From positions 744,001 through 808,000 of the forward strand of contig JAGYIV010000008.1 of the NCBI GenBank assembly GCA_018402345.1: a DNA stretch of 64,000 nucleotides. The letters run 5' to 3'. Position numbers and translations under genes: made by a program. This DNA is from Terrimicrobiaceae bacterium. Lineage in GTDB: Bacteria > Verrucomicrobiota > Verrucomicrobiia > Chthoniobacterales > Terrimicrobiaceae. Shown here piece by piece: positions 1 to 64,000 of this stretch. The first letter of the stretch is position 1; each line of letters starts with the position of its first letter. The notes below the pieces were generated by a model. The model was not told the DNA's origin. It searched no databases and saw only the letters and a program-made list of their open reading frames with translations.

Positions 1-204
1 GCCACCGGCGAATACGTCGACCTCATCAAGGCCGGCGTCGTCGATCCAGCAAAGGTCACCCGCAGCGCCTTGCAAAATGCCTCGTCCATCAGCGGACTCC
101 TCCTCACCACAGAGGCTCTCATCACCGAGATCCCCGAGAAGGAAAAAGCTCCCGCCATGCCTCACGGCGGCGGAATGGGCGGTATGGGCGGCATGGACTA
201 CTAA
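1..204 (+). CDS. groEL: Chaperonin GroEL, C-terminal end (partial)
   Basis: The window opens inside this gene. Frame 1 gives 67 residues ending in a TAA stop at 202-204. The segment reads [20 protein letters not shown], the conserved GroEL C-terminal equatorial-domain sequence, followed by [14 protein letters not shown]. The extreme tail is the Gly-Gly-Met repeat ([12 protein letters not shown]) that lines the chaperonin cavity. GroEL is the cytoplasmic ATP-driven folding cage that works with GroES; nothing of the N-terminus or of groES can be seen here. A strong terminator follows 35 bp downstream, so this is the last gene of its operon. Confidence 0.97.
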
Positions 205-239
205 GTCCCGCAGGCCGACAAAGCCAAACTCAACAACTC

Positions 240-272
240 AGCCGGGTTCGCAAGAACCCGGCTGTTTTGTTT
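240..272 (+). terminator. Rho-independent terminator after groEL
   Basis: A perfect 10-bp inverted repeat (AGCCGGGTTC / GAACCCGGCT) with a GCAA tetraloop is followed by the T-rich run GTTTTGTTT. It lies just after the groEL stop codon and before the next gene on the same strand. Confidence 0.93.
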
Positions 273-346
273 CCGGGGTCATGGGTGACGAAATTGTTTG
301 AAAACTCCGGTGGCGCATTTGCCTGCCAAGAATATTCGTCGCCGCG

Positions 347-2119
347 ATGAAACCCATCCAACTCCTTCCTGCGGCACTCAACCGCTATCTCCCGCTCCTC
401 TCGACAGCACTCGTTTGCTCGTTGGTTCCCCACTCGCAGGCACAAAGCGACGGCATCGCCAATGATTATTGGGGACCGGCGATCACCGGCTCCGCGCTCG
501 CCTCGCCGGCCCAATCCAACACCTCCTTTCCCTATGGTGTCGCCTCTGGCGATCCCCACAGCGACTCGGTGGTCCTCTGGACGAAATTCGCTCCGGCGGG
601 AAATTCCACCGCGAGCCAAGAGGTGACTTGGCAAATCTCCACCTCCCGCACCGATTTCTCGGCGCCGGTCGCTTCGGGAACTGTCGAAGCCACGACGGAG
701 AACAATTTCACCGTCAAGCTCGTCGCCCCGGGCCTCCAGGCAGGAACGGAATATTTCTACCGATTTATCACGGATGGCGGCGCCGCTGTTTCAACGGTGG
801 GACGCACGAAAACCCTTCCAACAGGTTCTGTCGATTCGGTGCGCCTCGCCTTGTTCAGTTGCTCGAATATCACCGCAGACCCCTTCTACGCCTACGACAA
901 GGTCGCCCGCAAAGGGGATTTCGACGCTCTCGTCCATGTCGGCGACTACATTTATGAATACGGCCCCGGTGGATACGCCGCAGCGGAATCACTCGCCGGA
1001 TCGGTGGGCTTCGAGCCGAACGGCGAACTCCTGACCCTCGAGGACTACCGCGCGCGCTATGCCCAATACCACCGGCAGAACTCCCTCCAATCAGCCCGCG
1101 CCTCCGCTCCGCTCATCGCCATCTGGGACGACCACGAGACCGCGAACGACTCCTACAAGGACGGCGCTCAAAATCACACCGAGGACACCGAAGGCTCATG
1201 GAACGATCGCGTCACCGCCGCCCTCGAGGCCTATTACGAGTGGATGCCAATCCGCGAACCCGCCAGCGGCAACCGCAAGGAGGCCTACCGCTCCTTCGAC
1301 TTCGGCGATCTCGTCTCGCTCCACATGCTCGAAACCCGCCTCACCGGCCGGGACAAGCAAATCTCCCTCGCTCCTGCTTCCGATGATGTTCAAACACGCA
1401 TCGGCCAGATTTTAGCCGATCCCACACTGACCGCTTACTACGCCACGACCTATGGGTTGACCGCTCCAGCCACTCCAGCCGACATCACCGCTTTCGGCGC
1501 GGCCTTGGCCACGCCGGTGGTGAACGAACTCGTCTACACAAATGTCGTCGAGATGTATTCCGGCAACCGCACCCTCCTCGGAGCGACCCAGCTCGGCTGG
1601 CTGCAAAGCGAACTGGCAACCTCCAATGCCACCTACCAAGTGCTAGGCCAACAAACCCTTATGGGAAACATGGTCATGCCGGCCGAACTCCTCCTCGAAC
1701 TCGCCGGGGGCGACGTCAATCCCGACACCATCGCGAAATACCTCACCCCGATCGCCAAAATGGCCGCCGGCGTGCCATTCGACGCCCTCGAATCCGCCGA
1801 GCAAGCCGCCTACACCAACGCCAATGCCCTTCCCTACAACGAGGACGCTTGGGACGGCTACGGCAAGGATCGTGAAACAATCCTCCAAACCGCGCTTGCC
1901 CACGGCAAAAAACTCTTCGTCTTCTCGGGAGATACCCACAACGCATGGTCCAACCAACTCAAGACCATGTCGCCCACCTCCGCCGGACTCGCCCCCAAGG
2001 CACAGTGGCGGGCATCGAGTTTGCCACTCCCGGCGTGTCCGCCCCGGGCATTGAAAAATACTTCCCCGGCCAGGAAGACATCCTCCGCCAACTGTTCCTC
2101 GGATACAGCCCGGGCTTGA
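347..2119 (+). CDS. Secreted PhoD-type alkaline phosphatase, 5' part of a frameshifted multidomain phosphatase
   Basis: This 590-codon frame starts with a signal peptide (about residues 1-32, ending SQAQ). A PhoD N-terminal domain follows (FPYGVASGDPHSDSVVLW near residue 63) and then a PhoD metallophosphatase core with HVGDYIYEYG, IWDDHETAND and FSGDTHNAW as metal-site motifs. PhoD enzymes are Ca/Fe-dependent extracellular phosphodiesterases and phosphomonoesterases. The last roughly 40 residues after about position 1996 are out of frame. The true PhoD C-terminus (GTVAGIEFATPG and onward) continues in frame 1 from about 1999. Adding one C to the C run at 1992-1996 joins the two frames exactly (LAPQGTVAGIEF). 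The whole gene would then be 347-6585, about 2080 residues. I cannot tell an assembly error from a real mutation. Confidence 0.85.
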   Translation: MKPIQLLPAALNRYLPLLSTALVCSLVPHSQAQSDGIANDYWGPAITGSALASPAQSNTSFPYGVASGDPHSDSVVLWTKFAPAGNSTASQEVTWQISTSRTDFSAPVASGTVEATTENNFTVKLVAPGLQAGTEYFYRFITDGGAAVSTVGRTKTLPTGSVDSVRLALFSCSNITADPFYAYDKVARKGDFDALVHVGDYIYEYGPGGYAAAESLAGSVGFEPNGELLTLEDYRARYAQYHRQNSLQSARASAPLIAIWDDHETANDSYKDGAQNHTEDTEGSWNDRVTAALEAYYEWMPIREPASGNRKEAYRSFDFGDLVSLHMLETRLTGRDKQISLAPASDDVQTRIGQILADPTLTAYYATTYGLTAPATPADITAFGAALATPVVNELVYTNVVEMYSGNRTLLGATQLGWLQSELATSNATYQVLGQQTLMGNMVMPAELLLELAGGDVNPDTIAKYLTPIAKMAAGVPFDALESAEQAAYTNANALPYNEDAWDGYGKDRETILQTALAHGKKLFVFSGDTHNAWSNQLKTMSPTSAGLAPKAQWRASSLPLPACPPRALKNTSPARKTSSANCSSDTARA

Positions 2120-5100
2120 AATTCGCCAATCTCGCCAATCGCGGCTTCCTTGATGTCACATTCACCCCCGAAAAAGTCCTCGCAAAATATTACCTCAAGC
2201 AAACCGGCGAGGGGGAGAAGGACTGGAAAGTCCAACCCATCGAGGTCGCTGCAGCCGCCCCCACGACGCTCACTGTCAATCCCGCCACCACGGAGGAAAA
2301 CGATTTCCGTCTGCAAATCCTGCATGCCTCCGACATGGAAGCCGATGTCGTTTCCTTGGAAACCGCCCCGCGCTTCGCGGCCCTCGTGGACAAACTCGAG
2401 GACACCACGCAAGCGGACGCCTCCGTCACCATCGCCGCTGGCGACACCTTCATTCCGGGTGCGTTCCTCTCGGCGGGCAACGACCCCTCCACCAAGGACT
2501 CCTTGAAATCCGCGCTCGGCCAACGCTTTGGATTCGACGGCACCGCGACCGACCTCCGCGAAAACGCCGGCCGGCCGGACATCGCCATCCTCAACGCCAT
2601 CGGATTCGACGCCACATGCATCGGCAACCATGAGTTCGACCTCGGGTCCTCCGAATTTTCAAACATCATCCTGCCCGATGTCCGCTCCGGTGGCCTTGCC
2701 AAGCTTCGCCACTACGGCACCGCCTTCCCCTATCTGAGCGCCAATCTCGACTTCAGCGCCGATTCCGGCCTCGCCGCCCGCACGACCTCCGAAATCCTCC
2801 CCGTGTCCCGGTTCCAGGCGAATCCCTCCACCGATACGACCTATGTCAGCACAAACTCCTCGGACATCGCCAACCATCCGAAAATCGCGAAGGCGGCGAT
2901 CATCGAGCGCGGCATCCACAAAATCGGCGTCCTTGGCGTGACCCCTCCCGACCTGGCAAACATCTCCTCCCCTGGCCGCGTCGCGGTGACCGGCCCCCAA
3001 GGGGCCACCCTCGTCAGCCCCCGCACCTATGACCTCGACGCCCTCGCCGCCCATCTCCAGCCGGTCATCGACGACCTCAAGAGCCACGGATGCAACAAAA
3101 TCATCCTCGCGACCCAGCTCCAACAAATCGACAACGAGAAAGGCCTCGCCGCGAAACTCGATGGCGTCGATGTCATCGTCGCGGGCGGCTCCGGCACGAT
3201 CTATGCCAACGACCCCGCAAACCTTCTTCCCGGCGACTCGGCCGCCGGCGCCTACCCGTTTTTGACGACAGACAAAAACGGCCGCGCCGTTGCGGTTGTC
3301 AGCACCGAGGGTCAATACCAATACCTCGGCCGACTCCTCGTCGACTTCAATGCGAACGGCGAAATCGTCGGGGTGGGCGGCGATACCCTCCCCGCGACCG
3401 ACGCCCAAGTCGCCGCCCTCTGGGGCTCCGACCCCGGCCTGCCCTACGCGGCGGGCACACGCGGCGGAACCGTCAAGGCCCTCACCGACGCTGTTGGAGC
3501 GGTCATCAGCAGCAAGGACGGACTCATCCTCGGCAAGACCTCTGTCTACCTCGAAGGCCGCCGCACCGCTGTGCGCCAGCAAGAGACCAACTTCGGCAAC
3601 CTCTCCGCCGATGCCAACCTCTGGTATGCCAGGCAGTATGACGATACCGTTCGCGTCTCCATCAAAAATGGAGGCGGCATCCGGAATGCCATCGGCAGCA
3701 CCGATGCCAACGGAACACCACAGCCCACCAAGGCCAATGCCGCGGCAAACAAAAACGCCGGCGACATCTCGCGCCTGGACATCGAAGACTCGCTGAAATT
3801 CAACAACGCGCTCACCGTCCTGACCGTCAAGGCCTCGCAACTCAAGATGCTCCTCGAGCACGGCGTCGCGGGCAGCAATGGCAGCGGTGTCGACAAAAAC
3901 ACCCCCGGCCAATTCAGCCAACTCGGCGGACTTGTCGCCGCAGTCGATCTGAGCCGCACAGCCCAGACCTACACCTCGAGCAACAATGTGATCTCAGAGG
4001 TCAACGCCGGCGAACGCGTTCGCTTCGTGGCCCTCACCAACGCCCAAGGCATTCCGACGGATGTCATCGTTGCCGATGGCCAAGTCCTCGATCCAGACCG
4101 CGGCATCCGCCTCGTCACCCTCAACTTCCTCGCGAACGCGGGAAGCAACGGGTCGGACTTCGGTGGTGACAACTATCCCTTCCCCTACATCTCGCGCTTG
4201 AACGGCGCCGATGCCTACGACCGCAAGGACCTCAATTCGGATACCCTGGCGCCCGCCTTGCCCGACAGTTTCCCGTCGCTCGAAAGCTTTGCAAAAACAG
4301 GCACCGAGCAGGACGCCTTCGCCGAATACCTCCGCGCCTTCCACAGCACCACGCCGTTCGGCACCCAGGACAAATCCGTGGAACTCGACCGCCGGATTTC
4401 ACAGATCGCCGCAGGCTCCGCGCCATCAATCGATTCAAGCCAAGTCGCCATCCAAGGACGGGCAGGCAAGCCATTCAGCCACCTCATCACGGCGGGCAAC
4501 TACGCCACCTCGTTCAACTCAAGCACGCTGCCTCCGTGGTTGACGCTGAACCAGACCACCGGCTTGCTCAGCGGCACGCCCACCACCTGGGGAGTCCTTG
4601 ACCTCATCCTCACCGCATCGAACGGCTCGGGAACAGTCACCGAAACGCTCCGCATCCACCTCGGCGCGGACGATAGTGTTCTTGATTCCATCCGGTTCCT
4701 TGGCGGTGCCGGCATCCCGACCGGCGGGGAAGTCGTCGACTACGCCAACGGCAAGGTCTTGGCGACCAACTCGGGCAACGGCAGCCATTCCGTGGAAATC
4801 CTCACACTTTCCCCGACCGGCGCCTTCACCGGCAACTCCACATCCATCGACCTCTCGAGCGTGTTCGGCGGGGCTGCGAATATCAGCTCCGTCTCCAGCG
4901 TTCTTGCGGATCCCCGCGGATTCGGCGTGGCCACCATCATCCCGAAAGCCACCGGTGAAAACGACCTCGGAAAAATCGCCTTCTTCGACATCGGCACGGG
5001 AGCGATTCTCAATACCCTCGATGTCGGCCACCACCCCGACTCGGTCGCCATCACCCCCGACGGCACCAAGCTCGTCGTGGTCAACGAGGGTGAATTTGTT

Positions 5101-6585
5101 AGTATAAGCGCGGAGGAAACCTTCGCACGGCCCGGCTCGATCAGCATCGTGGACATCTCCAGCATGACCACCCCCTCCCAAGCGGGCAACCTGACCCAGT
5201 CGCATGTCGCCACCTACGACTTCTCCCCGTCGAATCTGGCAAGCGGAGTCTCCATCAACGCCCTGCGCAACCCCCGCCTCGACACCCTGGCGGCGCGCAC
5301 ACCAAACCCCGCCGACATCGAGCCTGAATACGCGACCACCACAAACACGAAGGCCTACATCACGCTTCAGGAAAACAACGGCATCGCGGTCTTCGACTTC
5401 GCCACCTCGAAATTCTCGGCGATTTTCGAACTCGGCGGCATCGAGCAGTTGATCGACGCCTCCGATCGCGATGGCGCCGGCGGCACACCCTCCATTTCCA
5501 TCGACGATTTGGTCATCGGTCTCCCGATGCCAGACACGATCGCCCAGTTCAACAGCGGCGGAGCGCTCTTCCTGCTCACGGCCAACGAGGGCGACGCCCG
5601 CCCGGATGATGGGGATATCGCACGCGGAGCAGCTCTCACCGCCAACATGACCAGCGCCGTCGCGGCACGCGCCACAAACACCGGCATCGGCCGCTTAAAC
5701 CTCCTCCGCTATGAAGGCGACACCAATGGCGACGGGTTGATCGATGAACCAACCATGCTCGGCACCCGCAGCTTCTCCATCTGGAACAGCACAAACGGTG
5801 CTCTCGCCTACGACAGCGGAAGCACGCTGGAGTTGTTCGCGGCGGCAAATGACCCGCTCACCTTCAACACCAACAGCGGCAACCTGTCGAATACCGATAC
5901 CCGCTCCGACGACAAGGGCCCAGAACCCGAGGCCATCGCCTACGCGAACCTCGGCGGACGGCATTACGCCATCGTCGGCGCCGAACGCCAAAACGGCATC
6001 TATGCGTTCGACATCACCGATCTGAACAACGTCAAGGTCGTAGGTTATTTCAACACGATCTCCAGCACCGAGGACTCCGGCGCGGCATACATCTCGCCGG
6101 AGTCGATCAAGTTCATCCATGCCGACACCAACCCGAGTGGCAAAAACCTCATCATCGTCGGCTACGAGGGAACCGGCAGCAACGGCTCTGTGGCGGTGTT
6201 CGAATTCGACCCCACCGCACCGCCCGCACCCGTGCCGACCCCCCAATCGGAGACGACAACCGGCCCCCGACCGGTAGCCAGCGCAACCACCCGTGAGGAA
6301 CTAAACGGCATCGTCAGCAGCAAAGTCCGCGAGGCCCTCGCCAACAACCCGGCACAAGTCAGAACAGCAAGCCAGATCGCCGAGGTTCTGGGGGTCTCCA
6401 AAGGCACGATCGCCAAGCTCGCCAAGCTTGCTCCAGGATTGAAGAAACAGGATGGCAAAATCAACCTGGCCAAGCTGGAAAAGGTGATCCGCAAAAACGC
6501 CAAAGCCGCGGCACTGCTCACCGGCAAGGCAAACATCGCGGGCGACTCCAAAAAGCAGTTCAAAACCAAAAGGAAAAAGAAGTAA
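1993..6585 (+). CDS. 3' part of the same giant phosphatase: PhoD end, 5'-nucleotidase, choice-of-anchor-I propeller, HTH-like basic tail
   Basis: This frame carries the end of PhoD, then a UshA-like 5'-nucleotidase: metallophosphatase motifs LQILHASDMEAD (about 2310), AAGDTF (2440) and IGNHEFDLG (2620), and the C-terminal substrate domain with ETNFGNLSADA and NGGGIRNAIG (3600-3700). A putative Ig-like domain (about 4430-4665) leads into a long beta-propeller of the choice-of-anchor-I type (about 4680-6215) with a Ca-binding loop DTNGDGLIDE. A Pro/Thr linker then precedes an unexpected C-terminal segment (6290-6585): a helix-turn-helix-like stretch (TASQIAEVLGVSKGTIAKLA) and a Lys-rich end (KTKRKKK). 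The nucleotidase plus propeller layout resembles cyanobacterial PhoA-like giant phosphatases. It is presumably secreted, using the signal peptide at 347, and scavenges phosphate from nucleotides and other esters. Confidence 0.85.
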   Translation, partial: PQGTVAGIEFATPGVSAPGIEKYFPGQEDILRQLFLGYSPGLKFANLANRGFLDVTFTPEKVLAKYYLKQTGEGEKDWKVQPIEVAAAAPTTLTVNPATTEENDFRLQILHASDMEADVVSLETAPRFAALVDKLEDTTQADASVTIAAGDTFIPGAFLSAGNDPSTKDSLKSALGQRFGFDGTATDLRENAGRPDIAILNAIGFDATCIGNHEFDLGSSEFSNIILPDVRSGGLAKLRHYGTAFPYLSANLDFSADSGLAARTTSEILPVSRFQANPSTDTTYVSTNSSDIANHPKIAKAAIIERGIHKIGVLGVTPPDLANISSPGRVAVTGPQGATLVSPRTYDLDALAAHLQPVIDDLKSHGCNKIILATQLQQIDNEKGLAAKLDGVDVIVAGGSGTIYANDPANLLPGDSAAGAYPFLTTDKNGRAVAVVSTEGQYQYLGRLLVDFNANGEIVGVGGDTLPATDAQVAALWGSDPGLPYAAGTRGGTVKALTDAVGAVISSKDGLILGKTSVYLEGRRTAVRQQETNFGNLSADANLWYARQYDDTVRVSIKNGGGIRNAIGSTDANGTPQPTKANAAANKNAGDISRLDIEDSLKFNNALTVLTVKASQLKMLLEHGVAGSNGSGVDKNTPGQFSQLGGLVAAVDLSRTAQTYTSSNNVISEVNAGERVRFVALTNAQGIPTDVIVADGQVLDPDRGIRLVTLNFLANAGSNGSDFGGDNYPFPYISRLNGADAYDRKDLNSDTLAPALPDSFPSLESFAKTGTEQDAFAEYLRAFHSTTPFGTQDKSVELDRRISQIAAGSAPSIDSSQVAIQGRAGKPFSHLITAGNYATSFNSSTLPPWLTLNQTTGLLSGTPTTWGVLDLILTASNGSGTVTETLRIHLGADDSVLDSIRFLGGAGIPTGGEVVDYANGKVLATNSGNGSHSVEILTLSPTGAFTGNSTSIDLSSVFGGAANISSVSSVLADPRGFGVATIIPKATGENDLGKIAFFDIGTGAILNTLDVGHHPDSVAITPDGTKLVVVNEGEFVSISAEETFARPGSISIVDISSMTTPSQAGNLTQSHVATYDFSPSNLASGVSINALRNPRLDTLAARTPNPADIEPEYATTTNTKAYITLQENNGIAVFDFATSKFSAIFELGGIEQLIDASDRDGAGGTPSISIDDLVIGLPMPDTIAQFNSGGALFLLTANEGDARPDDGDIARGAALTANMTSAVAARATNTGIGRLNLLRYEGDTNGDGLIDEPTMLGTRSFSIWNSTNGALAYDSGSTLELFAAANDPLTFNTNSGNLSNTDTRSDDKGPEPEAIAYANLGGRHYAIVGAERQNGIYAFDITDLNNVKVVGYFNTISSTEDSGAAYISPESIKFIHADTNPSGKNLIIVGYEGTGSNGSVAVFEFDPTAPPAPVPTPQSETTTGPRPVASATTREELNGIVSSKVREALANNPAQVRTASQIAEVLGVSKGTIAKLAKLAPGLKKQDGKINLAKLEKVIRKNAKAAALLTGKANIAGDSKKQFKTKRKKK

Positions 6586-6705
6586 CCACGCCCGTCCCAG
6601 TGTCACGTTGACGCGAGGCATCTGAGTCAAAATGGAGGGGGCTGGCCCTGTGGAGACCGGCCTCCCCATTGAACTCAAGTGACTGTCCCGAACGGGGCGG
6701 TGGCC

Positions 6706-7479
6706 TCAGGCGCGTGCGAACTCGAAATCGGCCACCACCGCGTGGTGGTCGGACACGGCGGTGTGAACAACGCGGCGGTCGAGGCAGCAAAGGCGGTTGT
6801 TGTGGAAAATGTGGTCGACCACATAGGGACGCCTCCGCCATGTGGGCTCGGTCGATTGCACGCAATCGAAGCCCGCGGCGGCGAATTGCTCGACGAGCGT
6901 CTCGCCGGGCGCGCTGTTCATGTCACCGGCGAGGATGGCGGCCCCAGTCAACTTGCGGAGGTTGACCTCGACGATATTGCGCTGTTCCGGATGCTCGTTG
7001 CTCGACGATTTGATCATGAAAAACGCCTGGAGGTGCGTGTTCAAAATGTGGATCGGCTCGTCATCGATGATCGTTTTCGCGGAGATGAGCAACCGACTCG
7101 AGGCGTGGCGTATTTTTCCTGCGAACTCGAATTCCAGCGGTGCCGCGGGCAGATCGACCCTCTTGAAATCCACCAACCGCGTGCGCGAAAAAACGGCCAA
7201 TCCCAATCCAAAGGGAATCTCGAGGGCGTTCTTCAGCGGATACCCGAAGACAGAATCGTAACCGGGCAGCATGGCGCACAACTTTTCGTAATTCGGAGGG
7301 GGATCGAGCTGCAGGCCGCCATCGAAGCCCCTCTCGACCTCCTGCAGGCAAATCACATCGGCATCCTGCGACACCAGAAAATCGCCAACGGCCTCCAAGT
7401 CAATACGGAGATCGTCGGGATTCCTATCGCACCAAGGTTGGCCGTTTTGGATGTTGAGGGTGAGGAGTCGGAAACCCAT
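6706..7479 (-). CDS. Endonuclease/exonuclease/phosphatase family protein
   Basis: The 257-residue protein has the DNase I-like fold: N9 in LTLNIQNG, catalytic Glu47 in CLQEVERG, NTHL at 147-150, GDMNS at 185-189, and the C-terminal SDHHAVVADF carrying the catalytic Asp-His. The length matches single-domain members, which act on DNA, inositol phosphates or sphingomyelin; the substrate cannot be read from sequence. The open frame runs on upstream through the bactofilin gene. I chose ATG 7479 because the fold begins directly there (MGFRLLTLNI). No signal peptide is seen. It converges with the giant phosphatase and diverges from the bactofilin genes. Confidence 0.85.
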   Translation of the reverse strand: MGFRLLTLNIQNGQPWCDRNPDDLRIDLEAVGDFLVSQDADVICLQEVERGFDGGLQLDPPPNYEKLCAMLPGYDSVFGYPLKNALEIPFGLGLAVFSRTRLVDFKRVDLPAAPLEFEFAGKIRHASSRLLISAKTIIDDEPIHILNTHLQAFFMIKSSSNEHPEQRNIVEVNLRKLTGAAILAGDMNSAPGETLVEQFAAAGFDCVQSTEPTWRRRPYVVDHIFHNNRLCCLDRRVVHTAVSDHHAVVADFEFARA

Positions 7480-7604
7480 GGAGAGTATTGGGGAGGTGGC
7501 TAATTGATCGCAAACGATGCGGGAATCGAGCAACCCTTTTCTGAAAACACTTCCGTTGGACTCCACTACCACGGGTCGGGTGTCCATTTTCCGGATTCCA
7601 CAGA

Positions 7605-7632
7605 TTGACCCAGCGCGCATCATCCGTGTAGC
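7605..7632 (+). promoter_or_regulatory. Possible sigma-70-type promoter for the bactofilin pair
   Basis: TTGACC at 7605-7610 is followed after 16 bp by TGTAGC at 7627-7632. This lies 12 bp before the bactofilin ATG in the divergent spacer. The -10 match is modest, so this is only a suggestion. Confidence 0.3.
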
Positions 7633-7644
7633 GTCGGCGACACC

Positions 7645-8082
7645 ATGAACCTCAACAACATCACTTCGCTGGTCTCCGAATCCTCCTCCGCCTCTGCTTC
7701 CAAAAATATTCTCACAAGCGATGTGGAGTTGAAGGGAACAATCAAATTCGAAAGCGAGATGATTTTTGACGGCAAGCTCGAGGGGGAAATCATCTCCGAG
7801 GGCACGCTCACACTCGGCAAGAACGCGGTTGTCAAAGGCGAAATCCGCACAAAGTCGGTCACGATTCATGGATCGGTGAACGGCAACGTCACGGTGCAGG
7901 AACGTTGCGAACTCAAGTCGAATGCCGAGCTTCTCGGTGATCTCAAGGCCATGCGGATCATCATCGAGGAGGGTGCCACGTTCATCGGCCACTCCGAAGT
8001 CACTCCCGGCAAGACGACCTCGCGCCTGACCACACCGGCCGCGCCGTCTTACTCCAGCGACTCGAGCGAGGATAACGCCTGA
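7645..8082 (+). CDS. Bactofilin (polymer-forming cytoskeletal protein)
   Basis: The 145-residue protein is a typical bactofilin. A short disordered Ser/Ala-rich N-terminus (to about residue 20) precedes a right-handed beta-helix built of hydrophobic, Gly-containing turns (VELKGTIKFES, DGKLEGEIISEGTLTLG, VKGEIRTKSVTIHG). A short polar tail ends the protein. Bactofilins self-assemble without nucleotide into filaments that scaffold cell-wall enzymes or stalk and shape functions at the membrane. The gene is 8 bp upstream of a second bactofilin-like gene and is probably co-transcribed with it. Confidence 0.93.
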   Translation: MNLNNITSLVSESSSASASKNILTSDVELKGTIKFESEMIFDGKLEGEIISEGTLTLGKNAVVKGEIRTKSVTIHGSVNGNVTVQERCELKSNAELLGDLKAMRIIIEEGATFIGHSEVTPGKTTSRLTTPAAPSYSSDSSEDNA

Positions 8083-8090
8083 GGCGCCCC

Positions 8091-8834
8091 ATGCCGACCA
8101 CCCCGCCGAAAACACCATTCAGGTGTCCGGTGTGCGGTTTCGTGCAGCTTGAGCCGCCCCACCTTGTCTCGACGAACTGCCGCTCGTGCGGTGCGCATTA
8201 CGAGGCTTCGGCCGAGGGGGTTCGCTCGGGCGGCGTCACTGAACTGCCCACATTTTCCGGAGCAAAACAGGATCCCGGCAAAGAGGTGGCCTGTCTGAAG
8301 TGCGGCCGCACCCACCGCGTCTCCAAGAAGGCCCAGAGCACGATCTGCCCAGGTTGCTACGCCCCGATCGAGCTGATCGAGGTCAAAATCCAAGGCCCCT
8401 CGTCGCGGGCGGTTGACACCCGCGGCGCGCTGAGGATTTACGACAAGGGGTCGCTTAATAATCCCTGGATCGTCTGTGGCACGGCGCGTGTCGAGGGGGT
8501 CTTCCATGGGCATCTGCGCTCCGAGGGCGAGGCTCGACTCGCGATGTCGAAACCCTGCACCGGTCGCGTCACGGCGGGCTCGGTGCTGGTAGAAAAAAAG
8601 ACCACCTTCGCCTGCGCGCAGCCGCTCGAGACGGACCACTTGTCGGTGAGGGGAACCATGCTTGCGGATGTCGTCTGCGGCGGCACCGTGCATGTGCTCG
8701 GCGGCGGCCGGCTCGAGGGCCGGGTGAAGACAAAGGCGATGATCGTCGAGAAGGGCGGCGTGTTTTTCGGACACTGCCACATCGTTCCAGCCGGGGAGCC
8801 CGTTGCCGAGCCTGCCGAACAGGCCGCTACTTGA
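8091..8834 (+). CDS. Bactofilin-domain protein with two N-terminal zinc ribbons
   Basis: The 247-residue protein begins with two Cys4 zinc-ribbon-like units: C12-x2-C15 with C30-x2-C33, and C68-x2-C71 with C86-x2-C89. From about residue 108 to 235 it has the repetitive beta-helix pattern of a bactofilin (GTARVEGVFHGHLRSEGEAR, LGGGRLEGRVKTKAMIVEKG). Its place right behind a canonical bactofilin suggests co-assembly, with the ribbons contacting another protein or nucleic acid; that is inference. Its 3' end overlaps the convergent hydrolase gene by 8 bp. Confidence 0.8.
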   Translation: MPTTPPKTPFRCPVCGFVQLEPPHLVSTNCRSCGAHYEASAEGVRSGGVTELPTFSGAKQDPGKEVACLKCGRTHRVSKKAQSTICPGCYAPIELIEVKIQGPSSRAVDTRGALRIYDKGSLNNPWIVCGTARVEGVFHGHLRSEGEARLAMSKPCTGRVTAGSVLVEKKTTFACAQPLETDHLSVRGTMLADVVCGGTVHVLGGGRLEGRVKTKAMIVEKGGVFFGHCHIVPAGEPVAEPAEQAAT

Positions 8835-9933
8835 CAGTGTAGGGAAGAGAGGGTGACACGCTGTCGGGCGTTTGCGGGCCCATTTCCACGGACATCGGCT
8901 TGCCTCCCGCGGCTTTCAACGCCTGCGCCAGATCGACGACCCTGACCGCCTGGTCGCCGTAGGTTTTCCAATGGAATGACGGTGTCTTCAACTGGCTGAC
9001 CGCCGTCCATGTCGTGAAATCGGGGCTGGCCTCGGCGGTGCCGGCGGGCGGTTGAGCACTCCCCACGGGGATATCAAAGTTGTTGAGCACATGGAACAGC
9101 GTCGAGACGGCCGAAGGCGCGTCGGGCTGGGCGGGCAGGTTTTGAAGGAAGAACACCATGCGCACAAAACGGGAAGGAGGAGTGAAATCTCCGGGAAGCC
9201 CCACACCTCCGCCTCCCATGCCGAACGGCGACAACGTCAGCCCGCCCATGGTGGCATTCGCGGGGTAGTTGGCGGTGGCGTTGAGGTATGTCCTGAGGTT
9301 CGTGAGGTGCCATGGGAACTCTGGGGAATTTGTGAGCACGCGCACGGGATTGTCGTGGATTTTCAATTCCCCGCCGACCGGCTCGATCACGATGCAGGCG
9401 CCGCTGGCATCCTGGACCTTGTAATGCACATCGGGCACAGCCTTGAGAATCTCCAGCACCACAGGTTCCACCGCCACCGCGCCGATCTTCGCGCGCACAT
9501 CCGCCACACTGGCGCAGTTGGCGAGAATCCATGTGCCAAGTTGACCTGGCGACAGGGCCTTGGCGGCGGTCTCGGCGGCGGGGGGCGGGTATTGGGCGGA
9601 GCCGGGGAAGTAGAAGAGGCCTACATTCAGTCCCTTCTCGTTGACCCCATCGAGGATTTGATCAAGGAAGTCGCCCACGGTGGCTCCGAGAAATCCAAAC
9701 TGCGACGTGAACTTCAGCCCAGGGCCGTTCACTCCGGTGCCGGTGAATTCAGAGCCTGACGGCCAAATGGCGATTTTCGAGTCGAGCGGCATGCCGAACT
9801 CGAGCGTGCGGCCGACGACTACGCTACCGTCCTTCGCGGTGATCGCGCCACCGGTGCACGCCTGCAGGGAAAACGGATGAAATGACGCGCCGAGAAACGC
9901 CGCACATGCAAAAAGTGGAAGGGTCTTTTTCAT
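8827..9933 (-). CDS. Exported Ntn-hydrolase of the choloylglycine hydrolase / penicillin V acylase family
   Basis: The 368-residue protein has a signal peptide whose predicted cleavage (SLQA before CTGG) exposes Cys26 as the mature N-terminus, the nucleophile of this linear-amide C-N hydrolase family. Arg42 in VVGRTLEFG and the NEKGLNVGLFYFPG segment match the family. Members hydrolyse bile-salt amides, penicillin V, acyl-homoserine lactones or ceramide-like amides; in a free-living diderm the natural substrate is unknown. I used ATG 9933 (MKKTL) rather than the in-frame start 63 bp upstream because it begins the signal peptide. The protein should act in the periplasm. Confidence 0.85.
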   Translation of the reverse strand: MKKTLPLFACAAFLGASFHPFSLQACTGGAITAKDGSVVVGRTLEFGMPLDSKIAIWPSGSEFTGTGVNGPGLKFTSQFGFLGATVGDFLDQILDGVNEKGLNVGLFYFPGSAQYPPPAAETAAKALSPGQLGTWILANCASVADVRAKIGAVAVEPVVLEILKAVPDVHYKVQDASGACIVIEPVGGELKIHDNPVRVLTNSPEFPWHLTNLRTYLNATANYPANATMGGLTLSPFGMGGGGVGLPGDFTPPSRFVRMVFFLQNLPAQPDAPSAVSTLFHVLNNFDIPVGSAQPPAGTAEASPDFTTWTAVSQLKTPSFHWKTYGDQAVRVVDLAQALKAAGGKPMSVEMGPQTPDSVSPSLPYTVK

Positions 9934-10008
9934 AGGCCGGACCGAAGGAAACAGAATCACCCTCGAGGAGCAACCCCCGACCTGTTGCGACTGCAAGACT
10001 GCCGTGCT

Positions 10009-10944
10009 TCAGCGGCCCGCGGAGTGTTCAAGGAACCATTCGTAGGCGTCCTTGATTCCCTGCTCGAGTGGAATGCGCGGACTCCATCCCATCGCGCGAA
10101 TCCTGCCGATATCGAGGAGTTTTCTCGGGGTGCCATCGGGCTTCGACGAGTCGAACACGAGCTTCCCTTGGAACCCAACCACGCGGCATACCGTCTCGGC
10201 GAGTTCCCGGATGGTGAGGTCCTCGCCGCAGCCAATATTAACGATCTCGGACGTCTCATGGTGGCGGAGGAGGAAGAGGCAGGCGTCCGCAAGGTCGTCC
10301 GCATGCAGGAATTCGCGGCGGGGCGTGCCCGATCCCCACACGACAATCTCGCTCGAACCCGCCAGCTTTGCCTCGTGCGCCTTACGGATCAGCGCGGGCA
10401 GGACATGCGACGTGTGCAGGTCGAAATTGTCGCGCGGCCCGTAGAGATTTGTCGGCATCGCCGAGAGGAAGGCTTTTCCGTATTGCTTGGCGTAGGCTTG
10501 GCAGAGTTTGATGCCCGCTATCTTGGCGATCGCGTAAGCGTCGTTGGTGGGCTCCAGCGGCCCGGTCAGGAGCGAATCCTCATGGATCGGCTGCGGGGCG
10601 AGCTTGGGGTAGATGCAGGAACTGCCGAGGAAGAGCAATTTTTGAACACCGAAGTCGGCGGCTGCCTCGATCACGTTGTTCTGGATCGCGAGGTTTTCGA
10701 GGAGGAATTCCACGGGCTTCTCGGAGTTCGCGATGATTCCCCCGACGCGGGCGGCAGCGTCAACGACGACATCCAGACGCTCGGTTTCGAAAAACCGCCT
10801 CACCGCCGCGCGGTCCAGTAAATCCAATTCGCTCCGCGTGCGCACGAGGATGTTGGTGAATCCCTCGCGTTCCAGGCGGCGCACCATCGCACTGCCCACC
10901 ATGCCCCGGTGTCCTGCCACAAAAATTCTCGCGTTGGTATTCAT
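10009..10944 (-). CDS. fcl: GDP-L-fucose synthase
   Basis: The 311-residue protein is an extended SDR. It has the NADP-binding [10 protein letters not shown] at 11-20, SSCIYP at 108-113, the catalytic Y137-x3-K141 pair ([11 protein letters not shown]), and the family-specific [12 protein letters not shown] and [14 protein letters not shown] segments. It epimerises and reduces GDP-4-keto-6-deoxy-mannose to GDP-L-fucose for surface polysaccharide. The usual partner gmd is not in this window. Its length equals that of the Escherichia coli enzyme. The gene is monocistronic here, diverging from the exported protein at 11029. Confidence 0.93.
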
Positions 10945-11028
10945 CGAAATCGTCTTGGTAAAAAGGGTGAAGTTTGAGAAAGAGTGGATTCACTTGCAGG
11001 ACTCCAGCGGTTCCGCAAGAACAAGATC

Positions 11029-11421
11029 ATGAGTCGTTTCATTTTCCTTTCGCTGTTCGTGGCCTGCACCGCCCTGGGCGAATTGCCGCCCTCCGCCTAC
11101 GAGACGATGCAATCGGAAGCCCCCGAGCACCTCCAAATCCAAGTCCTTCGGGTCGATATCGAGCCGGGCGAAAAAGAATCCGCTCAGGAAATTCTGATCA
11201 TGGCTACCGTCGAAAAAGTCCTTCGCACCGCAAGCGGCGTGAAACCGGGCGATTTGATCAATATCTCCTACCAACTCGAAGACCGCCCGCCGGGATGGGT
11301 CGGCCCAGGGCAGGTTCCGATCCTCGCGCAAGGCGACACCCATGTCGCCTATCTCAAGAAACTCGAGAAGCCCGAAACCTACGCGCCCGCTGCCGGCGCC
11401 ATGAGCTTCCACAATTTCTGA
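11029..11421 (+). CDS. Small exported protein of unknown function
   Basis: The 130-residue product starts with a clear signal peptide (MSRFIFLSLFVACTALG, cleavage near residue 17-18). The rest is a compact beta-rich domain with AEILIMATVEKV-like strands and a GDLINISYQL segment, reminiscent of OB-fold-like exported proteins. I do not recognise the family. ATG 11029 is preferred over the ATG 45 bp upstream because it starts the signal peptide. Its TGA stop overlaps the likely CTG start of the following flavoprotein gene. Confidence 0.6.
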   Translation: MSRFIFLSLFVACTALGELPPSAYETMQSEAPEHLQIQVLRVDIEPGEKESAQEILIMATVEKVLRTASGVKPGDLINISYQLEDRPPGWVGPGQVPILAQGDTHVAYLKKLEKPETYAPAAGAMSFHNF

Positions 11422-12642
11422 GTGCCCCGCGACACATCGTGGTCGCCGGCGGCGGGGCGGCGGGGTTTTTCGGAGCCATCGCCGCCGCCGAGACCGATCC
11501 CCGGGCCACCGTCACGATTCTCGAAAAATCCCGCCATGTGCTCGCCAAGGTCCGCATCTCGGGCGGCGGACGCTGCAATGCCACCCACGCCTGCTTCGAT
11601 CCCCGCGAGCTTTCCCAGCGCTACCCGCGCGGCGGACGCGCCCTCATCGGCCCGTTCACGCGCTTCGGCCCCCGCGAGACCATCGAGTGGTTCCGCTTGC
11701 GCGGCGTGAATCTGAAAACCGAGGCCGACGGACGCATGTTCCCCGTCACCGACTCCTCTCAATCCATCATCGATTGCCTCCTCGACTCCTCGCGGAATGC
11801 CGGAGTCTCGATCCGCCTCCAGACCGGCCTGAACTTGATCGAGCGCCATCACGGCGGCGGATTCTCGCTGACGCTTTCCAGCGGCGAAATCCTCGCCGCC
11901 GATCGACTCCTGTGGGCCGCCGGCGGCTGCCGCGAGGAGGGCCATCCGCTCGTTTCCCTCGGCCACACACTCGTTCCTCCAGTGCCTTCGCTCTTCACCT
12001 TCCACATCGATTCGCCATGGCTCCGCGAGCTTCCCGGCGTGTCGGCGGATGTCCAAGTCTCAATTCCCGGCACCTCGCTGAAACAACGCGGACCGCTCTT
12101 GATCACCCACACCGGCGTGAGCGGACCAGCGGTTCTGCGTCTGTCCGCATGGGGCGCGAGGGACCTCCACGCCGCCGGCTACCGCTTTCCCCTCCGCATC
12201 GCCTGGCTGCCCGACATAAAGCCCGAAGCGCTCCTTCAAGAAATCCAGCGCCGCCGCGAGAGCGCAAGGCGTGCAAACCGTCTTGCGAGCCCGCTGGAAC
12301 CCCCTTCCAGCGCGCCTCTGGGAGCAGCTCGTGCTCCAAGCCGGCATCGCCCCGGACACCCAATGGACGCGTCTCGCCAAGCCAGAGGCGTTGAAACTCG
12401 TCTCGCTCCTCACCGCCACAGAACTCCCGGTGGATGGCAAAAGCATGAACAAGGAGGAGTTTGTCACCTGCGGTGGCATTCCCCTGCCGGAGGTCGATTT
12501 CAAAACCATGGAGAGCCGCATCGTCCCCGGCATCCACCTCGCCGGCGAAGCCCTCGACATCGACGGCATCACCGGCGGCTTCAACTTCCAAGCCGCCTGG
12601 ACCACCGGATGGTTGGCCGGGCAGGCGATGGCACGCTTATAG
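11418..12642 (+). pseudogene. HI0933/BaiN-like NAD(P)/FAD-dependent flavoprotein, interrupted by a frameshift
   Basis: The first part (frame of 11418) has the FAD-binding dinucleotide motif IVVAGGGAAGFFGAIAAAE and the family hallmark VRISGGGRCNATHA. It continues to about position 12258. The rest (WNPLPARLWEQL, TCGGIPLPEVDFKTMESR, GEALDIDGITGGFNFQAAW), typical of the C-terminus, is in the +1 frame from about 12262. One surplus base between 12258 and 12270 explains the break. Both halves keep all family motifs, so an assembly indel is likely. The start is uncertain: CTG 11418 overlapping the preceding TGA, or GTG 11439. Members are flavin oxidoreductases of poorly defined substrate. Confidence 0.8.
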
Positions 12643-12739
12643 CCCCGATTTTTGAAGGGAGTTGGGAAATCCCGAGTTCCTTGAGAAAGACTTTGTGAAT
12701 GCTTGGGGCGGCCGGGTTGCAGGAGGGAACTGCCCCCTT

Positions 12740-13469
12740 TCAAATATTGCTGCCGAGAAACGTGTGGATGCCGCACTCGCTTTTGTCGAAGCCGGTCCAG
12801 CGGCCGGCGCGTTCGCTTTCGCCGTCCGTGACGGGGCGGGTGCAGGGTTGGCAGCCGATGGAGCGGTAGCCTTGGGACGCGAGGGCGTTCACGGGGAGGT
12901 CGTGGGTTTTGATGTATTCCTGAACCTGATCGCGTGTCCAGGCGGCCATGGGATTGAGTTTGATGATGTAGAGGTCTCGGAGGACGTCGAAGTGGTAGAG
13001 TTCGACGATTTGGGTGCGTTCGCGGGTGTCGTTTTGCTGGCGGCGGAGTCCGGTGATCCAGACGTCGATCGTGGAGAGTTTTTTCTGGAGTGGAATGACC
13101 TTGCGAGAGGGAGCAACAGAGGTCGGGTTTGGATTTCCAGAGTTCCGGGCCGAGGTCGGCGGCTTGGTCGGCGACGGTTTGCTCGGGGTGGAGCGATTCG
13201 ATGGCGATGCCGAGGCGGGTTTCGATCTGTTTCTTGAGCGCGAGCGTCTCGGGAAAGAGGAGTCCGGTGTCGATGGTGAAGACCGGAAAGCGGAAGCCGT
13301 GGGTGGTGGCGGTGTGCATGGCGACAAGACCCGCGCCTTGGAAGCTGGTTCCAAATGCGGCCCGCTCGCCATAGGTCTCCCAGGCCCAGGCGAGGATGTC
13401 GCGGAGGGGTGCTGTCTCAAACTCCTCCGCTTTCCTCCGAACCATGTCGCGGTCGTGAAGCGATGGCAT
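12740..13469 (-). pseudogene. cysH: Phosphoadenylyl/adenylyl-sulfate reductase (CysH family), interrupted by a frameshift
   Basis: The 5' part from ATG 13469 has the nucleotide-binding GTSFQGAGLV (residues 40-49), FTIDTGLLFPET and a Cys118-Cys119 pair. Seven instead of six bases (13112-13106) then separate CC from the conserved RKV. The 3' part in the other frame has RKVIPLQKKL, WITGLRRQQND, LNPMAAWT and GCQPCTRPV. The CC plus CxxC ligands indicate the iron-sulfur, assimilatory type that reduces APS to sulfite. Dropping one base in the CCC run (minus strand, 13111-13109) restores a normal-length enzyme of about 242 residues. It lies convergent to the flavoprotein and downstream of transketolase on the same strand. 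Confidence 0.85.
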
Positions 13470-13517
13470 GGGGTTAGCGCGGGGCTTGCGCCCCGCATGG
13501 TTGTGCCGCGTGGCCCG

Positions 13518-15500
13518 TCAAAGCGATTTGGCGACCGCGACGACGTTTGCCGCTGTCATGCCGAGTTCCTGCATGACGATATTGCCTGGAGCGCTGAGGC
13601 CGAAGCGGTCGATGGCCACAGTCTTGCCGTCGAGGCCGACGTAGCGGAACCACGGATCGGAGACACCGGCTTCGATAGAGACGCGTTTGCGGCAGGCCGT
13701 CGGGAGCACGGATTCCTTGTAGTCCTGCGGTTGGCGCTCGAAGCGCTCGAAGCAGGGCATCGAGACGACGCGGGTTCCAGCGCCGAGTTCGGCGGCGGCA
13801 ACAATGGCGTGTTGGAGTTCGCTGCCCGAGGCGAGCAGGATGGTTTCAAGCGCGGCGGTTTCCTTTTTGGCGACGTAGCCGCCTTTCAACACGCCCTCGC
13901 GGCGCACGGAGACGGGGATATCGTTTTGCGTGGGCAGGTTTTGTCGCGAGAGGACCAGAAGCGTGGGGCCGTCGGTCTTCTGGAAGGCCGCAGCGAAGGC
14001 GCCAGCGGTTTCCTCGGGATCGGCCGGGCGAATGACATCGAGGCCTGGAATGGCGCGGAGGGCGGCAACGGTTTCCACCGGTTCGTGAGTTGGGCCGTCC
14101 TCGCCGACTCCGACGGAGTCGTGGGTGAAAATGTAGACGGCGGGCAGGTGCGAGAGCGCGGCGATGCGGATCGAGGGGCGACCGTAGTCGCTGAAGACGA
14201 GGAATGTCGCGCCGCTGGGACGGAAAATGCCGTCGTAGGCGAGTCCATTCATGATGCCGCACATGGCGTGTTCGCGGATGCCGAAGTGGATGTTCCGGCC
14301 ACCATGGTTCTCGCGGGTGAAGTCGCCGCCATCCTTGATGTAGTTGAGTGTCGAGCCGTAGAGGTCGGCGCTGCCCCCGACGAGAAGCGGCATGGCGGCG
14401 GCGACGGGTTGGAGCGCCTCGCTGCCCGCCTTGCGGGTGGCGATGGAGACCGAGGGATCGAATGGCGGGATCGCGGCGAGCAGGTCGGGCGTTTTGCCTG
14501 AAATGGCGTCATCGATTTCCTTGGCCAGGTCGGCATTTGCCGCACGCCAGGCCTGGTAGGTTTTGTCCCACTCCGCGTAGGCCGCTTGCAGGGTCGCCTT
14601 GTGCTTCTCGAAATAGGCGGCGGTTTCCGCAGAGACGTGGAAAAGCTCGTCGGGGAGCCCCATGGCCTTGCGGGCTTCGGCGGTGAACTTCACGCCTGCC
14701 TCGCCGTGCGCCTTGTTGGTGCCGCAAACCTCAGGAATTCCTTTTCCGATGAGGGTCTTGGCGATGATGAACTGCGGTTTGCCGCTCGTCGAGGCCTTGG
14801 CTTTGGCGAGCACGCCTGCCACGGCTTCCAGATTGTGGCCGTCCACCTGGTGGACCTCCCAACCGTAGGCGGCATAGCGCGCGGCGGTGTCCTCGCTCTG
14901 CGAGACCGGGGCCATAGCGTCGAGGGTGACGTTGTTGGAGTCGTAAATGAGGATCAGGTTGTCGAGGCCGAGGTGCCCGGCGAGGGCGCTGGCTTCCTGC
15001 GCGATGCCCTCCTGGAGGCATCCGTCACCGGCGAGGGCGATCACGTGGTGGTTGAAAATCTTGTGCACGGCGGTGTTGAAGCGCGCCTCGCTCATCTTGC
15101 CCGAAATGGCGAAGCCCACGGCATTCGCCACGCCTTGGCCAAGCGGGCCGGTGGTGGCCTCGACGCCCGGGGTTTCATGGAACTCGGGGTGTCCGGGAGT
15201 GATGCTGTGAAGTTGGCGGAAGGCCTTCACGTCATCCAGCGAAACGGCAAAGCCCGAGAGGTGCAGCCAAGAGTAGAGGAACATGCTGCCGTGGCCTGCG
15301 GAAAGAATGAACCGGTCGCGGTTCAACCAGCGGGGCTCGGCGGGATTGTAGGACATAGCCGAACCGAAGAGAACGGCTCCGATATCAGCGGATCCGAGTG
15401 GCAGGCCGAGGTGGCCGGATTTGCATTTGGTGATCGCGTCCATGGCGAGGCCGCGGGCGTCGCGGGCAGCCGTCTCGAGAGAGGAAAGGTCGATGCTCAT
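13518..15500 (-). CDS. tkt: Transketolase
   Basis: The 660-residue protein matches full-length bacterial transketolase. It has the N-terminal thiamine-diphosphate domain (SGHLGLPLG at 28-36, [28 protein letters not shown], the Mg/ThDP-binding GDGCLQEG), then the pyrimidine domain ([47 protein letters not shown]) and the C-terminal domain. It transfers two-carbon ketol units between pentose-pathway sugars in the cytoplasm. It lies 99 bp downstream of prfB on the same strand, with no obvious terminator in between. Confidence 0.96.
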
Positions 15501-15599
15501 AGGTCGTTTGTTTTAGAAAGCGGAAGAAAAGCCAGTGCTGACCGAGTTGGCAAGTTGCAAACCCGTCATGGGCTGCATCTATCCCAAGGTGCGGGCGGG

Positions 15600-16740
15600 C
15601 TATTCGTCGTCCTCGTCGCCAGAGGCGCCTTTTTTGTAGGTGAGTCCGCGAAGCTTGCCTTCGATGAAGGCATCGATGTCGCCATCCATGACCGCCTGGA
15701 TGTCGCCGGTTTTCACACCGGTGCGGAGGTCTTTGACCATCTGGTAGGGCTGGAAGACATAGCTGCGGATTTGGTTTCCCCAGGCCACGTCGCCCTTCTC
15801 ACCGTAATGGCGGTCGATTTCAGCGCGCTTTTTGTCCGTCTCGATCTGGTAAAGTTTCGCCTTCAACATCTGCATGGCCATTTCCCGGTTGCGGCCCTGG
15901 CTGCGCTCGGCCTGACAACCGACGACGATACCCGAGGGAATGTGGGTGAGGCGCACGGCGGTTTCGACCTTGTTCACGTTCTGGCCGCCCTTGCCGCCCG
16001 AGCGGAAGGTGTCGAGCTTGATGTCCGCCTCGTTCACCTCGATCGGAACGTCCTCGATCTCCGGCACGGCATCGACGCCCGCAAAGGACGTGTGGCGGCG
16101 TTTGTTCGAATCGAACGGCGAGATGCGGACCAAGCGGTGGACGCCGATTTCATTTTTGAGGTAGCCGTAGGCGTTTTCGCCGGTGACGCGGAGGGTGGCG
16201 GATTTGACGCCCGCCTCCTCGCCGAGTTGGATGTCTGTGATGGCGAATTGGAGGCCGTGGCGCTCCATCCAGCGTTGATACATGCGGAAGAGCATGTCGG
16301 CCCAGTCGCAGGACTCGGTGCCGCCCGCGCCGGCCTGAATGGAGAGGAACGCCGGGCAGTTGTCGTGTTCGCCCGAGAGGAGTGCGGCGATCTCGAACTT
16401 GTCGAGAGCCTTTTCGATGGAGTCGAGTTCGGAGAGCACCTCGGCGGCGGCGGCCGCGCGTTTGTCCTCCGGTTCCTCGAGGGAGAGTTCGCGAAGGACA
16501 CCGAGATCCTCCATGCGCGATTCGAGGGAGGTGAGCGGGTTGATTTTATTCCGGAGCGACGAGACTTCGGCGACGTCCTTCTGGGCGCGTTCGCGGTTGT
16601 CCCAGAAATCAGGTGCCGCCATGCGCGATTCGATTTCGGCCAGGCGGCGGGTCAGTGCGGGCAAGTCAAAGAAACCTCCGCATCGAGGCCAGGCGGCCTT
16701 TGATCGCGGAGGTATCCAAATTTTGTAGTTCCTCGGTCAT
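15600..16740 (-). CDS. prfB: Peptide chain release factor 2, with programmed +1 frameshift
   Basis: Translation starts at ATG 16740 ([17 protein letters not shown]) and runs 24 codons to CTT-TGA-C at 16671-16665, where the ribosome must slip +1. The second frame continues [16 protein letters not shown] to the stop at 15600, giving 379 residues. A Shine-Dalgarno-like CGGAGG lies just upstream of the slip site, as in E. coli. The RF2 stop-codon-recognition motif SPF ([11 protein letters not shown]) and the catalytic GGQ ([12 protein letters not shown]) are present. RF2 recognises UGA and UAA, and its own level is controlled by how often its in-frame UGA is read. The end is acidic (GDEDDE). Confidence 0.96.
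16665..16680 (-). other. prfB: Programmed +1 frameshift site of prfB
   Basis: On the minus strand the sequence reads CGGAGG-TTT-CTT-TGA-C. It combines an internal Shine-Dalgarno-like element, a slippery CTT codon and an in-frame UGA followed by C, the classical autoregulatory arrangement. Confidence 0.95.
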
Positions 16741-16753
16741 GAAGGGCGGGACA

Positions 16754-17851
16754 TTAAAGCCGTTCCTCCGCGGTGGCAACCGGTGAGTTCAAGGCGGCCG
16801 CACGTTCCAGGACGGCGAGGGTTTCCGATGCATTGCGCCGCATCGAGTATTCCGAGGCGAGGGCCTGGCAGGCCTCGCGTGCGTTGGCGCAGCGGGTTTC
16901 AACACGCCATGCCTCCATGGCCTCGGCGCACGCGAGCGCATCGCCCGGCGCGACGACTTCGCCATGAATGCCGGGTTGGATGATCTCGGAAAACCCGTTG
17001 GCGGTGGTGGTGATGACCGGCAGCCCTGCTGCGAGCGCCTCGAGGCAGGCGTTGGAAAATGGGTCATACCAGGTGGGCAGGACCAGCAGGTCAGCCGCTG
17101 CGAAGAGGTCCGACACCTCAAGCACGGGGCCTGCGAACACGGCGTTCCGCGCGCGATAAATGTCCGCCGGTCCTCGACCCGCCACGAGAAGCTGGGTGCC
17201 GTCCATCATTTCCCCGGCATGAAGGGCGGTGGAAAGCCCCTTGCGGTCCCATCCGGTGCCGAGAAACAGTGGGCAGAAGGCCGTCGTGTCGATGCCGAAG
17301 CGTTGGCGCGCGGCGGTTCGATCAATGCCGGGGTGTGCCGGTGTGATCCCGTTGTAAACGACAGCGATGCGGTCCGCCGGGTAGGAATAGCGCGAGAGAA
17401 TCTCGTCCCTGACCATGTGCGAGTTCGCGATGACAACCTGTGTGTTCGCCGGGTTGAACACCTGTCGCTCGAGGGCGACGATGCGGGCATGCTTGCGGTT
17501 GAGGGCGCGCGCAAGCCGCTTCCAGAGGGGCTCAAATGCCTTCCGGCGCTCCAGCCACGCCGCATGGACGCCATCCCCCGCGCGGAACACCTCGCAGCCC
17601 GGAACGCGTTCAAGGCTGAAATGGATGTTGCAACCGGTGGCGTTGGAGCGGAAGGCGCGGGCGAACGCATCAGGCGAGGTTGCGGGAAGGCGGAGGATTT
17701 TGCCGAAAGGCCATCTGTCGGCCGGCCATTCCTCCGACGTGATCAATGTGGCCTGATGGCCGAGTTCATGGAGGCTGCGGGCAAGTCGCAGCATGTAGGC
17801 CTCCGCTCCGCCAGTGCGGGAATGGCCCCGCCGGACGAATCCGATCTTCAT
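16754..17851 (-). CDS. Family 4 glycosyltransferase, WaaG-like
   Basis: The 365-residue GT-B enzyme begins MKIGFVRRGHSRTGGAEAYM, with a donor/acceptor N-domain like LPS core glucosyltransferases. Further motifs are VIANSHMVRDEILSRY, AVVYNGI, FLGTGWDRKGL, LLVAGRGP and the nucleotide-sugar-binding PTWYDPFSNACLEALAAGLP with its E-x7-E pattern. It probably adds a hexose to LPS core or another surface glycan; the donor sugar is not readable. The open frame continues 147 bp upstream but ATG 17851 is supported by the fold start and by a 4-bp ATGA overlap with gpsA upstream. Confidence 0.85.
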   Translation of the reverse strand: MKIGFVRRGHSRTGGAEAYMLRLARSLHELGHQATLITSEEWPADRWPFGKILRLPATSPDAFARAFRSNATGCNIHFSLERVPGCEVFRAGDGVHAAWLERRKAFEPLWKRLARALNRKHARIVALERQVFNPANTQVVIANSHMVRDEILSRYSYPADRIAVVYNGITPAHPGIDRTAARQRFGIDTTAFCPLFLGTGWDRKGLSTALHAGEMMDGTQLLVAGRGPADIYRARNAVFAGPVLEVSDLFAAADLLVLPTWYDPFSNACLEALAAGLPVITTTANGFSEIIQPGIHGEVVAPGDALACAEAMEAWRVETRCANAREACQALASEYSMRRNASETLAVLERAAALNSPVATAEERL

Positions 17852-18867
17852 TTGGCGTGGGTTGCCTGCAGTCCGTTTTCGGGTTTCGGCGGACGTCCGA
17901 GCAGGCCGACCATGGAGTCTTTCGGCGGCTTGCTGTTGTGGAGGACCGAGTAGACCTCGGTGGTGATCGGGGCGTCGATGCCGAAGCGGTTGGCGCACTG
18001 CCAGGCGCTGAGGGAGGTGGGCACCCCCTCCGCCACGCTGCTGAGCGAGGCGATGATATCCGCCGGAGACTCCCCGCGTCCGACGCGCTCGCCGAACGAA
18101 CGGTTCCGGCTTTTGGCGCTGAAGCAGGTGACCATGAGGTCGCCCACGCCGCTGAGGCCGAAAAATGTCTCCATGCGCCCCCCGAGGGCGATGCCGAGGC
18201 GCGTCATTTCTGCCAGCGAGCGGGTGACGAGGGCGGCCTTGGCGTTGTCACCCATGCCGAAGCCGTCGCAGACTCCGGCCGCGATGGCGTAGACGTTTTT
18301 CAACGCCCCGCCCAACTGGATACCGGCGATGTCGTCGCTGGTGTAGGCGCGGAACGCCTTCGAGGAAAACATGTGCTGGAGGGGGCCAAGGAGGTCCGCA
18401 TGGGCGGATCCGATCACGCTTGCCGCCGGAATGTGGGCGGCCACCTCCAAGGCGAGATTCGGACCCGAGAGCACCGCCAGGCGGGGCTCGGGAAGGCACT
18501 CGCCGAGCACTTGGCTCATGAGCTTGCCACTGTCGTGCTCGATGCCCTTGGTGCATGAGACGACCACCATGCCCGGCTTCGGCGAGGTCGCCGCGAACTC
18601 CATAGCCACGGCGCGGATGGCCTTCGAGGGAACGACAAAGACGAGCAGGTCGGAGTCGCGGAGGTCCGCCAGATCGGCGGTGGCGCGGACCTGACCGGGA
18701 ATGCTGATGCCAGGCAGGTAGCGTTCGTTCGTGTGGCGGGAGTTGATTTCTTCCGCCACCGAGGGGGTGTGCGACCAGAGGGTGACGGCATTGCCGTTTT
18801 GAGCGAGAATCGAGGCGAGAGCGCATCCCCAGCCACCGCTGCCGACGATGCCGATTTTATTGAACAT
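17848..18867 (-). CDS. gpsA: Glycerol-3-phosphate dehydrogenase [NAD(P)+]
   Basis: The 339-residue enzyme has the N-terminal Rossmann motif IGIVGSGGWGCALA, the VVSCTKGIEHD loop, GGALKNVYAIAAG (with the catalytic Lys) and the C-terminal helical domain with GLSGVGDLMVTCFSAKSRN. It reduces dihydroxyacetone phosphate to sn-glycerol 3-phosphate, the backbone of phospholipids. It overlaps plsY upstream by 11 bp and the glycosyltransferase downstream by 4 bp, so the three are translated from one message. Placing gpsA after plsY gives the substrate and the user of glycerol 3-phosphate together. Confidence 0.95.
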   Translation of the reverse strand: MFNKIGIVGSGGWGCALASILAQNGNAVTLWSHTPSVAEEINSRHTNERYLPGISIPGQVRATADLADLRDSDLLVFVVPSKAIRAVAMEFAATSPKPGMVVVSCTKGIEHDSGKLMSQVLGECLPEPRLAVLSGPNLALEVAAHIPAASVIGSAHADLLGPLQHMFSSKAFRAYTSDDIAGIQLGGALKNVYAIAAGVCDGFGMGDNAKAALVTRSLAEMTRLGIALGGRMETFFGLSGVGDLMVTCFSAKSRNRSFGERVGRGESPADIIASLSSVAEGVPTSLSAWQCANRFGIDAPITTEVYSVLHNSKPPKDSMVGLLGRPPKPENGLQATHAK

Positions 18868-19507
18868 GGCTTGCAGTGCGGGGTTTCTTTTCGAAGCGTT
18901 TTTCGGTGCCGGCGAGGAGGCGCGAGATGTTCGAACGGTGGCGCCACACGGCGAGGGCGCACATAAGAAAGGCGATGCCTGTGCGGACAGGATCGCATTT
19001 CCCCGCGATGAGGAGCGCAGTTGCCGCCGTCGGAAGCGCCACAGCGGCTCCCAGCGAGGCGACCGACACGTAGCGGGTGGTGAAAAACAGCGTGATCCAC
19101 ACAACAAGACCGAAACCAAACACCGCCGGAGGGAAGAGGGCGATCATGACGCCCGCCGAGGTGGCGATGCCCTTGCCGCCTTGGAAGCGGAGCCAGACCG
19201 GATACGTGTGACCCGCGACGGCGCAGATCGCGGCAGCGACACCGGCGCGGATCATTTCGGGTTCGGAGGCATTGAAAAAAAGCGCGGCAAGGGCGAAGGC
19301 GCCCATGACGGCAAGCCAGCCTTTGAAGGCATCGAGCGCAAAGACAGTGTAGCCCCATTTTTTTCCAAGGACGCGGAGGGCGTTGGTGGCGCCCGTGCTG
19401 CCGCTGCCTTCCTTGCGAAGATCGACGCCGTTTAGGCGACCGGCGAGATATCCCCACGGGATCGAACCGAGAACATAGGCCAACAGGGCTGCCGAGAGGT
19501 AGAGCAT
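18857..19507 (-). CDS. plsY: Acyl-phosphate:glycerol-3-phosphate acyltransferase
   Basis: The 216-residue polytopic inner-membrane protein starts MLYLSAALLAYVLGSIPWGY. It carries the PlsY motifs GSGSTGATNALRVLGKK, GHTYPVWLRFQGGKGIATS and RHRSNISRLLAGTEKRF, with about five membrane segments between. It acylates glycerol 3-phosphate with acyl-phosphate from PlsX as the first step of phospholipid synthesis. ATG 19507 is chosen because the first transmembrane helix begins there. It heads a plsY-gpsA-glycosyltransferase operon. Confidence 0.95.
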   Translation of the reverse strand: MLYLSAALLAYVLGSIPWGYLAGRLNGVDLRKEGSGSTGATNALRVLGKKWGYTVFALDAFKGWLAVMGAFALAALFFNASEPEMIRAGVAAAICAVAGHTYPVWLRFQGGKGIATSAGVMIALFPPAVFGFGLVVWITLFFTTRYVSVASLGAAVALPTAATALLIAGKCDPVRTGIAFLMCALAVWRHRSNISRLLAGTEKRFEKKPRTASHVQ

Positions 19508-19578
19508 CGGGCCGCATGAAAACACGGGAGCGGGCGCACGTCTCAAGAAAAATCGCCGCTGTTTTTCGCAGGTGGCGG

Positions 19579-19607
19579 TTGTCAATCAGGCCGAACTCGG
19601 CTACACA
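19579..19607 (+). promoter_or_regulatory. Promoter of the tRNA-Ser gene
   Basis: TTGTCA at 19579-19584 and TACACA at 19602-19607 are separated by exactly 17 bp. The element ends 17 bp before the mature tRNA 5' end, a good sigma-70 arrangement for a stable RNA. Confidence 0.6.
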
Positions 19608-19624
19608 ACCCAGTCCGCTCTATT

Positions 19625-19712
19625 GGATGGGTGGCAGAGTGGTCGATTGCGCACGCCTGGAAAGCGTGTATACCGAAAGGTATCGGGGGTTCGAATCCCC
19701 CCCCATCCGCCA
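19625..19712 (+). tRNA. tRNA-Ser (anticodon GGA)
   Basis: An 88-nt cloverleaf is visible. The 5' acceptor strand GGATGGG pairs with CCCATCC, and the discriminator G is followed by an encoded CCA. The anticodon arm CACGC-CTGGAAA-GCGTG places GGA at 19659-19661. The long variable arm (TATACCGAAAGGTAT) is the class II form expected of tRNA-Ser, and the T arm GGGGGTTCGAATCCCCC is intact. It reads UCC and UCU codons. panD follows 32 bp downstream. Confidence 0.97.
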
Positions 19713-19744
19713 GCGGGATGCTAACATTTTTTTGCTGTCGCCAG

Positions 19745-20107
19745 ATGCTTAAATCAATTCTTGGTTCCAAAATCCACCGCGCCATCGTGACCGATGCGAA
19801 CGTGGACTATGAAGGCAGCATGGCGATCGACGAGGAGTTTCTCGAAGAGGCCGGCATCGAGCCGTATGAAAAAATCCTCATCGGCAACCAGTCGAATGGC
19901 CACCGCTTCGAGACCTACGCGATCAAGGCCCCTCGCGGGAGCAAAAGCATCGTGCTCAACGGCGCCGTCGCGCATCTCGGCAAGGCGGGCGACCGCTTGA
20001 CCATCATGACCTTCGTTCAACTCACCGCCGAGCAACTTAAAACCCACACTCCAAAGGTGATCGTGCTCAACGACCGGAACGAAATCATCAACCGCCGCGG
20101 GATTTAA
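19745..20107 (+). CDS. panD: Aspartate 1-decarboxylase proenzyme
   Basis: The 120-residue protein begins MLKSILGSKIHRAIVTDANV. It has the self-cleavage site Gly-Ser in DYEGSMAIDEEFLE, where serinolysis creates the pyruvoyl cofactor. The family sequences NGHRFETYAI, GSKSIVLNGAVAHLGKAGD and VIVLNDRNEI follow. It makes beta-alanine for pantothenate. The frame is open further upstream across the tRNA, so ATG 19745 is used. Its end overlaps the convergent ybeY by 4 bp. The partner panB is about 23 kb away in this window. Confidence 0.95.
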   Translation: MLKSILGSKIHRAIVTDANVDYEGSMAIDEEFLEEAGIEPYEKILIGNQSNGHRFETYAIKAPRGSKSIVLNGAVAHLGKAGDRLTIMTFVQLTAEQLKTHTPKVIVLNDRNEIINRRGI

Positions 20108-20553
20108 AAAGAGGCGCCGGACGTGGTCTCGGCAAGGATGCGGGATTGAGTGGCGGCCATTGTTTTGGCGGTGGCGGGGGTGGTGTCGTCGTGGCCGGAG
20201 AGGTGGAGGAACCCGTGGATGATATAGAGCGCGAGTTCCGTGGTCGTGGTGTGGGCGAACTCGGGGGCGCGGGTTGCGGCGACATGGGCACAGACGAGGA
20301 TTTCGCCGTAGGGGAAGGTAATGACATCTGTCGCGCCCGGGATGCCAAGAAAGTCGCGGTGGACGCGAGCCATGGCGGCGGTGCCGAGGATGGAAATGTC
20401 GACGGCCTCGAGCGAGGCGAGTGGGGCGTTGTGTTGTTCGGCGATGGCGAGGCAGCGCGGGAGGGCAGCGGCGGCGAGGCGCTCGAGGGCAGCGCGGTCG
20501 TAGGGGGTGGCCTTCGCACGGTGGGAAAACGAGAGGCGCGGCGGGGTGCTCAA
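20104..20553 (-). CDS. ybeY: Endoribonuclease YbeY (rRNA maturation factor)
   Basis: The 149-residue metalloprotein has the UPF0054 core: VHRDFLGIPGATDVITFPYG and the zinc motif HGFLHLSGHDD. His113 and His117 are present. The third ligand position (+10), His in E. coli, is Asp123 here, a variant I also associate with Bacteroidetes homologues. YbeY processes the 3' end of 16S rRNA and helps ribosome quality control. It is 5 bp downstream of the 7TM-HD gene, which follows phoH, a conserved gene order. Confidence 0.9.
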   Translation of the reverse strand: MSTPPRLSFSHRAKATPYDRAALERLAAAALPRCLAIAEQHNAPLASLEAVDISILGTAAMARVHRDFLGIPGATDVITFPYGEILVCAHVAATRAPEFAHTTTTELALYIIHGFLHLSGHDDTTPATAKTMAATQSRILAETTSGASF

Positions 20554-20558
20554 GGTGG

Positions 20559-22145
20559 TCAGGCGGCGGATTTTTCCTCGGGCCGTCTGCCTTGCGGGGT
20601 GTCGCGCTGGTCGCGGCGGGGGTAGGCGATGCGGGCGTGGAGCATGTTGACGAGGGTAAAGCGGAAGCTTTCGGCGGCGCGCCAGAGTTCGGCGATGGTC
20701 AAGGGGGCATCGTCGAGTTGGCCGCTTTCGATGCGGTCCCTGACGAGATCGCGGACGAGGTCGTCGATGCGTTGCGGAGTGGGTCGCTCGAGGCTGCGGG
20801 AGGCGCTTTCGATGGAGTCGGCGAGACTCACGAGGGCCGCCTCCTTGGTTTGGGGGCGCGGGCCGGGGTAGCGGAAGCTTTCCTCGCTGACGTCGGGGAT
20901 ATCGTCCGCTCGCATGTTCATGATCTTGCCGCCGAGGCGGGCGTCCTCCTGTTGCTGGAGGGCGCGCTGGAGGAAATATGAGACGGTCGAGGTGCCGTGG
21001 TGCTGGCGAATGACCTCGACGATCTCATGGTTGAGCTTGTGCTTGAGGGCGAGGTCGATGCCTTCCTTCACATGGGCGATGATGATAAGGGCGCTCATGG
21101 TCGGGGTGAGGTCGTCGTGGGGATTTTCGCCGTGGGGGATGTTTTCGGTGAAATACTGGGGTTTCACGAGTTTCCCGATGTCATGGAAATACGAGCCGAC
21201 GCGGCAGATGGTGGGATTGGCTCCGACGGTCTCGGCGGCCGCCTCCGAGAGGTTGGCGACGGCGAGGCTGTGGTGGTAGGTGCCCGGCGCCTCCAGGCTG
21301 AGACGCTTCAGGAGGGGGTGGTTGAGGTCCGTCATTTCCAGCCAGGAAATATCGGTGGTGATTTTGAACATGTGCTCGAGCATCGGGAGAATGCCGCTGA
21401 CGAACACGGCGGTGCCGATGCCGGTGGCGATGGCCGCGAAGCTTTGCCAACCGATCATTTGCCAATTTGTCTGCGAGGGGAGTTCCCAGACGACCGGGCC
21501 GATCTGGCCGAAGGTGGCGGCGAGAATCCAGGTGGCAAGCCCCACATAGACGCCCGCGCGGACTAGTCGGCTCCGGCGGCGGACTTGCAGGGTGACAAAG
21601 ACGGCGATGAAACCGGTGATGAGGGAAATGACAAGGAACACCGGATCGATGCGGCCGACGAGGAGCGAGCCCCAGAGGCTGGCGAAGACAGCCGCGTAGA
21701 TGCCGTGGTTTTTACCGAGGAGGACGGAAAGGGTGAGCGGGGCGAAGGCGTAGGGGATGAGCAGGGGGGCGAGCTGGAGGTCGATATTGCCTGCGGCCGC
21801 CTGGCTGAGAATGACTTTGATCATGGCCAGTTGCCCCAGCAGCACGCCGAGGAGGACGCCAAGGCGGGCGTTGCTGTGCATGGTCTGTGGATGGTTGATC
21901 CACAATTGCGCGACGGCGGTGACGAAGATCAGGAGGCAGAGGAGGAATTTTTTGGCGGGTTCCTCCTGCACGCCGGTGAAGATGAGCGCCGCGATGCCGA
22001 GGACGAAGGCGGCGAGAAGAATGCCTCGCATGATCCAGCCGCACTCGAGCCCCTCAAGGAACTCGTTGGTTTCAACCTGCCTGCGGCGTTTCCCACAATC
22101 CATGCCACGCCCGACAAGCTTCCAGCGTTTGAAAAAATCGAACAT
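20559..22145 (-). CDS. 7TM-HD membrane phosphohydrolase (PgpH-like)
   Basis: The 528-residue protein has a cytoplasmic N-terminus, about seven hydrophobic helices (roughly residues 38-270) and a C-terminal HD domain: APGTYHHSLAVANLSEAA, GSYFHDIGKLVKP, IIIAHVKEGIDLA, RQHHGTSTV and LADSIESASRSL, with the metal-binding His and Asp residues intact. PgpH relatives hydrolyse cyclic di-AMP. This one lacks the large extracellular domain found in front of the helices in Listeria PgpH, so it begins directly at the membrane bundle. It lies in the phoH-HD-ybeY order seen in many bacteria. The substrate is inferred from homology. Confidence 0.88.
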   Translation of the reverse strand: MFDFFKRWKLVGRGMDCGKRRRQVETNEFLEGLECGWIMRGILLAAFVLGIAALIFTGVQEEPAKKFLLCLLIFVTAVAQLWINHPQTMHSNARLGVLLGVLLGQLAMIKVILSQAAAGNIDLQLAPLLIPYAFAPLTLSVLLGKNHGIYAAVFASLWGSLLVGRIDPVFLVISLITGFIAVFVTLQVRRRSRLVRAGVYVGLATWILAATFGQIGPVVWELPSQTNWQMIGWQSFAAIATGIGTAVFVSGILPMLEHMFKITTDISWLEMTDLNHPLLKRLSLEAPGTYHHSLAVANLSEAAAETVGANPTICRVGSYFHDIGKLVKPQYFTENIPHGENPHDDLTPTMSALIIIAHVKEGIDLALKHKLNHEIVEVIRQHHGTSTVSYFLQRALQQQEDARLGGKIMNMRADDIPDVSEESFRYPGPRPQTKEAALVSLADSIESASRSLERPTPQRIDDLVRDLVRDRIESGQLDDAPLTIAELWRAAESFRFTLVNMLHARIAYPRRDQRDTPQGRRPEEKSAA

Positions 22146-22200
22146 TAATTGCGGAGTGCGCTGCGGTCCTTGGCTGAACTCTTGGATCGGGTGAGATTAA

Positions 22201-23172
22201 TCATATCCTGCTTTCGCGGGAGCCACGGTGATCCTTGTAGGCAAGAATCACCGCTTGGACCAAAGGATGACGCACAACATCCTTCTCTGTAAAGAAGTGG
22301 ATGCCAATTTCGGAAACATTTCTTAGGGCTGCAATGGCTTCCACAAGGCCGCTGAGCTTGTTTTTCGGGAGGTCGATCTGGGTGACATCGCCGGTGACCA
22401 CGCACCGCGAGCCCACGCCGAGGCGGGTGAGGAACATGAACATCTGCTCCGCGGTGGTGTTTTGGGCCTCGTCGAGGATGACGAACGAGTTGCTGAGGGT
22501 GCGGCCGCGCATGTAGGCGAGCGGGGCGATCTCAATCACGTGGCGATCCATCAGCTTTTGAAGTTCCTCGGGGTCGAGGAGGTCGTGAAGGGCGTCGTAG
22601 AGGGGGCGCAGGTAGGGGAGGATTTTTTCTTGGAGGTCGCCGGGGAGGAAGCCGAGGGCCTCGCCCGCTTCCACGGCCGGGCGGGTGAGGATGATGCGCT
22701 TCACCTTGTCTTGCTTGAGGGCGGCGACGGCGCAGGCGACGGCGAGGTAGGTCTTCCCGGTGCCCGCGGGGCCGATGCCGAAGGTGATGTCGTGGGTGTT
22801 GATGCGTTGGAGGTAGGATTTCTGACCCGAGGTGCGGGGCACGACCGGCGGCTTGCGAGGGGAGCAGAGGATGCGGGTGTCGAGCAGGCTGGTGAGGGGT
22901 TCGGCGGAGGCATTGCCCGCGGCGGCGTCGAGGGCCTGATGGAATTCCTGGTGGTGGATGGTGATGCCGCGCTTCCGGGCCTCCTCGAGTTGGGCGAAGA
23001 CATGGCGCGCACGGTCGAGATTCGCCTGGTCGCCTTCGAGGCGAATCCAACCGTCGCGGGCTGTGGCGCGGAGGGACAGGCGTGACTCGAGATCGTGGAG
23101 GAACTTCGGATCGCCTCCGTAGAGGGACTGGGCCACGCGGGCGTTTTCAAATTCCAGAGTAATGGTGTCCAT
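22201..23172 (-). CDS. PhoH family ATPase (PhoH-like)
   Basis: The 323-residue protein has a small N-terminal KH-like domain (to about residue 100) and a PhoH ATPase domain. Walker A is [13 protein letters not shown], Walker B is [11 protein letters not shown], and [19 protein letters not shown] and [11 protein letters not shown] are family signatures. PhoH2/YbeZ proteins are RNA-linked ATPases that work with YbeY in ribosome maturation, and ybeY is two genes downstream in the same operon. The spacing to the upstream exported-protein gene is 22 bp. Confidence 0.93.
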
Positions 23173-23194
23173 GCCTTGCGGGGCCGCGCCTGTG

Positions 23195-23617
23195 TTATTT
23201 GTAGGCGTAGACCAACGCCCAGCCGGTGCGCTCCTCGGGGGACTTAAGGACGGTCACAATGGCGTAGTAGCTGCCGGTGCGTTCGGGCACGACGCGCACG
23301 GCGGTCATGCGTCCGGGTTTGAGGGACTCTCCATTCACAAGTTTCCCCTTCGAGTCATAGATATTGATCGATAGGACTGCGCGTTTGACGTCGGTGCCGA
23401 GGCAAAACCAGTATTCGTTGCCTTTGAAAAGCTGGGCCTGCACGGCTTGGCGATCCTTGACGCCGAGGTCGCCGCCCCAGGCGTCTTCGCGCACGCTGAA
23501 GCCTAGCTTCACGTAGGGGTGGGCGGCCTCGTAGGCGAAGGAGAGGGCGTCATCCACATAGGCCCATGCGGTGCCGGCGAGGAGGACGGACAACAGGATG
23601 GCGAGGGATTTTTTCAT
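23195..23617 (-). CDS. Small exported protein of unknown function
   Basis: The 140-residue product has a signal peptide (MKKSLAILLSVLLAGTAWA) and a beta-rich domain. Lines such as FKGNEYWFCLGTD, LSINIYDSKGKLV and PERTGSYYAIVTVL look like a periplasmic beta-sandwich with ligand-binding character, similar in pattern to pre-peptidase-like C-terminal domains. I cannot name the family. It sits 8 bp after another exported-protein gene and directly before phoH, and is probably one operon with both. ATG 23617 starts the signal peptide. Confidence 0.7.
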   Translation of the reverse strand: MKKSLAILLSVLLAGTAWAYVDDALSFAYEAAHPYVKLGFSVREDAWGGDLGVKDRQAVQAQLFKGNEYWFCLGTDVKRAVLSINIYDSKGKLVNGESLKPGRMTAVRVVPERTGSYYAIVTVLKSPEERTGWALVYAYK

Positions 23618-23625
23618 GGGTTGGC

Positions 23626-24444
23626 TCAAGCTCCCTTAAGGGTGATGGCATCGACGGTTTCGCCCGTCAATTTGTGGATGCGCTTGACGTTGTCGAGGGG
23701 GATCGTGCTGCCCTCGTCGTTGCCGATGAGGGGGCGGATGGATTTGAGCAATTTGCGGATGCGCTGGACGAGAGGTTCGTTCGAGAGGCGGCGACTCGAG
23801 AGGTTCGAGAGCTTGTCGGAGAAGAAATCAAGGAGAGCCGGTTGGTGGAGGAGTTCGGCGGAGTCCGGAGAGTAGCTTTTGGAGACGATGGAAGTAAGGA
23901 CATGGGTGCCACGAATCCAGCCTCCCACGCTGACGAGTTGGGCGAGGTCGTCGTCGCCAAGTTCCTGCATCGCGCCCTTCACATCCTGGAGGGCGCCGTC
24001 GAATTCGCGGCGGACTGCCAGCCACTGCTTCACTTCGGCCTTGTCGGTGATGCTTTTGCTGCGTTCGAGCACGGCTTTTTCGACATTGATTGCCTTGGAG
24101 AGGGTGAGCACGCGGCGGCCGATCTCCTTGACCTTCTCGGAATCCTCGGCTTCGACGGCGATGAAGCCTTCGGCGATGACGGTGCCGAGGAGGAGGGCGA
24201 CCTGGGCGCGGTTGCCGGTTTGTTTGCCCAGCGAGTCGCTCATTTCGCCGCGCCAGTTTGGGTTGCCAAGCTTGTCGAGGACGACGAAGACCTCGCTCGG
24301 GACTGGAACGACGACATCGTCGATGGATTGTGCGGGGAAGGCGGAAAGATCGATCGACTCGGGTGCGGGATCGGCCCGGAGGACGGTGGTGGTGAGTGCC
24401 GTGAGGGCGACGATTGCCGCGAACGGGTGAAGCATGTTCGGCAT
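23626..24444 (-). CDS. Exported helical protein of unknown function
   Basis: The 272-residue product has a signal peptide (MPNMLHPFAAIVALTALTTT, cleavage near residue 24). The rest is largely alpha-helical: FVVLDKLGNPNWRGEMSD, VALLLGTVIAEGFIAVEAED and IGRRVLTLSKAINVEKAVL suggest a helical bundle, and the C-terminus has a run of charged helices. I do not recognise it. It is the first gene of the leftward operon leading into phoH and ybeY, and diverges from the heptose kinase gene across a 59-bp spacer. Function unknown; periplasmic location inferred. Confidence 0.7.
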   Translation of the reverse strand: MPNMLHPFAAIVALTALTTTVLRADPAPESIDLSAFPAQSIDDVVVPVPSEVFVVLDKLGNPNWRGEMSDSLGKQTGNRAQVALLLGTVIAEGFIAVEAEDSEKVKEIGRRVLTLSKAINVEKAVLERSKSITDKAEVKQWLAVRREFDGALQDVKGAMQELGDDDLAQLVSVGGWIRGTHVLTSIVSKSYSPDSAELLHQPALLDFFSDKLSNLSSRRLSNEPLVQRIRKLLKSIRPLIGNDEGSTIPLDNVKRIHKLTGETVDAITLKGA

Positions 24445-24503
24445 TTTAAAAATTTGAGCTTTGTTGGCCGGCAGGAGCCGGATAATTTTTCTGAGAATTT
24501 GGA

Positions 24504-25508
24504 ATGAAACCGGAGCGATTACAACATCTTCTTGAGCGGGCATCGGAGTGCAGGTTGCTTGTGGTGGGGGATGTGATGCTCGACGAGTTTGTCTGGGGGC
24601 GGGTGTCGCGGATTTCGCCCGAGGCACCGGTGCCGGTGGTCGAGGTGGTCGAGGAAACCAGCTACCCCGGAGGAGCGGCGAATGTCGCGAGGAACCTGCG
24701 GCCGTTTTGTGCCGGGGTCGAATTGTGTGGACTGCTCGGGGAGGATGCAGCGGCGGGGCGCTTGAGGGGGTTGCTTGAGGAGGAGGGCATCGCCACGGGT
24801 GCGCTGGTTGCGGAACCGGGCCGAGCAACGATCTTGAAAACACGGATTATTGCTCGGCAACAACAGGTTGTGCGCGTTGATCGCGAGCCCTCGAATGGCG
24901 TATCCAAGGAAATCCTCGACCGTGCGTGCGGGGTGGTCGAGGCAGCGTTGGCCGATGTGGATGCGGTGATCGTTGAGGATTATGGGAAAGGGTTTTTGGG
25001 GCAGGAGATGAAAAACCGCCTTGTCGCGCTGGCGCGGGCCGCCGGGAAATACATCGCCGCCGATCCGAATCCGTCGAATCCGCTGGATTGGACGGGCGTG
25101 GATTTGTTGAAGCCAAACCGCTCGGAGGCGTTTGCGATGGCCGGGCGGAGGGATTCCGGAGCGTTGGAGCATCCGCTCAAGGACGACGCTCTTTTCGAGG
25201 TCGGGCGCGGGCTTTTGGAAAAATGGAGCCTGCCTGCCGTGCTTGTAACGCTCGGCGAGCACGGGATGATGTTGTTTCAACGGGACGCGGAGCCATACCA
25301 CACGCCCACGAGGGCGCGGGAGGTTTTCGATGTGTCGGGTGCCGGGGACACGGCGATTGCGCTGCACACCTTGGCAGTTTGCGCCGGAGCGACACCCGCC
25401 GAGGCGGCGGAAATCTCAAACCAGGCAAGTGGCGTGGTGGTCGCCAAGCTCGGCACGGCCACGCTGACCGCCGCCGAGTTGCGCGAGGCGTTTCTGAAAA
25501 ATGGCTGA
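24504..25508 (+). CDS. hldE: D-glycero-beta-D-manno-heptose-7-phosphate kinase
   Basis: The 334-residue PfkB-family sugar kinase corresponds to the N-terminal half of bifunctional HldE (RfaE domain I). Motifs are LLVVGDVMLDEFVWGRVSRI, the family GGAANVARNL and the C-terminal anion-hole FDVSGAGDTAIA with the catalytic Asp. It phosphorylates heptose 7-phosphate at C1 on the way to ADP-heptose for LPS inner core. The nucleotidyltransferase half is not fused here. Its end overlaps gmhB by 8 bp, so the next pathway step is co-translated. Confidence 0.9.
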   Translation: MKPERLQHLLERASECRLLVVGDVMLDEFVWGRVSRISPEAPVPVVEVVEETSYPGGAANVARNLRPFCAGVELCGLLGEDAAAGRLRGLLEEEGIATGALVAEPGRATILKTRIIARQQQVVRVDREPSNGVSKEILDRACGVVEAALADVDAVIVEDYGKGFLGQEMKNRLVALARAAGKYIAADPNPSNPLDWTGVDLLKPNRSEAFAMAGRRDSGALEHPLKDDALFEVGRGLLEKWSLPAVLVTLGEHGMMLFQRDAEPYHTPTRAREVFDVSGAGDTAIALHTLAVCAGATPAEAAEISNQASGVVVAKLGTATLTAAELREAFLKNG

Positions 25509-26025
25509 GCGGCGCGCGGTTTTCCTCGATCGCGACGGGACGCTCATGGAGGAGGTCCACTACTGCAACGATCCCAGGCGCGTGCGGGTTTTCCCCGGAG
25601 TCGCCGGTGCGCTGGCAAGATTCCGCCATGCAGGTTGGCTGGTGGTCATCGTGACTAACCAAAGCGGGTTGGCCACAGGAAAAATTTCGCCAGCCCAATA
25701 CGACGCTGTCCACGCGGAATTGATGAGACAGCTCCAGGGGCAGGTGGATGCGGTGTATTTCTGCGCGGACCATCCGCAATCCCCCACCCCACGGCGCAAA
25801 CCCGGCAGCGGCATGTTGCTCGAGGCGGCGGCCGAGCACGGCATCGACCTCTCGCGAAGTTGGATGATTGGCGACAAGGATGTGGATGTGGCCTGCGGGC
25901 GCGGGGCTGGCTGCCGCACGATTCTGGTGCGGACGGGTTACGGCGCTGGCATGGGCGATACGGGGGTGGATTTTGTGTTCGATGATGTCGTGGCGGCCTC
26001 GGATTTGATCCTCGCGGGGCGGTAG
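25501..26025 (+). CDS. gmhB: D-glycero-beta-D-manno-heptose 1,7-bisphosphate 7-phosphatase
   Basis: The 174-residue HAD-superfamily phosphatase has the DxD nucleophile motif (FLDRDGTLM, D10 and D12), VTNQSGLATG, RKPGSGM and the acidic GDKDVDVACG. It removes the C7 phosphate from heptose bisphosphate made by the upstream kinase. The zinc loop of E. coli GmhB, which has Cys-x-His then Cys-x-Cys before RKP, is reduced here to CADHPQSPTPRRKP with one Cys and one His, so zinc may be absent. It overlaps hldE by 8 bp. Confidence 0.87.
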   Translation: MAERRAVFLDRDGTLMEEVHYCNDPRRVRVFPGVAGALARFRHAGWLVVIVTNQSGLATGKISPAQYDAVHAELMRQLQGQVDAVYFCADHPQSPTPRRKPGSGMLLEAAAEHGIDLSRSWMIGDKDVDVACGRGAGCRTILVRTGYGAGMGDTGVDFVFDDVVAASDLILAGR

Positions 26026-26085
26026 CCCACTTCTTGCGGATTCTTGCGCACGGCTCCTGCTGGTGCCAATGTGCCCGCCTGCGGA

Positions 26086-28449
26086 ATGTTTGAAATCAAG
26101 GAAAAGCCGAAAATGGTCGAGCGGGCCGTGCTCATTGGAACGTATCTCCGGCCCGAGGGCAGGAGCGAGGCCGAGAGCCTGCTTGAGGAATTGGCGGATC
26201 TCGTCGACACGCTCGGGATTCCGGTTGTGGGGCGCGAGTTGGTCCACCACAGGGAAAACCACGCGCGGCATCTGGTCGGATCGGGCAAGGCCGAGGAGGT
26301 CGCGCAGCGGGCAAAGGCGCTGGAGGCGGATGTGTTGATTTTCGACAACGAGCTGACCCCCTCGCAGCAGCGGAACTGGGAAAAACTCTCGGGGGTGCTC
26401 GTGATCGACCGGCAGGAGGTGATCCTGGACATCTTCGCCAAGCGCGCGCAGACCCGCGAGGCGAGGCTGCAAGTCGACCTCGCGCGCATGGAGTATTCGC
26501 TCCCGCGGCTCGTGCGGGCGTGGTCGCACTTGGGAAAACAAGGCGGAGGAATCGGCGCCAAGGGCGAGGGCGAATCCCAACTCGAGCAGGACAAACGCAA
26601 AATCCGCGGGCAAATCGATCGCCTCAAGCGCGACCTCGAGGCCGTCAAGCGCCAACGGGCCACCCAGCGGAAGGATCGCAAGCGCACGCCCGTGCCGAAC
26701 GCCGCGATCGTGGGCTACACGAATGCGGGCAAGTCCTCGCTATTGCGTGCCCTCACTGGCGCCGACGTGCTGGTCGAGGACAAGCTCTTTGCCACGCTGG
26801 ACACGACCACGCGCAAGATCGCCCTCCCGAACAACCAACCCCTGCTGCTGACCGACACGGTTGGTTTTGTGAGGAACCTGCCCCACGGGCTGGTGGAGGC
26901 CTTCAATGCCACGCTTGAAGAGGCTGTGATGGCGGATTTTCTCATCCATGTGCTCGATGTGAGCCAACCCGAGGTCATGGCGTTTTACGAGACGACACAT
27001 TCTGTGCTTGAGGAACTCGGGGCGGATTCGCAGCGGACGCTTGTGGTGTTCAACAAAATCGACCGGCCGTGCGATCCCGCGACCTTGGCGGTGGTGCGCG
27101 AGCGGTTTCCCGATGCGGCATTCGTCTCCGTGCAGACCGGCGAGGGCATGCCGGACCTCGTCTCGCGGATCAGCGAGTTGGTGGCGGATGATCTTGTGAC
27201 CATGGAATTGAGAATCCCCCAATCCCGCGCCGATCTGGTTGCTCGACTCTACCGCGAAGCCGATATCCGCCACACGGCTTACGAGGGGAGTGATGTGCTC
27301 CTAAGAGCCCGCGTGTCGCCCCGCGCCGCTGCTGAGTTCAAGGAGTTCGATATGCTGAGTCACAAGCCGCTAAAGCCCTTCCGATCCGGAGAAATCTGGC
27401 CCGATGACCAGGGGGTCCATATCAACGCCCACAGTGGCGGTATCCTTTTCCACGAAGGGGTCTATTACTGGTTCGGCGAGCACAAGATCGAGGGGGATGC
27501 CGGCAACGTGGCTCATGTCGGTGTCGGTGTTTACTCATCGAGTGACCTCTGCAATTGGAAAAACGAAGGGATCGCTCTCCGTGTGTCGGAAAATCCCGCA
27601 AGTCCGCTCCACAAGGGGTGCATCATCGAGCGGCCCAAGGTCCTGTTCAACGAGAAGACAGGAAAATTCGTCATGTGGTTCCACCATGAACTCGAGGGAC
27701 ACGGATACCTCGCCGCCCTGAGTGGTGTGGCGGTGGCGGATGAGGCTGCCGGGCCATACACCTATCTTGAAAGCTTCCGGCCAAATGCAGGTGTCTGGCC
27801 TTTGAACTTCCCGGAACATCTCAAAGAGCCCCTGGGCGATGAGGACAGGCAGAAACTCGCGGCTACTCCGATGCCCGGGAACATGGTGCCCGACTGGGCG
27901 CGTGACATGCTGGTGCGCCGGGATTTCGAGGGCGGCCAGATGGCCAGGGACATGACCTTGTTTCAGGATGACGATGGCAGGGCCTACCACGTTTATGCAT
28001 CGGAGGAAAACGCGACGCTGCATCTGTCTCTGCTCAGTGCGGATTTTCTCAAGCCTGCGGGCAACTATGTCCGCATCTTCCCGCTTGGGTTCAACGAGGC
28101 ACCCGCGATATTCAAGCGCAATGGCAGGTATTTTTTGATGACTTCCGGCTGCACCGGGTGGGCGCCAAATGCGGCCCGGCTTGCCTGTGCGGATGATATC
28201 CTGGGGCCTTGGACAAGCCTGGGCAATCCGGTCAGAGGCACCGTGGAGCAAGTGGAGTCGACCTTCGACTCGCAATCGACTTTCGTGCTTCCCGTGCAGG
28301 GAAAGGGCGATGCGTTTGTGTTCATGGGCGACCGGTGGATGCCTGAAAATGCCATCGATGGACGCTATATCTGGCTGCCTGTCCGATTCGACAGCAGCGG
28401 GACACCTTTTCTCGAGTGGAAGGACGGGTGGGACCTTGACGCGCTTTGA
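26086..28449 (+). CDS. hflX: GTPase HflX fused in frame to a family 43 glycoside hydrolase domain
   Basis: The single 787-residue frame has two unrelated parts. Residues 1-422 are HflX, a ribosome-associated GTPase: N-domain, coiled coil, Walker A GYTNAGKSS (210-218), DTVGF (257-261) and NKID (323-326), ending with the usual HflX C-terminal LLRARVSPRAAAEF. Residues 423-787 are a GH43-type beta-propeller: GVHINAHSGGILFHEGVYYW, IERPKVLFNEKTGKFVMW, RDMTLFQDDDGRAYHVYASE, EAPAIFKRNGRYFLMTSG and RYIWLPVRF. There is no signal peptide. An AAGGAG six bases before ATG 27352 suggests that the hydrolase was, or still is, translated on its own. The split may be hidden by a lost stop or an indel. I chose ATG 26086 over the TTG upstream. 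Confidence 0.8.
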   Translation: MFEIKEKPKMVERAVLIGTYLRPEGRSEAESLLEELADLVDTLGIPVVGRELVHHRENHARHLVGSGKAEEVAQRAKALEADVLIFDNELTPSQQRNWEKLSGVLVIDRQEVILDIFAKRAQTREARLQVDLARMEYSLPRLVRAWSHLGKQGGGIGAKGEGESQLEQDKRKIRGQIDRLKRDLEAVKRQRATQRKDRKRTPVPNAAIVGYTNAGKSSLLRALTGADVLVEDKLFATLDTTTRKIALPNNQPLLLTDTVGFVRNLPHGLVEAFNATLEEAVMADFLIHVLDVSQPEVMAFYETTHSVLEELGADSQRTLVVFNKIDRPCDPATLAVVRERFPDAAFVSVQTGEGMPDLVSRISELVADDLVTMELRIPQSRADLVARLYREADIRHTAYEGSDVLLRARVSPRAAAEFKEFDMLSHKPLKPFRSGEIWPDDQGVHINAHSGGILFHEGVYYWFGEHKIEGDAGNVAHVGVGVYSSSDLCNWKNEGIALRVSENPASPLHKGCIIERPKVLFNEKTGKFVMWFHHELEGHGYLAALSGVAVADEAAGPYTYLESFRPNAGVWPLNFPEHLKEPLGDEDRQKLAATPMPGNMVPDWARDMLVRRDFEGGQMARDMTLFQDDDGRAYHVYASEENATLHLSLLSADFLKPAGNYVRIFPLGFNEAPAIFKRNGRYFLMTSGCTGWAPNAARLACADDILGPWTSLGNPVRGTVEQVESTFDSQSTFVLPVQGKGDAFVFMGDRWMPENAIDGRYIWLPVRFDSSGTPFLEWKDGWDLDAL
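27340..27354 (+). promoter_or_regulatory. Internal ribosome binding site and start for the GH43 part
   Basis: A perfect AAGGAG (27340-27345), a 6-nt spacer and ATG (27352) lie exactly at the HflX/GH43 border, in the same frame. A TGA in the +1 frame overlaps just after this ATG (27356-27358), the pattern of two overlapping genes. Confidence 0.55.
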
Positions 28450-28530
28450 TTACATGCCGGATTTTTTGTGGGGCTGACCATCGGGCAGACGGTTTTTTCT
28501 GTCTCGCCGTTTCACGTTCGGGGCGGTTTC

Positions 28531-29295
28531 ATGGTGGGGATGAAATTGATTTCATGGAATGTAAATGGCATCCGGTCGGTCTTAACGAAGGGCTTTGCGG
28601 ATTGGTTGGAGCGGGTTGACGCCGATGTGGTGTGCCTCCAGGAAACCAAGGCGCGTCCCGAGCAGGTGCCGCACGACTTTGCGGGGTATGAGGTGGTGTG
28701 GAACCCAGCGGTGCGGCCGGGGTATTCAGGCACGGCGATCCTGTCGCGGAAAAAGCCGAAATCCACCACGCTCGGGTTCGGGCGCGCGGAGCACGACCAG
28801 GAGGGCCGCGTGATCACGGCGGACTTCGGGGATTTTTTTCTCGTGAATATCTACACGCCCAACTCCAAGCGCGAACTGAGTAGGCTCGACTACCGGACCC
28901 GCGAGTGGACTCCGGCATTTGTGGATCATCTGGAGACCCTTGCAAAAAAGAAACCAGTGGTGTTTTGCGGGGACATGAATGTAGCCCACAAGGAGGTCGA
29001 CCTCGCCCGCCCGCGCGAAAACACCAGGAATGCGGGGTTCACGATCGAGGAGCGGGAGGCATTCGACAGGGTTCTCGAGGCCGGGTTTGTGGACACGTTC
29101 CGGCTCTTCGAACAGGGGACCGGACATTACACTTGGTGGAGCTACCAGAATGGCGCGCGGGAACGGAATATCGGGTGGCGGATCGACTACTTCTGTGTCA
29201 CGGAGGGGATCGTTGACGAAGTGCAATCCGCTTTTATCCAGCCTGAAACGCCGGGAAGCGACCACTGCCCTGTGGGAATTGTGCTAAAAGGGTGA
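28531..29295 (+). CDS. xth: Exodeoxyribonuclease III
   Basis: The 254-residue AP endonuclease/exonuclease has KLISWNVNGIRS, the catalytic Glu in CLQETKA, VNIYTPNSKRELSRLDYR, FCGDMNVAHKEVDLARP, the GWRIDYF segment and the C-terminal GSDHCPVGI. It cleaves abasic sites and degrades 3' ends during base-excision repair. The start is ATG 28531, behind GGGGCGG; ATG 28540 (MKLISW) is an equally family-like alternative three codons later. It reads in the same direction as the GH43 part but is 81 bp away. Confidence 0.94.
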   Translation: MVGMKLISWNVNGIRSVLTKGFADWLERVDADVVCLQETKARPEQVPHDFAGYEVVWNPAVRPGYSGTAILSRKKPKSTTLGFGRAEHDQEGRVITADFGDFFLVNIYTPNSKRELSRLDYRTREWTPAFVDHLETLAKKKPVVFCGDMNVAHKEVDLARPRENTRNAGFTIEEREAFDRVLEAGFVDTFRLFEQGTGHYTWWSYQNGARERNIGWRIDYFCVTEGIVDEVQSAFIQPETPGSDHCPVGIVLKG

Positions 29296-29363
29296 ATTTT
29301 TTTGAAAAAAATTTGAACGCGCCGCATGTCCATGGGTCAAAGTAATCAGTTGAGACAACGACT

Positions 29364-29418
29364 CAGGTCACCGCGGTTCGGTTTTTATTGTTTTTCCGGA
29401 CCACCAAGCGGTGACCTG
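29364..29418 (+). promoter_or_regulatory. Long hairpin between xth and the phoB-like gene (terminator or leader element)
   Basis: Perfect 11-bp arms CAGGTCACCGC (29364-29374) and GCGGTGACCTG (29408-29418) enclose a second 7-bp stem, GGTTCGG with CCGGACC, having one G-U pair in RNA. The loop is T-rich, and ATGTTTTT follows the outer stem. It may end the xth transcript imperfectly, or be a structured leader or operator of the response-regulator gene that starts 57 bp later. Confidence 0.6.
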
Positions 29419-29474
29419 ATGTTTTTGACAATTTTGTCACGTTTGACCCCTTGTTGCTTGGAGAGGTGTTTACT

Positions 29475-30179
29475 ATGAGCGCCGGAATGGATATCACCGT
29501 GCTTGTGGTCGAAGACGAAAACGACGTCGTGGATTTGCTGCGCTACCACTTGAAACGGGCCGGATACAAAGTGTTGATTGAGAAAACAGGGGATGCCGGA
29601 CTTGATGCCGCCAGGCGGAACAGGCCGGATGCCGCGATCTTCGATGTGATGATGCCGGGCATGACAGGGTTGGAGGTGTGCCGGGCGTTGAAGGGCGATC
29701 CCGATACCGCGGACATTCCTGTGCTGATGCTCACGGCTAAAAGTGAGGTGAAAGACCGCGTGAAGGGACTGGAAATTGGGGCGGACGACTATGTCACAAA
29801 GCCGTTCAGCCCGAAGGAGGTTGTTCTGCGGGTGCAGGGAATGATCCGGCGGGCGCAAACGGTCGCCGCCGAGGCGACCATGGTGGAGCTCGACGGCATC
29901 ACGCTCGATCGCACCACGCTTCACGCACAGATCGACGGGGTGCGTGTAGATTTGACCACAACCGAGTTCAAGCTTCTCTCAGCGCTTGTCGGCAACCGCG
30001 GGCGCACGATGTCGCGCGACGTCCTCTTGCGGGATGTGTGGGGCTACACGACCACCCTCGACACAAGAACCGTCGACACCCACATGCGGCGTTTGCGCGA
30101 GAAAATCGGCCGCCATGCCGCACGGTTGGAAACCATCCGGGGCGAGGGCTACCGGTTCAACGCCGTCCCCGTCGATTGA
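29475..30179 (+). CDS. PhoB/OmpR-family response regulator
   Basis: The 234-residue protein has a receiver domain with acidic pocket EDE (13-15), phosphoacceptor Asp57 in AAIFDVMMPG, and Lys109 in YVTKPFSP. A winged-helix DNA-binding domain follows (DLTTTEFKLLSAL, LLRDVWGY, TRTVDTHMRRLREKIG, IRGEGYRF). It is closest in pattern to PhoB, the activator of phosphate-starvation genes. ATG 29475 has GAGAGG eight bases upstream. Its TGA overlaps the TTG start of the adjacent histidine kinase. A phosphatase of the kind PhoB controls lies at 347-6585, but a target relationship is only inferred. Confidence 0.9.
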   Translation: MSAGMDITVLVVEDENDVVDLLRYHLKRAGYKVLIEKTGDAGLDAARRNRPDAAIFDVMMPGMTGLEVCRALKGDPDTADIPVLMLTAKSEVKDRVKGLEIGADDYVTKPFSPKEVVLRVQGMIRRAQTVAAEATMVELDGITLDRTTLHAQIDGVRVDLTTTEFKLLSALVGNRGRTMSRDVLLRDVWGYTTTLDTRTVDTHMRRLREKIGRHAARLETIRGEGYRFNAVPVD

Positions 30180-31477
30180 TCTGGACCGCTTTCTCGTTGG
30201 CCGCGGTTGCGGCGGCGGTTTGGTTTTATTTCAGGGTTTTCGTGCCATGGCGTGAAATCCGGGCGCGTCTCGAAAAGATGGCCGAAGGAGACTTTGCGTT
30301 CCCAGCCCGGTTGGGCGGAGGATCGGTTTTTCGCGAGACCGAGGCCCATATCGGGCGACTCGCCGAGCACCTCCGCCAGTTGGACCGTCAAATCGCCGAC
30401 GAGGGGCTCAGCCTTCGCGGGATTCTCGCCAGCATGCAAGAGGGAATCTTGATCGTGAACCGCGAGCACCGCATCACCCTGCTGAATCCCGCGATGGAGT
30501 GCTTTTTCCCGTCGCGCCGAAGCCCGCTCGGACGCAGCGTGCTGGAGTTTTTCCAAAGGCATGAACTGGAGAAGGCCATCTCACTCACATTGGAAACCGG
30601 AGATTCCGCGCATCTCGAGTTGATCTTCGATGCGGCGGGAAATGGCAAAACCGCCCCCCATCGGGTGTTCGACATCCATGTCGCTCCACTCGCAGCTTCC
30701 GGGGGGGGGATTCCACACGCGGCGCTTCTGGTGTTTCAGGATGTCACTGCGATCCGCGCCTTGGAGGCGACGCGCCGGGAGTTTGTGGCGAATGTTTCCC
30801 ACGAGTTTCGCACCCCTCTGACAATTATCAGCGGATACGTCGAAACACTCATGGACGGTTGTCAGGAGGAGCCCGAGATGACTGAGCGCGCGGTGTCCGC
30901 GATCCACCGGAACGTGCAGCGGCTTTCGCTCCTTCTCGAGGATCTGCTGACGATCTCTCACTTGGAAGGCCGCTCACCGATGTTGGATTTCCAGAGGGTC
31001 GATCTTCACGACACGCTCTTGCGGGTTCTCGAGAGTCTTGAACCGGAGATCGGAAATTCGGGAATGCGCATCGAGGTTGATTGGCGGGAGGAGGCGAGGC
31101 ACGCCGAGGTGGATGCCCGCCGCATCGAACAGGTTTATTGGAACCTTGTGAGCAATGCGCTCAAGCATGCGGGCGGGACAGGCGGCGTCTTGCGGATCAC
31201 CGGTGTTTTGGACGGGGAGTGCGCGAAGGTCGCCTTCGCGGACAACGGGCCGGGGATTCCATTGGACGACCAGGCGCACATTTTCGAGAGGTTCTACCGG
31301 GTGCGAAAAGACCGAGCCCGCGATGCCGGCGGAACGGGGCTCGGCCTGTCGATTGTCAAAAACATCCTCCTCGCACACGGCGGCTCGGTTTCGGTCGAGA
31401 GCACTCCGGGTTCGGGGGCAGTGTTTTGGATGCGCGTGCCAGTGGCGCAGGCGCAAAATGCCGCCCAAAAAGAGTGA
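30176..31477 (+). CDS. PhoR-like sensor histidine kinase, TTG start
   Basis: The 433-residue kinase starts at TTG 30176, overlapping the stop of the regulator (TTGA). It has one N-terminal membrane helix (residues 3-22), no periplasmic sensor domain, a HAMP-like linker, a PAS domain (about 80-190), HisKA with His209 in VANVSHEFRTPLT, and an ATPase domain with NLVSNALKHAGG, ADNGPGIP and GGTGLGLSIVKN. It should phosphorylate the upstream response regulator. With no external domain, it probably senses through partner proteins such as a Pst/PhoU complex, as in E. coli PhoR; none of those is in the window. Confidence 0.9.
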   Translation: MIWTAFSLAAVAAAVWFYFRVFVPWREIRARLEKMAEGDFAFPARLGGGSVFRETEAHIGRLAEHLRQLDRQIADEGLSLRGILASMQEGILIVNREHRITLLNPAMECFFPSRRSPLGRSVLEFFQRHELEKAISLTLETGDSAHLELIFDAAGNGKTAPHRVFDIHVAPLAASGGGIPHAALLVFQDVTAIRALEATRREFVANVSHEFRTPLTIISGYVETLMDGCQEEPEMTERAVSAIHRNVQRLSLLLEDLLTISHLEGRSPMLDFQRVDLHDTLLRVLESLEPEIGNSGMRIEVDWREEARHAEVDARRIEQVYWNLVSNALKHAGGTGGVLRITGVLDGECAKVAFADNGPGIPLDDQAHIFERFYRVRKDRARDAGGTGLGLSIVKNILLAHGGSVSVESTPGSGAVFWMRVPVAQAQNAAQKE

Positions 31478-31527
31478 CACAGAATTTTCAGCGCAACTTC
31501 TAAGCCCGTTCACAGTTTGATCTGAGT

Positions 31528-32151
31528 ATGAACACTCGACTTCTCATCGCTGTTTGCCTGTTTCCGGTTGTTTGCCACGCCGAGCCCGATTCCCCCCGCC
31601 CACCAAAGGGCCATGCCCCAATGGAAAAGGCGGGGAAGAAAATAGAGGGGGCGATGGAACGGATGCCGGAGGAATTGAAGGAGCGCTTTAAGGCCGCCCG
31701 CGAGGCGGCGATGAACGATCCCAAAGTCGTCGAACTCCGCGGGAAAGCCGAAGCCGCAGCAAAGGAATTCCATGCCGCGATGCGCGAGGAGATGCAAAAG
31801 ATCGATCCCGGTCTTCAGGAGTCTGTCCGCGGAATGTTCAAGAAGGACGGAAAGGAAAAGGGCGGAGAGCGGAGGGTTTGGAGCCTTTCGGACGGGGAGA
31901 GGGAGCGACTTGAGGCGGCTCGGTCAAAGGCCAAGGACATGCCGGAGGTCAAAGCCGCCGCGGAGGCATTGAAATCGGCGGATACCCCGGAGGTGAGGGA
32001 TGCCACTAGGCGAAAATTCCAAGAGTCAATGCGCTCTGCTGTTCTTGAGATCGATCCGTCGCTTGAGGGGATCTTGGACAAAATGAAGCCACCGAAAAAG
32101 GCGCCCCCGAAAGCCAAGCAGGGTGAGATGATGCCTGATTCCGACGAGTAG
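31528..32151 (+). CDS. Exported, charged helical protein of unknown function
   Basis: The 207-residue product has a signal peptide (MNTRLLIAVCLFPVVCHA). The rest is a low-complexity, Lys/Glu/Ala-rich helical chain. Two copies of a similar unit can be seen: EELKERFKAAREAAMNDPKV followed by REEMQKIDPGLQESV, and RERLEAARSKAKDMPEVKAA followed by RSAVLEIDPSLEGIL. It ends in a Pro/Lys tail and an acidic tip. It resembles periplasmic Spy/CpxP-like helical proteins only in composition. It lies 50 bp downstream of the PhoR-like gene and converges with a small lipoprotein gene. Confidence 0.65.
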   Translation: MNTRLLIAVCLFPVVCHAEPDSPRPPKGHAPMEKAGKKIEGAMERMPEELKERFKAAREAAMNDPKVVELRGKAEAAAKEFHAAMREEMQKIDPGLQESVRGMFKKDGKEKGGERRVWSLSDGERERLEAARSKAKDMPEVKAAAEALKSADTPEVRDATRRKFQESMRSAVLEIDPSLEGILDKMKPPKKAPPKAKQGEMMPDSDE

Positions 32152-32154
32152 CGG

Positions 32155-32379
32155 TCAATTCGTAGCCGGCGGAACGACGTTTTTGTTCGACGACGTTGAT
32201 GCAGGCTCCTTGACCGGCGGGGCGGGAATCATGAGAGGCTTCCCTTGCCGCTCGGCGAGCAGTCTTGTGTAAGGGCCTTCCACCGGTTGTGGCGAAAAAA
32301 GGTCGCGCCGGTTTTGAAGGGTGGTGCACGAGGTCATGGCCATGGCGGCAAGAACAAGAGGGAGTGCGACGGATTTCAC
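32155..32379 (-). CDS. Small lipoprotein, GTG start
   Basis: The 74-residue product begins at GTG 32379 and has a signal peptide ending in the lipobox AMTSC (cleavage before Cys18). A short, Pro-rich, disordered mature part follows (RRDLFSPQPVEGPYTRLLAE and a Ser/Asn-rich end). No ATG is in frame nearby. The 3' end stops 3 bp before the convergent exported-protein gene. Function is unknown; the lipobox is the main support that it is real. Confidence 0.55.
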   Translation of the reverse strand: MKSVALPLVLAAMAMTSCTTLQNRRDLFSPQPVEGPYTRLLAERQGKPLMIPAPPVKEPASTSSNKNVVPPATN

Positions 32380-32485
32380 GGCGCCATGTAGACCTCCGGC
32401 TCCCGCCGCTGTCAAGGGCGCTGGATTTCCGGTTTGCCCGGCGCGACCATGAAGGCGACAAGTGGAGTGCCCGTGCGCGGGAGCA

Positions 32486-34828
32486 ATGCAACTCACGGAA
32501 AAATTTCTCATTTCGATCGGTGGCTGGGACGTCATGAAAAGGGCTCGCGGACTGAAGGCCGCCGGTGGCGTGCGCGGGGCGGAGTGGGAACCCCCGGTGC
32601 TAAGGGGCAGGATCGTTGCCGAGGGGCGGGAATTCCAGGCTGGGCTGAAAATCCGCAATCCCATCGATATCGAAAACCTGTGCCCCTGCCGCGATTCGCG
32701 GGGCAGGGGGATCATCTGCGCGCACTCCGTGGCCGTGGGATTGGAATATCTCGCCCCGGGTTCGCCTGCGACCGAAGCCTCTTCAGGCCCTGAAACCGCG
32801 GCACGCCCCGCGAGAACCGAAACAAACGAGGCCCCGCGGATCGAATTCTCGATCGAGGGGACGCTCCGGCATCTCGAGGGCGCCCTGGAGTTTCGCTATT
32901 CGAAGGAGGGCTGTGTGAATCCGGGAGCCGAGACCTCCGCGTTGATGGAACTGGCTCGCATGGGATTCGAGGACTCGAAAGGCAAGGCGGTGCTGCGCGG
33001 CGAGGAGGCGGTGCTGCGATTTTTCGCCATCGGCCTGCCAACGCTACGCAGGCAATGGATCGTCACGGAAGGCGAGAGATTCCGTCATGTGACGCACGAC
33101 ATCGTGCCGATTGAACCTCGTTTTGCGATCAATGAGCGGGGTGACGGGTGGCTGGACTTCCATGTGCATTTCACAGCGGGCCGCGACGCGATGTTCCAAG
33201 CGCAGGATATTCAACGCCTGCTTGCCGGTGGGGACCCCCGGGTGAGGCTGTCGGACGGCCGCATCGCCGTGCCAGATGCGGCCATGCTGGAGGATTTCGA
33301 GGAGGTGTTGCGCGACTGCGATCCGCAGCAGGAGCGCGGTGGCTATCGGATTCGTGAAATCCACCGTCCGGGCCTGGAAGCGGCTATCAGCGATTGGACA
33401 AACCGTCCGCCTGTCGAAGGCAAGGTTGAAAGCGCGGATGTCTTGCCGCAAGGCTTCCGGAAGCTGCTTCGCGGGTATCAATCGGAGGGAGCGCTGTGGA
33501 TGCGCGCTCTGGCGTTGCGCAAAGCCGGAGGGCTTCTTGCCGACGAGATGGGACTGGGGAAAACAATCCAAACACTGGCTATGGCGGCCTCCCTGCCGGG
33601 GCCGCATCTCGTGGTGTGCCCGTCGCCGCTAGTCTGGAACTGGGAGCGCGAGGCACGCCGCTTTTGCCCGGGATTGCGTGTGCTGGTGCTTCAGGGAGGT
33701 TCCCGCGAGGCACGGTTTTCCGAAATCGCCGCGCACGATCTCGTGATCACAAGCTACGCGCTGCTCAGGCGCGACATCGAACACTACCAGGGCATCCGCT
33801 TCACAACCGCGATCCTCGACGAGGCGCAGCACATCAAGAACCCGGACAGCCAAAATGCCGCCGCGGCTGTGGCTCTCGAGGCGGAGGCGCGCTTCATTCT
33901 CACCGGCACCCCGCTGGAGAACTCGTTGAGGGACCTCTGGTCGCTGTTTCACTTTCTGCTGCCCGGCTACCTGGGCCCGAAACGGGACTTCAAGGAGCGC
34001 TACGAAGATCCCCTGCAGGCAGGTGAGGCACCACATGTGTGGCAGCGACTCCTTCGCCGGGTCCGTCCATGGATGCTGCGCCGCACAAAATCCGAGGTTG
34101 CGGCGGATCTTCCCGATCACTTGGAACAAACTCTCGAAATCGATCTCACGCCGGATCAGAAGGCGGCCTACACGGAATTGCAAATCGCCGCCCGCGCGGG
34201 ACTCGACGATATCAAGGGCAAATCCGGCGGCGCCGCACGCATGCGCGTGCTGACCGCCTTGCTGCGTCTCCGGCAGGCGTGCTGCGATGTGCGGCTTCTC
34301 GGCGCGGAGTCGCCCGCCCCGTCGGGCAAACTGGATGCCTTGCTTGAGATTCTGCGCGAGGCGGTGGACGGTGGACATCGCACGCTCGTGTTCAGCCAGT
34401 TCACCTCGATGCTCGATCTGATTGCCCCCGCGCTGGACGAAGAGGGGATCACATGGTGTCGCCTGGATGGATCAACGCGCGACCGGCAGGCCGTGGTGGA
34501 TGCCTTTCAGGCCCCCGACGGGCCCGCGGTTTTTCTCATCAGCCTAAAAGCTGGCGGCGCGGGGCTGAATCTCACCGCAGCGGATACTGTCGTGCACTTC
34601 GATCCATGGTGGAACCCGGCGGTCGAGGCGCAGGCCACGGCGCGAGCCCACCGCATCGGCCAAAAAAACACAGTCACCTCGATCAAACTCGTGGCACGGG
34701 ACACTGTTGAGCAACGGGTGTTGGAGATGCAGTCGAAAAAGCGAACCCTGCTCGGAGGACTGCTAGAGGCGGCGGAACCATCCGCTGCGGGATTCGATGA
34801 CGGGGTTCTTAGGGAACTGATTGGCTGA
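32486..34828 (+). CDS. SNF2/DEAH-type helicase with SWIM zinc finger
   Basis: The 780-residue protein has a SWIM domain (C66-x-C68 ... C78-x-H80), a middle region (about 110-310) and a SNF2 ATPase core. Walker A is DEMGLGKTIQT (about 350), the DEAQH box is near 446, and TGTPLENSLRDLWSLFHFLL follows. The C-lobe has LVFSQFTSMLDLI, RLDGSTRDRQ, LISLKAGGAGLNLTAA and ARAHRIGQKN. Such enzymes translocate on double-stranded DNA and remodel protein-DNA complexes; the bacterial role is uncertain and may involve transcription recycling. ATG 32486 is used in preference to the GTG 24 bp upstream. It diverges from the small lipoprotein gene. Confidence 0.9.
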   Translation: MQLTEKFLISIGGWDVMKRARGLKAAGGVRGAEWEPPVLRGRIVAEGREFQAGLKIRNPIDIENLCPCRDSRGRGIICAHSVAVGLEYLAPGSPATEASSGPETAARPARTETNEAPRIEFSIEGTLRHLEGALEFRYSKEGCVNPGAETSALMELARMGFEDSKGKAVLRGEEAVLRFFAIGLPTLRRQWIVTEGERFRHVTHDIVPIEPRFAINERGDGWLDFHVHFTAGRDAMFQAQDIQRLLAGGDPRVRLSDGRIAVPDAAMLEDFEEVLRDCDPQQERGGYRIREIHRPGLEAAISDWTNRPPVEGKVESADVLPQGFRKLLRGYQSEGALWMRALALRKAGGLLADEMGLGKTIQTLAMAASLPGPHLVVCPSPLVWNWEREARRFCPGLRVLVLQGGSREARFSEIAAHDLVITSYALLRRDIEHYQGIRFTTAILDEAQHIKNPDSQNAAAAVALEAEARFILTGTPLENSLRDLWSLFHFLLPGYLGPKRDFKERYEDPLQAGEAPHVWQRLLRRVRPWMLRRTKSEVAADLPDHLEQTLEIDLTPDQKAAYTELQIAARAGLDDIKGKSGGAARMRVLTALLRLRQACCDVRLLGAESPAPSGKLDALLEILREAVDGGHRTLVFSQFTSMLDLIAPALDEEGITWCRLDGSTRDRQAVVDAFQAPDGPAVFLISLKAGGAGLNLTAADTVVHFDPWWNPAVEAQATARAHRIGQKNTVTSIKLVARDTVEQRVLEMQSKKRTLLGGLLEAAEPSAAGFDDGVLRELIG

Positions 34829-34879
34829 CGCGCCGCGCTTTTGATTGCGAGCGGTTGCGGGAACAGGCACAAAGGGGCG

Positions 34880-36103
34880 ATGTCATTTCAAGATCTCGGG
34901 CTCACCGAACCGGTTGTCCACGGCGCCCAGCGAATGGGCTACTCCGACCCCACCCCGATCCAGCTTCGGGCCATTCCAGTCATCCTCACCGGGCGCGACC
35001 TTGTTGCGTCGGCCCAAACCGGCACCGGCAAGACCGCCGCCTTCGCCCTGCCCGTGCTCGCGAAGCTCGACCATCCGGAACAAAAAATCCGCTGCCTTGT
35101 CCTCGAGCCCACGCGGGAACTTGCGATGCAAGTGGAGACGGCCTTTCGAGACTACATGCGCTTCATGCACACCGAGGTCGCGTTGATTCACGGCGGCGTG
35201 GGCTACGGCAAGCAGCGGGACGAACTCAAGCGGCAGTGCGATGTCATTGTCGCCACACCCGGGCGCTTGCTCGACCACATGCAACAGGGGCTTGTGGATC
35301 TGTCAGCATTGCAGTTCCTCATCCTTGACGAAGTGGACCGCATGCTCGACATGGGCTTCCTGCCCGATGTGCGGAGGATCGTCGAGAAGTGTCCGAAAGA
35401 GAGGCAGACCCTCCTTTTTTCCGCCACGATCCCCGAGGAGATTCAGCGTCTCTCGGCGTGGTGCCTGCGCGATCCCGAGCGCATCGAGATCGGCGCCCGG
35501 CGTTCCCCGGCGGAAACGGTGACCCATGCCCTCTACCCGGTGGCCTCCGACCAGAAGTTCGACCTCCTGCTCACCCTTCTCGAGCGCACGAACTACGACA
35601 GCGTGTTGATTTTCTCGCGCACGAAGGACGGCGCGGACCGCATCTCCCGACAGTTGAAAAAGAACAACCACTCTGTGGCGACATTGCACTCGAATCGCAC
35701 TCAGAACGAGCGGGTCGACGCCCTTGAGGGATTCAAGGCGGGACGCTACGAGGTCATGGTCGCCACGGACATCGCCGCTCGCGGCATCGACATCGCAGGG
35801 GTCAGCCATGTCATCAATTACGATGTGCCTCAGCATCCGGAGGATTACGTGCACCGAATCGGCCGCACTGGGCGCGCCCAGACCGTCGGCGAGGCGTTCA
35901 CCATCATGACCGCCGAGGAACTGCCTCACATCCTCGATATCGAGCGTTTCATCGGTCAGAAGGTGCCCCGCCAGAAGCTGGAGAATTTCCCGTATGTCTA
36001 CACGGCCCTCTTCAACGAGGAGAATGTGATGGCCGCGTTGAAAGGGGCAAAGGGGGTTCGCACCCACAAGGGCATGCGCTTCGGCGCGCGCCGCCGGCGG
36101 TAG
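34880..36103 (+). CDS. DEAD-box RNA helicase (RhlE-like), with DEVD variant
   Basis: The 407-residue helicase has MSFQDLGL at the start, the Q motif PTPIQLRAIP, Walker A AQTGTGKTAAF, PTRELAMQ, TPGRLLDH, motif II as DEVD (LILDEVDRMLDMGF), FSAT, and the C-lobe motifs IFSRTKDGADR, VATDIAARGIDIAGV and HRIGRTGRA. The C-terminus is a short basic tail (GARRRR), giving a compact RhlE-type protein. It unwinds structured RNA in ribosome assembly or decay. ATG 34880 follows AAAGGGG. The gene lies 51 bp after the SNF2 helicase gene in the same direction. Confidence 0.92.
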   Translation: MSFQDLGLTEPVVHGAQRMGYSDPTPIQLRAIPVILTGRDLVASAQTGTGKTAAFALPVLAKLDHPEQKIRCLVLEPTRELAMQVETAFRDYMRFMHTEVALIHGGVGYGKQRDELKRQCDVIVATPGRLLDHMQQGLVDLSALQFLILDEVDRMLDMGFLPDVRRIVEKCPKERQTLLFSATIPEEIQRLSAWCLRDPERIEIGARRSPAETVTHALYPVASDQKFDLLLTLLERTNYDSVLIFSRTKDGADRISRQLKKNNHSVATLHSNRTQNERVDALEGFKAGRYEVMVATDIAARGIDIAGVSHVINYDVPQHPEDYVHRIGRTGRAQTVGEAFTIMTAEELPHILDIERFIGQKVPRQKLENFPYVYTALFNEENVMAALKGAKGVRTHKGMRFGARRRR

Positions 36104-36130
36104 TCGAAAATCTGCTGTCGAAAATCTGCT
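36103..36130. repeat. Tandem 14-bp direct repeat
   Basis: Two perfect head-to-tail copies of GTCGAAAATCTGCT lie in the spacer between the RNA helicase and ndk. The first copy starts at the last base of the helicase stop codon. Confidence 0.9.
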
Positions 36131-36166
36131 TTCCCAGCGTCCCGCGGCCGGTAGAGTCGCCCCCCT

Positions 36167-36610
36167 ATGCAAACAACGCTGATTCTGCTCAAACCCGACT
36201 GCATCACCGGAAGGAAGTCCGGCGAAGTGTTGAAACGCTTCGAGGATGCCGGATTCCAGATCCGCGGGTGCAAGATGTTCCGCGCCGATGCGAGCCTGCT
36301 GCAAGAGCACTACGCTCACATCGCCTCGAAGCCATTCTTCCCCGAGGTCGAGGAATTCATGACCTCGTCACCGATCATCGCGGTCGCCCTCTCCGGTGAC
36401 AATGTGATAGAACGCGTGCGCGACCTTCTCGGACCAACCGACTCGACCAAGGCCGCCAAAGGCACGATCCGCGGCGACTTTGGCACCACCGTCATGCAGA
36501 ACATCGCCCACGCTTCGGACAGCCTTGAGAGTGCGGAGGTCGAGTTGAAGCGTTTTTTCCAGCCTGCGGAACTCTTCGACTACTCGATGGAAATCCGGCC
36601 CGGCCGGTAG
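36167..36610 (+). CDS. ndk: Nucleoside diphosphate kinase
   Basis: The 147-residue enzyme has TLILLKPDCITGRKSGEVL at the start, the RGDFG segment and the phospho-acceptor His115 in NIAHASDSLESAEVE. It transfers the gamma phosphate of ATP to other nucleoside diphosphates. Its length is close to the usual 140-150 residues. The start ATG 36167 is the only one that keeps the first strand. It converges with the hexapeptide-repeat protein gene, with 4 bp between stops. Confidence 0.96.
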   Translation: MQTTLILLKPDCITGRKSGEVLKRFEDAGFQIRGCKMFRADASLLQEHYAHIASKPFFPEVEEFMTSSPIIAVALSGDNVIERVRDLLGPTDSTKAAKGTIRGDFGTTVMQNIAHASDSLESAEVELKRFFQPAELFDYSMEIRPGR

Positions 36611-36614
36611 GCGC

Positions 36615-37292
36615 TTAGCCTTTTCCCGGGATGACTTGAAACGTCTGTGTCAGCTTGGCCGTGTGCCCTGCTGGCAGATACCCGCGCCATTGGCTGCCGG
36701 GATAGACGATCGCGTCGTGCCCGATGAGCGATCCCGGGCTCAGCACGCTGTTACAGCCGATCTCGGCGCGGTCGCCAACCATTGCTCCGAACTTGCGGAG
36801 CGATGTCGGAAGGCGCCCGCCGGGGCCGTGAACCGTGATCGGTGCCTTGTCCAAGCGGACGTTTGAAAGGATGACACCCGCGCCGAGATGGGCGCGGTAT
36901 CCGAGAATCGAGTCCCCGACATAGTTGAAATGCGGAATCTGGGCCTCGTTGAAGACGAGGCAGTTTTTGAACTCGCTCGAGTTGCCGGCGACCACACCGT
37001 CGCCGAGGATTACGTTTTCGCGGATGTAGCATCCGCTGCGGATTTCGCAGTTCTCGCCGATCCAGGCGGGGCCTTTGATCATTGCGCCTTGTTCGATGAC
37101 AGTTCCCTTTCCGACAAAGACCGCGCCGCTGACAAACGGCTTGCCGATCAGGCGCGCGTGGATGGCTGGCTTGAGGCGGAATTTCAGGTAGGGAGCGATT
37201 TTTGGAAGCACCTCCCAGACGTGCTCCACGTTTTCAAACAGCGCGTGGTGGTCACAGTGGGCAAGGTCGAAAAATTCGTCGGTTGGAAACAT
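36615..37292 (-). CDS. Left-handed beta-helix (hexapeptide repeat) protein, GlmU-C-terminal-like
   Basis: The 225-residue protein consists of a short N-terminal segment (MFPTDEFFDLAHCDHHALFE) and then hexapeptide repeats of the LbH fold: GAVFVGKGTVIEQGAMIKGP, IGENCEIRSGCYIRENVILG, GHDAIVYPGS. The repeat pattern matches the acetyltransferase or LbH half of GlmU-like sugar nucleotidyltransferases without the uridylyltransferase half. It may acylate a sugar nucleotide or be a structural paralogue; no acceptor can be read off. It starts 14 bp after the end of cysS on the same strand and probably shares its message. Confidence 0.75.
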   Translation of the reverse strand: MFPTDEFFDLAHCDHHALFENVEHVWEVLPKIAPYLKFRLKPAIHARLIGKPFVSGAVFVGKGTVIEQGAMIKGPAWIGENCEIRSGCYIRENVILGDGVVAGNSSEFKNCLVFNEAQIPHFNYVGDSILGYRAHLGAGVILSNVRLDKAPITVHGPGGRLPTSLRKFGAMVGDRAEIGCNSVLSPGSLIGHDAIVYPGSQWRGYLPAGHTAKLTQTFQVIPGKG

Positions 37293-37305
37293 GGATCGGA
37301 TCGGA

Positions 37306-38715
37306 TTAGGCGGCGGGTGCCACGCGGGTGGTTTTTTGGCCGTCCTTGGTGTCTTTGACCTGCCACCCGGCGGCGAGCATTTTATCGCGCAGTTCGTCAC
37401 TCAGTTTCCAGTCCTTGGCGGCACGGGCGTCGACACGGCGTTCCAGAAGGGCCTGGATTTCGGAGGGGATTCCGATGTCTTCGGGCTCCATGGCCAGCAC
37501 TGAGTGCAGCCCGGCGAGCCAATCCAGCAAAGTGCGCGACTGCCCGGGCGAGAGTTGACCGGCATCCATGAGGCGGTTGGTGGCGCGAACGACCTCGAAG
37601 AGGCCGGCGAGCGCGCCGGAAATGTTGAGGTCCTCATCCAGACCCTCGCCGAAGGCATCCATGGAAGGCATGTCACCGGGCAATGGGGCGGCATCTGAAG
37701 CTCCGGCGAGTTCGCGAAGGCGGAGCGTCCACTCGTCGAGCCGTTGCAGGGAGGCGCGGGCGGCGGCAAGCCCCTCGAAGGTGAAGTTGAGCGGCTCCCG
37801 GTATTTCACCGAGATCAGGGCGAATCGCACTTCGCGGCCGCTCCACCCCTTGTCCATGAGATCGCGGAGCGTGAAGAAATTTCCAGCGCTTTTAGCCATT
37901 TTCGATCCCTCGACCTGGAGGTGGCGGCAATGCATCCACAGGCGCACGAACCGGTGGCCGGTGACACACTCGCTTTGTGCGATCTCCGCCTCGTGGTGCG
38001 GGAAGATGTTGTCCTCGCCGCCGCAGTGGATGTCGATTTCGGGGCCGAGGATACCAGTCGCCATGGCGCTGCACTCGATATGCCAGCCTGGCCGTCCCCT
38101 CCCCCACGGGCTTTCCCAGGAGACATCCCCGTCGCGCTCGTCCCATGCCTTCCACAGTGCGAAATCCCCGGCATTTTCCTTGTCGTATTCGTCGTTGCTC
38201 ACGCGCACGCCGTCGCGGAGGTCCTCCAAGCGGAAGTGGGCGAGTTGACCGTAGGCAGGAAACGTGCGGATACGGAAATACACAGATCCGTCCTCGGCGC
38301 GGTAGGCGTGGCCTTTGGCGATGAGGTCGGAGATCATTGAGATCATGCGGTCGATGTGCTTTTTCTCCGTGGCCTCTGGAAAATGGTCCGCCCGCTTGAT
38401 GCGAAGGGTGTCGAGATCCTCGAAAAACGCCTTTTTGAACGGGGCCGTGAATTCATCCAGCGAAACGCCTGCGGCCCGGCATCCGCGGATTGTTTTGTCA
38501 TCCACGTCCGTGAGGTTCATGACGCGCTGGACGCGGAAGCCCCGGAATTCAAGGTGGCGCTGCAAGAGGTCCTCGAAGATGTAGGCTCGGAAATTCCCGA
38601 TGTGGGCGAAGTTGTAGACCGTGGGTCCGCAGGTGTAGATGCCCACCCAACCCGGTTCCCTCGGAGTGAAATCTTCCACCTGGCGGGTCATGGTATTGAA
38701 AAATCGAAGCGGCAT
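37306..38715 (-). CDS. cysS: Cysteinyl-tRNA synthetase
   Basis: The 469-residue class I synthetase has the zinc Cys29 in IYTCGPTVYN, the HIGH-type motif as HIGN (38-41), MNLTDVDDKTI, the zinc ligands in WHIECSAMA and GGEDNIFPHHEAEIAQ, and KMAKSAGNFFTL as the KMSKS loop. It charges tRNA-Cys. The start ATG 38715 (MPLRFFNTMTRQ) is chosen from the family N-terminus. It diverges from the membrane coiled-coil gene across about 155 bp. Confidence 0.95.
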   Translation of the reverse strand: MPLRFFNTMTRQVEDFTPREPGWVGIYTCGPTVYNFAHIGNFRAYIFEDLLQRHLEFRGFRVQRVMNLTDVDDKTIRGCRAAGVSLDEFTAPFKKAFFEDLDTLRIKRADHFPEATEKKHIDRMISMISDLIAKGHAYRAEDGSVYFRIRTFPAYGQLAHFRLEDLRDGVRVSNDEYDKENAGDFALWKAWDERDGDVSWESPWGRGRPGWHIECSAMATGILGPEIDIHCGGEDNIFPHHEAEIAQSECVTGHRFVRLWMHCRHLQVEGSKMAKSAGNFFTLRDLMDKGWSGREVRFALISVKYREPLNFTFEGLAAARASLQRLDEWTLRLRELAGASDAAPLPGDMPSMDAFGEGLDEDLNISGALAGLFEVVRATNRLMDAGQLSPGQSRTLLDWLAGLHSVLAMEPEDIGIPSEIQALLERRVDARAAKDWKLSDELRDKMLAAGWQVKDTKDGQKTTRVAPAA

Positions 38716-38870
38716 GGACGCGCCAGTAAATGCGGCGTCCGGCGGAAAATCAACACCGGCGAACCCCGCATTTCCCCTCAAACCCGTCTCGAACTCTGGA
38801 GGTTCGGGAGATGGGCCTTGACGGAACCGAGAGCGACCACTTTAGTTGCCGACCTCAACCCCTTCGACCC

Positions 38871-39218
38871 ATGTCCATTCAACTCTTTTCCATCGGCAGC
38901 GCGGGACTTTCCGTGTTGCTCGGTTTGTGGTTTCTCGGGAGCAGTTTCGGGAACCAAGGCCTGCAGCGCACACTCCAAAAAAAGCAGGACGACATCCAGG
39001 CCCGGCAGCAGGCGATCCAAACGCAGCAGCAACAACTTCAAGCCCAGCAACAGCAGATTGATGCCGGAACCCAGCTTTCGCAACAGGTCGGCCCGGCAAT
39101 GATCCGTGACCTCGCGGCCCTGCAGTTGGAGAAAAACAACCTGAAGATCGCCCAACTGCTCCAAAAATACGGCATCGAGGCGACGCCAAACACACCCCAA
39201 CAAAACGGAGGGCGATAA
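38871..39218 (+). CDS. Membrane-anchored Gln-rich coiled-coil protein 1
   Basis: The 115-residue product has an N-terminal hydrophobic helix (about residues 5-27, SIGSAGLSVLLGLWFLGSS), then a Gln-rich coiled coil (RQQAIQTQQQQLQAQQQQID) and a short C-terminal helix ending LLQKYGIEATP. The next gene, 2 bp downstream, has the same plan and shares the QKYxI ending, so the two look like diverged paralogues. I do not recognise the family. It is probably a bitopic inner-membrane protein. The start ATG 38871 sits just before the membrane helix. Confidence 0.65.
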   Translation: MSIQLFSIGSAGLSVLLGLWFLGSSFGNQGLQRTLQKKQDDIQARQQAIQTQQQQLQAQQQQIDAGTQLSQQVGPAMIRDLAALQLEKNNLKIAQLLQKYGIEATPNTPQQNGGR

Positions 39219-39220
39219 CC

Positions 39221-39613
39221 ATGGAAGACTTCGAGGAAAACATCCACGACGCGGCTCACCCAGTGAAAGACCGAAAGGATTTGGTTCTGCTTTTGCTGGG
39301 TTGTGCGTTCTGCCTCTTTTTGTTCGCGCAGATCAGCAACCTTGGCCAAGCCGGCGCGAACATGAAGTGGCAGGCGAACAATCTCGACAGCCAGATTCTC
39401 GGCCTCACCGAGTCGGAAGCCCGCTTCTCCGAACTCATCAAGCAGCGCGAGACAGTGGTTCAGCAGTCCCAGCAGGTGCAGAGCCAATACACGAACCTGT
39501 TGGCCGATTTGTTGGAACTCGCAAAGACGGATGCGGACGCAAACGCCGTCGTTCAAAAATACAACATCCAGCGACAAGAGAGCGCCCCTGCGGCAACCGA
39601 AACCGCTCCCTGA
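39221..39613 (+). CDS. Membrane-anchored coiled-coil protein 2
   Basis: The 130-residue product has an acidic start (MEDFEENIHDAAHP), one membrane helix (about 21-40, LVLLLLGCAFCLFLFAQISN), a coiled coil (SQILGLTESEARFSELIKQR, VVQQSQQVQSQYTNLLADLL) and a C-terminal VVQKYNIQRQ motif matching the upstream protein. The start is only 2 bp after the previous stop, so they should be co-translated and perhaps form a heteromeric complex at the membrane. Family unknown; function unknown. Confidence 0.65.
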   Translation: MEDFEENIHDAAHPVKDRKDLVLLLLGCAFCLFLFAQISNLGQAGANMKWQANNLDSQILGLTESEARFSELIKQRETVVQQSQQVQSQYTNLLADLLELAKTDADANAVVQKYNIQRQESAPAATETAP

Positions 39614-39673
39614 TCGAAGACCGGTTGTCATCGTCATGATCGACGCCCTGCAAGCCCGTTACGGTGTGAGGCG

Positions 39674-40672
39674 ATGAACGGGCTTCTCCTGACCGGAGCG
39701 ACCGGTTTTGTCGGAAGGAATCTTTTATTGGCCGAGGCGGCGCAGGGAACCCGCTTGTTCGTGACTGTGCGCGATCCGGAAAAACTCCGGCGCCAACTTC
39801 AAGAGGAGGGGATTGATCCAGCGATCGCCACGCCTTTGCCGGCGAATCCCTCGCAATGGCCGCATCTGGAGATCGACCGCGCCATCCTCTGCGCGGGAGT
39901 CCTCTTCGCACGAAGCCGCGAGGAGTATTTCAACACAAACGTCGAGTGGACTACGCGGATTCTCGAAGCCCTTCCAGCCTCCTGCGACACTGTTGTCCTC
40001 TCCTCGCAAGCCGCCGGCGGCCCGACTCCCGCGGGCGTGACCGCCCGCGGCGAGCACCATCCAGATGAGCCGGTCACCTGGTATGGGCGATCGAAGCTTG
40101 CACTCGAAGCAAGGCTCCGGGAGCGCTTTTCCGACCGGAACATCAAGATTCTCAGGCCTCCCATGGTGCTGGGCGCACGGGACACGGCGACCCTTCCGCT
40201 ATTCAAAATGGCAGCCAGCCTCGTGCGGGTGAAGCCGGGCTTGCGGCCCAAGGAATACAGCTTCATCGCCGTGGAAGACCTGCTGACCGGCATCCGTGCC
40301 GCATCGAAAGCACCACCCACCCCGCTCTACATCTCGGCGGCACGCACAATCACAGACTCGGAGTTGATCAACACCGCCGCACGGAGTGTCGGTGGACGGG
40401 GGATCACCATGCCGGTGCCGCAGGTCGTGGTGAAATTCCTATCCTTGATCGTCGATGCGGTGCCCTCCCTACGCGCCTCGACTCCGAGCCTGACCCGCGA
40501 TCGCGCCCGGGATATCTGGCCCGACCGCTGGGTGGTCGACAGCACGGCGTTTCGCATGGCGACCGGTTGGACCTGTCGCTTGGAGTTGCCCCACGCCATC
40601 GATTCGGCGCGTGATTCCTATACCCGCCAGGGAGCGCTGCCGCCAACACACCCGCGAACGGAAAAAACTTGA
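39674..40672 (+). CDS. NAD(P)-dependent epimerase/dehydratase family protein
   Basis: The 332-residue extended-SDR protein has a Rossmann motif GATGFVGRN (8-16), a Y137-x3-K141 catalytic pair in TWYGRSKLALEAR and PPMVLGARDT. The C-terminal half resembles sugar-nucleotide or steroid-type reductases. The substrate cannot be assigned. It lies 60 bp downstream of the coiled-coil pair in the same direction, and a nitroreductase follows 33 bp later. Confidence 0.8.
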   Translation: MNGLLLTGATGFVGRNLLLAEAAQGTRLFVTVRDPEKLRRQLQEEGIDPAIATPLPANPSQWPHLEIDRAILCAGVLFARSREEYFNTNVEWTTRILEALPASCDTVVLSSQAAGGPTPAGVTARGEHHPDEPVTWYGRSKLALEARLRERFSDRNIKILRPPMVLGARDTATLPLFKMAASLVRVKPGLRPKEYSFIAVEDLLTGIRAASKAPPTPLYISAARTITDSELINTAARSVGGRGITMPVPQVVVKFLSLIVDAVPSLRASTPSLTRDRARDIWPDRWVVDSTAFRMATGWTCRLELPHAIDSARDSYTRQGALPPTHPRTEKT

Positions 40673-40705
40673 TGCGCCGCGGGATCGGCATTCCCATCGC
40701 CCGGC

Positions 40706-41356
40706 ATGAATCCCATCCCGCCCGCACATCTTTTGAATGCCTTGAATTGGCGCTACGCCACGAAGCAATTCGACCCCGATAGAAAAATAGACGACGTCTC
40801 TTGGCGTGCGCTGGAGGATGCATTGATTCTCACCCCTTCGTCATACGGGCTCCAGCCATGGCATTTCTTTGTGGTGACATCCCCGGAACTCCGCTCCCGT
40901 CTCCGCCCGCATTCCTGGAACCAGTCGCAGATCACTGATGCATCGCACCTCGTCGTCTTCACAATCCCTGAAAAAATCGATGTTCCGTTCATGGAAAAAT
41001 ACCTCGACCGCATCGCAGAAGTGCGCGGCGTGCCGCTCGAATCCCTCGCGTTCTATCGGGACATGATGCTCAAGGACGTGATCGCAGGCCCCCGCTCGGC
41101 ATGGTCGAGGGAATGGGCCTGCCGGCAGGTTTATATCGCTCTCGGCAATTTCATGACTGCCGCTGCGCTTGTCGGGGTGGACACCTGCCCGCTGGAGGGC
41201 ATCGACCCGATGGAATACGATGCCATCCTCGACCTTCCCGCGAAGGGCTTCAACACTGTCGTTGCCTGTGCCGCAGGCTACCGCTCGCCGGAAGATAAAT
41301 ACGCGGCTCTTCCGAAAGTCCGCTTCGACAAATCCAATATCGTCCAGCACCTCTAA
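40706..41356 (+). CDS. Nitroreductase-family NAD(P)H:FMN oxidoreductase
   Basis: The 216-residue flavoprotein has the FMN-binding [35 protein letters not shown], and [21 protein letters not shown] followed by [16 protein letters not shown], as in the NfsB/YdgI group. It reduces nitro or quinone compounds with NAD(P)H; the natural substrate is open. The length is normal. Upstream ATG 40706 is the only reasonable start. It precedes fumC by 32 bp. Confidence 0.88.
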
Positions 41357-41360
41357 AGAA

Positions 41361-41381
41361 TCTCAAATCTCAAATCTCAAA
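41361..41381. repeat. Three tandem copies of a 7-bp unit
   Basis: TCTCAAA occurs three times head to tail directly upstream of the fumC start codon. Confidence 0.85.
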
Positions 41382-41388
41382 TTTCACC

Positions 41389-42801
41389 ATGACCACCATC
41401 AAGCCCCACGACCCCGCCACCCACCGCCTCGAGTCCGACTCCATGGGGGAAATCCCCGTCCCGCACGACGTCTACTGGGGAGCACAAACAGCCCGCTCGC
41501 TCATCCATTTCGATATCGGCGAGGACATCCTCCCACCCGAGATGATCAAGGCTCTCGGCATCCTGAAAAAATCCTGCGCCCTCGCAAATGCCGATCTTGG
41601 CAAGCTCAGTGCAGAGAAGCGCGATCTCATCGCACAGGCGGCGGATGAGGTCATCGCGGGCAAACTCGACGCCCACTTCCCGCTCCGCATCTGGCAAACC
41701 GGCTCGGGCACCCAGAGCAACATGAACGCCAACGAGGTCATCTCGAACCGCGCCATCGAAATCGCCTGTGGCGAGATGGGTTCCAAAAAGCCAGTGCATC
41801 CGAACGACGACGTGAACATGTCGCAGTCCTCAAACGACACGTTTCCCACCGCCATGTCCATCGCCTCGGCCACGGTCGTTATCGAGTGCCTCATCCCCGC
41901 CGTGAAGGCGCTCCGCGACACGCTGGATGCCAAGGCTCAATCCTTCGCTTCCATCGTCAAGATCGGCCGCACTCACCTCCAGGACGCCACCCCGCTGACC
42001 CTCGGCCAGGAGTTTTCAGGCTATGTCTGTCTGCTCGACCAGGCGCTCCGCGATATCGAATTTTCGCTTGGTGGCCTTTATCAACTCGCCATCGGCGGCA
42101 CCGCCGTCGGCACCGGCCTCAATGCCCACCCCGAATTCGGCGACCGCGCCGCCGCCCACATCGCGCAGCTCACCGGCCTCCCCTTTGCCTCCGCGCCGAA
42201 CAAATTCGCTGCCCTCTCCGGCCACAACGAATTCGTCATCGCCAGCGGCGCCGTGAAGTCGCTTGCCTGCGCGCTCATGAAAATCGCCAACGACATCCGG
42301 TGGCTCGCCAGCGGTCCCCGGTGCGGCCTCGGGGAACTCGTCATTCCAGAAAACGAACCCGGCTCCTCAATCATGCCAGGCAAGGTGAACCCGACCCAAT
42401 CCGAGGCCCTGACGATGATCGCCATCCAGGTCATGGGCAACGACGCCGCCATCGGCATCGCCGCCTCGCAGGGCAATTTCGAGCTGAACGTCTTCAAGCC
42501 GGTCATCGTCCACAATTTCCTCCACTCCGTGCGCCTCCTCGCCGAGGGCTGCCACTCCTTCAACGACCACTGCGCCATCGGCATCGAACCGAACCTTCCG
42601 GTCATCGAGGGCTACGTCAAAAATTCTCTCATGCTCGTCACGGCGCTCAACCCCCACATCGGCTACGACAAGGCGGCCCAAATCGCCAAGAAGGCCCACA
42701 AGGAAAACACCAGCCTCAAGGAAGCCGCCATCGCCCTAGGCCACCTCACTGCCGACCAGTTCGACCAATGGGTCATCGCAGAAAAAATGACAAGGCCTTG
42801 A
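41389..42801 (+). CDS. fumC: Fumarate hydratase, class II
   Basis: The 470-residue enzyme has [15 protein letters not shown], the substrate-binding [53 protein letters not shown] and the superfamily signature [16 protein letters not shown]. It hydrates fumarate to (S)-malate in the TCA cycle. The iron-free class II length and all motifs are present. It ends in a 209-bp convergent spacer before panB. Confidence 0.95.
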
Positions 42802-43010
42802 AAACACAGCCCCCCGCGTTAGCCCAAGTTTCTCACAGCGGGCTGTGAAGGCGCATAAAAGCTGGGGGGGCACTCCAAAGGCACTACAAAGTCGTCAGGG
42901 GGTTGTGGTGCTTTTGATGGCGGAGGGTGTCTGAACTTGGTTGCCAGGCGTAACTGATCGCGTGGGGCACTGGGATACCGCCAATCCAGCAGGTCATTCC
43001 GCAAGCGCGG
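42802..43010. other. Convergent spacer between fumC and panB
   Basis: The longest gene-free stretch in the window contains a small hairpin (CACAGC-GG-GCTGTG, near 42835) and a GGGGGGG run, but no convincing terminator. A 61-codon minus-strand frame (42819-43004) is open but I see no family match. TAGCCCAAGTTTCTCACAG near 42820 looks, from memory only, like the edge of some insertion sequences. Confidence 0.35.
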
Positions 43011-43769
43011 TCAGCGTGTCACGGCCGCGACATACTCGTGGACGGCGCGGAGGATTTCGGCGGAGACGTCGGCGCGGGGGGTGGCGAATTTGGGGCGGAA
43101 CCAAGGGAAGAGGCCGATGAGGTCGTGCAGGACGAGGATGTTGCCGTCGCAGGTATCTCCGCTGCCGATGCCGATGGTCGGGCAGGAAACTGTGCGACTG
43201 ATCGCCTCGGCGATGGGGGGGTGCACGAGTTCGAGGACGATCGCGCCGACCCCGGCATTGTCGAGTGCAGCGGCATCGGCTTGGAGGCGTTCGGCCTCGG
43301 CGTCATTCCGGCCTTTGATGTGATACCCGCCTTCCACGACCACTTGCTGGGGGAGCATGCCGAGGTGGCCGATGGCCGGAATGCCATCCGCGAGAATCCG
43401 TTCGATCGCAGGGAGAATCTCGCGGCCGCCTTCGATTTTCACGGCATCCGCTCCCGCCTGCCGTAGTTGCCGTGCGTTTTCGAGGGCGAGGTCCGGCGCT
43501 TCGCAGCTCCCGGCAGGCATGTCTGAAACGACGGGCGTCAATGCAGCGCCTCGGGCGACAGCCTTGGTGTGGTGGATCATGTCGGCCATGGTCACCTGAG
43601 TGGTGTCGGGGTGGCCGAGCACGACCATTCCCAACGAGTCGCCAACGAGGAGGAAATCCAAGCCGCAGTCATCGAGCAGACGCGCGGTCGGATAGTCGTA
43701 GGCGGTCAGCGTGGCGAGGCGGCGTCCCTCGAGTTTTGATTTGCGAAAGGAGGAAATGGGCGGTTTCAC
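43011..43769 (-). CDS. panB: 3-methyl-2-oxobutanoate hydroxymethyltransferase
   Basis: The 252-residue TIM-barrel enzyme has LTAYDYPTARLLDDCGLDF, LVGDSLGMVVLGHPDT, GADAVKIEGG, GHLGMLPQQVVV, LELVHPPIAEAIS and GIGSGDTCDGNILVLHDLIG. It transfers a hydroxymethyl group to 2-oxoisovalerate in pantothenate synthesis. It lies 4 bp after folK at the end of the dap operon; panC is not in the window, while panD is at 19745. Confidence 0.95.
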   Translation of the reverse strand: MKPPISSFRKSKLEGRRLATLTAYDYPTARLLDDCGLDFLLVGDSLGMVVLGHPDTTQVTMADMIHHTKAVARGAALTPVVSDMPAGSCEAPDLALENARQLRQAGADAVKIEGGREILPAIERILADGIPAIGHLGMLPQQVVVEGGYHIKGRNDAEAERLQADAAALDNAGVGAIVLELVHPPIAEAISRTVSCPTIGIGSGDTCDGNILVLHDLIGLFPWFRPKFATPRADVSAEILRAVHEYVAAVTR

Positions 43770-43773
43770 AGGG

Positions 43774-44277
43774 TCAACGGGCGAATGTCGCCACGGCCCG
43801 CGCCAGACCGGCTACGGGGAGGGCGTTGAGAAGCTCTTCCACGGGCATCTCCGCCCCAAGGAGCACTCGCTGGGGGCAAATGTCGTTCAGAGGTTGAAGC
43901 ACGAACGCGCGGGAGGCGATGCGGGGGTGCGGCACTTCCAGCTCCGGGAGGCGCAGGACGAGGTTGTCGAAATACAACAGATCGAGATCGATCGTGCGCG
44001 GCGCATGGTGGCCGTGGACGCAGGGACGCCCGAGGCGCACCTCGATCGCCTGAAGTCTGGCCAGCAGATCGAGCGGGGGGAGGTCTGTGGAAAACTCGAT
44101 GGCGGCATTCAAAAACGCAGGGGATCCCGGAGGGCAATCCTCTGGCGCGGTTTCATAAATGCGCGAGCACAGGAACGGGGCACCCTCGACATGCAGGGCG
44201 CGCAAATGGTCGCGGGCGGCTTGGAGGTGCTGGAGACGCTTCTCGAGATTCGACCCCAGCGCGACGCCCGCCCTCAT
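43774..44277 (-). CDS. folK: 2-amino-4-hydroxy-6-hydroxymethyldihydropteridine pyrophosphokinase
   Basis: The 167-residue HPPK has VALGSNLEKRLQHLQAA at the start, FLNAAIEFSTDLPP, and the ATP/Mg motif RTIDLDLLYFDNLVL, then LEVPHPRIASRAFVLQPL. It makes the pyrophosphorylated pterin used by dihydropteroate synthase. The open frame is longer upstream, but ATG 44277 overlaps the dapB stop by 4 bp and begins the fold. Confidence 0.93.
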   Translation of the reverse strand: MRAGVALGSNLEKRLQHLQAARDHLRALHVEGAPFLCSRIYETAPEDCPPGSPAFLNAAIEFSTDLPPLDLLARLQAIEVRLGRPCVHGHHAPRTIDLDLLYFDNLVLRLPELEVPHPRIASRAFVLQPLNDICPQRVLLGAEMPVEELLNALPVAGLARAVATFAR

Positions 44278-45011
44278 TTCAGGCCGAGAACATCCTGCAT
44301 GTCGTAGAGGCCGGGTTGTCGGCCCGTGGCCCAGCAGGCGGCGCGCAGGGCGCCTTTGGCGAAGGTGTCGCGGCTGGATGCCTTGTGGGTGAGTTCCACG
44401 CGTTCGCCGATATTCGCAAAAACCACCGTATGGTCGCCCACGACATCGCCCCCGCGGATCGCGTGCATGCCGATCTCGCGTGGGGTGCGCTCGCCGACCA
44501 TGCCCTCGCGGCCATGCATCACATCCTTGGTGTAATCCAGGTCGCGCACCTCGGCGAGAATCTCCGCCAGGCGGCGCGCGGTGCCGCTGGGAGCATCCTT
44601 TTTGAGGCGGTGGTGCATTTCGACGACCTCGAGATCGAAATCGGGACCGAGGATTTCCGCCGCCTTGCGCGTGAGCCAGAAAAGGGTGTTCACCCCCACG
44701 CTGAAATTCGGCGCGAACACGACTGGGATGGTTTTTGCGCAAGCGGCAATGCGGGCGCACGCCTCGTCGTCATGCCCCGTGGTGCCGATGACAAGAGCCT
44801 TCCCGGCGGCGGCGCACAGGTCGGCGATGCCCGCGGTGGCAGTGGCATGAGTGAAATCGATCACGGCATCACACCCACCGAGCACAGCTTGAAGGTCGTC
44901 CCCGACATCCGTGGAGGCGGCGAGGGACACAGCTGGATCGGCCGCCACACAGGAAAGAAGAGCCTGTCCCATGCGTCCGCGGGACCCGTTGATGACAACA
45001 CGCGTGCTCAT
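44274..45011 (-). CDS. dapB: 4-hydroxy-tetrahydrodipicolinate reductase
   Basis: The 245-residue enzyme has the N-terminal Rossmann motif VVINGSRGRMGQALL, IDFTHATAT, the VIGTTGHDDEA loop and the catalytic signature EVVEMHHRLKKDAPSGTA. It reduces the cyclic product of DapA in the lysine and meso-diaminopimelate pathway. It overlaps dapA upstream and folK downstream by 4 bp each, so dapF-dapA-dapB-folK-panB read as one leftward operon. Confidence 0.96.
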   Translation of the reverse strand: MSTRVVINGSRGRMGQALLSCVAADPAVSLAASTDVGDDLQAVLGGCDAVIDFTHATATAGIADLCAAAGKALVIGTTGHDDEACARIAACAKTIPVVFAPNFSVGVNTLFWLTRKAAEILGPDFDLEVVEMHHRLKKDAPSGTARRLAEILAEVRDLDYTKDVMHGREGMVGERTPREIGMHAIRGGDVVGDHTVVFANIGERVELTHKASSRDTFAKGALRAACWATGRQPGLYDMQDVLGLK

Positions 45012-45883
45012 ATGCCGACGGCGGTCAGGGTTTCACCGACACGCATGGCGTTCGCGGACGACATCTCGCAGAGCGGCAACCGCACCTCGGCGGTGATCCT
45101 GCCCAGGCGGGCGAGCGCAAACTTCACGGGGACGGGGTTCGGCTCGATGAAGAGGTCTTTGAACAGCGGGTAGTATTTGCGGTGGATTTGCAGGGCTGCT
45201 GCGGGATTGCCCTGCAAGTGGTGGCGCACCAGCGCGGACACCTCCGCTGGAATCACATTCGACGCCACGCTCACCACACCCACGGCACCGACCGAGAGGA
45301 ACGGCAACGTGAGCGAATCGTCGCCCGAGAGGATTTCGAAGCTGTCCGGCAATGCCGCGCGGAGCTGGTTGACACGTTCCACCGAGCCTCCCGCCTCCTT
45401 GATGGCGACGATGCTCGCATGCTCATGCGCGAGGCGGACCACGGTCTCGATGCCGATCTCGATGCCGCAACGTCCGGGAATACTGTAGAGGACGAGTGGA
45501 ATCTTGACCGCCTCGGCAATCGCCGAAAAGTGGCGATAGAGCCCCTCCTGACTGGGCTTGTTGTAATACGGAGCGACGAGAAGAGCGGCGTCCGCCCCGA
45601 GCTTCGCAGCGGCAACGGTGAGATCAACGGCCTCGGCGGTGGAATTCGATCCCGTGCCGGCGATGACCAAGCACCGCTTCTCGGCGGCGCTGACGGCGGT
45701 TTCGATGACCTTGAGGTGCTCCTCGTGGTCCAGCGTTGGCGATTCGCCGGTCGTGCCAACGGGAACGATGCCCGAGATGCCTCCTTGGATTTGATGTTGG
45801 ATGAGACGTCGGAATGCCGGTTCGTCGAATTGGCCGTCACGGAAGGGGGTGACGAGCGCCGTGTGTGCTCCTGCGAATGTCAT
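45008..45883 (-). CDS. dapA: 4-hydroxy-tetrahydrodipicolinate synthase
   Basis: The 291-residue TIM-barrel aldolase has GTTGESPTLDHEEHLKVI, VAPYYNKPSQEGLYRHF, VLYSIPGRCGIEI and the Schiff-base Lys in IVAIKEAGGS. It condenses pyruvate with aspartate semialdehyde. It sits 12 bp after dapF and overlaps dapB by 4 bp in the dap operon. Confidence 0.95.
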   Translation of the reverse strand: MTFAGAHTALVTPFRDGQFDEPAFRRLIQHQIQGGISGIVPVGTTGESPTLDHEEHLKVIETAVSAAEKRCLVIAGTGSNSTAEAVDLTVAAAKLGADAALLVAPYYNKPSQEGLYRHFSAIAEAVKIPLVLYSIPGRCGIEIGIETVVRLAHEHASIVAIKEAGGSVERVNQLRAALPDSFEILSGDDSLTLPFLSVGAVGVVSVASNVIPAEVSALVRHHLQGNPAAALQIHRKYYPLFKDLFIEPNPVPVKFALARLGRITAEVRLPLCEMSSANAMRVGETLTAVGI

Positions 45884-45895
45884 GGGTTTTGATGG

Positions 45896-46708
45896 TTACA
45901 GGGAAACAACGCCCTCGAAAACAAAATCCGCCGGGCCGGTGAGGTGCGCAACAGCGAAGGCACCATTGGCATCGATCTCGAAGTCGACCCGCATGGTGTC
46001 TCCGCCACGCACGGTGACATGCACCGGCGATTCCGCACCTGTGGCGGCTGCATGAAGCAGCGCAGCCGCACAAACCCCCGTGCCGCAAGCCAGTGTCTCG
46101 TCCTCCACGCCGCGTTCGTAGGTGCGCAGGACGAGCCTCCCGGGGGCCGCCACCCTGGCGAAGTTCGCGTTGGTTCCCTTCGGCGAGAAGGCCTCATGGT
46201 GGCGGAGCGCAGCGCCGAGTTGCCGGATGTCGATTTTCTGCTCGTCCTCGACAAACGCGACAGCATGCGGGACGCCAGTGTTGATGAAATGAATCTCCAT
46301 GTCCCGATCGCCAAGGGAAAGCGATCGGGGCTGGCGGTGGTCGGTCGGTCGCCCCATATCGAGCCTCACAAGGTCGCCCTCCAGCTTGGCAACGATGATG
46401 CCCGCCTGGGTTTCAAAGCGCACCGACGCTGGAGATGAGGCCATGAGCCGCGCGGCGAACCGTGCGAAACACCTGGCTCCATTTCCGCACATCTCAGCCT
46501 CGCCGCCGTCGCTGTTGTAGTAGCGCATGCGGAAATCGGCATCGCCTTGGGCTGGCTCGACCGCAAGGAGTCCGTCAGCCCCGACCCCGCGGTGGCGGTC
46601 GCAGAGGCGCTGGATCGTTGCCGGGGCGAGTTGGAGAGCGAGGGAACGATTGTTGAGGACGACAAAGTCGTTTCCCGCGCCGTTCATTTTTGTGAAGTGG
46701 AGTTCCAT
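45896..46708 (-). CDS. dapF: Diaminopimelate epimerase
   Basis: The 270-residue protein has two half-domains, each with an active-site Cys: MCGNGARCF, and ETLACGTGVCAAALL. It also has FTKMNGAGNDFVVLNN at the start and GVPHAVAFVED. It interconverts LL- and meso-diaminopimelate, the peptidoglycan cross-link residue. It is the first gene of the operon dapF-dapA-dapB-folK-panB; 48 bp separate its start from the cyclase gene's stop on the same strand. Confidence 0.95.
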   Translation of the reverse strand: MELHFTKMNGAGNDFVVLNNRSLALQLAPATIQRLCDRHRGVGADGLLAVEPAQGDADFRMRYYNSDGGEAEMCGNGARCFARFAARLMASSPASVRFETQAGIIVAKLEGDLVRLDMGRPTDHRQPRSLSLGDRDMEIHFINTGVPHAVAFVEDEQKIDIRQLGAALRHHEAFSPKGTNANFARVAAPGRLVLRTYERGVEDETLACGTGVCAAALLHAAATGAESPVHVTVRGGDTMRVDFEIDANGAFAVAHLTGPADFVFEGVVSL

Positions 46709-46756
46709 GGTCGGAAGAGAGCCTAAATCGGGAATCCCGCGTTCTGCAATGCGGTG

Positions 46757-49015
46757 CTACTTGCTGGTCATCTTGTAAACCCCGTCCCAATCCGGCGGAG
46801 GCGGGTTGGCTTTGAGGGCGCGGCAGCGCTCAAGCATGACGCTCGACGGCGTGGTCGGCGACTCGGGGTTCTTTTCCGGGCGGTTGGGCTCGAGGGCTGC
46901 GGCCTCCCCGAAGCAGGCGGCGGCGGTGTCCCAATCCTGCGCCGCGTAATGGTCCATGCCCTTGGCATAAATCTCCAAACACCGGCCGGTCTCGGCATCG
47001 AGGTCCGCCGCCAGGCACACGACCTCATGCATCTCGGCGGGTTCGCTCCGGCCCTTAACGATGATTTTGTCGAGATGGCGGAAGATGCAATCCCCGCCGG
47101 CCGCGGTGGCGGCGCGCATCGTCTCGCCGGTGACCATGGTGTAGGCCCCGTAGCTTTTCGAGCCGCTCTCGCAACGGGCGGCGAGGTTCACGGTGTCGCC
47201 CATCATGGTGTAATTGAAGCGTTTTTCGGACCCCATGTTTCCCACCGTTGCGAACCCCGAGTTGAGGCCGATGCGCATTTGCATGCGGGAAACGATGGGG
47301 GGCCACTTGTCCCCCTCGGAGGCCCATTTTTCACGGAGTTGCGCGAGGCGCTTGTGGAGAAGCTGGGTGGCCACGCAGGCCTTGAGCGCGTGGTGTTCGA
47401 GCGGCGCGGGAGCGTTGAAAATACCGACAATCGCATCGCCGATATATTTGTCCACGTAGCAGCCCGACTCCATGAGGATGTCGGTCATGGCGGTCAGGTA
47501 TTCATTCATGACGGCCACGAGTTGCTGGGGGGTGAGGAGTTCGGAGAACGAGGAAAAGCTCTGCACGTCGGAAAAGAACGCGGTGATCTCGGCATCGACC
47601 CCGCCGAGTTGCGGGTCGCTGCCGCTCTCGATCATCTGCTCGACCAGCGCGGGGGAGAGGTAGGTGCCGAACATGCCCTTGATCCTGTTTTTCTGCCGCT
47701 GCTCGCGGGACACCTGGATCACCGCCCCCACAAACACGCACGACACCGCCGAGAGGAGCGGCGCCGCCACTGGCACCAGAAGATCGGCGGCCTGGAACAC
47801 GTAAAACGCCCCAGCGATGTAGCCAAGCACCGCAAGGACTCCCAGCACCTTGGCCTGCGCGCCGAACCGCGACGGCACGATCGCAAACGAGGCCGCCGTG
47901 AAGCCGAGGCCGAAGATCAGCAACAGATTCACCCACGCCGGCGTGCGGTGCAGGAATCGGCCGGAGACAATCGTCTGCAGGAGATTGCCGTGGACGCTCA
48001 CCCTCGGCACGGCCTGCGCCCCGCTGAGCGGCACGACGCTCAAATCCTTGAGCAGCGGATCGACCGGGCCGATGAGCACGATCGCATCGCGGAACTTCCC
48101 GAAAAAAGCCTCCGCCTCCGCTTGTTGTTCGGCGGTTCCTTTTTCCAGCGCCTGGGCATAAGCGAGGACCTCCACAAAGCTCGCGTGGGTGTTTTCCTCA
48201 GCCATCCAGGGGCTGAACCAATTTGGTTCCACGAGTTGGTTCATCACAAGGGGGATTCGCGCCTGCACGGCACCGTCCTTTCCGCGCACTGTGATTGTGT
48301 TTTTTCCGATCTCCACGGCCGTGCTGTCGAGATCCCAATACTGCAAGACCAACTGGAGCGACATCGGGAGGTAGGTGTGGTGGTCGGCCTTGGCGAAAAA
48401 CGGCAGAAAGGCCACGCCGTCGCCGATCGCATCGATCAACCCCGCATACCCCCAGTTCGGGCCCAGCAGCGGATAGGCGGGCAATTCCGGCGGACCGACC
48501 GGCGACGTCCCATAGACCGCCTCGAAGACAAACGGGAAAAACGACACGTCTCCGAGTGGACGGTTCTGCGAGGCGTAGGTCGCGGCGAGCACGACATTCC
48601 TGTGGCGGCGGATGGCCGAGGCGAACCGCTTTGTGCCCTCGTCGACCTGGCCGGTGCCCGAGGTTGCGCTGCCATCGTCGGAGAAGACAAAATCCATGCC
48701 GACAGCCTTCACGCCACCGTGCTTGAAGAGCGCGTCGATGACCATGCCGTGGAGCGCGCGGTTCCAGGGGAAATTCCCGAGCTTCCCGATCGAGAGGCTG
48801 TCCACATCCACGTAGCACACCTTCGCCGGCGCGGGGATGCCGCCGCGCCAAGCGAAGCGGGCAGAGCGCGTTTTCTCCTCGAGGAAGGACACAAACCCGT
48901 CGGCGCCGAAGAAGCGCTCGTAGCCCGGAAGGCGGACCACGGCAACCTGGGAGAGGAGCGACCACACCGCGCAGGTCACGGCAAGGGCAGCAATGGAAAC
49001 GATATGGCCGCGCAT
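46757..49015 (-). CDS. CHASE2-domain adenylate/guanylate cyclase
   Basis: The 752-residue membrane protein has an N-terminal helix ([19 protein letters not shown]), an extracytoplasmic CHASE2 domain (about 50-370; [45 protein letters not shown]), about three membrane helices (375-465) and a class III cyclase domain: [40 protein letters not shown]. Metal-binding Asp residues and the Asn/Arg of the transition-state motif are seen. It should make a cyclic nucleotide in response to an external cue; nucleotide specificity is not assigned. A TPR-like C-terminal end follows. ATG 49015 is preferred over the longer frame. Confidence 0.88.
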
Positions 49016-49133
49016 GAGAGGCAAAGGGTGGCCGCTTCGTCCCCGCAACTCAAGGCTGTCTTCCGGTCCCCTCGCCCGGCCGGGAGAAAAATTTCCGCTT
49101 GCCGCATTTCCGCGGGAAAATACCTTCAGACCC

Positions 49134-49658
49134 ATGTCCACCACACTCAGCCCAGTCGCCTACGATGCTAAAATCGAAGGCAACGTGATTTTCACACAGG
49201 TTGATGCCGCCATCAACTGGATGCGGAGCAATTCCCTTTGGCCGATGCCGATGGGGTTGGCCTGCTGCGCCATCGAGCTCATGGCCGCCTCGTCCTCCCG
49301 CTTCGACATCTCCCGCTTCGGCGCGGAGGTCATGCGTTTCTCGCCCCGCCAAGCGGACGTGATGATCGTCGCCGGCACCGTGACCTACAAGATGGCCCTC
49401 GCCGTCAAGCGCATCTGGGATCAAATGCCCGAACCGAAATGGTGCATCGCCATGGGGGCCTGCGCCTCCTCGGGCGGCATGTATCGGAGCTATGCGGTGC
49501 TCCAAGGCATCGACCACCTCATTCCCGTGGATGTCTACATTTCCGGTTGCCCGCCGCGCCCCGAGGCGTTGCTCGACGGCCTCATGAAGCTTCAGAAAAA
49601 AATCATGGGCGAGCACGCCTTGGCCGACCAGAAGCGGGAACTCCTCGAATCCATATGA
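49134..49658 (+). CDS. nuoB: NADH-quinone oxidoreductase subunit B
   Basis: The 174-residue subunit carries the Cys ligands of cluster N2: [24 protein letters not shown] and [15 protein letters not shown]. It lies in the peripheral arm of complex I, near the quinone site. The start ATG 49134 follows a spacer after the divergent cyclase gene. nuoC overlaps it by 4 bp, but no other nuo gene is near in this window, so the rest of the complex must be encoded elsewhere. Confidence 0.95.
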
Positions 49659-50254
49659 CCATTTCCGAACAACTCTCGGCCGCCTTTCCCGGCGCAGTAT
49701 TGAACACAGGCTCGTTTCGCGACGAGACGACCCTGACCATCCAAGCCGCGGCCCTTCATGACATTTGCCTGCACCTCAAAGAAAAGGCTGCCTTCAACTA
49801 CCTCATCGATATTTCCTCCGTCGACCACTTCGGTGACGAGCCCCGGTTCGAGGTGGTCTACGAGCTTTACTCGATGCCCAACGGCATCCACCTGCGCCTC
49901 AAGGCGGCGGTGAGCGAGGACAATTGCGAGATTTCAACCGTCTCAGACCTCTGGCCCACAGCCGACTGGCATGAGCGCGAGGTTTACGACATGATGGGAA
50001 TCCGCTTTTCAAAACACCCCGACCTCAGGCGGATTCTTATGTGGGAGGGTTACCCCTATCATCCCCTGCGCAAGGACTTTCCGCTGGAAGGCAAGCAATC
50101 CGACATGCCCGGTGTGGCATTTTCCGAACCGGCCCCGCTCGCCGGCGGACCGTTCGTGACGGTCCCCACCGATGGCACGACGCAGGTGCGGGAACCTCGC
50201 GCGCGGCATGCCGGAGATTTGACTCCTCCGGAAAAATTCATCGCCGAGCCTTGA
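49655..50254 (+). CDS. nuoC: NADH-quinone oxidoreductase subunit C
   Basis: The 199-residue subunit has [39 protein letters not shown], and the signature [20 protein letters not shown] followed by [20 protein letters not shown]. It binds NuoB in the complex I peripheral arm. ATG 49655 overlaps the nuoB stop (ATGA). Its TGA in turn overlaps the TTG start of the RNase D gene. Confidence 0.95.
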
Positions 50255-51330
50255 TCGCGGAGGAAAAGGCGCTGGCTGATCTCACAGCCATGCTGTCGGA
50301 GCAGGAGCGGATCGCTTTGGACACCGAGGCGGACAGCTTGCACTGCTACTTTGAGAAACTTTGCCTGATTCAGATCAGCGGCGGCCTTGAGCACGTGTTG
50401 GTGGATCCACTTGCCGGGCTGGACCTGCAACCGCTGTTCGACGCCGTCTGCTCACGGCGGCTTGTCTTCCACGGGGCAGATTACGACCTGCGCCTCCTGC
50501 GCCGCTCGGGCATGTTCGAGCCGGTTGATTTGTTCGATACCATGATCGCTGCGCGTCTCGCAGGAAAGCCTGGTTTGGGGCTTGCTGCATTAGTGAAGGA
50601 ATACTTCGGCGTCGAACTCTCGAAAGCCTCCCAGAAAGCCAACTGGGCGATCCGTCCCCTGCCCCTGCAGATGGTCGAATACGCACTCAACGACACCCGC
50701 TACCTGTTGGAGATCGCCGACACCCTCGAGGCTGATTTGCGTCGGCTCGGGCGGTGGGAGTGGTTCGAGGAATCGCGCGACCGCATGATCGCTTCCGCCC
50801 GCGAGGCAAAGGAACGCGATGACTCGACCGTGTGGCGCATCAGCGGTTCATACGCCCTCACACCGCGCGCGCAGGCGATCCTACGCATCCTGTGGTTCTG
50901 GAGGGATTCCGAGGCGCGGGCGTGGGACCGGCCACCGTTTCATGTGATCGGAAACGAGGACATGCTCCGGGTGGCGCAGCAAATGGCGAACGGCGGGGCC
51001 TTTTCCACCCCCCGCATGAACGGACGCCGCCGCAAGAGCTTCGAGGTCGTCGTCGCGCTGGCGATGCAGATTCCCGAGTCCGAGTGGCCGAAAACAGAAA
51101 AGACCAAGCGCAAAAGAATCACCAGGGAACAGACCCAGCGACTCGATGCGTTGAAAAAAACACGCGATGCTGTTGCGAAGGAACTCTCGTTGGATCCTTC
51201 GATCATCGCCCCCCGCGCCGCCATGGAGGCGACAGCCGCAGATCCCAATGGGTCAGCGCTCATGCTCTGGCAGCGCCGCTTGCTCGGGCTGCCCGTGTCC
51301 GCACCGGCGGAGAAGCCCTCAGATGCCTGA
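50251..51330 (+). CDS. rnd: Ribonuclease D-like 3'-5' exonuclease, TTG start
   Basis: The 359-residue protein starts at TTG 50251, overlapping the nuoC stop (TTGA). It has the DEDD exonuclease signature: ALDTEADSLHCY (Asp and Glu), FHGADYDLRLLRRSG, and YALNDTRYLLEI. An HRDC-type helical C-terminal part follows (WRISGSYALTPRAQAILRIL and beyond). RNase D trims tRNA 3' ends. nadC begins inside its last codons, with an 8-bp overlap. Confidence 0.9.
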   Translation: MIAEEKALADLTAMLSEQERIALDTEADSLHCYFEKLCLIQISGGLEHVLVDPLAGLDLQPLFDAVCSRRLVFHGADYDLRLLRRSGMFEPVDLFDTMIAARLAGKPGLGLAALVKEYFGVELSKASQKANWAIRPLPLQMVEYALNDTRYLLEIADTLEADLRRLGRWEWFEESRDRMIASAREAKERDDSTVWRISGSYALTPRAQAILRILWFWRDSEARAWDRPPFHVIGNEDMLRVAQQMANGGAFSTPRMNGRRRKSFEVVVALAMQIPESEWPKTEKTKRKRITREQTQRLDALKKTRDAVAKELSLDPSIIAPRAAMEATAADPNGSALMLWQRRLLGLPVSAPAEKPSDA

Positions 51331-52168
51331 ACGCGCACCCGACATCATCGACCTTGCCTTGGCCGAGGACATCGGCTCCGGCGATGTCACGGTAAAATGG
51401 TTCACCGATCCCTCTGCCACGGCGACAGCGCGCATTGTCACCCGGCAGGAGGCATGCCTGGCGGGCGTCGATGTCGCGGCGGAGGTCTTCGGGCGTGTCG
51501 ATCCTGGACTTGAGGTGAAAATCCTTCGCGAAAACGGATGCGCGCTCGAACGTGGCGATGCCGTGCTCTCGGTCTCGGGCCGTGCCGGTTCGATTCTCAG
51601 CGCCGAGCGGACCGCGTTGAACTTTATCCAACGCCTCTCCGGCACCGCCACCATGGCGCGCGCCTTTGTCCAAGCGGTTGCGGGCACCGGAGCAAAAATT
51701 CTCGACACCCGAAAAACCACACCGGGCATGAGGGCGCTCGAGAAGGCAGCGGTTGCCGCGGGTGGTGCCGCAAACCACCGCATGGGACTACATGACATGG
51801 TCATGGTGAAAGACAACCACTTGGCCATCTGTCCGGGAGTGGCCGACCTACAATCAATGGTCGCCCGCGCCCGCGCAGAAAATCCGGGCCTCAAAATCGA
51901 GATCGAAGCCGACACCGTCGAGCAGGCGCTGGCTTTTTCCTCGCTACGCGGGGTGGATGTCGTTCTTCTCGACAACATGTGCCTCGACGACCTCCGCAAG
52001 GTTGTGGCCGCGCGCCCCGCGGGGGTCGCCCTCGAAGCCAGCGGCGGCGTGACGCCCGCCACCGTGCGCCAGATCGCCGAAACCGGCGTGGATTTCATCT
52101 CGGCCGGCGCGATGACCCACTCCGCGCCGTCGGTCGACTTTGGCCTCGATTTCGAGGCGGCGCGCTAA
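51323..52168 (+). CDS. nadC: Nicotinate-nucleotide pyrophosphorylase (quinolinate phosphoribosyltransferase)
   Basis: The 281-residue enzyme has LALAEDIGSGDVT, FIQRLSGTATMARAF, DTRKTTPGMRALEKAAVAAG, HRMGLHDMVMVKDNHL, IEIEADTVEQAL, VVLLDNMCLDDLR and LEASGGVTPATVRQIAETGV. It converts quinolinate to nicotinate mononucleotide for NAD synthesis. The start ATG 51323 overlaps the RNase D gene by 8 bp. Its end overlaps the convergent kinase-fold gene by 4 bp. Confidence 0.96.
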   Translation: MPERAPDIIDLALAEDIGSGDVTVKWFTDPSATATARIVTRQEACLAGVDVAAEVFGRVDPGLEVKILRENGCALERGDAVLSVSGRAGSILSAERTALNFIQRLSGTATMARAFVQAVAGTGAKILDTRKTTPGMRALEKAAVAAGGAANHRMGLHDMVMVKDNHLAICPGVADLQSMVARARAENPGLKIEIEADTVEQALAFSSLRGVDVVLLDNMCLDDLRKVVAARPAGVALEASGGVTPATVRQIAETGVDFISAGAMTHSAPSVDFGLDFEAAR

Positions 52169-52587
52169 AGAGTCCTCTCCAATGTCAGCCGCGTGCCATC
52201 GGCCAGCGGCTCGTATTCCACATGGTCGAACACGCGTTGAATGATGTGGACCCCGAGCCCGCCGGGGCGGATTTCATTGAGATCGCGCCCCTTGATGCGC
52301 TCGGGATCGCAAGGCGTTCCGTAATCGCGCAGAACGATTTTCAGCCTGTCTCCGGAGAGTTCGCATGCGAGCCGCACTGGCTTGGAATCGCCCGCCAGCG
52401 CGTGGCGGATGATGTTCGTGCACGCCTCGTCCACGGCCAGAACGATCTGTGCGGAGGTCTCATCGTCAGCGGTATCCGCAAGAAAGTCGCGGAGCACAGC
52501 GCGCACCCGACCGAGCTCGGCTGTCCGCCCCGGGAACTCGAGGGATGTGGCGGAGGATGGGCTGACGCGGCAAGAGGAGGAATCCAT
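52165..52587 (-). CDS. RsbW-like serine kinase / anti-sigma ATP-binding protein
   Basis: The 140-residue protein is a single HATPase_c_2 domain. The N box is VLAVDEACTNIIRHALAG and the G1 region is LRDYGTPCDPERI, then GGLGVHIIQRVFDHVEY. Such proteins phosphorylate an anti-anti-sigma STAS protein or bind a sigma factor. No STAS or sigma gene is adjacent. Its end overlaps nadC by 4 bp and it starts 2 bp from the DUF2062 gene, with which it is probably cotranscribed. Confidence 0.88.
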   Translation of the reverse strand: MDSSSCRVSPSSATSLEFPGRTAELGRVRAVLRDFLADTADDETSAQIVLAVDEACTNIIRHALAGDSKPVRLACELSGDRLKIVLRDYGTPCDPERIKGRDLNEIRPGGLGVHIIQRVFDHVEYEPLADGTRLTLERTL

Positions 52588-52589
52588 GC

Positions 52590-53580
<991 letters not shown>

Positions 53581-53649
53581 TCCGCTGCGCATCCAAGGCC
53601 CGCCTCCCCGGGAAGGCGCGCGGAGCCACTTTGCGCGTATTTTGATTCC

Positions 53650-54936
53650 ATGTCGCGGCACTTCAGCCTGTTTCTGGCGCTGCGGTATCTGAAACCGAAG
53701 CGCACGTTTCTCTCCACCATCACGTTGGTGTCGATCCTTGGCGTGACGCTCGGGATCATGGTGTTGATCCTGGTCATCTCGGTGATGACCGGCTTCGAGC
53801 GCGAACTCCGCCGCAAGGTGGTTGGGTTCGATGCCCATGTGGTGCTCACAGGCGGCGGGATCGTGGAGGATTGGGAAAAAACAGCCGCCCTTGCCCTCGA
53901 GAATCCCGAGGTCAAGGGGGTTGCGCCGTTTGTCCAAGGCCCGGTGATTGTCGAATTTCAAAACCGCCGCCTGGCTCCGAAGATTCGCGGCGTCGATCCC
54001 GTCATGGAACGCGGGGTGGTGGACATCAGCCCGTTCATCGTGTCAGGCGCCTACGATCTTGAAGGCAACAAGACATTGCTCGGTTCGGAGTTGGCCCGCG
54101 AACTCGGAGCGGGTGTCGGGGATATCGTCACAGTGTTCTCGCCCAGCAACTTCAACGCGATTCTTGAGGAGATCGACCGCGTGGAGCGCTCGGGCGATGC
54201 CTCGAACCGGATCGGCGACCTGAAGGAAATGATCCTGCCGACCGAACTCGAGGTCGCCGGGATTTTCGAGAGCGGACGCTACCTCTACGACAGCGAATTT
54301 CTCATCGTTCCCATCCATATCGGCCAGGAACTCTACAACCTCGGCGGCGCCGCCCATGGCCTTGCGCTCAAAACCGGCGACCCCGACAGGGCGAACGTCG
54401 TCCGCGATCAACTCAACAGCGCCCTCCCCCCGCCGACTTTTGCGATGAGCTGGATCGACATGAACAAGCAATTGTTCGACGCCATCCGTATGGAACGCAG
54501 CGTCATGTTTTTTCTCCTCATGTTCATCATTCTGGTCGCCGCGTTCGGGATCATGAACACGTTGATCACCGTCACTGTGCAGAAGACCCGCGAGATCGGC
54601 GTCATGAAGGCCCTCGGAGCCCAGACCCACCAGATCATCGGCGTGTTTCTTGCCCAAGGGATGGTTGTCGGGGTGTTTGGAACGGTGACCGGTCTCGCGC
54701 TGGGCATCGCCACTGTGACCTACCGCAACGAGTTGAGCGCCCTCCTCTCGGCGGCGACGAACGTCGAGATTTTCCCCGCCGCGGTTTACCAATTCAGCGA
54801 AATCCCGGCGGAGATCGTCCTATCGGACGTTGTGATTATTTGCGTGAGCGCGTTTGTGATTTGTTCGCTGGCGGCACTCATCCCGGCCTGGTTCGCCGCG
54901 CGCCTTGATCCGGTGAAGGCCCTGAGGCACGACTGA
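53650..54936 (+). CDS. lolC: Lipoprotein-releasing ABC transporter permease, LolC/LolE type
   Basis: The 428-residue permease has a membrane helix near residues 20-48 (FLSTITLVSILGVTLGIMVL), a large periplasmic MacB-like domain (about 50-280), and three C-terminal helices beginning LLMFIILVAAFGIMNTLITV, with the coupling segment VMKALGAQTHQIIGVFL. The family extracts outer-membrane lipoproteins in the Lol pathway with a LolD ATPase. No ATPase gene is adjacent. A single LolC/E-like gene is what the window shows. Confidence 0.88.
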   Translation: MSRHFSLFLALRYLKPKRTFLSTITLVSILGVTLGIMVLILVISVMTGFERELRRKVVGFDAHVVLTGGGIVEDWEKTAALALENPEVKGVAPFVQGPVIVEFQNRRLAPKIRGVDPVMERGVVDISPFIVSGAYDLEGNKTLLGSELARELGAGVGDIVTVFSPSNFNAILEEIDRVERSGDASNRIGDLKEMILPTELEVAGIFESGRYLYDSEFLIVPIHIGQELYNLGGAAHGLALKTGDPDRANVVRDQLNSALPPPTFAMSWIDMNKQLFDAIRMERSVMFFLLMFIILVAAFGIMNTLITVTVQKTREIGVMKALGAQTHQIIGVFLAQGMVVGVFGTVTGLALGIATVTYRNELSALLSAATNVEIFPAAVYQFSEIPAEIVLSDVVIICVSAFVICSLAALIPAWFAARLDPVKALRHD

Positions 54937-54986
54937 GTGCAACCGGGCGATTGACAATGTCGGGCTCCTTGGATTCACTCCCAAAC

Positions 54987-55205
54987 ATGTCCAGTCACGA
55001 ACCCGATCCCCAAGACCCGCTCATCCGCACGATCTTGATTTCCGCAGCCACACTGGCCGTGTCCGGGTTCCTCGCCACCGTTCTTCTCGTTACTGGTGAT
55101 GCTTTCGGACAATTTCAATTTCATGAATTGGATGGAGTAGCGTCCTCTCTGGAGGATGCCGCGCTAAAGCATGCGCCAAGCAAAATCGCCATGCCGGCGA
55201 CATAA
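54987..55205 (+). CDS. Possible small membrane protein
   Basis: A 72-codon frame (MSSHEPDPQDPLIRTILISA) has a hydrophobic helix and a charged end. TTGACA (54951-54956) lies upstream with a weak GATTCA 15 bp later. Its last 85 bp overlap the convergent YihY gene, which makes the end doubtful. I keep it as a low-confidence hypothetical. Confidence 0.3.
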   Translation: MSSHEPDPQDPLIRTILISAATLAVSGFLATVLLVTGDAFGQFQFHELDGVASSLEDAALKHAPSKIAMPAT

Positions 55206-56020
55206 ACCCACATGAGCGCGAGCATGAGGGCGCCGACCGATCCGTAAATCGCGTTGTAGTCGATAAACCGGGCCGCGTAGTGTCCGAAGAGCACCTGCCC
55301 GAGTTGCAGGAGCAGCGTTGCCGCCAGCGCGGGTATCCACACTTCGCGGAAGTGGATTCTTCTTCCCGGCGCCAGGATGTAGAGGGCAGCGACGGCGTAA
55401 AACAACAGGGCGCCGGAAATCACAAACCTGCCGATGGCCAGTGCCGGGGCGACCAGATGCCACTGAAAGCCGGGCACAACCGCCGCCAGAAGATCCTGAA
55501 AGCGGAGAAGGATGTTTCCCGTCACCTGAAGCAACGCGGGAGCGGCCAGGCCGATGCCCATCGCACTGGCAACGATCGCTGTCATCATCAGATTTTTCAG
55601 CGGCAGCTTCCACCAGGGAAGGGGCACATGGTGCCACGCTTGGTGGACGCCCTTCACAAGCGATTGAAAAAACCTGAGCGCGCCCCACAGAAGAGCCAGC
55701 AACGAAACCGCCCCGACGCCGCCACGGGCCTTGCGGAGCGCGTCGGACATGGACCACACCAATTCCTGCTGGCCTTTTTCCATGGGAAAAAACCGTTCGA
55801 CCGAGGCCACGATCGCCTCGGGTTGGACAAACGACGTCCCCAGCGTGAGAAACAAAGCCAGCAGCGGAAACAACGAAAACAGGGCGTAGTAGGCAAAGGC
55901 CGCCGCACGCGACTCGGCCTCGATCTCGCTGAAAATCCGCAACGCACGCACGGACACGGTCCGTGCGCGCGACAGCTTCATTCGCAGCAGCAAGCGCGTC
56001 TCCGTTTTTCTTGTGACCAT
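55121..56020 (-). CDS. YihY/BrkB-family membrane protein
   Basis: The 299-residue protein has a charged N-terminus and about six membrane helices. Family features are AAFAYYALFSLFPLLALFLT, GVGAVSLLALLWGALRFFQS, NAIYGSVGALMLALMWVYVA and GMAILLGACF. It is an inner-membrane protein of uncertain role, sometimes mis-called RNase BN. The end overlaps the doubtful small ORF at 54987. Confidence 0.9.
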   Translation of the reverse strand: MVTRKTETRLLLRMKLSRARTVSVRALRIFSEIEAESRAAAFAYYALFSLFPLLALFLTLGTSFVQPEAIVASVERFFPMEKGQQELVWSMSDALRKARGGVGAVSLLALLWGALRFFQSLVKGVHQAWHHVPLPWWKLPLKNLMMTAIVASAMGIGLAAPALLQVTGNILLRFQDLLAAVVPGFQWHLVAPALAIGRFVISGALLFYAVAALYILAPGRRIHFREVWIPALAATLLLQLGQVLFGHYAARFIDYNAIYGSVGALMLALMWVYVAGMAILLGACFSAASSREDATPSNS

Positions 56021-56068
56021 GGTCTCGCGAGGAGCTTGTCCATGTGGCAGCCGGCGGGCTTGATAAGC

Positions 56069-56105
56069 AAAAGAAAAACGCGGTCGGCACGAAGCCTTCC
56101 GCGTT
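56069..56105 (-). terminator. Rho-independent terminator after the 52-residue exported protein
   Basis: On the minus strand AACGCGG pairs with CCGCGTT around an inner GGC-TTCG-GCC stem, followed by the T-rich TTTTTCTTTT. It lies 29 bp downstream of the stop at 56134. Confidence 0.85.
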
Positions 56106-56133
56106 GTTCTTTAGAAGGAAATGTTGCTCTTCC

Positions 56134-56292
56134 TTACAGGGCGACCTCGACGGTCAGCGTCTGCTTTTCGGTGTCCTTCGAGCCTTTATTGTCCTTCTTG
56201 CCGCCGCCACAATCACTTGGGCAGGTGCCTGCGAGGACCGAGGACATGGAGAAGGCTGCTACCACTGCTGCGAGTAGAACGAGTTTTTTCAT
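56134..56292 (-). CDS. 52-residue exported Cys-containing protein
   Basis: ATG 56292 opens MKKLVLLAAVVAAFSMSSVL, a signal peptide ending near LAG. A small mature part follows with two Cys (GTCPSDCGGGKKDN), a Lys/Asp-rich middle and a hydrophobic end (KQTLTVEVAL). The protein is short, but a good TTGACA -35 box, a signal peptide and a following terminator all support it as real. I recall similar small exported proteins in Verrucomicrobiota, without a known function. Confidence 0.8.
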   Translation of the reverse strand: MKKLVLLAAVVAAFSMSSVLAGTCPSDCGGGKKDNKGSKDTEKQTLTVEVAL

Positions 56293-56300
56293 AAGGTTGT

Positions 56301-56329
56301 AAGGATCGCGCGGGATTCGGGATTGTCAA
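56301..56329 (-). promoter_or_regulatory. Promoter of the 52-residue exported protein
   Basis: TTGACA at 56329-56324 (minus strand) is a perfect -35 box. A weak -10 (ATCCTT or TCCTTA) follows after about 17-18 bp, shortly before the ATG at 56292. Confidence 0.45.
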
Positions 56330-56352
56330 CCCAATCTCACACCCAATCTCAC
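56329..56352. repeat. Tandem 12-bp direct repeat across the end of efp
   Basis: Two perfect copies of ACCCAATCTCAC lie head to tail, the second covering the efp stop codon. Confidence 0.9.
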
Positions 56353-56906
56353 GCCCTGCCCAGATACGTGCCGTCGGCCGTGCTGACTTTGATCAGTTCA
56401 CCCTCTTTGATGAAGAGCGGAACATTGATGATCTTGCCGGTTTCGAGGGTCGCCGGTTTTTGCACGTTGTTCGCCGAGTCGCCGCGGATACCCTCCGGGG
56501 ATTCGATCACTTTCAGCGTCACCGACGAGGGCAACTCTATCTGCGCCGGGCGGCCCTCGATGCTCAACACCTCGACCTTGAGGTTCTCGACCAGGTATTG
56601 CTTCGAGTCGCCGATGAGATCCTCGTTCAGCGTGATCGTCTCGTAGGTGGCAGGATCCATGAAGTGGTAGCCTTGGTGGTCGTTGTAGCTGAATTCCAGC
56701 GGCTGCCGGTTGACATCAAGCACATCGACTTTTTCCGTGGAGGAAAACCGGATGTCGGCGGACTTGCCGGTGCCGATGTATCGGATGATGCATTGCACAA
56801 ACGCGCGGAGGTTGCCCGGGGTGCGGTGCTGGACGTCGAGAACGATGGCGGGGTTTCCGTTATATCGGACCGCCATTCCTTTGCGGAGATCATTGGCTGC
56901 TGGCAT
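56349..56906 (-). CDS. efp: Translation elongation factor P, with Asn at the tip residue
   Basis: The 185-residue protein has the three-domain EF-P length and motifs: NDLRKGMAVRYNGNPAIVLD, the loop RTPGNLRAFVQC, and YNDHQGYHFMDPATYETITL in the central domain. EF-P relieves ribosome stalling at polyproline. The tip position that is Lys34 in E. coli is Asn32 here (PGNLRAF), so lysylation or rhamnosylation by EpmA or EarP is not expected. It lies 63 bp after the ABC-F gene on the same strand. Confidence 0.95.
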   Translation of the reverse strand: MPAANDLRKGMAVRYNGNPAIVLDVQHRTPGNLRAFVQCIIRYIGTGKSADIRFSSTEKVDVLDVNRQPLEFSYNDHQGYHFMDPATYETITLNEDLIGDSKQYLVENLKVEVLSIEGRPAQIELPSSVTLKVIESPEGIRGDSANNVQKPATLETGKIINVPLFIKEGELIKVSTADGTYLGRA

Positions 56907-56969
56907 AAAAAAGAGGGGGCTACTAATAAGCGGGCAAGCGGGTTTGACAAGGAGGGATTCGAGAACAGG

Positions 56970-58841
56970 TCACGTGCATGCGGCAGGTTCGTCACCGGTT
57001 TCCTGCATTGCGGCGGCGGCTTCGAGCCATTCGACGTTGAGGCGCTCGAGGGTTTCGGCGACGCCCGCGAGTTGGCGGTTGGTTTCCATGGCAAGGCTTG
57101 GCGAATCGTAGGTGGCCGGGTCTTCGAGCCTGGCGGTGAGTTCGCTCTGCAGCGCCTCGAGTGAGTGGATTTCCTTTTCGAGAGCGGCGACGCGCTGTTC
57201 CCTGGCGCGCTTTTCTGCGGCAAGCGCCTTGCGGGCCTCGGCCTCGGCCCTGCGCATGGCGCGGACCTCTTTCATGCCGGGTTTTTCAGTTCCCCCGGCG
57301 GATTGAGGCGCGGCTTCGGGTTGGTGGTTGCCCAGCGCGGCAACGGTTCCCTCCCTGCCCCCGCCTCCAACGCGGGACTTTTCGAGGTAGTAATCGAATC
57401 CGCCGGCGTAGGGTGTCAGGCGGCCGGACTGGACGTGGATGACCGTGGTCGCAAGCGCACGGATGAAGTGCACATCATGGCTCACAAACACGATCGTTCC
57501 CTCGTAGGGTTCCAACGCCCTGATCAGGGCGTCGATGCTCGGCATGTCGAGGTGCGTCGTCGGTTCGTCGAGAAGCAGGAAATTCGGAGGGTCGAGGAGC
57601 AACTTCACCAGCGCGAGACGGCTCTTTTCACCGCCGCTCAGGACGCCGACCGGCTTGAACACTGCGTCGCCGCGAAACAGAAACGCACCAAGGACGGTCC
57701 GCGCAGTTTGCTCGGGAACGGGCCTGGCGATGGACTGGACCTCCTCGAGGACCGTGCGGTGGATATCCAAGCCGTCGGCGCGATGCTGGGCAAAATACCC
57801 GATGCTGCAATTGTGGCCGGGTGTGCGGGTTCCCGACTCGAGCGGCAACTGGCCAGCGAGGATTTTCAGCAGCGTTGATTTTCCCGCGCCGTTAGGCCCG
57901 ACGAGGACCGTGCGTTGACCCCGCTCGATTTCAAGATCCAGGCGGTCATAGACAACATGGTTGCCGTAGGCCTGCTTCACGCCCTCGAGGCCGATGACTC
58001 GATGACCTCCTCGCGGGGGTTGCGGGAACCGGAAGCTCACTGTGGCCTCGTCGGCCTCGGGGGGATCGAGCCGCTCCATGCGCTCAAGGCGTTTGATGCG
58101 TTCCTGCGCCTGCGCAGCCTTGCTGGCCTTCGCACGGAACCTCCTCACGAAATCCTCGAGGTGGGCGATTTCGCGTTGCTGGGCGCGGTAGGCGGAGAGG
58201 TGCTGTTCCTCGCGGGCCTTTTTCTGCTCGAGGCACGCATCGAAATTCCCGTTGTAGCGCACCAGCTTGCGGTGGCGGATTTCCACGATCCCGCGACAGA
58301 TCGCATTCAGAAACTCGCGATCGTGCGAAATCGTTAAAATCGCCCCGGGATACGAGGAAAGATGATTCTGGAACCAGCCGAGCGTCTCGAGATCGAGATG
58401 GTTCGTCGGCTCGTCGAGGAGGAGCAGATCGGGCTCCTCGACAAGCAGCCGCGCCAAGTGAGCCCGCATGACCCACCCGCCGCTCAGTTCCGCCAGTGGC
58501 CGGTCGAAATCCGATCCGCGAAACGCCAACCCGGCGAGAATCCGCTTCGCTCCAGCCTCGGCCCGTCCATCGGGATCCGGCCCAGTGGCCAGCCCGATTA
58601 CGCTCGTATCAGCCACGGCGGCCGTCTCCTGCGGGAGAAACCCCACACGCACCCCGCGCTGCACCACCACCCGCCCCTCGTCGGGCTCGTCGTGGCTAAG
58701 CAGCAGCGAAAAAAGCGTGGACTTGCCAGCGCCATTGGGTCCGATCAACCCGATGCGGTCGCCGGTATTCACTTGCAACCCGGCATCCTCGAAAAGAACC
58801 CGCCCGCCAAACGATTTTGTCACCCCTGATAATGTCAGCAT
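56970..58841 (-). CDS. ABC-F family ATPase
   Basis: The 623-residue protein has two ABC domains with no membrane part: Walker A GPNGAGKST twice, signature ELSGGWVMRAHLARLL and VLSGGEKSRLAL, and Walker B LLLLDEPTNHLD and LLLDEPTTHLD. An inter-domain linker (about 225-290) and a C-terminal coiled-coil extension (about 540-610) follow, as in Uup and EttA-like factors. ABC-F proteins act on the ribosome, either as translation factors or as antibiotic protection. Nothing points to resistance here. Confidence 0.92.
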   Translation of the reverse strand: MLTLSGVTKSFGGRVLFEDAGLQVNTGDRIGLIGPNGAGKSTLFSLLLSHDEPDEGRVVVQRGVRVGFLPQETAAVADTSVIGLATGPDPDGRAEAGAKRILAGLAFRGSDFDRPLAELSGGWVMRAHLARLLVEEPDLLLLDEPTNHLDLETLGWFQNHLSSYPGAILTISHDREFLNAICRGIVEIRHRKLVRYNGNFDACLEQKKAREEQHLSAYRAQQREIAHLEDFVRRFRAKASKAAQAQERIKRLERMERLDPPEADEATVSFRFPQPPRGGHRVIGLEGVKQAYGNHVVYDRLDLEIERGQRTVLVGPNGAGKSTLLKILAGQLPLESGTRTPGHNCSIGYFAQHRADGLDIHRTVLEEVQSIARPVPEQTARTVLGAFLFRGDAVFKPVGVLSGGEKSRLALVKLLLDPPNFLLLDEPTTHLDMPSIDALIRALEPYEGTIVFVSHDVHFIRALATTVIHVQSGRLTPYAGGFDYYLEKSRVGGGGREGTVAALGNHQPEAAPQSAGGTEKPGMKEVRAMRRAEAEARKALAAEKRAREQRVAALEKEIHSLEALQSELTARLEDPATYDSPSLAMETNRQLAGVAETLERLNVEWLEAAAAMQETGDEPAACT

Positions 58842-58964
58842 GTCTTGAAAAGCCCTGCAAAATGAAGATCGAGCGCCGCCGCGTCCAACGGATTTTTGAC
58901 TCTACCCGCCGAATGCGCCGACTCCCAGGCGCATTCGAGCTTGGATGCGCCTCCGGCGGACGTC

Positions 58965-59294
58965 CTACAAGCCCGCAAATTCCTCCAGGCCGATCGGCTT
59001 GATCCCGGAAAGATCGTGAATGCCAGCGAGGCGGTCGAAAAGCGAGCGCTTCTCCTCCTCCGCCAAAACAGGCAGCGACTCTCCAAACCCACCAGACAGC
59101 GCGACCGCAAAACCGGCGACGAGCACGGCGAATGCGGCGGCGGACGCCCAGCGGGGAATCGCAAACCACCCCGACTTGGCGGGAGCCTGCCGGATTGCGC
59201 GCAGGACATTCCGCACGAAAAACGGCGACCCAACCGGCTTTGGCCCTCGGCCAAGCAGTTCCCACAACCGATCCTGTTCGTGCGAGTCGTTCAT
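58965..59294 (-). CDS. Small membrane protein of unknown function, downstream of rpoD
   Basis: The 109-residue protein has a cytoplasmic N-terminus (RLWELLGRGPKPVGSPFFVR), one membrane helix (about 50-69, AAAFAVLVAGFAVALSG) and a C-terminal periplasmic end. The layout is like that of small anti-sigma-like proteins behind sigma-factor genes. Here it lies 46 bp downstream of the primary sigma gene. A partner relationship is inference only. Confidence 0.6.
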   Translation of the reverse strand: MNDSHEQDRLWELLGRGPKPVGSPFFVRNVLRAIRQAPAKSGWFAIPRWASAAAFAVLVAGFAVALSGGFGESLPVLAEEEKRSLFDRLAGIHDLSGIKPIGLEEFAGL

Positions 59295-59300
59295 CTCGAC

Positions 59301-59330
59301 AGATTAAACAACCCGCGTCGCCACGGGTTG
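59301..59330 (-). terminator. Weak terminator-like hairpin after rpoD
   Basis: Perfect CAACCCG / CGGGTTG arms with an 8-nt loop are followed, on the minus strand, by TTTAAT. The T run is short, so partial read-through into the 109-residue gene is possible. Confidence 0.45.
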
Positions 59331-59340
59331 TGGAAAAATT

Positions 59341-60981
59341 TTACATCTCGTGCGCGTCGAGAAACCCCTCGAGTTGGCGGATGCGGGTGGGGTGGCGCAT
59401 TTTGCGGAGGGCCTTGGCCTCGATCTGCCGGATGCGCTCGCGGGTGACCTTGAACTGGCGGCCGACCTCCTCAAGCGTGCGGCTGTAGCCGTCCACGAGG
59501 CCGAATCGCTGCTCGAGCACCTGGCGTTCGCGCTCGGTGAGGGTGTCGAGCACGTCCTTGATCTTATCCTTGAGCAAAACGATCGCGGCCATGTCGGCGG
59601 GATTTTCGGCTCCCTTGTCCTCGATGAAGTCGCCGTAGCTCGTGTCGTCGCTGTCGCCGACGGGCGCCTGCAGCGAGATCGGTTGCTGGGCCATCTTAAG
59701 GACGGCGCGCACGCGCTCGACTGGCAACTGGATTTCATCGGAAATTTCCTCGGGGGAGGGCTCGCGACCATATTCCTGCACGAGTTGCTTCTGCACGCGG
59801 ATCAGTTTGTTGATCGTCTCGATCATGTGCACGGGGATGCGGATCGTGCGGGCTTGGTCGGCGATCGAGCGGGTGATCGCCTGGCGGATCCACCATGTGG
59901 CGTAGGTCGAGAACTTGTAGCCGCGGCGGTATTCAAATTTTTCGACCGCTTTCATCAGGCCCATGTTGCCCTCTTGGATGAGGTCGAGGAACGACAGGCC
60001 GCGGTTCGTATATTTCTTGGCTATCGAGATGACCAGTCGGAGGTTCGCTTCGACCATCTCGGTCTTGGCCTTCAACGCGCGGCGGTGCCAGACCTTCAAC
60101 TCATTGTGCTTCTCGTCCAATTCGTCGGGCGAGAGCCAAAAGCGGTGCTGCATCTCCTTGATCTCGGCCGTGTGCTGGCGGCGGAGTTTCGGGCTGGGAT
60201 CCTTGGCGTGTTTTTTGAGTTCGCTCTGGAGATTGATCATGGCCCGGTGGTTCTCCTCCACCAACACCACGAAATCCTCGATGACCTTCTGCTTGAAGAA
60301 AAACTTCGGATAAAGGGCCTGCAATGATTGGAGCGCTTTGGCGAATTTTTTGCGCTTCTCGTTCGCCTGCGAGAGCGGGGCGCACTCCTGGTAAAGCTTG
60401 GAAACGGTGTCCATCTGCCGCTTGAGTTGCTGGCAGAGGCGGGGGAGGGCCTTCATGTAGCGTTCGCGGCTCTCGATTTTCTTGTCGAGAATGACGCGGT
60501 CGAAACGCTCGCGCTGGTCGATGAGCTTTTGCGCGAGGTCGATGTGGGCCCGGGCGACAAAACCAAAACCGTAGAGCATTTCCTGCACCTTGAGCTCCGC
60601 GGCTTCGATCCGCATGGAGATTTCCACCTCCTGCTCGCGGGTGAGAAGCGGCACTTGGCCCATCTGCTTGAGATACATGCGGACCGGGTCGTCGAGGATG
60701 TCGAGCTTCGTATCGGCTTTTTCCTCCTTCTCTTCCTTCTCCTCTTTGTCTTTTTCGTCCTTGTCGTCGTCCTCGTCATCGTCCTTGCGGACTTCCTTCA
60801 CGCGATCGACATCGGATGCCTCGATGATCTCGATCTCTACGCCGCGAAGCTGGCTGATGATGAGGTCCAGATGCTCGGGGTCACTGACGCCCTCGGGCAG
60901 GTGCTCGTCCAAGTCCTCATAGGTGAGGTAGCCCTGCTCCTTGGCGAGGCGGATCAATTCGCGCACCTTGTCTTGAAGCAT
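59341..60981 (-). CDS. rpoD: RNA polymerase primary sigma factor (SigA/RpoD)
   Basis: The 546-residue frame has region 1.1 ([20 protein letters not shown], then DDLDEHLP-like), an acidic Lys/Glu-rich stretch, region 1.2 ([20 protein letters not shown]), a long non-conserved region, regions 2.1-2.4 ([40 protein letters not shown]), region 3 and region 4 with its HTH ([20 protein letters not shown]). It overlaps the preceding Lys-rich frame by 28 bp. Adding one C to the C run at 60987-60984 joins them as [11 protein letters not shown], giving a sigma factor with a histone-H1-like N-terminal tail. Confidence 0.95.
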
Positions 60982-61565
60982 GCGGGGATGTCCACGGTGG
61001 CGAGTTGCTGGGTCGCAGCGGCAGCGGCTGGTTGCTTGGGCGCCTCGCTCTTACCCGCGCGGGCCTTCGCATTGATGGACTTGATCGCCTCGGAGACGGA
61101 TGCCGGATTGGCTTTCGGCTCGCCCTTGGAAACGGCTGCTGCCGGCTTTTTGGAGGATGATTTGGCCGATGGCGCGGGGGGCTTTTTCGAAGTTGTTTTG
61201 ACCGCCGATGCTGGGGGCTTCTTGGCGGAGGGTGCTGGCTTTACGACCTTCGTTGCGGCGGGATTGGCGCTTTTCGGAGCCGGTTTGGCAACCGACTTGG
61301 GTGCGGGTTTGGCAGCCTTTTTCACCACCGGCGTTGGCTTTTTGGCCGTCGGCTTGGCTTTTACCGGTGTCTTCTTGAGCGTGGCGGCCTTGGCTTTGGC
61401 CGGGGCGGGTTTTGAGGACTTCGGCGGGGTTTTTACCGGCTTCGCAGGTGCCTTTACCTTGGGGGGTGTCGCTGCTTTTTTAGCGGAGTTGGAGGACTTT
61501 GTGCTTTTTTGCGGCTTGGTTGCTTTGCGCGGAGAGGTTTTCGAAGAGGTGGATTTTGTTTTCAA
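60954..61565 (-). CDS. Lys/Ala/Pro-rich histone-H1-like frame, probably the N-terminal tail of rpoD
   Basis: The 203-codon frame is almost wholly Lys, Ala, Pro, Ser and Thr (for example [17 protein letters not shown] and [19 protein letters not shown]), resembling histone H1 and bacterial H1-like proteins. The last residues after about 60984 (ACFKTRCAN) look out of frame, while the rpoD frame takes over with MLQDKVREL. Verrucomicrobial primary sigma factors can have such basic tails, as far as I recall, so a single gene with a 1-base deletion is my preferred reading. An independent DNA-binding protein overlapping rpoD is the alternative. It starts 11 bp after dnaG. Confidence 0.65.
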
Positions 61566-61576
61566 GTTGCTTTCCT

Positions 61577-63373
61577 TTAGGCCTGTTCAAAGGGCCGGTG
61601 AACATCAGCCACGCGGATTTTCAGGTCAAGAATTTGTTTTTGGATTTTTTGCCGTTCCGGGGATGTCAATGAGGGGTTCGAGACCTCCGCCATAAGGACT
61701 TCTATTTGTTGATTGAGATGTCTTACATGCATGCCCCGAGCGGTTTGCTTCGCTCGATCAAGCGGTTCCGGCATGGACCGCTCGGCCATAAGCGCGGTGA
61801 GAACGCGTTCCTCCGAGGGATCCAAGGTCGCAAGAAATGCGGCGGGCGGCGGGGTGCCGTCCTCGAAATCAACCGCGGCCACCTTGTCCACAAGCGTGCC
61901 GGCAGCCTCGTAGCGGGCCAACGGGGACTGTGCGCGGAGCCAGGCCCGCACCTCAGCGCTTTGCACGGCAAGCTGGCAAAGAATCCGCATGCCGGGAGAC
62001 AATTCGAGCGGGGGGGATTCCAAGGCTTGTATTTCCTCTGCCCGGGAGTCGTTTGCCACTGGCGGGGCTTTCATGAGTTGGCGGATCGTGCTTTGCGGCA
62101 CCCCGAGCCTCGTGGCCATTTTTCCGAGCGTCGACTCGCGAAGCACGGCATCCCCGACCAATGCCAGAGCGGGCGCGAGGCGACGGACGAGGCGGGATTT
62201 CGCGGCGGCATCGGCGAGTTCCCCGGAGCGCACGGCTTCGTTCAGATTGTGGTCGAAGTAATCCTCAGCGGCTTCTACCCTTTCCAGAAAGGCTCCTGGA
62301 CCATCCCGTTGAATCAATGAATCAGGATCGTCACCCTGCGGCAGGCTCACGATCCGCACCAGCAAGCCCTGCGAAAACAACGCCGGCAGCGAGCGGTCGG
62401 CGGCTTTCTTGCCGGCGGTGTCGGAATCGAAGCACAGGAGAACCGTCTCGACATACCTCTTGAGCAACCGCGCCTGGTCTGCGGTGAAGGCTGTGCCCTG
62501 AGGAGCGATGACGTGCCTCACTCCCGCCTCGAAAGCCGTGATGAGATCCAGTTGGCCCTCACAGACGATCGCCGCGTTTTTTTCGATGAGATCGCGCTTG
62601 GTTTTGTCCAATCCAAAAAGAACGCGCCCTTTCGTGAACAGCGGCGTCTCGGGGGAGTTTACATACTTCGCGCCGCGGGAATCGGACTGGAGCACCCGCC
62701 CGCTGAAGGCGACAACCTCGCCATAGTCGTTGCGAATCGGAAACATGAGGCGGTCCCGAAACCGGCTGTAAATCCGACCGCCTCCGCCCTCGTCGCCGTC
62801 CTTTGAGGAGGCCAGCCCGCCCAGCGCTATCTCATCGGCGGAAAACCGCCGCTCGCGCAGGTGCACCAGCAGCGCGTCCCAGGAATCGGGAGCGTAGCCC
62901 AACAGCCAACTCTTGGCGGTCTCGACACCGATCCCGCGTGATTTCAAATAGTCCCTCGCATGGGCTGCGTCTGGGGATTTCATCAAATTCCTGTGGAACC
63001 ACGAGGCGGCTTCGGCATGCATTCCTAGTAGTCGCTCGCGCTGTCCATGCCGCTGTGAGTCGTCGCCGGAGGACGCATCCTCGACCACCGGAATCCCCGC
63101 CCGCTGAGCCAAACGCCGCACCGCAGTGGGGAAATCCACATGCTCGTAGTCCATGACAAACCGCAGCACCCCCCCTCCCGCGCCGCACCCGAAACAATGG
63201 AAGGACTGCCGCGCGGGGTTCACATGGAAGGATGGGGACTTCTCCCGATGGAACGGGCACAACGCGCGAAAGCTCGTTCCGGCCCGTTTGAGCGGGAAGT
63301 AGGATCCAACAAGCTCGACGATGTCCGTGGCGTCGGCGACACGTTGGATTGTTTCTTCGGCGATGAGTCCCAC
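61577..63373 (-). CDS. dnaG: DNA primase
   Basis: The 598-residue primase has the N-terminal CHC2 zinc finger (C39, H42, C60, C63: CPFHREKSPSFH and FHCFGCGAGG), the DnaG core with RFRDRLMFPIRNDYGEVVAF, the TOPRIM motifs VCEGQLDLITAFEAG and LCFDSDTAGKKAA, and a C-terminal helicase-binding region. It makes primers for replication. It is the first gene of a leftward dnaG-(H1-like)-rpoD operon, as in the macromolecular synthesis operon, here lacking rpsU. Confidence 0.95.
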   Translation of the reverse strand: MGLIAEETIQRVADATDIVELVGSYFPLKRAGTSFRALCPFHREKSPSFHVNPARQSFHCFGCGAGGGVLRFVMDYEHVDFPTAVRRLAQRAGIPVVEDASSGDDSQRHGQRERLLGMHAEAASWFHRNLMKSPDAAHARDYLKSRGIGVETAKSWLLGYAPDSWDALLVHLRERRFSADEIALGGLASSKDGDEGGGGRIYSRFRDRLMFPIRNDYGEVVAFSGRVLQSDSRGAKYVNSPETPLFTKGRVLFGLDKTKRDLIEKNAAIVCEGQLDLITAFEAGVRHVIAPQGTAFTADQARLLKRYVETVLLCFDSDTAGKKAADRSLPALFSQGLLVRIVSLPQGDDPDSLIQRDGPGAFLERVEAAEDYFDHNLNEAVRSGELADAAAKSRLVRRLAPALALVGDAVLRESTLGKMATRLGVPQSTIRQLMKAPPVANDSRAEEIQALESPPLELSPGMRILCQLAVQSAEVRAWLRAQSPLARYEAAGTLVDKVAAVDFEDGTPPPAAFLATLDPSEERVLTALMAERSMPEPLDRAKQTARGMHVRHLNQQIEVLMAEVSNPSLTSPERQKIQKQILDLKIRVADVHRPFEQA

Positions 63374-63424
63374 ACGGGCAAATTACCTTGCGGGCCCAAC
63401 CGGCGCGAGGGAGATTTCGGTCCT

Positions 63425-64000
63425 ATGAATCCGAATGCGGTTTTCACACCGAAAGAGTCCGCCAACACTCGCTGCCGCGCGGCCGCAAGGCGTTGGTTGC
63501 CGGCATTGTTTGCCATGGCATGCCTGATTTCTCCAGCGCGCGCAGAGGAGCAAAAGCCCACCACCGGCTCGGTGGTCGTGCTCCCCGTCAAAGGTCCGGT
63601 GACCGAGGCCCGGTTTTTCTTCCTGCGCAGAGCGCTCAAGGACGCCGAGGCGGTGGCGGCTTCTGCGATCATCCTCGACATGGACACACCTGGCGGGGAT
63701 TTGAAAGCAACCGAGAAAATCGTCCAGATGCTCACCAACTCGCCGGTCCCGAGCTTCACGTATGTGAACACCAATGCTGGTTCCGCCGGCGCGCTCATCG
63801 CTCTCGGCACTTCGAAGATCATGATGGCTCCGATCAGCGCGATCGGAGCGGCCGCGCCGGTCGCCGGCTCGGGCCAGGAAATTCCGGAGACGATGAACGC
63901 GAAGATCGTGTCGTATTTTTCTGGCTACTTCCGCAGCGTGGCCCAGAAAAACGGCTACCATCCCGAGCTGGTCGACGGGTTCATGAACCTCGACAAGGAG
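63425..64000 (+). CDS. NfeD/ClpP-class membrane serine protease, N-terminal part (cut by window end)
   Basis: ATG 63425 opens a frame that runs past the window end (192 codons seen). It begins with a signal peptide (ending ISPARA near residue 41), then GSVVVLPVKGPVTEARFFF, ILDMDTPGGDLKATEKIVQM and TYVNTNAGSAGALIALGTSK. The nucleophile of this ClpP-class family is Ser120. NfeD1b proteins are membrane proteases of this fold. It diverges from dnaG over 51 bp. Confidence 0.88.
   Translation, partial: MNPNAVFTPKESANTRCRAAARRWLPALFAMACLISPARAEEQKPTTGSVVVLPVKGPVTEARFFFLRRALKDAEAVAASAIILDMDTPGGDLKATEKIVQMLTNSPVPSFTYVNTNAGSAGALIALGTSKIMMAPISAIGAAAPVAGSGQEIPETMNAKIVSYFSGYFRSVAQKNGYHPELVDGFMNLDKE

Follow-up and report, generated by a model that had tools for sequence, protein, structure and literature searches.

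HflX is a widespread housekeeping GTPase that splits ribosomes and serves in ribosome rescue. Its C-terminal domain matters for the splitting (PMC4770234). Subfamily 24 of glycoside hydrolase family 43 (GH43_24), to which exo-beta-1,3-galactanases such as Pc1,3Gal43A belong, is without the usual catalytic Asp; in Pc1,3Gal43A, Glu102 recognizes the C-4 hydroxyl, Glu208 is the acid and Gln263 is the base (PMC7939473). Here we describe a stretch of 64,000 nucleotides from a Terrimicrobiaceae bacterium (the window) in which an HflX and a GH43_24 enzyme share one reading frame.

An initial annotation had described an HflX frame that continues without a stop into a GH43 hydrolase at positions 26086–28449, and had offered a recent gene fusion, a dual-product gene or a hidden indel as the cause. 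Translation of the + strand confirmed a single stop-free frame of 787 codons, with HflX at residues 1–421 and GH43 at residues 423–787, matching TIGR03156 and PF04616, respectively. The AAGGAG-N6-ATG reported at the border was also found, as was the TGA overlapping it, where the +1 frame meets its first stop. The fused frame occupies an operon-like position, after a GmhB-like gene and before xth. By HflX, the nearest member of the genus is a sister species (G005), with about 91% protein identity, which served as the reference for the following features:

24504–25508, + strand: PfkB-family kinase gene, upstream of hflX in a region collinear with the sister
25501–26025, + strand: GmhB-like HAD phosphatase gene, upstream of hflX in the same collinear region
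26086–27350, + strand: hflX (TIGR03156, E = 1e-129; domains); homology to the sister ends at 27350
27340–27345, + strand: AAGGAG, encoding Lys-Glu in hflX and separated from ATG 27352 by six bases; the sister has AAGTCC
27351–28493, + strand: putative insert of 1143 bp, found where the sister has 32 bp (blastn)
27352–28449, + strand: GH43 subfamily 24-like predicted exo-beta-1,3-galactanase, 365 codons plus TGA (6EUG match; catalytic residues), with its own ATG in the hflX frame
27356–27358, + strand: TGA in the +1 frame, within the insert, which would end HflX only with a one-base shift
28450–28539, + strand: intergenic stretch, homologous from 28494 on to the hflX–xth spacer of the sister
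28540–29295, + strand: xth, exodeoxyribonuclease III (TIGR00633, E = 7e-95), the neighbour of hflX in G005

A Pfam domain search of the HflX half found GTP-bdg_N, GTP-bdg_M, MMR_HSR1 and HflX_C, all present and in order, and the match to the HflX equivalog, at 432 bits, lay above the cut-off of 217. The GTP-binding motifs GYTNAGKSS, DTVGF and NKID were intact in the translation, the last two being located by pattern at 257 and 323. Judged by sequence, neither half is a broken gene, as both domains are complete. A longer open reading frame from TTG 26044 (801 aa) was considered an unlikely start, since the HflX of the relatives begins at the same MFEIK sequence. The tail of HflX is variable within the genus, differing in length and sequence and ending 3–9 residues past the same conserved Phe. 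The fused protein is the only HflX found in this genome, where the two other matches were weak general GTPase hits. Some members of the genus carry a second, more distant HflX (42–46% identical; G004:C22:13709-14938, G015:C52:54680-55921 and G003:C34:44858-45883, the last of which appears as two pieces); no such second copy was found by a search of the window's genome.

The GH43 half matched PF04616 with E = 1.6e-16. Its best solved relative was PDB entry 6EUG (E = 4e-123), of which residues 27–374 aligned to query residues 8–363, and the next were other GH43_24 galactanases (3vsf, 7bys). Glu93 (ERPKV), Glu249 (NEAPA) and Gln308 (SQST) were invariant in 23 aligned sequences, that of the window included, and were paired with the published catalytic roles by motif, not by structure. 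These matches identify the GH43 half as a predicted subfamily 24 exo-beta-1,3-galactanase with all three essential residues. At 27433–27435, the near-invariant Gly of the GH43_24 INAHGGG motif is replaced by Ser (INAHSGG). The GH43 half has no signal peptide, whereas a crude hydrophobicity test detected a hydrophobic leader in 95 of 118 relatives; lacking a leader peptide, the galactanase should be cytosolic, like a minority of its relatives. Contig 6 of this genome carries several GH2 and GH43 genes (G000:C6:314-95745), a likely glycan-use region.

The sister genome retains the site in a form that lacks the galactanase. Using blastn, window positions 20126–27350 aligned to positions 9028–16256 of G005 contig 39 with 80.9% identity, and positions 28494–28631 aligned to 16289–16426 with 82% identity. 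The second alignment spans only 138 bases because contig 39 (16,427 bases) ends soon past the junction. Between these flanks lie 1143 bases in the window and 32 in G005, the 32 comprising the last eight hflX codons, the TAG stop and the opening bases of the short spacer that precedes xth. In G005, hflX has its own stop, xth follows directly and GH43 is absent. The 1143 bases of the window consist of the GH43 gene and 44 bases past its stop, and the left alignment breaks one base ahead of the GH43 ATG. Because of this alignment of the site, the fused frame appears to have arisen by an insertion plus a small deletion that took out the hflX stop. The recent gene fusion first proposed for the locus is thus strongly supported: a close relative has the same flanks and lacks the insert. 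The match in frame is unsurprising, since one third of such joins fall in frame. Neither a target-site duplication nor mobile-element ends were recognised at the insert.

The initial annotation had asked for the same junction in related genomes, and held that two plain adjacent genes there would count against a fusion. Plain hflX genes were indeed found, but GH43 never adjoined them, so that this test does not apply as it was worded. In every genus member where the hflX end could be read, the gene closes with a stop of its own and is followed by varied genes. A loss of the stop between old neighbours was rejected, since no relative has GH43 next to hflX. The HflX–GH43 fusion was absent from the 118 GH43_24 relatives examined, and from 39 relatives, the other genomes of the order (213), the phylum sample (387) and 80 GTDB loci. 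With strict thresholds, and counting the window's own genome, GH43_24 matched in 7 genomes of the 213 from the order and in 50 of the 387 that form the phylum sample. The open frames of all GH43 matches in these two sets except that of the window reached at most 691 aa; no second fusion is present there, as no other open frame is long enough to hold HflX too. Three of the 80 GTDB loci had open frames of more than 787 aa, which contained GH88, GH16 or DUF6528 domains and no HflX. The architecture was thus not seen kept in several lineages, as would be expected of a conserved, selected fusion.

As to where the gene came from, base composition was uninformative, with a GC content of 58% in the GH43 part, 59% in xth and 63% in hflX. 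Descent from the GH43 copy of another genus member (G008) was rejected, since the two copies are widely separated in the tree, and a plasmid donor was set aside because the relevant records gave only partial matches (66–70%). The window itself falls in Verrucomicrobiota: G563, a genome from its class, encodes a GH43 protein identical to one of a named Verrucomicrobia MAG (L113 and L031). The best identity to any GH43 relative is 65%, and the window sequence groups with other Verrucomicrobiota sequences, with weak tree support. Given this placement and the low best identity, the donor was probably an unsampled Verrucomicrobiota genome.

Taken together, we consider it likely that a GH43_24 insertion specific to this lineage followed the split from the sister species, and that the fused frame is translated as an HflX–galactanase chimera. 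The galactanase gene would have entered between hflX and xth, removing the last few, variable residues of HflX and its stop codon, and would by chance have been in the same frame, joined to HflX through its own N-terminus of roughly 12 residues. We infer that the transcript is translated through as one 787-residue protein, in which HflX would still split ribosomes and carry a cytosolic galactanase along; splitting is expected to persist because the C-terminal tail is variable and this is the sole HflX here. Comparison with G005 gave 7 window-specific changes versus 18 G005-specific ones, indicating no relaxed constraint on the fused HflX, although part of this HflX evolution may predate the insertion. 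Being the only HflX in the genome and evolving no faster than that of the sister, HflX has probably kept its function in the chimera, and the fusion itself is probably neutral. On the other hand, the insertion and chimera are seen in a single genome, the best GH43 relative reaches just 65% identity, the right flank aligns over 138 bases only, and an attachment of 365 residues could disturb the C-terminal domain on which splitting depends.

It is possible, though we find it doubtful, that the gene has two products, the chimera and a free cytosolic galactanase started at ATG 27352. This ATG is preceded by AAGGAG with a six-base spacer, coincides with the start Met of signal-less GH43_24 relatives (e.g., L032, L043, L046 and L109) and lies one base inside the insert. 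However, the AAGGAG is formed by hflX codons within the stretch alignable to the sister, and Shine-Dalgarno-like motifs are not enriched at the starts of this genome. Start-site statistics were collected from 344 kb (the window and 14 further stretches of the same genome), with starts called crudely as the first ATG within 25 codons of a stop. Of 2127 internal in-frame ATGs, 5 (about 0.2%) had AAGGAG 4–10 bases upstream, and of 167 clear starts none had it; AGGAG preceded a single one of these 167. The frequency of AGGAG was 0.6% at clear starts versus 1.1% at internal ATGs. The spacing, while unusual by chance, therefore means little. The organism looks Shine-Dalgarno-scarce in this sample, and some Verrucomicrobiota have been described as such (PMC10783764). 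No promoter-like site was found near the junction on the + strand. Of the dual-product proposal, the motif and its spacing stand, while their value as evidence is weakened: being hflX coding sequence in a genome with no such enrichment, the AAGGAG gives internal initiation little support, and while a free second product is possible, the motif does not point to it.

We regard it as unlikely that an indel or assembly error hides two coupled genes, with HflX truly ending at the +1-frame TGA 27356. This stop does overlap the GH43 ATG; with a one-base change anywhere from 27345 to about 27370 the two would be separate genes, and the resulting HflX of about 423 aa would be normal for the genus (424–430 in relatives). 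Against this, homology to HflX runs in frame up to 27350 and that to GH43 does so from about codon 6 onwards, and positions 27323–27410 contain no homopolymer of four or more bases. Furthermore, the 7.2 kb alignment to G005 contains no uncompensated frameshift inside genes, all differences in length being three-base, compensating or between genes. The TGA itself falls in inserted DNA, where an early stop in either of the other frames is not rare.

Still less probable, in our judgement, is a two-headed working protein that combines a ribosome-rescue GTPase with a cytosolic galactanase and is accompanied by free galactanase from the internal start. Least credible is a selected fusion whose role would be to couple ribosome rescue with the breakdown of galactan, be it through tethering, co-regulation or the like: both halves are intact, but the fusion occurs in one genome only, none of the papers searched joins HflX, fusion and glycoside hydrolase, and we know of no link between HflX and galactanase activities.

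The locus seems to record a single, recent accident of insertion, and not a novel class of protein. It is a fresh example, in one genome, of a known type of event, gene fusion by insertion, and gives no pointer to a new mechanism. It does offer a clean case in which a single insertion apparently added an unrelated domain to a widespread housekeeping GTPase and in which the sister species still shows the state before the insertion, and it could be used to examine if a large passenger at the C-terminus is tolerated by HflX. Compared to the GTPase HflX (TIGR03156), the chimera shares all domains and motifs over the full length, but its last few residues and stop are replaced by the GH43 enzyme. 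With the GH43_24 exo-beta-1,3-galactanases (Pc1,3Gal43A, Ct1,3Gal43A and the BT3683 type; PDB 6EUG/6EUI, 3VSF, 7BYV) it has the whole catalytic domain and the Glu/Glu/Gln residues in common; it differs in standing behind HflX in one frame and in lacking a signal peptide. GH43_24 also occurs in other long frames, with a metallophosphoesterase (L114:1480-3552, − strand), with GH88 and GH16 (L091:744-3812), with GH16 (L063:3410-5866) and with DUF6528 (L055:1656-5036). These multidomain proteins (metallophosphoesterase–GH43, GH88–GH43–GH16, GH43–GH16 and DUF6528–GH43) resemble the window in placing GH43_24 within a longer frame, but their partners are mostly glycan enzymes or exported-looking proteins, and none is a cytosolic ribosomal GTPase.
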